Shown here one piece after another: positions 1-39,355 of a DNA stretch of 39,355 nucleotides. The notes beneath the pieces were generated by a model. The model saw only the letters and a list, made by a program, of their open reading frames with translations, was not told where the DNA came from and searched no databases. The stretch spans positions 4,329 to 43,683 of the forward strand of contig FN649733.1 of assembly GCA_000310025.1 (NCBI GenBank). The letters are read 5' to 3'. The number at the start of each line of letters is the position of its first letter. The first letter of the stretch is position 1. The translations under genes were made by a program, and so were the position numbers. Source of the DNA: Ectocarpus siliculosus. Taxonomy: Eukaryota > Sar > Phaeophyceae > Ectocarpales > Ectocarpaceae.

Positions 1-1980
1 GAAACTCGACCGGTTTTATCAGAAGGCAGTATTGGTATGGATACCGGAGTTCTTGTTCCCAGAGCTCCAGGCAGTTCCTTGTCCAGGATGTGGGGGCAAG
101 GGCGCACCTGATGGCTGGAACCCTAAGGGGCCACGCCGGGTGTTCATGGAGCACGACGTGGCGTACATCATGGGGTTTCGGTAAGTTCAGCATGCGATGA
201 AGAGTTTTCGCTCGATAAACTTCATCAGTCATGTTTTCGTGGCATCGAATTCTAGGTTTCTTCTGGATTGGAGTTGGTGTTGTGGTTTTCCGACGACGTT
301 GCTCGTGGTGCATGTTTTCTCCCATGCATGTGCAGGTACAAGTGTGCGAAGTGCGCGGAGTTCAACAAAGGCAAGCAGGAGGTGGGAAAGCGCAAGACGA
401 GCTTCAACGCGTGGGATGCTGGGTGCCTCCGGCGTCTCCCGGAGTACATCTCCAAGGAGTTCCCTTTCCTTCTCACCAAGCGATCGGGCATTGAGATTCG
501 CATGGTGGACCGGCTTGCAGATGATTTAGTGCATGGGAAGGACTTCTCCGCTGCTGCCAAGAACATTTGTCAGGTGAATGTGCATTTTCTCATCTGCAGC
601 GTCTTAATATAACGGGTTGGTCTAGTCTTGGCTTTCCTAGCCTGCTCAAAACGTTTTCGGATGGTACCGCAAACGTTGCTGCGGGAAATGTCGGATCTCA
701 AAAGCGCCGACCCGTGCTACAACGAAAACGTGTCGCCCTCGTGATGCTGTTGCAGGCGCATACGACCAAGTTCATGGTGGACCAACTGAAGTGCACCTCT
801 CTGGTCAACTCACGGCGGACCAGCTCGGGCATCTTCCGCTCGGCCAACCTCGCCAAAACTCCGGAGAGGTTCGGCTTTGATGACTCGACAAAGTACGGCG
901 GTGCGGTCCCGTCGGAGCACTATTTGCGGGACGTGTGGCGGTTGTATTTCTCGAAACTCCCCGTGCTGGAGGTGGATGGCGTGAGTTGGACCCTGGAGGA
1001 GTATCAGCACCGCTTGATGCACGAGAGGTTCTGGATGGGGATGCTTCGTTTAAGTTTGCGAAGATCATCCGGCTCGGGGCAAGAGCGGGCGAGGAGCGCT
1101 CAAGACCAGTGTACGGCTTGTTCATAGTCTTCAATGAATATGAGCAGGTGAATTTTTCTCCCGTCTCTGTTTCGTTCAATCATCCCCAAACCCTTTGTGT
1201 TGGTGCCATGTTTTCTGGAGCAATCACCCAAAAATTATTCTCGTAGTATGTTGCGCTCATTCTGATGACCCGAAAAACATTTCGTTGTGACACACGTGTG
1301 TTCTTATTTGAAGGTGGTCTGGCAGCGTCCGATGAAGACGGGTGCCTTGAGCGGGCTGGTGGAGGAGTTGAAGCTTTTTTTCATGCGATTCGTTCGCATT
1401 GGCTTCAAGGTTCCTACTCTGTGGAACACAGACTTTGCGAAATGATTGTAGACTTGCTTAGCTTTTCGAGGTTGTAGACCGGTGTCAGGCCTGCTATTTT
1501 CGCAGTGATTTTGCAGTATTGTCTCCTCAATCCTTTCCGGCCCCGTGGCGTGACGCGTGAAGCATAACTTTGTCAGATGACTGCTGTGATGACCGTCAAC
1601 TGCTGCAACGGGTATTTCGCGAGTTTGAGGAGGCAACGTGGATCAGTCTTTATCTGGAAGACGAGGTGGACGCCGGAGTTCAGTTGGAGCTCCTGCCACA
1701 GCTGCATCTGGAGTTCACCCCTGCCATCGTGTACGACCCGGAGGCGGTAGCCGCTGCCTGCGGCTCCCTCCGTCAGAGCATCACCCAAATCGAGTGGAGG
1801 GAAAGATGGTGTGCAGAGCGGACGCAGAGTGGCAGTTTTCACCTCGTGGGCGGGAACCTGTAGCGACCTTCCAGATTGCGGCTTTGAGGGGGGCGTCGTT
1901 CCTCTTCCACCTGCAGAGAGAGAGCTCTGGTTTTACTTCTTCAACACCCTCGGGCCCGTTCACGGACCGATTGGACGGCT
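1..1980 (+). pseudogene. DUF6729-like / 3'-5' exonuclease-like gene, 5' truncated by window edge, probably decayed
   Basis: Exons can be read at 1-180, 336-573, 756-1147 and 1314 to about 1445, then about 1577-1860, with good GT-AG sites for the first ones. The first two exons carry paired CxxC motifs (PCPGC, then YKCAKC) followed by a block in the style FNAWDAGCLRRLPEYI, which I recognise as the DUF6729 family found in many repetitive eukaryotic genes. Exon 3 continues to GDASFKFAKIIRLG and FIVFNEYEQ, an RNase H/transposase-like core, and the DDCCDDR block after 1577 fits its second acidic motif. Near 1825-1920 another frame reads ADAEWQFSPRGREPVATFQ, typical of the first acidic motif of DEDD 3'-5' exonucleases. 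Several joins fail: a frame change near 1020, no donor before an in-frame TGA near 1443, and further frame changes near 1815 and 1920. This suggests a dead copy, although sequencing error is possible. The start lies outside the window. Confidence 0.7.
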
Positions 1981-2154
1981 CACGGCTTCTGAGGCAACCC
2001 GATGATGCCGTCGGATCCGTCCGCTCGCCGCAAATGCCTGCCCCCAACCGTGGCGTCGGCGGCGTACTGACTGCTTCCGCCGCGGTCGCTGGTACGCCGC
2101 GATGGCGGCGATGAGGGCGGCGGCAAGGGAGGGGGGGGCAGGCAGCGGGCAGGG

Positions 2155-2230
2155 CGTGGGGCGGCAGGGGCGGGCAGGGGCGGCAGGGGCGGCGGGGGCG
2201 GCGGGGGCGGCGGGGGCGGCGCGGGCGGCG
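2155..2230. repeat. GC-rich GGGGGCGGC minisatellite
   Basis: Imperfect tandem copies of GGGGCGGCA and GGGGGCGGC fill this stretch, just 3' of the decayed exonuclease-like gene. They keep frames open on both strands (runs of Gly/Ala or Pro/Ala), so the long open frames crossing 1781-2686 are explained by composition rather than coding. Confidence 0.85.
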
Positions 2231-2456
2231 TTGCCGCAGTTCAGAGCCTGCACCGAATGCGGACACCACGAGGGTGCATACCCTGCTGAACACCCTGGGA
2301 ATCGCCGTGGACATAAGGCGAAAGGTTCAGCGCCCCAGCCCGATGTTGAACCGGCGAAAAAATGTTCAGTGGACCAGAGCTTGCGGCGCCCAGAGTCGGA
2401 CAAAGTCTGGAACCCGAAGCAAAGAAAGAGGACGTTTTTGCCCTGCCCGTGCGATG

Positions 2457-2500
2457 TATTGTTGTTGTTGTTGTTGTTGTTGTCTTCACATTCAATTTTT
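2457..2500 (+). repeat. (TTG)n tract followed by TCTTCACATT, copy 1 of a dispersed element
   Basis: About eight TTG units are followed by TCTTCACATTCAA. The same join of (TTG)n to TCTTCACATT occurs inverted at 18447-18490 and, degenerate, at 27241-27290, so this is the edge of a dispersed repeat rather than an isolated microsatellite. Confidence 0.7.
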
Positions 2501-2699
2501 TTTGCGAACACTCGGGCTAAGATGATAGTTCTCCCGGTTCTTGCCTTGTTTCTCATAGAGTTGTCTTCTTGTCCCGGAGCGGTGTGGCCCTTCATCTCTG
2601 GACTCTCTCCTTTCCTCTCTCTGGGGCATACCCCCACGGCGTGCGGTCACTCCGCCACCCTCACCGTGCTCTCTGCTGCTGCATAACCCCGGTGTCCAA

Positions 2700-5190
2700 G
2701 CCGGGGCGTTAGGATCCAGCCTCATTTTGCAGCTACCAAAGCTGGCGGTTCACGAGATACCCCGATCTCACGACAGCAGTAACTCCCAACCGCCAAACTC
2801 AGGATCCCCCTCTCAACAGTGCTAGGGACCGTATATCCGTCTTTGCTGGGTGGTCTTTCGAGGTCTAGATCCACTTGCGGAACCTCGGCCTACCCCAGGG
2901 ACAGGGGGGGCAGGCCGGGGAGGAGGGAGAGAAATATGCAAGGGCTCATACGCACACGTGGAGGATGGTGATGGTTAGCCTGTACTGCCGGGTCGAGAAG
3001 AGCTGGACACATTACAAAAAATGTAAATATTTGCCTACCGGTTCGAAAGGCCGTTCGGTCAGTTAAAAGTGCACTACTTGTACGGCAGTCGCCCAGAATT
3101 TTGGATGGTAAAGGAAATTACAAACGGCCCACGATTGAGGCAGCAGATACAGCACCACGGCTGCCCAGGCGATGTGTGTGTGTGTGTGTGGTGTGTTTTT
3201 TGTTTCCGGCGCCATCTGCCGTCTTTCAACAACGATATTGAGTTGGACGGTATGCTAGACGTGCCTGAGAATGCAGTGCGAGAAACCGTTTCTAAATCGG
3301 CTCACAGTTCGAGGAGAACGGCCTACAAACAGCAGTGGATCAGAGGTGTGTCCGTAAAAAACAAAAAAACAGCCAAACTCTGTGCAAACGCCTCTTAACA
3401 TTTTTTCGCGCTTCGCGCGATTTTTTATATATTACGTCCCCGGCTAGCCCTACCTATGGGCCCTGAGCCGCTGCCTCATGTCATGTCTTGAGTGGGCTTT
3501 GGTGCATTGTCTATGGTACACCGACTTAACACCTATCCTCTCATCGTTCTATGTTTGTCTTGGTCTACTGATTGCTGCATGACAGACTCTCCTCTTCATA
3601 AGAACCGGGCAAATCTCGTATGTTCGTTGCATGGATAGATACGACCTCCCTTTTTGTTCCTCCTCTGGATGATTTACTTGCCTTGGCTACAGCAGTAGGA
3701 GCAATGAGGAGCACGGTTCCTCGTTGCATAGACTCAAAAAGATTTCCCCTTAGCTGTTCGCCCCCGGGTAAATACACTCCGGCAGCAAGTGAGCTACATC
3801 ATCATGTAGCAATGTGTAGACTGCTGTATGTCCTACAGCAAACATCCACAGCTGTAGACTACAATCAGAAATCGCGTCCAAGATTGATTCTGTAGAATAG
3901 ATAGTGTAAGGTGTAGAGACATCAGCGAGATTTGAATGTGTAGGGCTCGGACTATTTTGGGCCAGCCCACTGGATGCAGGCGTGTGTGTTCATGCCACAT
4001 ATCGCACCACAGAGGAACAGACTCCATGGTGCCGGGCCACCGCCGTAATGCACACGGTAACACGCCACACACCACAACCACCACACCACCGAGATCACAT
4101 CATTCTCACAAGAAAAATTCCCTCGCATGCTCCTGCCTTTGGACTGTGCTCCGCTACAGCTTCACAGCTGATACAATCTCGTGCGAATGATCCAAGAATC
4201 GATGTCTGCACGCTGCCTACGTGTAGTACCGTAGCTGTTGTTGTTTACACTTCGAAGTGGATCTTTCTTAGGGCAGACCGAGACTCTGAAAGTAAGTTGA
4301 AAATCGATACTACACGTGTAAAGGGCCATCTGTCACCAAAATTTCTCAACACGAGAGCGATGAACCGCACTGAATGGCTCTTTCTGCGCTTGCATTTATC
4401 TCTCTCGCAGGGTTGTTAGAGTTGCCGACCTTAGCCATCGCCAGGTCACCAACTGTTTGCGTAACTCGTTATATCACCCACAGCGAACGCGCGATTGGCG
4501 TGCAAACGTTCTAAGCGCTCCTCACACGAAGCATCTACTCGAGAGCCTCTATTTACATCACGTACATACCAATCCTTACGACTAGCTGCATCGAAAGCGA
4601 ACATCATCCTTCCTTGGGCGAAGGACAGAGAAATACGGCGGAAACGGACGTTCCCTTTTTCATGGTTCTTGTCACAATTTCCATCGCCTCGCGATAATTA
4701 TCCTTGGTCTTCCTTGGTGTCTACCGTCGGGGCCATGTCCGATCCGCTATCTCAGTCAGCCCTCCCCTTCGGAGAAAGTGCGAACGATGCTGCACTGCCA
4801 GAACTCATCAGACTCGCTGCAAGGGTTCCGTAGAGCGCAAAAGGGGGAAGGGACAATCTTCTTCATGAACGAGTGACGCTGCACCATTTGAGGAGGTAGC
4901 ACGCAGTGTTGTGGACGCTTCCGCAAGTGCAAGGCCTCAAAAAATACTCCGAGGGAAATATTCAAGATTCAAAGTCACCGGACGGAGCACACATTCGGGA
5001 GCGGAAGGGGGTGTATGCTGCTGTATCGTGCGATAGGGTTTTTGGCCATGGTAGCGATGGGCCGTCGGCCTTGTTCGGTCAAATTAATTTCTATATGCAG
5101 AAAGGAACGAATAGAGCACTTCTTCTAGGGCTGCTTCAGGAGTAAGCGGGCACTTTTCTAGAGTTGTTTCGTGTGGCGTTGCTCGGGCTT
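2700..5190. other. Gene-free stretch between the decayed gene and the AGTRAP-like gene
   Basis: No conserved exon could be recognised on either strand; open frames here are short and of random composition. It holds a (GT)n tract near 3174-3194, a small hairpin near 3407-3423 (TCGCGC-TTC-GCGCGA) flanked by T runs, and three copies of the recurring ACAGCAGT/ACTGCTGT octamer before 3830, plus one at 3820. The right end probably contains the 3' untranslated region of the leftward gene. Confidence 0.6.
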
Positions 5191-7206
5191 CTATGACTCC
5201 CTATTGCTCCATATGTAGTAACATCTCGACTCCGGCCGCTTCCTGGCCTCTACACGTAAACATCCCTCTTTCTCACCATCGGGAGAACCAACGGGAGCCC
5301 GCTCTTCGTGAGTCGACATTGGTGCCATGTCGTACGCGCCACGCCCTCCCGCCGACTGGCGCCCTCCTTGCTTCGCGGGGGCACCCAAACGCTCTTGGGG
5401 GCGGATTGCTCCAGACTCCATTTCTTTGTAGAATCTCAAGAAGCAGTACACCGCCGCTAGCTTCGCCAGCATGTTGAGGATGAGCATGACGAGGCAAAAC
5501 GATGCTGTCGATCCGTCGAAGATGCCGGCGTCGTTGCTCCCTAAGAACGAGAACACATTCATGCAAATAAAGCGTTGGCAAAGGCGAAAGGCAGAGACGA
5601 TCACCATGCCGACATCTTCATTGGTCGATCGAGGCCGGTATGCATCGTGTACGTACGTCGTTTAGCACGACAACATGGTAAAAAAATTCAATGGGCTGTG
5701 CACGGTGCGCGTGGCTGCTACCTGTGTGTCAGGGGCAACCCTTTCGTCGAAATGAAAAACGTGTCTTGATGAACCTTCAAGAAACAGCCTTGCTGTGTGC
5801 ATGCCAGGGATGGTTAGCACGTCCGAGTGTACAAGTAAGCACGCCCCCGGTAACTTTTGAACAGTGTATTGAGTTGTCCGAGTCACTACAAAATCAATAT
5901 GCTCGGAGGAACAACAAGTGACAAAATATGTTTGAACTCGTCCAGCATGTTCAATTTGGCTTAACGTCTACGCCAATTATTGCAAAACTCACCCCAAATG
6001 GAGCAGAATATAATGTCAAGCAGAATGGAGAAGCAAAGCAATCCCAGATATCTGTGACGGTCGAAACGGGACGTGGACGAGAACGGCAGGCCGACGATAA
6101 GAATGCGTAGTTGGCACAACTCAACCCTGATGCTAAGTTGCACGCGTTGCTTGAAGAACACGATGCGTATTCACCACACCTCTAAAGTTTACCGTGTAGT
6201 GCGCGGTCTATTTTTTGCGTTTCGTAGTCCTGACAAGTATTTCTTCTTGAGATTTTGGCAGATCTGCTCGACCGAATGGTAGCATGATCCATGGGGCACC
6301 AGAATATGTATAAACTAGGCACAGTGGACGGTCAGCCTTCCATACGGAAAACAGCACACCGCAGCACACATAGCGCGTACAGCCCCACGGAAATAACACA
6401 GACAAATAGATGTGTGACCGATGACCTACACAATGACGAACCTCTCAACACATTCTGAACGTATATTTGCGTGCAGTTCAGCACCGGCTGCGTAGTACAA
6501 CTACATCGCATTCTGCTCATCTCATCTACTATATGGAATATCTCGACTGAAAACTCGGGAAACAACACACTACATTTAGATTGTTATCCTCGCTCCACAA
6601 AGTGCCTTCACAAAGAAGAAACTCACACTTGGGTGGATTGGAGGCTCTTGGTGTACACGCTGTACAATCCCCAGAGCCCCAGAACGACGTTATACGACGG
6701 GAAAGCTGCCAGCGAGCTGCAAACACACGTCCGGGTGAGGCTTGGTGAAATTATGACATTAGTAACACACACCACCGTGCTGTTGTTGATGAAATAGGTC
6801 AGTATTCGGTATGGACACGCTTGCTTCCTTTGTGCCGAAGAGTCGAGCAATGCCGGATGACACAATTCATTGTATCCTAGCCGCTACAGAGTGTCAAGAG
6901 CAGTATCGTTTTTATTGAGAAAACGTTAAACTTTCTGCTGCTGCTGCTGCTGCTGCTGTCGGTGGTCTCTATGTGAAGACGCTGACAAAGTGACGCCGGA
7001 TCATACAGTCGCATAGTCTTCTAATTTACACAACAAACCATACAAAGCCAGACTACTGTCCTACTCGCGCGGACGAGAGCACACTTCACCCAGACCAGCT
7101 TGGCCTTAAAGCTGAGATTCATAGTCTTCAAACATACCTGGCTTGCGTGAGGAGGGAGAAAAATACTTGCATCCACGCTGTTCGCTCGGCACTTTCCGGC
7201 CGCCAT
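5191..7206 (-). CDS. AGTRAP/ATRAP-like small multi-pass membrane protein
   Basis: Four exons join in phase: 7085-7206 (or from the ATG at 7122), 6627-6716, 5993-6051 and 5191-5540. Coding from 7122 gives 178 residues; the upstream ATG at 7206, in a strong AAGATGG context, adds 28. The protein has three clear hydrophobic segments, SLAAFPSYNVVLGLWGLYSV, VYLGLLCFSILLDIIFCSIW and ASFCLVMLILNMLAKLAAVY, then a short YCFLRFYKEM turn and a hydrophilic tail. Order and spacing match type-1 angiotensin II receptor-associated protein (about 160 residues in animals), including the LGLW and ILLDII positions and the Tyr/Arg/Glu-rich end of the last segment. In animals this protein sits in intracellular membranes and controls receptor trafficking; algae lack that receptor, so the role here is unknown. 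All splice sites are GT-AG and all phases agree. The N-terminal exon is the least certain. Confidence 0.78.
6935..6958. repeat. (CTG)8 microsatellite in intron 1 of the AGTRAP-like gene
   Basis: Eight perfect CTG units, reading CAG on the sense strand of the surrounding leftward gene. It lies inside the intron between 7084 and 6717. Confidence 0.9.
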
Positions 7207-8815
7207 CTTAGAGCACTTTTAGCGAGGCGGTCGAAGTTGTTTTCTCCCACAGGCATATTATTTGGTAGTCCAGCAGAGCAACGAACGGCGCTCGCGAGAA
7301 GATGTAGCGTTTGCTTCCCTCTTTCCCTGTGCACAATGACGTGTCTTGGTTATGCCCCCAGGTACGTCGGTTGATCTTCGAGGTTGCGATTTTGTCGACG
7401 AAGAAGGACGCACGGGCACGCACGGGACTGTCAAAATATAGTCTATGGCGGTTACAGAAATTTGTATTTTCCGTTGGCCGCAAAGAGCCCCCAGATCCCC
7501 AAATCCCTCGAAATGATACTGCTGTACCAGGTACCTGCTGTAGTCTACACATGCAGTCACGAAAATGCTGGTATGGTCTTAGACTATGACTTTGTTCTTT
7601 CAAAAATTACAAGTCGACAGCGACTAGACAAACATACTGCTGTAGATCGATCTTGCACAAACGGCTGTCATCAGCCTCACGACCACCATTTTTGACACAG
7701 GGACAAAATCGAAGACGCCTTAGTGTAAAGTGTACCAGCCGGGGTTCACCTTGTTGGTTTGGGAGCGGGGAAGGAGAAGTGAACTGCTGTACTTTTCAAT
7801 ATCATGCACGTTCTTCAGACTGCTGTTCTTACAAAGAGACTGGCTATCGTTTTCTCTGTACTGTGGCTGGAGAAGGATAAATACTTACTGTAAATGACAG
7901 CCCGTGATCGACCCGCACCCAACAGCTACTTGTATGTACGACGATTCGCGAGTAGCGGCCCCAAAACACAATTTTTGAAGATTGTGTGTGTTTTGTCGTC
8001 GATTGAAAAACAATTGTGTTGCCCTTCGGCTTTTAACACACGAATAGCTAGCGTTTCGCAAAGGTCCCGCTGTTCCCTAGCTCGGAGCTCCCGTACCGGA
8101 GTCGAGGGACAGACACACATGCGAGTGAGCGAGGATCTGTAGACTCACAACAGATTACTCGCAAAACTGTGTAACGTGGTCAAAACGTTGTTTGCCAAGT
8201 CTGAACAGCATAAAAGCGCCCATCCTTGGGCTGATTCGTTCCGCACTGCACTGCGTTCTAGTTTACAATATATACAAACCGCGCAAGCTGCCAGGGTAAG
8301 ACCAAGCCGACGAACACACACCTACATGCTGCACACCAAACGGCGCAACAAAATAGCGTACCAAGTTGTGGAAGAAAAAAGTATCATCAGCGAGAATAAG
8401 CGGCAACCGAACGACACGTAGTCTATCCTCAAGAGAATGCGTCAGCCAATGTCCAAGAATAAGGCCTTGAAGTGGACACGTTGCTCGTGGGAGACACACC
8501 ACAGCAACACTACTTTCGATTGTGGAAGTGCGAACCTGACGTACGATCTACATACCGATGATACCGCAACAGCACTTCCTGTTCCGTTCGTCCAACACCT
8601 CCCGCAGTGAAAACAAATGCACCAAACAAGGATGAGGAAGGCACAAGACAACCCTCAACTTGTCCACGGATCTACGAGTCGACCGGCCGGCACAAGGCGG
8701 CCCCGACCCCTGCCTATGGCATTTATCAGCGATGTATTCGCTGACAAACGTCTGGCTCATGCGGTGGCAGGGCCGGCAGCCGAGACAAGCGACACAAAGA
8801 GATGTTCTATCCGTT
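7207..8815. other. Gene-free stretch between the AGTRAP-like gene and the 3' end of VDR
   Basis: No conserved exon was seen. The stretch should contain the promoter of the leftward AGTRAP-like gene at its left end and the VDR 3' untranslated region at its right end. Four ACTGCTGT octamers cluster in about 300 bases (7518, 7636, 7783, 7819), the densest cluster in the window. Confidence 0.55.
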
Positions 8816-11800
8816 TCACACTAGGGTTGGCCGATCGTTGTTGGCAGCAAAGCTGTCCGGTAGGCCGAGGGGCGCCCCCTCATCGTTTGTGTTGTCCACC
8901 TGCGACAAAAAAGGGTACAGCAAGCGGCAAGAAGCAACCAGGAATCAGGAACAAGCATTGGTCGTCGCAGAGTTCATCGGCAAGATTAACGTGAATCAGT
9001 ATCACACATCTCGTGTTCACCAACAAAAAGGATAGCGCGCACCTATCCCATGAGCATGAGTGTTCCCTCAAGTAATCGAATCAGACCATTGCGCAAACAT
9101 GATCTTCTTACACAGAAACCTCTAGGATATAACCACCCCAGCGAGTAACACGGACACCGACATGTAGGTAGCGAGACTTGTAGGGTAAGCCACGATTTTT
9201 TTTATATTCCGACACATGCACTATCAGTACCATGTTCTGTTGACCAGTTGAAACAATAAGAAACTTGCACGTCGTGGTAAGCCAATCGTCGTTGCCATTT
9301 TCAAGTTGTGATGACACCGCAGAGTGGCGCACAACTTTCGCATGCCAACGCGGTCATACTCTCAATCGAGTAGATGCCGTAGAAAAAGACAAAATTTTGA
9401 GAGCATCCTTCCGGCAATGGCATCGTGGCGCCCACCCTACACCCACCGGGAACAACTCCCACAGCTTTATCCCGCAGGAGTCAAAAGCTTTCTCCACGCG
9501 CTCCATCTCTTTCTGCTCTGGCCAATCGCCGTCACGTGACACCAGTAGCGACCCCGTATACGACTGCCCCGCTGCCGTAGCAGCACCGGCGTAGTAGAAC
9601 ACGCCTGCCGTGCACACGCGGTCAAGAAAAAGAAGCCGAATCAGCGTGTAGGTAGGTGGTCAACGTGCCCATCCGTCTCCCGAAACACCGCGCGAAAACC
9701 GAACTGTTTGCCATTGTTTGCAGCCAGTCTTCCAGGATATGGTACAGGATCAGATACGGGTAGCACTAGCGCAGAGGCATAGAAACAAAGAGGCACGCAC
9801 CGCTATCATGCTGTCACTCATCACTCAAAAACGTAATCACTCAAATCACGCTATCACTCAATTGTCTACGACTCTTGACTCAACCCCACAAATCACTCTA
9901 TGACTCTATCAGGCAGTCAGTCACTCTATGCCTGACCCCATGACTCGATCCCACAGACCACTCTACGACTCTTACTCCTATCATTCTGTCGCTCTGACTC
10001 GTATGACGCTATCACTCTTATGACTGACTCAATCGCTCACCCCAGGAAAGGTCGTCCGAAACGTCGATAATTCGCCAGTACTCGTTAGAGACGACCCCGT
10101 TGTCTAGCACCGAGAATCGGAACGTTCCAGGAGTTACCGCCGGCTTGACGCGGTAATGCCGTCGTCGCCAAACCTGCAAAAGGAGAGCCCCAAATGTCAC
10201 GAGTGGTGGTATATAGAGGTGTGTCTTATAAAACCGTGAAGATGCGACATGATACAACATGCTGTACACTGTAGATCCACACCAGACAATATTTTTTTAC
10301 ACCATCCGGCTGTCACGAGGCCTTCAACTCGCAGGGGGGTTCTGCGGCAGCTGTTTGGGAACAAAATACCGCGCATGAACAATAAGTTCGCACGAGTACT
10401 CTGCTTCAGCTCTCAAAACGAAAACAGGAAGAAGGAAAGATTGCATGTGGTCTCTTACCGATACGCGAGTTGTACAAGTGTTACCCCATCACAGCAGCCC
10501 TCTTACACCGATGGACACATTCCCTAGCAGGCAAAACATGCCCAATACCACGGTCGGGCATACAATCAATGGCAACAGCCCCCATCGAAACTTAGTTCGC
10601 GAGACGGCAAGCCTCACCTCCTCTCCCTTAATCGTCACCACCTTAAACACCGGGTCGTACCACATCTGGCCCTCCCCGCGACCGCGGTAGAAGATCTGGT
10701 GTTGGCTCGGGAAGAAATCATAGGCCGGGTTTTGCCCACAGACCTGCCATGAGCAATGAGAGAGGAATCAGGCCGACAAAGATGAGCATTTGAAGCAGAC
10801 GACGGCGGGGTGTTTTGCCGAGATACTCCGGCGGCGAAACGATCGTTTAGGCCGGCAGAGAAACCAGAAATATGGTATCTTGTGCGTTGTCCTACAAAGC
10901 GCTTGGACGTACGACTGCTGTGGCACATGACTATCATTTCAAAAGCTTCGGAGACTGCTGTAGGAACAGGCCCGCCATGATGGGATCTGAGATGACTAAC
11001 TGTAGCGTACAGCAGTAGTACAAAATCAACGCATCAACAAGCACGACGTCCTCGAGGACCAATGTGTGTGCCGTCGCCGCGTAAGCTTGGCATTCCAGTG
11101 AGTCTTGCGTCTCAACAGCACCCGCTCCCCGTCAGCCATTCTCGACACTATCCATCAGATGGTCCCCGGTGCACCAGGGACATACCACTTACACGTACCA
11201 CTTTAGGGTTAGCAGCCGCTTACCACTTTCCAAGAACGGCCACTTACGACTTTGCAAGAGTAGCCACTTACCACTTTCCAAGAGTAGGCCTCCTTTCCCA
11301 GCCACCCCATGAAGAGGTCCTGTGCAGTCTCGTGCGTCAGGGGTTTCCCTCGGAAGGTGGCCTGCGCAGGCGGGTCGGGGAGGGTGGGGATCTCCGCCGA
11401 GTTGCACATGCAGTTGTTCTTCTGCAGCACGCAGAGCGAGAACATCTCCATCGTCTTTGTCTCGTACGAGGTGATGCATCGGTAGGCGCAGACCTGTCGG
11501 GTAGTTTTTCCGCGCGGGGTACAAACGCGTCTGTCAGCAATGCATGCATGCATCCGGGGTGCGGTTTGGCGGGCGTAGACAGGTACGGTAGTAAACAGCA
11601 GCAGCCGAAAAAAATCGAACCACCGCCGGCTTGATGCAAAATACAGAATGCACCACCACTTGAGAGCAACCTGGGAGGGAGTAAAAAATTTCAGGTTAAA
11701 AGAAATCGACGCTTGAGAACTTGACCATAAAAGGACAGGCGCTCAGTTATTAACCCAATACTAAAAACCCATTTGGAAGCTGATGGCGTTATTTACCCCA

Positions 11801-12130
11801 CCGAGAACTAAGAAACGAGACGCAGGCAAAGCAAAGCAAGAGGTCCTTAAGTGCTGGTGCCTTCTGTATCTCTCTCTCTCTCTCTCTGTCCCTCGGTCCT
11901 CACTTGGTCATTAGGAGGGCATGCCGTCAGGCAAGAAATGCATGCTCGGCAGTCGGCATCCTTGGCACAGTCGATAACCTCCTGCTTGCAGTTCTCCATC
12001 ATGCAGTCGACAGTGTCCGGGTTGGAATCCTTCCCAATGCCGGTCACGCGCGGCACTGTCGTCACGTACCTGTTGCGCGGGGGCGGTGACAGATAGACAG
12101 ACAGACAGACAGACAGAGAAAGAGAGGGAG

Positions 12131-12226
<96 letters not shown>

Positions 12227-14415
12227 ACGTTGACAACTGCGGCGGCGGGTTACGCAACTTGAGGAACAACTGAGGGCTTGCGAGACAGCCAAGGCTGCAC
12301 CCATGTGGCCGTGCATGAGCTACGCGCTAACATTTATGTGGCTGGCGGCAATGAGGAACGCTCACGGCACGCCTAGCTTGTCACATATTGCCGAAGGGGT
12401 CAGAGGATAGCACCAACGTCAAGATTGATGCGGACTTTGAGAAGAAGGCCTTCTGTTCACTGCTGTCACAACAGAAAAAAAGAAGTTTGCGAATCTGCCA
12501 CGGCACCGAACGCCTTTCCGAACAGACAAAAAAATGGCACGACGCGCCATAGGACAGTACGTGGGTTGGATAAGAAAAGGTACATGCTACCTTGACAGCG
12601 GCTTGCATTCGCGGTTACATGTCGGTGCTCGCTATTTTTCAATCCCATGATCGTGCGGGTGGTAGTTTACCACCGGAAACAGCAGCAACAACAACGCAAA
12701 AAACGCCCGCACACCGACGAACGGTATCCCACCACTCACGAGTCCACGAGCACGAGAGACAAGAAAGTCAGGTCCTCTGAAGAATTCCTCTCGTAGAAAT
12801 TATTCAGCGTGTCCCACAGCACCCGGTCCTTCTTGGTGCCGCTGTTCGGCCCTCCAATCAAATCCCTCAGGAAGTCCGGCAGGATTCGCACCAAGGCGGG
12901 CGCCGGCGGATCGGGACGGAACTTCCCGACCAGCGAAGTCCGAGCCAACTCCGGCGGGCAGCCCGCCGAAAAGCGCGTCGTTATATCGGCTTTCTCGATG
13001 ACCGAGGCGATCCACTCGGCTGTGGCAGGGTCTTGGATCGCGGAGCCGACGAACACGTCGGAGCGTGCCGCGAGGTCGTTGAACCGCGCCCGTTCGCCCG
13101 AAGAATCTTTATCCTTGCGCAGCGATTCTTCGCGGAATACCTGTGCGGTGCAATACAACGGGGCAGGTATTTAGTCAAAGCATCGTGGTGTCGAACTGTT
13201 GTGGAGTTACCCACGGCTTTGGGCTGGAACAGCCTCGAGAAAAGAAGCACAGGCCCTCGGCCGCAGTCAAACACATAGACAGCAGTCTACAAGGTATGCC
13301 GCTTTTGGCACGGCGGAATCGATCGATGGTTATTGGTACACATGGTAGAACGGTGCCGAAGGCCGGTTCCCCGGCTCATACTGCCAACAACGCCGACAGT
13401 CAGTTTCTCTCTCTCGTGATGCGAAAAACGGCCACCGCCCACCTTCATTTCCACACCCGTGTCCGCCCACTTGACTCGCTTGGCGATGTGGTCCCACACC
13501 TGCGAGAGAGATGTCGAAGGGGGAACGCGCGAAAACCACCAGGAAAAGATGGCGCCATTTGCGCGTCAGTAACTGCAGTGCCTCTCGACAAACTGGCCGC
13601 ACCAGTCAGGCCGGGTTTCGGTTGTATTTTAGGGGAGCAACACCAGTAGATAGTAGTCGAGGTATTGAAGTGCCACATGGCTCTCTCGGGGATCGACACA
13701 AGGCTATGCATTCATCTCGGTTAAACTGCAAGCTGCTGTGCTTCGCAATCCGAACCTTCGCATAGAAGTACTTGGTAAACAGGCGGGTGCCGCCAACGAA
13801 GCCAAACAACTGCGCTCGTAAAGAGACAGCGAGCGCGAGCAGAAAAAGCAAGTAGTCCCGACACCAAGAGACCAAGAGACCCGTCGAGCATGAGCATGTG
13901 GTACATACGGCTGCCTAGACAGCAGAACGCAGAAGTCTTCTGCACCTGCGGGACTACACTGGTGCACCCGACTCCAAATCACCAATCGCCTGCACAGCAG
14001 TACTACGCGCGCAACTTGATCCATCAGTTGGTTGACCTGTTGGCCTGTTGGGATATATGTGCGGCTCAACTACATGTATGCACCACGGAAAGCCGGTTTT
14101 GTTATTTCATGCACACACCTCGAACCAGGGCACTGCTGTTCCACGATCTTCGAAAGGGCTCGCCACGCCATCGGGAGCGACAGCCAGTATTCTTGCTCGT
14201 ACAGGCTGGTCCAGCGATGGAGCGGTGACTTCATCTGGCCAGGCAACGGCTTGAGCGGCCATGCTTGTTGTGCTCATGATCCGCGAGGACTGCTGCTGTT
14301 CCTGCTGCTGTGCGCTGGGGGCGACGTGAGAAGGAACCAACCTCCTCGTACCGGTCAAGAAGCACGAAGCAGGAGCAACTGCAGCCAGCAGTGCACACAT
14401 CGGTAGTACCCCCAT
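8816..14415 (-). CDS. VDR: Violaxanthin de-epoxidase-related protein (VDR), plastid-targeted
   Basis: Nine exons join without a phase error: 14119-14415, 13443-13499, 12740-13140, 11904-12069, 11272-11493, 10618-10743, 10041-10173, 9447-9604 and 8816-8899, giving 547 residues. The N-terminus [20 protein letters not shown] is a hydrophobic signal ending in a Phe-containing step, as in stramenopile bipartite plastid presequences. Residues near 100-250 hold the VDR-specific block ([20 protein letters not shown], then RDPATAEWI-like text). A Cys-rich region with 12 cysteines follows (about 268-338), with [17 protein letters not shown] and [20 protein letters not shown] marking the lipocalin-like barrel, and a short tail [19 protein letters not shown] proper converts violaxanthin in the thylakoid lumen; VDR's substrate is not settled, so catalysis is not claimed. 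Introns carry unusual arrays, notably at the donors of exons 5 and 7. The start at 14415 is chosen because it opens the signal peptide. Confidence 0.94.
9799..10040. repeat. Degenerate GAGTGATA-type array filling VDR intron 7 from its donor
   Basis: On the + strand the stretch is dense in ATCACTC and ATGACTC words. On the sense strand the intron opens GTGAGCGATTGAGTCAGTCA and continues with GAGTGATAG-like words for about 240 bases. The words resemble the donor itself, so the array looks like decayed tandem copies of the 5' splice site region. Confidence 0.75.
11218..11289 (-). repeat. 24-nt x3 tandem repeat spanning the VDR exon 5 splice donor
   Basis: Three 24-nt units run in the gene's direction. 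Each contains TCTTGGAAAGTGGTAAGT or a close variant (TCTTGCAAAGTCGTAAGT; TCTTGGAAAGTGGTAAGC), that is, the last codons of exon 5 plus its GTAAGT donor. Homology (SWKV followed by VCGQNPAYD of exon 6) points to the first donor, between 11272 and 11271. The units stay in frame, so use of the second or third donor would insert 8 or 16 residues. Confidence 0.92.
12089..12224. repeat. (ACAG)n and long (GA)n tract in VDR intron 3
   Basis: Roughly six ACAG units are followed by about 105 bases of nearly pure GA. On the sense strand this reads (CT)n then (CTGT)n, about 20 bases upstream of the exon 4 acceptor, so it acts as an extreme polypyrimidine tract. The Ser-Leu-rich open frames crossing it are artefacts. 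Confidence 0.93.
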
Positions 14416-14714
14416 GGTGGCGGGACTTCCACCTGCTCTCCACTCGGGAAGCGTGCCTGCTGGGAAGGTACTGCTGCTGTGCAGCCCAGGCCGACCAGAG
14501 GCACGCGCGGCGTGGGTACCAGCTCGATTCACGGAGCCGCTTATTGTGCTGAAATTCTGAAACAATACGCCGCTGCTGCTGCCGCCGGACACGCACACAC
14601 ACCGTGCAGCAGAGATATCCTGCTTCCCCGACATCATGTGGCAAGACCCCCCAGGTGCGAAGTGCAAGCCCTAAGTCCGGACCATGTGTGTGTTTCTGTG
14701 CAGTGTTGCAGACT

Positions 14715-14754
<40 letters not shown>

Positions 14755-15700
14755 GGCCAGTTCGAAATTGCCAAATAGAGCGGCTGGGGCGTGGTGCGTG
14801 CGTGTAGACACGGAGGAGGAGACAGCGCGTTCGCTGAGCAGTGCTACCTTTCACGCCGCCTACAGCAAAGCAGGGTCGAAATCGTCGCAAGTCGTTCTAC
14901 GTGTCTCACGGCTGGTATGCATAGCTGGAAGCGGCTTCAGGCACAAATGGTACACAAATGTCAACCGTACACGGTTCCCGCTCACCCGGTATTTGCAGGG
15001 TTCTTGGCTTGGTATGTCGTGAGTGGTATCGACTTCCCTACAGGTATGAGCTTCTGTGGTACGAAAGGTTCGAAACACTACAAAGCTTCATTGTTGTGAC
15101 TGGCGATGTACTGCAGATCAGCTGCTGCAGATTCGTCTTGGCTCTGTCTCGCGAAGGGAGCTTACGAGCGCATACCGCTAAATAAAGACGTTTGCGGTAT
15201 AATTTCTGACAGTCCCGTGACCGGGAGAGGTCAAAAACCAGTACCGTAGGGTTGACATAAGATATCACTCCCCCTCAAGACCGAGTTTCAAAGCTTGATT
15301 AATCCACAGCGGAAAGAGCGATGGTGCCGTAAAATGCCTGGAGGCGTTGGAACCGCCTCGTCTACATATATCTTTCCGAAAACGTATCGTGTGATTTATT
15401 CATCCTCCTCGTCTTCGAGTTCTGCTGTGTTCGAGCTTCAGCTTTTGAAATCAGGTCCAGGGGGTGTGGTATCTTGTGTCACCTACTTCGGTAGGCACGT
15501 AGGCACGCATAGGTCAAAACCATGGAGAGATAGGCCGCCCACCCGAAACGAGGTCAGGCGCGCGCGTTGTGCGGAAATAGCCACGTTTTCTAGCGACGTG
15601 GCCCTGTGTTCTCTCAGGCGGCACATATGGACCGCATGCCCCCCAGACAGGTGCGCGTGGCCTGGCTCTTTTCCCGTCTTAAACCCTCTCTCCACCGCTT
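14416..15700. promoter_or_regulatory. Head-to-head intergenic region between VDR (-) and PCIF1 (+)
   Basis: About 1.3 kb separates the start codons of two divergent genes and must hold both promoters and 5' untranslated regions. It contains a (CAG)12 tract at about 14716-14752. I see no convincing TATA box or other named element. An unrecognised 5' exon of PCIF1 may lie here. Confidence 0.55.
14716..14752. repeat. (CAG)12 microsatellite upstream of VDR
   Basis: Twelve CAG units, reading CTG in the VDR direction, about 300 bases upstream of the VDR start codon. Confidence 0.93.
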
Positions 15701-18455
15701 ATGTACGTGGGTCCATCTATTACCACGGGGCGTTTTTGGGGGGGGGCAGGTTGGGAACGCCACGCTTCGCAGAGAGGTGGTGGCGCTCTGTTTCTACACA
15801 ACCCCACCACCGGCGAGTCAGAGTGGTTCACCGGATGGGTGCAGAAAACCTCCAAGTGGTACGGCCGCAAGTACTGGTTCCAGCCGACCACGGGCCGGGC
15901 GGAGTGGGATCTCCCGCCCTCGGCAGCAGCAAGCAACTCGGGTTCAGCCTCGTCCGCGGCCGCCGCCGCTTCCTCCGGGGGGCAACAGCAGCAGTCCCCG
16001 TTCGTGCAGCAGCAGTCCTCCGACGTTCCGGCCCCCAGCGGCGACAAGGTGAAGAGCTGGAAGGAGAAAATCCTGGCAGCCAAGGCGAAGGCCAACGCTG
16101 CCGCCTCAACAGAGGCTTCGCCACCGCCGCCGCCGCCGCCACCGCCCCCGCCGCGTGCGGGGGCAGCAGCGGATGGGGATGGGGATTCATCGGGGGACGA
16201 CATGGAAGTCGATGCGGATATCGCGGGAGGGGTGGAGCTGCTGTCCCCCTCGGACATCGCCCCGGCGGCGGACATGCTGCTGGAAGACGTGCCGTCCGTG
16301 TCCCTCCGGAGGGAGGAGCTCAGGAAGGACTGCCTACAGAGGTTCGCCGACGTGAACGAGGAGTACGGGAAGATGATTGGCTACTCCAAGACTTGCCGCA
16401 GCTGCAGGGAGGACGGGATGGTGGTGGGCTTGAGCGGCATGTTTGGGAGGTGCGCGCGTCGTTGCTTTAAGTAATGGAATTGATGGCCTGCCCGTGGTCG
16501 TTGCTATGTTTACCCGCCATGTGCGGGGGAACTTCTTGGCTTCGGGGAAGTGGCTTCGAGGAATTTCACCAAGATTTACTTGGACTGCTGATTTGTGAGG
16601 CCTTTCGTGTTGGCAGTCCGGAGATGCTTGCTGCTTACCCCGTTTCGTCTAGTGACCCCGATGCTCCTCGTCGTGGGACGGCCTTAGTACATGTACATCA
16701 CGCGCAAGGAGAGGTTTATCAAACAGCCCGTGATGCCACTGGCCTGGTGTAGCACGCCACGCCCTCGGGCCGTGCTCGTGCTTGTTGTGTAGCTGAATGC
16801 TATCTCTCGCTCGCTCTGCGCTCCGGGCGGCGGCCTGTCTCCTGTCTCGAGTCCAGGTTTTTGTGGGTGCAGCACATGCGGCAGACGATGGCGCTCGCTT
16901 CCGGAGAGTCGACGCGGACGTCAAAGTTGGTGAGCCCGTCAGTTGTTCTCGTGCTGTATAAAGGGCAGGTACTGCTGTACGCTCGTGGCTCCGATATAAG
17001 GGGGTATGTGCCTATAAAGGGGGGGGGTCCGATATAAGGGGGCCAAAGTCGGTTGTCCCGGACTCGACCCAGTTTAGTGTAGTTGAGTACCCTCTTATCC
17101 CGGTGTGAGATGGGGATCCGACACAAGAGGGTTGAGGGCCTTTGTCACACCACCCTCTTTTATCGGAGACGCGACTACTGTAGCGTTCAGTGTTTTCCCG
17201 TAGCCGCTTGTCTACCACGGTATGTTGCAGGTGTTTACGAACAATAAACGCTGAGCTGGTTCCCTTTATGTCGTACCCGGCCTGCAATAACATTTGTGGT
17301 GATGTGCAAACGTTTGCACCATCTATGACCATGAGCCGCTCCTCTTGCCCTCCTGTTCTTTCCCGCGGGGTTTCCCGCCCACAGCCTCCGGATCCTGTGT
17401 TTCCTAGCCTCGAAAATGAGATCGATGACAAGCTCGTCAAAGAGCTGGTGGAGGGCAAGAGGTCCCAGTCGCAGGCGAAGAGGGTGTTACAAGAGTTGTC
17501 GAGCGTTTGCAGGGCGGCGTCGGTCGAGCTGGAAGTCATGCTGCAGGTGCGAACCGTCCATGACATGGTGGGAAATGCTTGTCGCGCCACCGTGCGTGCT
17601 TTTGTCTGAGAGTCGGTCTCAATTTCTCTTTGACAGGGTTTCATCGATTGTAACGTGTGCAGCACTGTCCTGTGCTTGGGTCGTCTCGGACGCAGGCTAA
17701 GCCGTAGGTATGTAGCTCGTCAGTGATGTATGAGCTGTTTTGTACAGATTCTCAACGGTCATGGGCTCGCTTGGTTGAGATTGTGTTGAGTCTAAGCCTC
17801 GTTCTGGATCCTTCTGTAGAGCAAGAGCAGGTTGCGTGCATGAATTTGCATGCCCATGCGTGGATCTTCCCCCCTTGCTCGCCTTCCAAAGGTTGTCCCT
17901 CGTGCCACGACGGTGGACCGCATACCGTCAACCGGTTCCGGTCCACCTTGTGGATGGGTTTCGCTGCACGGAGGATAGGCAATCGCTGTCGTAGGAGACC
18001 ATCGCATCAGGGAGAATCTGCGTCGCGCTGTTGTGCTTGATTGTCACGCCCACTTCCCTCCCCATTCTGTATCAGGGAGAATCTGTTTCACGCTGACTTG
18101 TTGTTCCGCTTGTTCGTGACGCCCACTGCCGCCCCCTCGTGCGATCACTGCCCACCGTCCCGCCGGCGGCGATAGGCAGAGCTCCCCGGGCTGCAATCGC
18201 ACGTTGTTGTCCTCGAGGAGGAGGTGCCGACACCAAAAGGTGAGAGGGACGGACCCCTATGGACACACCTGCACACTCACCGACCGGACCTGTTGTAATT
18301 TGACTTGCGGACCCCTCGGGGCCAGTTTATTTGAGTGTACCTTTTTAGGGAATGTTAACCTGTGACCACGGGAATCGACCGCGTCGAGTGTTGGATCAGT
18401 ACGGACATACGAAGGTACTGGGTAGAGAGAGATCGGAACGGTTTTTAATGTGAAG

Positions 18456-18487
<32 letters not shown>

Positions 18488-21400
18488 TTAAAAAATAACT
18501 CTCACCAGACACGAACCCTTTGCCCGAAAAGACAAGACTGAGCTGGCTAATAGTTGCATCTCTCTCTCTCGCTCTCGGTCGATTTACCCTTTGTCCTTGC
18601 AACAGCCGTCGGCGATGTCTGTCATGTCTGTCATGTCTGTCATTTCTGTCATGTCTGTCATGTCTGTCATGGTGTGCCGAACGACCGCCTTGGTTTATTT
18701 GCGTCCCAAGCTCGTGTGGCCACCGTTGACGGGTTTTCTTGGCGCCTTCTTGTTCTTGAAGGGTCACACAGAGTTTACCCTGGCCAGACTTGACCTCCGC
18801 CTGCACCTGTCGGGGGTGGTTGAGGTCATGCACACTCTAGGGCGATTTTCTTCTTTTTTTTACCCTTGGCGCACCGCAGTGAAATATTTATATGGTAGGA
18901 CTCCCGGCGTCGCGAGTTTCTCTCTCCTTTCTTCGTCCTCTTGCTCTGCACCGTACGCCGGCCTACCCAGTGTACACAGTGCGGCACCACTGGACAACCT
19001 GGGAGTTGGAGAAAAGTCAGGCTGAACGGAGAACAATAACCGACCGACAAAACGCAACATCTCATCTCCACGTTGCCCCGCGCAGGAGACATGGGCTGGC
19101 GTCCGGTGACCGGCAAGGGCGCCCGCGTTCCCGGCCCCAACCCCAACTCCTCCTACAGGCTCCGATACGTACCCGCATCCGCCGGCCAGACGTCGGGGCG
19201 GCGAGAGGCTTCCTTCGCCATCACGGGGGCGCACCTCCACAAGACGTGGTCGGCGTACTGCCGGTGTGTGGGGGGGGACTCGCCGGTGTGGGACCGTAAC
19301 TTTGTGAGTGGTTTTGGGGGGAAAGACGTGGCGATGAGCGGCGGGTGTTTAGACTGGTGTATTGATGGGAATGCAGTCGTCCTCGCTTTTGGGGCCATTT
19401 CTTTTTGACAGGTGTCCGTAAATCGGGGAAGTGTCCTTGTAAAATTACCCCCCTCCCTGTGTTTTTACAGTCTGCGGGGCACCATGCTCCTGAAGAAAAT
19501 GGTGTCCATAAAGCGGGGAGTGTCCTTATGTTTTTATTTCATCAGTATGACTCAACGAATCCATCTCTATCGAAGAAAAGAGTCTAAGATAGATTAGCAA
19601 TGAATCCATAGCGTCAGCGAAAGCTCTGTTTTATAGCTGGTGTCCCATAAATTGGTGTTACACGTGCAGCAGGTCGGTCTTTCGCTGCTTGTTTGTCGTA
19701 TTGCACCGTCCGTCGAGCCCGTCTGTGTTGCCGGTTCCACGAAGGTGAATGCCACAAAACCACATGGAATGGGTGGTACTCGTTTTGTTTCTCCTTCCTC
19801 TCTGCGCAGACGTTGCCCCGGGCTGTTTTGATAATCGCGCCTTACGTATGCGTCGCCATCACGGTGCCGCTGTTTGGGCACTTGGTTTGCTAGGTTACGC
19901 CGCGAGACCCCCCACCCGTTCGGGTCTTGGTCTTGTCACACCCTTGCTCAAACGGTTCTGACCCGATGAGCACGACAACAACCATGACGTCACGCCCTCT
20001 CTGTTCACACGAACAGGCACGTTCGACGTGCTGGCACGCGCAGCGGTCGCAAGCAGTGCGTTGGAGCATGTTGTCCGCCCCGCATAGAAACCGCGTGTTG
20101 TGTGTCGCTGTACGCGCCGTTCTTGCTCTTGCTTGGCGCGTGTCCCGTCTCTGTGTATGCTTAGGGTTAGGGTTAGGGTTAGGGTTAGGGTTAGGGTTAG
20201 GGTCAGGGTTAGCGCTAACCGCTCATCGAAACGTTGAAAGGTTCTGTTCTCACAATATCAAAACCTTGCCCTTCCAGCTGCGGCGCTTGTTCTGCGTCCT
20301 CTCGAGATACGAGACGTTGTCGGCGACTTCGGACGGGTACCAGATGGCCTTCCCGGCCTCGGGCTTCCGGCTGCTGCGACACCTGGTGTCCGTGGACTGC
20401 GAGTGCTTCGCCAGCCCTCTCAACTGCACCTTGTCAAGGTGTGGTCGAATCGAGTTTCGATGTGCGTTGCCCTGTTGTCAAGGTGTGTTTGAATCGCGGC
20501 TCGATATGGTGTGCCACGTTGTCAAGGTGTGGAGTCGGGTGCATTTCTGGTCATGTCGTGGTGACTGCGCAAGGCACAATCTGCTGTTGTAGTTCCCAAA
20601 CTAGTCGTTTTCGGAGAATCAAGAGGGGTCAGTAGAGTTGGATCTTTGTCTTAGGAAGTCCCGGCCTGTTGATGTACTGTAGTTCTCTGAAAAGCTGGTT
20701 GGTGACAACGCCACTACGCTTGTTCTGAATCTCTCGCAATTCTGGTCCGATCTGGGCGTCCGTCCGTCCGCATGCATGCATGCATGCATGCCAGATTTTG
20801 CTCCGTGGCGTACGACACGGATAAGTTCTTCGGAAGCGAGGGCAACTTCTTTCAGTCGGAGTACCAGCAGGTACGACTATCCTGGAACTCTTACCTACTG
20901 GTCCATGTTTGCCTGTAGATTGTAACGTTGACCCCTTGCGATCTGCTTCGCTATTATCATGGAGTACTCGAAGTGTTGACCCAGCATAGTCTGGGTGGGT
21001 ATTACTGCATTGGTATCGCCTGCCTTCACACGGTCTTGTCCTATGATCGGCACGTTGAGCGTCGTTTGACGTTTACGATAATATAGAGCTCGACATTACT
21101 TCAGGCCCAGAGCCTTGAAGATGCACATGCTGCTCTTGCTTCGTACCTCTCACCTTGAAAACTCGCTCTTATCTCCCACTACCCTTGCTTTGCTTGCTTG
21201 CTTGTTGTCCCCCATCCTCTCCCTGTGGACGCCTGGCTTGTTTCAGGGATCCTTCGAGGTGTGTACAGTATGTGGCGTCAAGATTCATTTGCGGTTTTCT
21301 CTACGTTGCACGGAATGGAATACGCGGTATGCCTTGCGCGGTTGGTTGCGCATGCGGGCGTACCGTTAGAGCCGGGGGAGGCGACGGTATTGGCTCAAGG

Positions 21401-23241
21401 TTTCAGAGCGTGTGGCCGTGAACATGGAGGCCCACGAGTACATTGAGGTGGCCACGTGCAAGGTGCAAGACAGGGTAGTCGAGGGAAGGGTGGGGTAACA
21501 TCGATTTGCTTTGTGAACGGCAGGCGTAGGAAGCGATGGGGGTCTACATGCAGTCTCAATCTCAAGAGACCGACGAGACGGGAAGGTCTTTGCGAGATTG
21601 GTTTGGTTGGGCCAGCGTTTTTTGTAATGAATTCAAGCTATTGAAACTGGTCCCCTGCTGTAGATGGATTTGTTCTGAGACACTTACACTTTGTTCCCGA
21701 CTTGGTGTAATTGAATCCATCAATGTTGTGTACGGTGGATTTGTCAGCTGACCCTTGCTGTTCCCGACTGAGCGCACTCGGATGCATCCATGTCATGTAC
21801 CCGCCGTAGCGTGATGGTATTGAGGCTTTGCTTTTGAGGCTTTGCTTTTTCTTGCTTGCTTGTCTCAGGCGAACCCGCCGTTCGTGGAAGAGGTGATGGA
21901 GCGCATGGTGGACCACATGCACCACCTCTTGCGGAGAGCGACGGGCCCGATGTCCTTTGCAGTGATCGTTCCCGGGTGGGACGACGACGGATGCGTGAGC
22001 TACCAGAACATGAAGAACTCGCGATTCGCAAGACCACACCCTGGTGAGCCGTTGCCTGGGACAGCCGCGCGCTACTAAGAATCGAGGGTGTTCGATGAGC
22101 CAGGCTGCTACGCTACGCTAGCCACCTCTTCCGCAGAACCAACTGATCCCCCAAGATTGAGCTTTCCGATGCTGTGTAGCCGTTTTTGAGTTCCCTGCGT
22201 CGCCCGTCGCCGCTCGCTGCTCTCAACTTGTGTTAGTGTCTGCACGTGTGGCGGGGTAGCTCATGGAGGCGACTCTTTGCTGTTTGTCGCGGCTATGTAG
22301 GTGTATATGGCGTATGGATGTCAAGAGAGAATCGAGAACTTGGCCAAGGCCAAACGGCATTGCTTTAACAGTCTCGCTCCTTTCTTTTCCGCGCGCCCGT
22401 TTTTCCGTCGGAAGGCTTCTACCTGACCCTGCAGAAGGGCATGCACAACTACCGGCCGGGTATGCAGCACAGACAGGACGTCGAGGAGAAGCCCTCCAAG
22501 TGAGAGAAACAAGAATTCCTTCTTTTACTCTTCATTTTTTGTATGCTACATTGTTGGTTTTGGTGAGACTTACTGCTTCGGGAGTGGGACCTGGGTTCGA
22601 GGGGACTTCTCGGCTGGCGTTCTCACTGGAAAAGGGGGGGGGGGGGGGGGGGGGGNNNNNNNNTTTCCGATCGGGCGATGAATTTCACAGATGATGATGC
22701 GGATGCTCGGGCGCCAGCTCTTGCAAAGAGTCGGTGCTTCCACTCAGAAACGTATTTTGGTAGAATCACCAGCGTACGCAAGTGTAGAGAGAGAGGGCGG
22801 ACAACACTCCCTCCCTGTAGCGGAGAAGATCGCCATGCGTGCGTTTGTCGAATCCGGATTGCGTGACTCTTGGTATGCAAAGTTGGACGAGTTGTGCTTG
22901 ACTCGTGGGTATGATATACTGAAGTATGACACGCCCGGAGTAAGGCGGAGGATTGCCCCATCAGCGCCCACGAGTGTGCCGCTGCAATGAAAATATCTAA
23001 CCGCACCGCGCCCACCCCCGCCCCACCCACCGCCTCCGTTGGACCGTTCTCCACTCCCGGCCGTTTACCCTGAACTCTCCCATCTCGCCAACAACGCCCC
23101 CTATCTAGCTGCAACACCTTCCTGTTCATCCTTCAGAACGACTGGGGAGCAGACGCGTGGCCGGTTTCCACTACAAGTCTAGGCCAGCTGCAGGCGGAGC
23201 TAGAGAGCGAGGCGAGGATGCTGGCTGCCAGGAATTGCTAG
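15701..23241 (+). CDS. PCIF1: PCIF1/CAPAM orthologue, mRNA-cap m6Am methyltransferase
   Basis: Eleven exons join in phase: 15701-16449, 16857-16929, 17385-17546, 18176-18239, 19086-19303, 20278-20438, 20795-20870, 21247-21258, 21869-22043, 22415-22499 and 23109-23241, giving 635 residues (human PCIF1 has 704). PCIF1 binds the phosphorylated CTD of RNA polymerase II and methylates N6 of the 2'-O-methyladenosine next to the cap. Two WW domains open the protein (about 17-43 and 45-75); animals have one. A Gln/Ala/Pro-rich linker follows. The signature text is present: DPVFPS, VDCECFASPLNC, FCSVAYDTDKFFG, GSFE and ANPPFVEEVMERMV, then NTFLFILQND near the end. The catalytic NPPF motif falls at residues 507-510 and is intact. 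Exon 8 is a 12-nt microexon coding only GSFE. Exon 4 has a weak pyrimidine tract and rests mainly on phase, and the start at 15701 is the first Met before the WW domains, so a 5' exon could be missing. Confidence 0.93.
18006..18135 (+). repeat. Imperfect tandem duplication, period about 65 nt, in PCIF1 intron 3
   Basis: ATCAGGGAGAATCTG occurs at 18006 and 18071, each followed at similar distance by a variant of CGCTG and by GTSACGCCCACT. It lies upstream of the exon 4 acceptor. Confidence 0.75.
18447..18490 (-). repeat. (TTG)n-TCTTCACATT element, copy 2 (inverted)
   Basis: On the + strand it reads AATGTGAAGAC followed by about eleven AAC units. The complement matches the join seen at 2457-2500 and shares AAAACC with the third copy at 27241-27290. 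It lies in PCIF1 intron 4. Confidence 0.72.
18615..18671 (+). repeat. 9-nt minisatellite ATGTCTGTC, about 6 copies
   Basis: Six consecutive 9-nt units, one with ATTTCTGTC, in PCIF1 intron 4. The period is a multiple of three, so it stays open as a Met-Ser-Val run in one frame, but it is intronic. Confidence 0.92.
19548..19626 (+). repeat. Dispersed repeat of about 75 bp, copy A
   Basis: From TGACTCAACGAATCCAT through AAGAGTCTAAGATAGATT to GCGTCAGCGAAAGCT it matches 35913-35986 with few differences and no tandem copy. It lies in PCIF1 intron 5; the other copy is between the DHHC gene and INTS6. Confidence 0.88.
20161..20212 (+). repeat. Interstitial telomeric repeat (TTAGGG)7 plus degenerate unit
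   Basis: Seven perfect TTAGGG units, then TCAGGG and TTAG, in PCIF1 intron 5, 65 bases upstream of the exon 6 acceptor. A single TTTAGGGTTAG also occurs near 11203 next to the VDR donor array. Confidence 0.96.
20431..20562 (+). repeat. 44-nt x about 3 tandem repeat spanning the PCIF1 exon 6 splice donor
   Basis: TTGTCAAGGTGTG starts at 20431, 20475 and 20519, exactly 44 bases apart. The first copy holds the last codons of exon 6 and its donor (TCAAG followed by GTGTGG). The second unit also keeps GAATCG and the CTCGAT-like core; the third decays after about 20 bases. Phase and homology (the Arg before FCSVAYDTDKFF) favour the first donor. Confidence 0.9.
20757..20793 (+). repeat. (TCCG)n and (GCAT)n abutting the PCIF1 exon 7 acceptor
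   Basis: Three CCGT units and five GCAT units run directly into the CCAG acceptor before 20795, so the usual pyrimidine tract is replaced by an alternating purine-pyrimidine array. Confidence 0.85.
22634..22663. other. Poly-G run followed by an 8-N assembly gap
   Basis: A run of about 22 G precedes eight N in PCIF1 intron 10. It is an assembly break, and the sequence length here is not reliable. It does not touch an exon. Confidence 0.98.
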
Positions 23242-24790
23242 CCTGCTGATGGTTGCCTCAATTATAGTAGACCCGGCCTTCGGAAGGAGGGGTTAGAATA
23301 GACATATGCTTTCCGACCGACCGGCGGGAAAAAAACCCCTCCTGAGAACCATGCGGCTGTCATTTGGAGTAGACCCGGAAACATAACACGGTACAGCTAA
23401 CGATGCGGCGGTGGGCAAGGGCCGTGGTTACAGCACGTGAAGGGTTTTAGCGTTCGTTTGCGGAAGCTGGAAGCCTGTGTTCGGTCACTCCTGTCCACTG
23501 GCGGATCAGACCGAAGCAGAATATCCGTGAGACGTGCGGTGTTTCCCGTGATGTTCTTTGACTCGCTCGTGCACCTTTCGGACTTTTTTTTTATGGTTCC
23601 TCCTGTTTCGAGTATAATACCATGGGTAAGTGCTTCAAGTCGTGTGACGCATTGCCGCGATCGGGTTTGCTGTACATGCTGTGACGTATTTGAAGCGAGG
23701 AGACGTGGCTTCGATCCACCTTGCCCCGCTTGAGCAACGTTCGCTGTCCATTCGGCGAGCAAAACGTGTGGGGTGCGCTCCATGGTTGTCGCCTTCACAG
23801 AAATTTGACCGCATAACTACTGCTGTGGTTGAAGGTGATCATCAGTTGGTAACTTCGCAAACCTTGTGAAGCATGGGACATCGGTTCAGATCTCGGAGCA
23901 CTCATCCCACCCACACCACACCTACATAGTGGTGTCAGTGTCGCTATATTTTGGTGTGGTTAGTGTCCGTTTAGCCGCCGAAGGAAAGGAAAACCTCCGG
24001 CCAATCACTGCCGCGACGTCAGAGCACCGTGTATGTTCCTGCAAGTGACCCACTTTTCGGGAGTTATGTCTTGAGACGACCCTTCCTTTTGTGAGCCCGT
24101 TGGCAAAAAGGAAAAGGGCTTCGGTTGAGGCCGGGGCTACCCCGGGCTGATATTCATCGTCCAATCAGCACTTGAGGGTCAGAACTAGCTTGTCCCATAC
24201 ACGCTTGGCTTGAAGTCTGCCATCAACACCCATGGGGACAAATGGTCGCAGTATGACTTTCAAATCAAACCACGTCGTTGCTTAGACAGACGGTCTTCTA
24301 CTAGGACGACTCAGCTGGCTTCAACGCGCAGGAACCTCTCGACCACTACTGGACTGTACTCTTAAAATTACCTACAAACAAAGGCACCTCCAAATTGCCC
24401 GCCCGGCAAACCTCATGCATTATCCCACCACAAGACGCAACAGCGTCTGCACCGGTCATACAGTACACCGGCCCGCACACAAGATACACACACAGGCGGA
24501 CAGCACGAAGGGGAGTGACTTACTAACATAGTACAGAATTTGCCGGATTTTGTCTTTGTCGCACAAAAACAAAGCGGCACCCCTTGACGCTAATATACCC
24601 CGCCAAAAGTTTGTAACCGCCCGCCAGAGGAGTCTTCTGACGCAACGAACGACAAAGGGCGGGCCTTGGGTAACTACCCCCCCCGCACAACACACTGCTC
24701 GTGCCCGGCAGCTCTCCGGCAGTACGGGTACAGCCCCTACCCGACTGTCAGCAGTGACATCATCATCAATCATCAAGCCAGGTTGTCGCG
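23242..24790. other. Gene-free stretch between convergent PCIF1 and DHHC genes
   Basis: The two genes converge here, so the stretch should hold both 3' untranslated regions. Just after the PCIF1 stop, GGAGGGGTT (near 23286) can pair with AACCCCTCC (near 23333), and GAGTAGACCCGG-like text occurs twice (near 23268 and 23370). An unrecognised 133-codon open frame on the - strand (23397-23798) shows no family resemblance and no splice partners. Confidence 0.55.
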
Positions 24791-25860
24791 TCACATGACA
24801 CCGCTGCTGGTATCCCCTAGACCACCCCCAGACGCCCTCAACCGGGCGACCAGGCCAGGCGGGGGCGTATCGTGCGTGCCCGAGAACCGAGCGACGCAGT
24901 TGGCCATGCAGCCCTGGTCGAATGGGTTGTGGTACTGACCGCTGTAGTTGGGCGCTAAGAGGTAGTCTACCCGCCCCATCATGTGATGCTCGCTGGTGGT
25001 GAGGTTCTGCCTGATGAGTTGGCTGAGGCGAGGCGAGGCGAAACGACAAAGAGCAAAACCGTTGAGAGCGATGTGGAGCAGGTCAGGGATGGGTGGGCGG
25101 GGCACATAGGGGAGCGTACCCAGGGTATGAGTTTTTTCGCAATACTCATACCTGACGTGCGCGCACGCACCCCACTCAAGATGCACGCGTACGTGCCGCA
25201 GGAGCTATCTCTATCGTTTCCTACTGCATCTGCATCTGTACAATAACCCAAAAAATCACTGGTACAAGATCAGCGGGGGCGAGACTACAGCTACCCAGTG
25301 CGCGAAGACGGCTATCGTTTCCTACTGCATCTGCATCTGTACAATAACCCAAAAAATCACTGGTACAAGATCAGCGGGGGCGAGACTACAGCTACCCAGT
25401 GCGCGAAGACGGCTACAGCCCATTGAAATGGTGCCATGCAAGTCGAGACGGACTCACGCGTGATACATGAAGAGCAAAATCCCGAAGCCGGCGAAGAGGA
25501 ACGAGTACGATCCAGACACCACCACCGCCCAGCTCAAGCCTATGTGCCACATCCAGTCCACGCACATGATTGTGTAGGACACGGTGCTGACGAGCAAGGA
25601 AGAGCGTTGCGGAAACAGCGATAGAGGGTCAGAGCCAAGACGTACCTCACACGACCGCCAGGCAGGGGAGAGCGGTAGGGTTAACACACCGATCGCGCAA
25701 ATCACAGTCTCATAAACTGACCGAAGCACATAAATCCACCAAGAAAACAGCGGCACCTCTCGCGCGAACGACACTCTCCGACAGCGACCGACACACTTTA
25801 AATTAACAATAAAACAGCCGCACCGCCCTGCAGCAAGCAGCAGCAGCAGCCGCACCACTC

Positions 25861-25896
<36 letters not shown>

Positions 25897-28800
25897 CGAA
25901 TGACAACACCCACCTCGCCACGAGGAAGATGACGTACAAGAAGAACCACCGGTAGTTGCCCGCGCCCACGCAGTTCCCGACGAACGGGCAGTGGTGGTCG
26001 AAGGCCCTCACGCACCGGCGGCAGTTCCTGCAGTGCCGCGACCGCAGGGGCCTCTCGATCGCGCACGTGTAGCACGCCGAGCTCGACACCGAGCCGGCCC
26101 CGCTCTCGAGCCTCATCAAGCTAGACGTCGGGTCTTCGACGTCAAGGTCGTCGTCGGAGTCGTGGTCGTGGTCCGCCTTCTTTCCCGTCAAAACGCGTAC
26201 TCGGCGGTGGAACGCAAACGAAACCTTAGGGTCCGTCGGGTCCACGAACCTGATGACGGTTTCACACCAAGAGGAATGCAGCAGCAGGAGTTGTTTGGGC
26301 GGGGAGGCTTGTCAGTTGCGGGGGCGTAGGATACAATGATGCGGCTTGCCGACAGCAGCCATCACGTAAATTACCACGAAATTTGCATACCAGCAAGCAT
26401 CAAAAGAAATAGTTCCCAACTATAAGACATGCAGCAGCGGCATCGACCCCGCTGTGGAGATCTTGCCTCCGGTGAGAGTGTGAGAGTCAATTGCGACCAC
26501 GACCAGGTGCATCATGACAGAAACAGAGATACAGTAGGAGGTGTGGAGGTGTGGAAATCGCCGTCGTTTATTCTGCCGAATCCACCGCAACTCGATGCTG
26601 TCAAGACAACATGCATCCTGTCATGCGATCTCACTTGCTATTAATAGATACACCTTCACCCGGTTGTCTTGGTACAGTATTCGTGCAGACAACACACGGC
26701 GCACGTTACCCCCCCCCCTCCCCTCCAGGCCGAGCAAAAAAAAATCCCTCTCCTAGAAGCCGGCACCACCATTAACCAACTACAGCAGTAGCGGCTGCCG
26801 TTTAAGAGACATGGGTTAAGAGAAAGCGGATGCAAGATAGAAAAAAGTGTCCTGTCCCGACCCTCTCTTAAACCGTAAAGCCGCTACTGCAGTACGAGGC
26901 GCCCCCTCACCCCGGGTTCGACACCCACGTCAGGAAGAAAGACAGCCACAACAACAGCTGCGACACCGTGGACACCAGCAGCAGCATGTCGTGGCCCAGA
27001 GACAGAAACTCCTCTCCGAAGAATCGCTGCGTCGTCACCCACATCGCGAAACCCTGGGGCGGTCAACGAGGAATAGAACGTCGAGGGTGAGACCGGGAGG
27101 CGGCGAGAGTAGGACCGTTGCACGAGGCCGGTGAGGATCGTGGCAGCCGAGTTCAGCTTGGGGGCGAGTATCGCTGTCTCGTAGCCGCCTCATTCTGTTC
27201 TCGTAACCGCAGTTAAAATAGCGGCCCACGCTCAGGCCAATGGTGTTCTTGTTGTTGTTGCTGTTGCTGTTGTCTCCACATTGAAAACCAATGCGCCACC
27301 GTTTCTTGTTAATTGCGTCGAAGAAATACATGTACCACAGGTGTAACGTGGAATGTCCACACAAGGAGGCTGCACTGCCGCGGAGCGCTATGTAACCGCA
27401 ACAAGGAGCCGAGCACGACAACCAACGACAGCACGACTCTTCGTACGTACGGATCACAACACGCTTGAGCGAGGCGCTCGGGAAACAGCCAGGTTCTCTC
27501 CCCGTGATCTCAACACCTTTGGTTCCGCCCAGCGATCGCGAGGGGCTGTTGGCATAAAGAACGGGCGGGGTAAACTTCTCCCCCCCCCCCCTCCAACCAA
27601 GCTTGAGAGTTAGATTGTTCATCAACTAGGGTGTCGCTACCGACAGGAATTTTCAACGCAATATATCCCACAAGACCTACGAAAAGCCTAGCCTCCCTTT
27701 AGAGTATCGGTATCCTCACGGGTAAGGAGTGCGGAGCAACTAAGCTCTCAGAGTGATTCAGCAAAGGGGGGCTCGCGCGCCGCCCATTCTTCACCGTAAA
27801 TTAACACACACATCTGTAACGGGTGCTGGTAAGCAGCTTCCAAAACAGCGGCAGAGGGCTCTACCTAGTGCCATCTCAAGCACTTCCAAGGCAGCAGGAG
27901 TGGTACCAAGCGTGCGGCGTATTTACCAAAATTTAACCTTGCACATTCAATTCGACATTTAACATTCCACATTCAATTCAACGTTTTGACTAGCGTTTTT
28001 CATCGCGCCCATGCTCGTACTATGCCCCTGCTATGCTTCCACTATATCGGCAAGTGAAGCATGGCATTTATTTGACTGGACTAACAGGCGTCGTCGTCTC
28101 GTGGAGAGCGGTTGGAAGGGGCACTGTTGGGCGGTCACGGGAGATGCAGCCAAAAGCGATCGATCAAGGATTCCCCCCCCTCCCTGCTCGAATGTGCGTT
28201 CGTAAACGGAGACCGACAGAAAGTCGCTGGTCTGGTTGCGGGCGGTCGTGACGTGACGAAAATGGAGTTCGACGCATCGCGAGACCCCATGATTCTAATC
28301 GGGTTAGAAGGCGGCTTGTCGCCATTCTGCGCGCCCATGACGAAGCTACTTTCCCTGTCCAGGCCAAATCGCCATTTCCCCTTGGTGCGGCCAGGGCAAT
28401 TGGGTGCAGAGCGGGAGCGGTTCGAGCGGGCTCCCGTCCGGCTGCACCAGCCTTGCCAGTTTCGCTGCTAGCTCATGCACTCGGACATGGGGTCTCGCGA
28501 TGCGTCGAACTCCATTATCGTCACGTCACGACCGCCGGCAACCAGACCAGCGACTTTCTGTCGGTCCCCGTTTAAGAAGGCATGTTCGAGCAGGGAGGGG
28601 GGGAATCCTTGATCGATAGCTTTTGGCTCCATCACCGTGACCGCCCAACATTCACACTCGACCTATGTCTCACCATCAAGACGAGGTTGAGAGGCAAAGG
28701 CCAACCGGCCCCCTGCAGCCCCTCCCCCGTCTCGCACGCCGCCCTCCACAACGTGGGAGTGCGCGCAAGCTTGAGGAACACGGCGGGGCTTAGCCAAGAC

Positions 28801-28914
28801 TGCCCGGCTCCACTGGTGCGCAAGAACAGCTCCATGGAAGACTGGGGACGGGGCGGCAGCAGCAGCAGCGGCGGCGCCAGAGAGAGAGAGGGAGAGAGAG
28901 GGAGCGAGAGCGAG

Positions 28915-28955
<41 letters not shown>

Positions 28956-31900
28956 GGGGGGGGGGAGAAATGCAGGTGGGCAAGATGTGAATACCGGTAG
29001 AAAACTGCCCTTTTTACCCCTTGATACCCTGCCATCCAGAAGCACTATCTCGACGTTACAGCAGTGGCCTCGCACCTATACTATATACTTGTAGCACAAA
29101 GCAACCATACAGATGGAAAACCAGTCTGTGTTTAGGCATCGATGGGATTCGATGCTTGATTGCTTCTATTCGATTGGGTTGAGTCTTTGCGCCACCCAGC
29201 GATGTCTCCGTTCCTTGTGTCGCACTGCTGCCACACACCTGCTTCTTCTTGAGAGCGAGGTCCAGCGGCGTCTCGTTCTTCTTATCTCTGGCGTTCACGT
29301 TAGCCTTTGCCTGCCCACGGAACAGGACAAGCTTAGAGTTAGCGGCCTTCAATTCTTCTACGAGGATTGTTTTGTCATGTACAATACCTCGTGGTTACTG
29401 TTGGTAGATAAAACTCGCGGTGAACCAAAGGAGCCCGAGAGCGGAGAGGTCATGAAAAGAATAACCTTGTACATCCCCGCGATTTATGCCTATTCTTTGA
29501 TAACGAGCTTGCCTGCCGTGTCCAGGGGTAAAGGCATCAGCGCGCTACCATAGCCACCAACAACGTCATCTCCTCGCCAAAAATAGCGCCGGCACGGTCG
29601 CGCCACGGGCAGACTGCCTGCCTTACCTCGAAGACAAGGTATTCCGCCGCATCTCGGTTCCCCCTCAGAGCGGCAAGGTGCAGCGGAGTCTGGCCGTACA
29701 CGTCCTCTCCCTCGGGGTCCTGACCGGCCTTCACCAGCATCGACAGCACCTGAACATGACCTAACGTTGCATCATCAATAGCATCAAGACGCGGAGAGAC
29801 AACAAAATGGTGGAAGTACCTCTTGAGAACCTCATATGAGACCTGCTTCCTTCGTGCATCAGCATCAAAACGAGGACAGGCATTAAATGGTTGTACCTCC
29901 TTCCTAGGTACGGTCGGCGGTCCTGGTAGGTATGGTGCCGCTATAGAGGGCAGTGCCGTTATTCCTAATGGGGATTGTACTGAGAAATGCACTTGTGCCA
30001 AGCGATTTCGGTGCCGCCTGTAGAGGGCATTCCGCTATTGAGGGTACCGTTATTGCGGACCGTCGACTGTATATCAGATGGCCCGCTTCACTCATGATAA
30101 ACGTGCGGTCTTCTTTTATTCGCGAGAAAAAGGTCTGACAAGGAGGCGCGTTCGCTTGGAGCCCCTTTCCATTGAGGTGTTACATGTACACAGCAGCTAC
30201 TGTACTGATAATGACAGCATTGTGACGACGACAACACCAACAAATGTGTACAATGCTCCTCTCATTAAAATCAAGCCAAATCCGAGAGCACACGGCACCA
30301 TATACTTCCAACGCCACTAACTGGGGCTACGCCACGAAACGAGTACGCCAGCTGCGCCCACCTCCCCTACGCCACCTTTCACCCACACTGCATCATAGCA
30401 TGACTGGACTCCAGCGCGCTGTAACCGCCATTGAAACACATTGATGTGGCTGCCATTGTTGAGACCGCGAGGCGCACAAGAATACTAGGGGTACCTTTGT
30501 AGGCTGCCCAGTGCAACGCGGAGTCTCCCACGCTATCGACGGACGCCGGGTCACAGCCGTGATTGCTCAAGTATATCACCAGCTCCACGAAGCCGTACTG
30601 CGCCGCGATGACGAGTGCCGTGCAACCCTGCAGGCCAGACACATGAAATCACCACCACCACCACCAAAAAACAAACGACGGGGTTGGGGTACAGTACAGG
30701 GGACGCATTGCCACAGCAGCATCGGGAAAACGAGTGGTACATCGTTTGCCGGATACAGCGGTGTGGAGTATTCTACCCGCGCCACCGAAACAGTATCCTG
30801 AAACCGTCGAGACACAAAGCTGCATGGAGAGATCTACTTAGATCTACGTGATTCTCATCCCACCAGGAGTAAATTACGTCACACCATCAAATCACACGTG
30901 ACAGGTCTTCCGTCGGTTGGGCGGAGGAAGGGAAGGGAAGGCCCAAGACTAAATACACATACCACATCAGCGGCTGATTTTCAACATCAACAACATCACC
31001 AGAGACAGAAACCCAAAACTCATGCTTGTCATATGTTCTACCATGCCTGGTTATCGCGGCCCAGGCTGTCCATGCCAGCGGCTGAATTCCATCACCAAAG
31101 CGACAGCAAACACCAACGCTCAAGCTTGCCGTCTGTTCTACGGTCCATACCGCCTGTTCCACGGTACGTACTTTCTGTTCCACGGCGCACACCGTCTGTT
31201 CCACGGTACATACCTGGTTATCGCGGCCTTCTGGGTCCGCGCCTCCGGGCCCGAGAAGCCATGCCGACGCTCTTAGCCTCCCCTCCGTGGCCGCCCAGTG
31301 AAGTGGAGACATACCCACGGGGTCCTTGCTAAACTCGTTTGGGGGGCACCCCGCATCTGCAACAGCAGCAGCAGTAGTGCCGTGATCGTCGCAACAACAA
31401 TGGCACACGCAGCAATATTGCATAGGTTCGTCGCATCTATTCTGGCGCCAGTCTAAAGACACCCTTCGTTCGTTGTACGTTTAGACGCATCAGCTGGGGT
31501 CAAGTTGGGCGGGCAAACAGCAAACTATTAATAAGTACCATGTTGGAATTGGAATATCGTTGATTTAGCTATGGTCTAGGGAATGCTGTCATCATAAAAA
31601 GCTAAGCTGCGTTAGGCGTTACTATTCGTCGTGTGGGAATACAATAGCTTCTATTTAAGAGCAATCTTTCGGTAGTACGGCGGACTGGATTTCTACTCTC
31701 TGTATGATATACACAGTATGGCATTTGCGCAACAACGCACACAACAGCGACAGACAACAGAGGGATTCTCAAAGTGTCTAGTCGACGCACGCCACAACAG
31801 CAGTATAATAGTAATAGTTCTATAATAGACAGTTGTTGCGTTGTCCAAGCTTGTTCTCGACACGTCATGCTCCCACTTCCTCCTCAAGCTCGTCACATGA

Positions 31901-33273
31901 TGCGCACCACACAGGCGCGCTGTCACCAACCGCAGCACAGCCCCATACTCACTAGCCAAGAGCTCGAGCATCGCCACGTCCCCGGACTTCGCCGCCCAGT
32001 GCATGAGGGTATGCCCCTGGCCGTCCCTCCTCTTTAGAGCGGCGGGCAGGTGCTCGGACGTGCTGGAGCACAGCCGTCTCAGGGTGGCCACATCCCTTGT
32101 GCGCACCGCCACGAGCAGCTGGCTGGCAATCGTTGCCTCCTGCGGGTGCAAGCAGTAAGCAGTACCAAGACGAATCGAATCAAATGGCGACCGAAGGAGA
32201 GGTTTGTCACGTCCGCAAGCCGTTGGTGCTTGGATGCCAGCAGGCAACTTGCTGCGGTGACGGCGCGACCCAAAATGTATACGAAGAATACATCTACATT
32301 TCGGCCAAGAAATGCTTCGACCAACGTCGGGCAAGAGGGCTTGTGTTAATGATATGTAGATATGCATGCATAGCACGATCGTATTCCAACGTAACAGGAG
32401 AGACGCGGACGGCAGGAGAGCAACTGGGGAACAGGGCACACCAGGGAGACAGCGCTATCTCCGAACGCGGCGCTTCTTGCGGCACCGCGAGACTGTCAAC
32501 TGTCAACCTTGCCGCCATAGCCGACGTTCCTTTAATACAAGGAGCCCGTCGAAGGCCTGCTGCTGTGGAATGTTGCGAAAGGTTCCACGGCAGGACTGCG
32601 GCGGCGTGTCACCGCTAATTTACACCTGCTGTTTTCGGTTCGTCGCCTGAACTATGCATACTTGTAATCTCCTATTATAATAGGAGTACCAATCTTGGTC
32701 GGGTTGTGTCACCCACGCATGCCGCCAAGACATGAAAACATCGGCTGGCACGCAAGCACCACACTGATAATACTACGCTACATACGTGCAAAATACTTCC
32801 GCCGCAAAGCCGCCTGTACTCACACTCAGAGCGCCGGTGTCCGTGCTCTCCGCCCCAGGCGCCGTCCTCACAACGTTGGCCATACCGTCCATGTCCATAA
32901 CGCCGCCGCCGCCGCCCGCCCCTGCCCCGGCCATCATCGGAGCAATCAAGGAGAGCCGCTCCGCTGCGGCCAATACATCGGGCGGCGCTCCTTTCAGGCT
33001 CTCCTCGATGTTGCCTACGCCCATGAGCCCTCCGGCACCGGCACCGCCGCCTACGGGCAGCCCGGCAAGCCCGCCAGGCTGCTGCTGCAAAGTCGGCATC
33101 AGTTCCATGCCCGGTTGCACGGTGGTGGCGTTGCTGCCTTGGGGTTGGCCGAGAGCGCCCCCGGCGGGAAAGGAGGCCGAGGCGTTGGCGGAGGAGCAGT
33201 TGCCATGGCTGCATTGCTGCCCGGAGCGGCACTGCTGGTTGCCAGCTCGTCTGCTGCCGAAAAAGCTACTCAT
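24791..33273 (-). CDS. Ankyrin-repeat DHHC palmitoyltransferase (HIP14/Akr1 type)
   Basis: Eleven exons join in phase: 32824-33273, 31953-32139, 31214-31356, 30495-30627, 29627-29760, 29239-29310, 28674-28841, 26911-27053, 25914-26249, 25458-25586 and 24791-25010, giving 704 residues. The enzyme moves palmitate to cysteines of membrane-associated proteins, usually at the Golgi or endosomes. Residues 1-150 are Gly/Ala/Gln-rich. Ankyrin units follow at about 185-373 ([83 protein letters not shown]). A membrane segment ends in SNPGFVDPTDP, then comes the Cys-rich domain with DHHC at 561-564 (Cys564 catalytic), two further membrane segments, and a tail with [15 protein letters not shown] as in HIP14. 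The first of the two membrane segments expected before the catalytic domain was not found, so a short exon may be missing between 27054 and 28673. Confidence 0.93.
25211..25412. repeat. Perfect 101-bp tandem duplication
   Basis: 25211-25311 and 25312-25412 are identical by eye over all 101 bases. They lie in the last intron of the DHHC gene, 45 bases inside the donor of exon 10. Perfect identity means a very recent duplication or an assembly artefact. Confidence 0.97.
25830..25896. repeat. (CAG)n tract in DHHC intron 9
   Basis: An interrupted then pure CAG run, reading CTG on the sense strand, begins about 20 bases after the exon 9 donor. It produces a spurious poly-Leu extension of the DHHC frame. 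Confidence 0.92.
27241..27290 (+). repeat. (TTG)n-TCTCCACATT element, copy 3, degenerate
   Basis: Mixed TTG and CTG units are followed by TCTCCACATTGAAAACC, matching the copies at 2457 and 18447. It lies in DHHC intron 7. Confidence 0.65.
28125..28650. repeat. Foldback element: inverted repeat with about 165-bp arms
   Basis: The left arm 28125-28292 starts TGTTGGGCGGTCACGG and ends at GACCCCATG. The right arm 28486-28650 is its reverse complement, ending CCGTGACCGCCCAACA, at roughly nine matches in ten. The arms enclose about 193 unrelated bases. It lies in DHHC intron 7 and would fold into a long hairpin in the pre-mRNA. No clear target-site duplication flanks it and no transposase frame lies inside, so a non-autonomous foldback or MITE-like element is likely. 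Confidence 0.93.
28879..28965. repeat. (GA)n tract and G run in DHHC intron 6
   Basis: On the sense strand it is a C run then (CT)n leading toward the exon 7 acceptor at 28842, the same placement as the (CT)n tract before VDR exon 4. Confidence 0.92.
30966..31080 (-). repeat. Displaced duplicate of the DHHC exon 3 end and flanking intron
   Basis: The + strand text CCTGGTTATCGCGGCC, which is the complement of the exon 3 end and its donor at 31214-31228, recurs at 31048-31063. CAGCGGCTGA also recurs (30967 and 31077). The downstream copy has GC where the functional site has GT, so it looks like a dead copy of the exon end left inside the intron. Confidence 0.7.
31130..31213 (-). repeat. 21-nt x4 tandem repeat starting at the DHHC exon 3 donor
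   Basis: Four 21-nt units follow exon 3 directly. They open GTATGT, GTGTGC, GTACGT and GTATGG, and each carries ACCGTGGAACAG or a near match. The first GTATGT is the splice donor itself. The period keeps the frame open past the donor, so a read-through product would gain VCTVEQT-like repeats. Confidence 0.93.
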
Positions 33274-33650
33274 GGCTTGCCAGAGACGCCTGCTGCTGTG
33301 TGCATGGGGTGGTTGGGTCGTGCAGGGGCGATACAATCGAGACTTGGTTGTGGCAAACCTGATTGTGTTTTTCTGCAGAGCAGAGGTGATAGTTCAGAGA
33401 GGATATGGAAATGAAGCCGTTGGGGATAGATAGTCATCTTCCAAACGACCATTGGGATATGCGGCGAGTGCTGCAGCAGGGGCGAACGGGCAGGAGTTGC
33501 TGAGGGTAGGTCTTAACGAAGAAATCAGACCACGAAATCACATTCAGAGTTGGTTATAAGACCGGAAGATCCAAAGAACTCTGTTGTTGATTGGCTGAAA
33601 TGTTATGGAACCCGTCGAATCTTTAGGACTTAAAACAGGACGACCCAAAA

Positions 33651-33702
33651 CCAAATCGGGATTTGAAAAAACGTAAACTGATTTAATCGGATCCCGATTT
33701 GG
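33651..33702. repeat. 12-bp inverted repeat CCAAATCGGGAT / ATCCCGATTTGG
   Basis: The two arms are perfect complements separated by 28 bases, in the DHHC-INTS6 intergenic region. It could be a hairpin or a paired binding site; no factor is known to me. Confidence 0.85.
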
Positions 33703-35912
33703 GTGAACCGCAACCAAAGTTGCGGGACCACGGTCTACTCGCATGCACGGCGCGCGCCCACCTACCCCCATCCCCACGAACTCCATCGACCGCCGAGCAC
33801 AGAGGAGAGAGAGAGCACAAAAAAGCCAACCCAAAGGGAGAGTGACTGCGCATTGTTGTTGCACGTGACTGGCGCCGAAAAAAAACGTGGTATGGGATGT
33901 GTTGGTCTGTGGGACAATCTCCCGTGGGTTATCGAACCTCAAATGCACAGACGAATTGGTGGCTTTCCGTCGGACGAGGCTCGATTCAAAGTCTCACATG
34001 CATAGACATCGTGTCAGTACCGCAGAGGCCATGTTGTACGCGTTTCGTTTGTGCTTCTCGTGAGCGATTGCTCCCCATGTGGTGTGGCCGCGTCACAACA
34101 GTACGTCACAACAGCAATCTGGCAGTCGGCAAGCAGCGGCCCTCTCGGGTTGTTCGCGGTGGACTGCAGAGATTCGTTTCCATTTGGCAGATCTCCCGTT
34201 AAGACACACAGGCCATTTCTGTCCGGATTTGGGTACACATGTAGATCCGACTCTTTTATTCTTAAATCGAAATGTGATTTCGAGATCAGATTTCTTCGTT
34301 ATGACCTACTGTACCCTGAGACAGCAATCGGGCTGCGTGATTGGCACACGCTCTTTGGTTGTAAATGGATGATAGATGTTGTGGTCGATCAAGAATATCA
34401 GCACGCACAAGCGATTGCACACGATTCCATCACCATCGGAGGAGATGAAAGAGAGCGCAAGTCATGGCCAAGCAAGCACAAGCTTGGCGTTGTTGATGTG
34501 GTGGCACAATCAAAATCCCCGCCTGTGGCGACCAAAGCGGCAAGAAGCGGGTGGAAAGAGCGGACGGACAGTCACCAAACCGCACCACTCACGCTATCTC
34601 AACAACAAAGCGCCTCGCTAATCCCACGCACTCACCTCACCCTGATCGACCTCTCCCACTCTTCCACACTCCACACACAGCAGTTGTGCAGCAGGGCCGC
34701 TCAGCAGCAGCACAGCAGTGGTTCAAAAGAGAAAAGAGAGGAAGAGAGGTGAGAACAGGCCCGACGGGGTTTCAATGCATTCTGAGGCATATTCCTTGCG
34801 CGCGCAGTTTTTGCCCGACCCTCCTGCGGTACGAGACACCGCGAGAGATCAACTTGCGAGGGCAACGTCGTGTGTGTTGCGCGTTCCCCGCACGGTGTGC
34901 ACCTATCCCTGCGAGAGCTTGGTCAGTGTTAAGCTCGTTAATCGTGCCCTGCTGCGAGCGATATTGAAGAGCGCAGGAGCCAGTTCGAGACTGCTGTCGT
35001 CCCCTCGGTGCTGCACAGGCCGCTCGCCGGCGGAAAGGACAATAGGACCTGCTCGTGCTGGCCTCCTGTGGACAGGGGTGAGGACTTGGAAGAGGGGTAG
35101 TAAGGGCGTGCGTTCCAAGTACAGTTTGGTGGTGGTGCTTGTGTTGAGACGAACACCTGAACAATCGGCCGCTGCTAAAAATGGAAATGACTTTCGTCCT
35201 GTTTGTAAACACCAGCCGGGCGTCTGATGTTATGTTTGGACTTGAGAGTCTAAATGTATTATACAAGTAACAGCAGCAGTCCTCAGTATCAATGACCACC
35301 ATGCAGTTTGACCGACACATGTTTTCGTATCCACAGGAAAGGGGTGTTGTCGGGTACAGAGTACCGTGTCTGCAATGTGATCTCAACACACAGCCTCTCA
35401 CCCCGCAAAGCACACTGGGAGAGCCTCCCCCCCTGGCTTTTCGTTCCAATACAAATAATTGTGTCCACGGTACATGCATGTCAGCAGCAGCAGTATTGGA
35501 GTCTACATACACTCGGAGTGTTCGGCACCGCGCGCCCAGAAGCCGACAGCAGCGTACACAGGATCCCTGCTCTATTTTTGGCATGGCATTGCCCGAACGT
35601 GCTCCCGGTATGATGCCCGCTCATAATATCAGTTCACAACACGCCATTCTTCCTCAATTGAATGCGCCAACAAGCACGCAGTTTTCGGTCACGTCTTCTC
35701 GTCGTCTTGTCGTAGATTCCGCGCGAAGAGTCGGAGAGATGGCACCCTCCCTTGACCGATTTCAAAGATCGATTCGCCCATAACCAAGCTTGCGCCAATA
35801 CCAACAATGGTGGTTAGGGAACATCTCGCCGAGGGCTTTCCGTAGACGTATCGGGCTCTTTCCGCACCCACTTGGTTGTGGGGCAATCAAGTTTTTTTGT
35901 TGTTGCTGAAAA

Positions 35913-35986
35913 TGACCCAACGAATCCATTTCGAAGAAAAGAGTCTAAGATAGATTCGCAATGAATTCATAGCGTCAGAGAAAGCT
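35913..35986 (+). repeat. Dispersed repeat of about 75 bp, copy B
   Basis: It matches 19548-19626, sharing AAGAGTCTAAGATAGATT and CATAGCGTCAG, with a 4-base deletion near the start and a few substitutions. It lies about 300 bases upstream of the INTS6 start. Confidence 0.88.
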
Positions 35987-36298
35987 ATTTGAAAGTCGGT
36001 CTACATCGGGGGAGTGATAGTGCCATCTCTCCGCCTCGTATGGTATTCCCATCACCGTCCACCTTGGTGCTGTAGTCCCGACATCGTCTCTTTATTGCCG
36101 TGTTATTGTACATATCCGTTGTTCGAGCGGCACCAGCAGGCCAAAACCACGACCACGAAGCAGGAAATTCCTCGAAAAAAACGGGCCGCAGCACGCTACT
36201 AACGCGCCGCTCACCAACCCGCGCCGTACGTAACGCCGCTTGACTTTTCTGTGCTGCAAGATACACGCTAGGTGAAAAAAATCCTCCCCGAGGTCAAC

Positions 36299-39200
36299 AT
36301 GTCGCAGCAGCAGCAGCAGCAGCATGCCAGCTTGGTAGCCGCCTTCGTGATCGACACGAGCGCGTCCATGTCCCAGAAGACGTCTGACGGCCGGTCCCTA
36401 CTCGACCACGCCAAGGACATGGTGGAACAGCTCACGGTCAAGAGCAGGCACACGCCCGCGCACCACGTGCTCCTGACGAACTGCCTCCTCCTCACAACTG
36501 AGGAGTGTCCTGCGAACATCAAGACGTCGTGGGCGGACTGGGGCGACAAGCCGGAGAAGAGGCTGGCGAGGTATGTCGGCGGGGCGGCGGCAGTTGAACG
36601 GTTGTCTCTCTCGCAGGCGTAGAGTTGAGCCATCATGACAGTGAAGACGTTTATGGTAAACGCTTTTTGCCTCAACATTGTCCCATCTGCTGTTAGGGTT
36701 GCCGATCCTAGCCGGATCCACTAGCGAGAGAAGAAAGCCTCCTACAGGAGCAGTACGCAAGAGGACCAGATACTTGGTCCAATCGTCGTTCAAACTTGGT
36801 TCTTCAACACACACGCCATCGGGAGTGTACAACCTTTCTCGGCGTTTTACGCGGGGGGTGGATGGGCGCGTGTTTCTTAGGTTTCACGAGCAGCTGAGGA
36901 ACCTGGAGCCTAGGGGACAGAACGCGGTTGCCCCTTCACTGGGCAAGGCTTTCGAGCTCTTGGGGCAACATCGCCTAAGCTCGGGAGTGGACACTTGGTG
37001 AGACGCTACTGTAGCGAGTGGACTTGGGAGGGGTCGGTGCAGTGGATATTCCACGACGCCATGCGTGTTCACCAGCAAGTTTTAACACTGCAATACCGTG
37101 GTACACATCACGGTTTGGAATAGATGCGGAAAACTTGGAGTGTTGCAGAGCATGTCTCTGCTGCTGCTGTATTGAGGAGGGTGCTGCTGTATTGAGGTGG
37201 GTGCACAGCTATGACGAGGTGGAGAAGGCCGGGGCGGGGGGGGGGGGAGTTGCTCCCGGACAGTGTTTATGTAACGGAGGACAAAGGCAAGAGAAGCCGA
37301 ACCATCCAATCCAATGCTGTGTCGATCTCGACCTGCACCAGTCCAAGTGGAAGCGATGACGTCATGCTTTGCCTGCACCGCCGTGACCTTCCCGATATAT
37401 ACTTCACATCCAACGCAAGAGGCAGGGCAAAGGCAACACGTAAACTTGTCCCTTTTTCCGTGTGATCTTTCTCCATTTCCGTTCTTCATTACGCATCAAG
37501 CATTGTTCACATCAGTCCTTTTCCTCAGACAGGTAGTATGGGATCGAACAGCGGTGGCATCACCTGCCACGGTCGGTGTGGCCACTTCCAATTCTCCCTT
37601 TCTCCGTGTTCTGCAACTGTGTCGGATGACAACTCTCGACAGGCCTACGATAATCCTTGTAAAAACATTTTAACCCCTTCTCTCTCTCTTCCCCCCGCCA
37701 AAATCCCGCCGCCCAACCCTGATACCCAAAGGGGCAAAGGCCGCAGCCCGTGGCGCACCGAGGCGGGTGCAGTGATCCTCATCACCGATGGCAACAACGC
37801 CACGGCGGGTATGACCGCGGACAACGGCATGGCGATGGGCATGGGCATGGGCATGCCGACAGCTGCTTCGATGCTCAGCATGGAGGCCATCGGGCAGGGG
37901 GCAAGCGGGGCGGTGGGCGGCGAGCTTTGTGGGAAGCCGTACCGATGGGACCAGCGGCTGTTTACGGTCATCCTGGGGGGAGCGGGAGGGGGCGGCGAAG
38001 GGGGCACGGGGATGGGAGTTGGTCGGGCGGATGGGGGGGGTGTGCCGGCGGAGACGGTCATGGCGTTGAGGGTGAGTGAAGTTGTCCAAAGACGAGGGTA
38101 CGATTGTACTATATTTCCAAGTTTTTTCTGTTCTGTGTCGAGAAGCGACGCCTTGGGCCCAGGCTCTCTCGTGAGTCGAAGGACTGGCTTTGAAAGACTT
38201 GCGGCTGCACCTTGTCGTCTGTCCCGATTTCAATAGCGCCATCGTGCACGACTTTTGGATCGCAGGCTCTTTTGTGTGTCGCTCTGTGCAAAAGTCTAGC
38301 TGCTCGTCTTTCTGTCTTGTCTGGCGTCCGTTTGACTGCAGGGCTCGAGGCGTCATACGAGCACACCAATACACCACCAGCAAGTCTATCAATCGCTTTT
38401 GTCGCTTTTCTAGCGAGGTGCCATCGCCGAATGACCCAACGATGTCATGACCACTATCTGCCGTCTAGTTAAGCGGTGATTACAAGCACGACAAGCATCA
38501 GTACAGCGGGGGGGGCGTCAGCCGTGCCGGTGACGTATTGCCCGGTGCCCCCTATATTAACAGTAAAATACCCGTGAAACCGCGCGACGCACATGGGATA
38601 ATTATTGTGTGTGTATCTGAGTGGTGCCAATGGCGCCCACTGAGTAGGGTGCCGGTGAAATTGAGTGGCACATGGCAGCACTCCTAAGGGCCGGCCGGCC
38701 CCGTTTTGCACTTCCATCGGCATATTGCATACCTGGTATTTATGATCGACGGGTACACCCATTCACACCGTCAAGCTAGCCCTTGCTCACTGCCGTTGTT
38801 CTACCCTGTACCCCTGCCTATGTCGCCCCCAGAACAAACATTCCAAAACACAATCTCGGGGACACTTGCGGACCCGGGTCTATTATAACAACACCCATCA
38901 TCTAAGCTCACGAACACGCCTCCCTGCTGCCCGCATCACTTATCGCATACTTATCACCTATCACTGATCAGGCATCACGTATCACGTGCTTCGAAGTAGC
39001 ACGTATCGCGTATCACATACCACGTGGTATCACTTATAAGGCACGTATCACGTATGCGGCGCCACATATCACGTATTACGTACCATGTCACCTGTCACGT
39101 ACCATTCTTTATCACTTACCACGTACCATTCCTTATCACGTATTACGTGTCAGAGCGTGTGCGAAGAGACTGGCGGGTGCCTAGCGACCTGGGACGCGGA

Positions 39201-39355
39201 GGATGGTCCAAAGCACAAGACCCTGGCTAGTCACGTCAACGATCTGCTCGGAAACGTGCACAAGAAGGTAAAAGGTTACCTGGGCGAGGGGTGGAGGCGT
39301 CGTGGTGTGCATGAAAGGAGGGGGGGGGGGGGGGGGAGGTCCTCCGTTGGCACAG
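36299..39355 (+). CDS. INTS6: Integrator complex subunit 6 (INTS6), N-terminal part, runs off the window
   Basis: Exons 36299-36570, 36881-36997, 37732-38071 and 39154-39267 join in phase to 281 residues; the gene continues beyond the right edge after a GTAAAA donor at 39268. INTS6 is part of Integrator, the nuclear complex that cleaves snRNA and attenuated Pol II transcripts, and it bridges to PP2A. The sequence starts MSQQQQQQHASLVAAFVIDT; D19, S21 and S23 form the DxSxS metal-site motif of a VWA domain. Further family blocks are LDHAKDMVEQL, LRNLEPRGQNAVAPSLGKAF, GRSPWRTEAGAVILITDGNN, PYRWDQRLFTVIL and VCEETGGC. Compared with animals there is a Gly/Met-rich insert (about 160-175). The poly-Gln near the start comes from a (CAG)6 run. 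The start is the first ATG (36299) in frame just before the VWA fold; exon 3's acceptor AAAG is less canonical. Confidence 0.93.
38932..39153 (+). repeat. Degenerate TATCACGTA array running into the INTS6 exon 4 acceptor
   Basis: About twenty words such as ATCACGTATCACGT and ATTACGTACCAT fill the last 220 bases of intron 3 and end in ATTACGTGTCAG, where the CAG is the acceptor. Period is roughly 8-11 bases and variable. Confidence 0.82.
39319..39336. repeat. Poly-G run in INTS6 intron 4
   Basis: About 18 consecutive G near the window end. Homopolymers of this length also occur at 22634 and 28954 and their exact length should not be trusted. Confidence 0.9.

Follow-up and report, generated by a model that had tools for sequence, protein, structure and literature searches.

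Exon 5 of a gene of the violaxanthin de-epoxidase (VDE) family, in a 39,355-nt window of the Ectocarpus siliculosus genome (contig FN649733.1), ends in a small minisatellite of three head-to-tail 24-nt units on the minus strand, and each unit carries the exon end together with a donor site (Table 1). The array was probably made by a tandem duplication across the exon-intron junction. In the most probable reading, the first, exon-proximal donor (donor 1) is the main one, the other two (donors 2 and 3) see little use, if any, and the whole arrangement is tolerated and not selected. The gene is referred to below as VDR, a provisional name that follows the first-pass annotation and plant VDR sequence.

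Table 1. Positions of the VDR features and of the tandem arrays found at or near other splice junctions; a slash marks the exon-intron border.
Feature	Position	Strand	Details
VDR unit 1	11263-11286	minus	TACTCTTGGAAAGTGGTAAGTGGC, YSWKVVSG; donor 1 GTAAGT from 11271
VDR unit 2	11239-11262	minus	TACTCTTGCAAAGTCGTAAGTGGC, YSCKVVSG; donor 2 GTAAGT from 11247
VDR unit 3	11215-11238	minus	CGTTCTTGGAAAGTGGTAAGCGGC, RSWKVVSG; donor 3 GTAAGC from 11223
VDR decayed fourth copy	11192-11214	minus	AAAGTGGTACGTG starting at 11204; in-frame stop TAA at 11211-11209
VDR exons	13140-12740, 12069-11904, 11493-11272, 10743-10618, 10173-10041, from 9604	minus	homology and consensus splice signals
VDR exon 5 (donor 1 used)	11272-11493	minus	ends ...GKEAYSWKV; both splice sites fit the consensus; PF07137 matched after joining of the exons
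VDR intron 5 (donor 1 used)	10744-11271	minus	528 nt; acceptor AG at 10745-10744
VDR exon 6	10618-10743	minus	homology and consensus splice signals
PCIF1 donor array	20427-20532	plus	44-nt unit, three copies, 13-nt junction core intact; exon end TTGTCAAG/GTGTGG at 20438/20439
Ubiquitin-conjugating enzyme (UBE2) donor array, random locus L026	6034-6350		56-nt period, about six copies; exon ends YPFKAPK/GTAAGG, GT at 6043
WD40-like donor array, random locus L027	725-940		exact 108-nt duplication (two copies); exon end ACGACCAG/GTAGAT
VDE paralogue acceptor array, L011	4397-4880		TTGT(G/A)CAG/ACGACT at 4416, 4681 and 4779, preceding the actual acceptor at 4868
Ankyrin gene array	31129-31214	minus	21-nt unit, four copies, in frame and open; directly after exon end 31214, GATAACCAG/GTATGT
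DHHC gene tandem duplication	25211-25412	minus	exact 101-nt duplication, about 45 nt inside the intron after the DHHC exon; without the donor placed at 25457

The array was detected by TRF with a score of 106, 3.1 copies and 82% matches, and the pairwise identities of its units were 92, 83, and 75%. Under relaxed TRF settings it reached position 11192 (4.0 copies) and took in the decayed fourth copy. When the whole window was subjected to dinucleotide shuffling, an array with a score of at least 106 and at least 2.8 copies was obtained in 0 of 100 shuffles, the best score being 67. The array and its donors are real and go beyond chance. The three 24-nt copies had already been reported in the first-pass annotation, at 11218-11289, which is the same array with its register shifted by 3 nt.

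The reading frame was open across all three units and ended at TGC TAA (11214-11209), and the GTAAG core of the donor was intact in every unit (3/3). The earlier claim of three donors in the same frame, each unit with its exon end and donor and their use adding 8 or 16 residues, was borne out by the sequence and by this open frame. All three isolated substitutions between the units fell at third codon positions; this count excludes the opening codon of unit 3, in which every position is changed. This distribution would fit selection on the coding sequence, the substitutions being too few for proof. Unit 2 lacked both the tryptophan and the G at position -1 of the donor.

The structures of the genes were set by homology, consensus splice signals and by eye; for VDR, the start of exon 6 at 10743 was placed as previously claimed. 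Membership of the gene in the VDE lipocalin family (PF07137, curated cut-off of 25.7 bits) was examined with the translation of exon 5 joined to the exons that follow, which scored above the cut-off whichever donor was used: 54.6 bits with donor 1, 51.1 with donor 2, and 54.2 with donor 3. This match agrees with the assignment of the gene to the VDE family and of the array site to the lipocalin domain made in the first-pass annotation. The exons of the gene fell below the cut-off when they were scored singly. A search of the genome with the same profile yielded nine matches, four on contig C25, four on contig C9 and one in the window gene; seven of the nine were over the cut-off, and the match in the window gene, its exon being scored singly, was under it. 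The family had two loci besides the window gene, one on each of these contigs, presumably corresponding to VDE (C25) and VDL (C9). Searches for other relatives of the VDR protein gave no pattern match among the viral contigs and five stretches with a pattern match among the genome contigs, none of them a relative by tblastn, and no orthologue was found there. Comparison with the sequences of solved structures returned 17 sequences at E ≤ 1 (best value 0.59), which was taken as no relative.

Intron 5 appears to be older than the array, as judged from its position and phase, which are common to VDR and the paralogue on C9. The latter has a phase-0 intron at TWYK/IMG, equivalent to SWKV/VCG of VDR; the VDE paralogue on C25 has no intron at this place and carries one of its own after FDCQ. 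Intron gain by tandem duplication has reportedly occurred in a potato gene (PMC4974935), where a new intron arises, whereas in VDR only the donors multiply in an apparently older intron. A gain of intron 5 by tandem duplication was ruled out by the shared place and phase in the C9 paralogue, unless the intron was gained twice independently. Dual-specific splice sites of the type described for UBC were also ruled out, because the array ends at 11192 and the acceptor of intron 5 lies outside it. The length of the intron equals 22 x 24 nt; this was taken as a coincidence, the repeat being absent from the 3′ end of the intron.

The strength of the donors was evaluated with a simple weight matrix based on 17 donors of the same genome whose positions were set by homology, a small set to which several donors from arrays contributed, and in which the scores ranged from 6.3 to 11.9 bits. 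On this scale donor 1 scored 6.8 bits, donor 2 scored 4.2 bits, and donor 3 scored 5.7 bits. The consensus complementary to U1 was matched at seven of nine positions by donor 1 and at six of nine by each of the other two. Donor 1 would therefore be favored among the three on these scores, yet none is strong and all must be rated as weak. Splicing from donor 1 gives the junction SWKV/VCGQNP without inserted residues. Three consensus donors at the exon end (11271, 11247, and 11223) share one common acceptor before 10743, the arrangement of alternative tandem donors, and alternative splicing at the array is, from its sequence, possible.

These observations can be combined into a probable course of events. 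The end of exon 5 would lie in a minisatellite produced by duplication of the exon-intron junction, for which slippage at the 7-nt repeat internal to that same junction (AAAGTGG TAAGTGG) is a plausible seed. The first copy would have been kept as the exon end, and the remaining copies would have become intron. The main mRNA would then be given by donor 1, and donors 2 and 3 would contribute at a low level at most; their 8 or 16 extra residues keep the frame, and such leakage may be harmless. Under these circumstances the array would be tolerated without being selected.

Arrays at splice junctions were also found in other genes. The first-pass annotation had placed the VDR array in a pattern together with cases in PCIF1 and in a DHHC gene. 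The first of these is a true donor array and further ones were found, but the DHHC duplication that was located is intronic; the first-pass annotation may have meant a different duplication in that gene. In PCIF1 the next exon starts at 20795 and reads (R)FCSVAYDTDKF, and splicing from the later donors, at +44 and +88, would shift the frame. The intron of the UBE2 gene contains about five further copies of its unit (counted by eye), two of them with GTAAG or GTGAG; the 56-nt unit shifts the frame, and the reading frame runs into stops before the fourth copy. The 108-nt unit of the WD40-like gene corresponds to 36 codons and contains an in-frame stop. The units of the ankyrin array each begin with a donor-like GT, and the ankyrin repeat is resumed in the following exon; this array abuts its junction more than it spans it. 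On the acceptor side, the array of the VDE paralogue included a variant copy near 4515, the copies lying about 90–100 nt apart, with a single wider gap of about 166 nt.

The VDR array was the only one of the four junction-spanning donor arrays that was in frame and open, since in PCIF1, UBE2, and the WD40-like gene the frame is shifted or interrupted by a stop. With the ankyrin gene included, two of the five arrays at donors were in frame and open, a proportion not far from chance that speaks more for tolerance than for selection of isoforms. In addition, the continuity of the PCIF1 and UBE2 proteins requires the first copy of the junction, which supports the same order of donor preference in VDR. 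The VDR array thus has the look of a tandem duplication across an exon-intron border, of which this genome holds several, and not of a purpose-built switch.

Other candidates were set aside. A 39-nt array on C18 (L037, G000:C18:1271900-1273800), with GGTAAGT in most of its units, was rejected as a donor array, there being no evident coding exon beside it. Three more arrays (L021, L033, and L017) were judged by eye, and none of them evidently spans a junction; that of L033 lies slightly inside an intron.

The frequency of such arrangements was estimated by sampling a 10-kb locus from each of the 20 contigs C1–C20, always at the same fixed position, for a total of 174,086 bases without N. They contained 26 arrays with periods of 12–120 nt, covering 1.25% of the sequence, and this abundance counts against a purposeful VDR array. 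Two of the 26, those of the UBE2 and WD40-like genes, were shown to lie at an exon-donor junction, whereas the remainder went through a motif screen only. With relaxed TRF settings, 194 arrays were collected from 23 sources; in the random loci most arrays were screened by motif, and five stretches there were read closely. At the gene density and intron number assumed for brown algae, about 110 introns would be expected in the 20 loci. By our own arithmetic on these assumed values, chance placement would account for about 1.4 arrays at donors and an equal number at acceptors, and the recurrence therefore shows no clear excess. In a survey of ubiquitin-conjugating enzyme genes, 10 of the 29 matches were taken as loci, and a donor array was detected in one of them, L049, which coincides with L026; two other loci (L041 and L046) had one short array each, not placed at a junction, the exon edges of this survey not being mapped singly. 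No genome-wide excess of exact GGTAAGT pairs 9–39 nt apart was found (24 vs. 59 for the reversed control pattern), a comparison in which the base words may differ in frequency and in which the VDR array is not among the 24, because its donors 2 and 3 differ. A broader proposal, that this alga undergoes recurrent junction duplications in which arrays of donors or acceptors grow from exon edges into the introns of many genes, the exon-proximal copy is used and an in-frame minority, VDR among them, gives new isoforms, is put forward only tentatively; it is possible, but we consider it doubtful.

Several alternatives to the reading with donor 1 as the main donor and the array tolerated were considered. 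One of them holds that the three donors are maintained for regulated isoforms carrying one or two extra octapeptides. In its favor, none of the VDR units shifts or closes the frame and each preserves the GTAAG core (3/3), the three products differ little in Pfam score (54.6, 51.1, and 54.2 bits), the three isolated substitutions (the first codon of unit 3 again excluded) lie at third codon positions, and the donor of the ankyrin gene is likewise adjoined by an in-frame array without stops. Nevertheless, functional alternative splicing is unlikely in view of the stops or frame shifts met in three of the four junction-spanning donor arrays, and of unit 2, which has neither the tryptophan nor the -1 G and has the lowest donor score. 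It is comparably improbable that donor 3, the nearest to the acceptor, is the main one and that the protein normally contains a 16-residue insert: donor 1 scores higher, and in PCIF1 and UBE2 the later donors would break the frame, so that in those genes only the exon-proximal copy can give a functional product. Protein homology alone stays compatible with donor 3, because its use restores the same SWKV/VCGQNP junction exactly and yields a product of 54.2 bits in Pfam; its 5.7 bits are near the 6.8 of donor 1, and among similar donors the intron-proximal one tends to be preferred by the splicing machinery.

The extra donors could also have a role that does not depend on splicing from them, such as binding additional U1 and thereby aiding a weak donor. 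Donor 1 is indeed weak among the 17 reference donors, and the 44-nt unit of PCIF1 is best conserved at the junction itself (TTGTCAAGGTGTG, in 3/3 copies). Conservation among few copies is, however, weak evidence, and the UBE2 array keeps GTAAG or GTGAG in only two of its approximately five extra copies (by eye), so that we regard such a role as very unlikely. An assembly artefact, conceivable in so far as one assembly was read, is scarcely credible, given that the VDR copies differ from each other, that the array contains no N and that the locus is a single match in the genome. The preferred explanation, a tolerated minisatellite with donor 1 as the main donor, was retained.

The VDR array belongs to a known kind, that of tandem donors made by tandem duplication. 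Tandem donors are known in human and mouse genes (PMC2423196), where, as in VDR, several close donors at one exon end share a common acceptor. The emphasis of that source is on overlapping extensions of 3–6 nt, with use of both donors shown for a subset, whereas the VDR donors are spaced by 24 nt, belong to three head-to-tail copies of a unit that joins exon end and donor, and are known from the genomic sequence. The human UBC gene and other repeat-embedded introns (PMC10809524) resemble VDR in having one splice site per repeat unit, so that a ladder of products is conceivable; as described there, each UBC site doubles as donor and acceptor, and the repeat contains the whole intron, whereas only the donor end of the VDR intron is in the array. 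Tandem duplication and intron sliding have also been described in Drosophila (PMC2891723), where a duplication near a splice signal likewise makes new splice choices and steps in multiples of three permit sliding. The Drosophila cases given there concern new introns or new intron positions, in contrast to VDR, in which the intron appears older and the donors alone multiply. Internal tandem repeats in human genes (PMC2812944) are similar in that the copies alter the arrangement of exons and introns and can bring cryptic splice sites into use; those reported are repeats within exons of recent human paralogues, and those of VDR are copies of an existing exon-donor junction. In Caenorhabditis elegans, minisatellites have been connected with alternative splicing through regulatory motifs (PMC4039745). 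Of the papers on brown algae or Ectocarpus that the literature searches listed, a small part of all matches, none dealt in its title with duplicated splice sites of this group, which is no proof of absence; one diatom paper that names VDR and Ectocarpus was listed by a separate search.

The recurrence of arrays at junctions is the most interesting part of these results and deserves a proper genome survey. If the recurrent process is true, the genome would constitute a natural experiment on the choice of the spliceosome among near-identical adjacent sites, and PCIF1, with its identical 13-nt junction present three times, would allow a direct test of donor choice at equal sequence. If donors 2 and 3 of VDR are used, a chance duplication would have supplied a protein of a photoprotection family with in-frame isoforms; should they stay unused, the array would show how freely decoy donors are tolerated.

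As a separate observation on the tandem repeats of the window, a telomere-like TTAGGG repeat of 8.7 copies was located at positions 20161-20212, internal to the contig and about 24 kb from its start.
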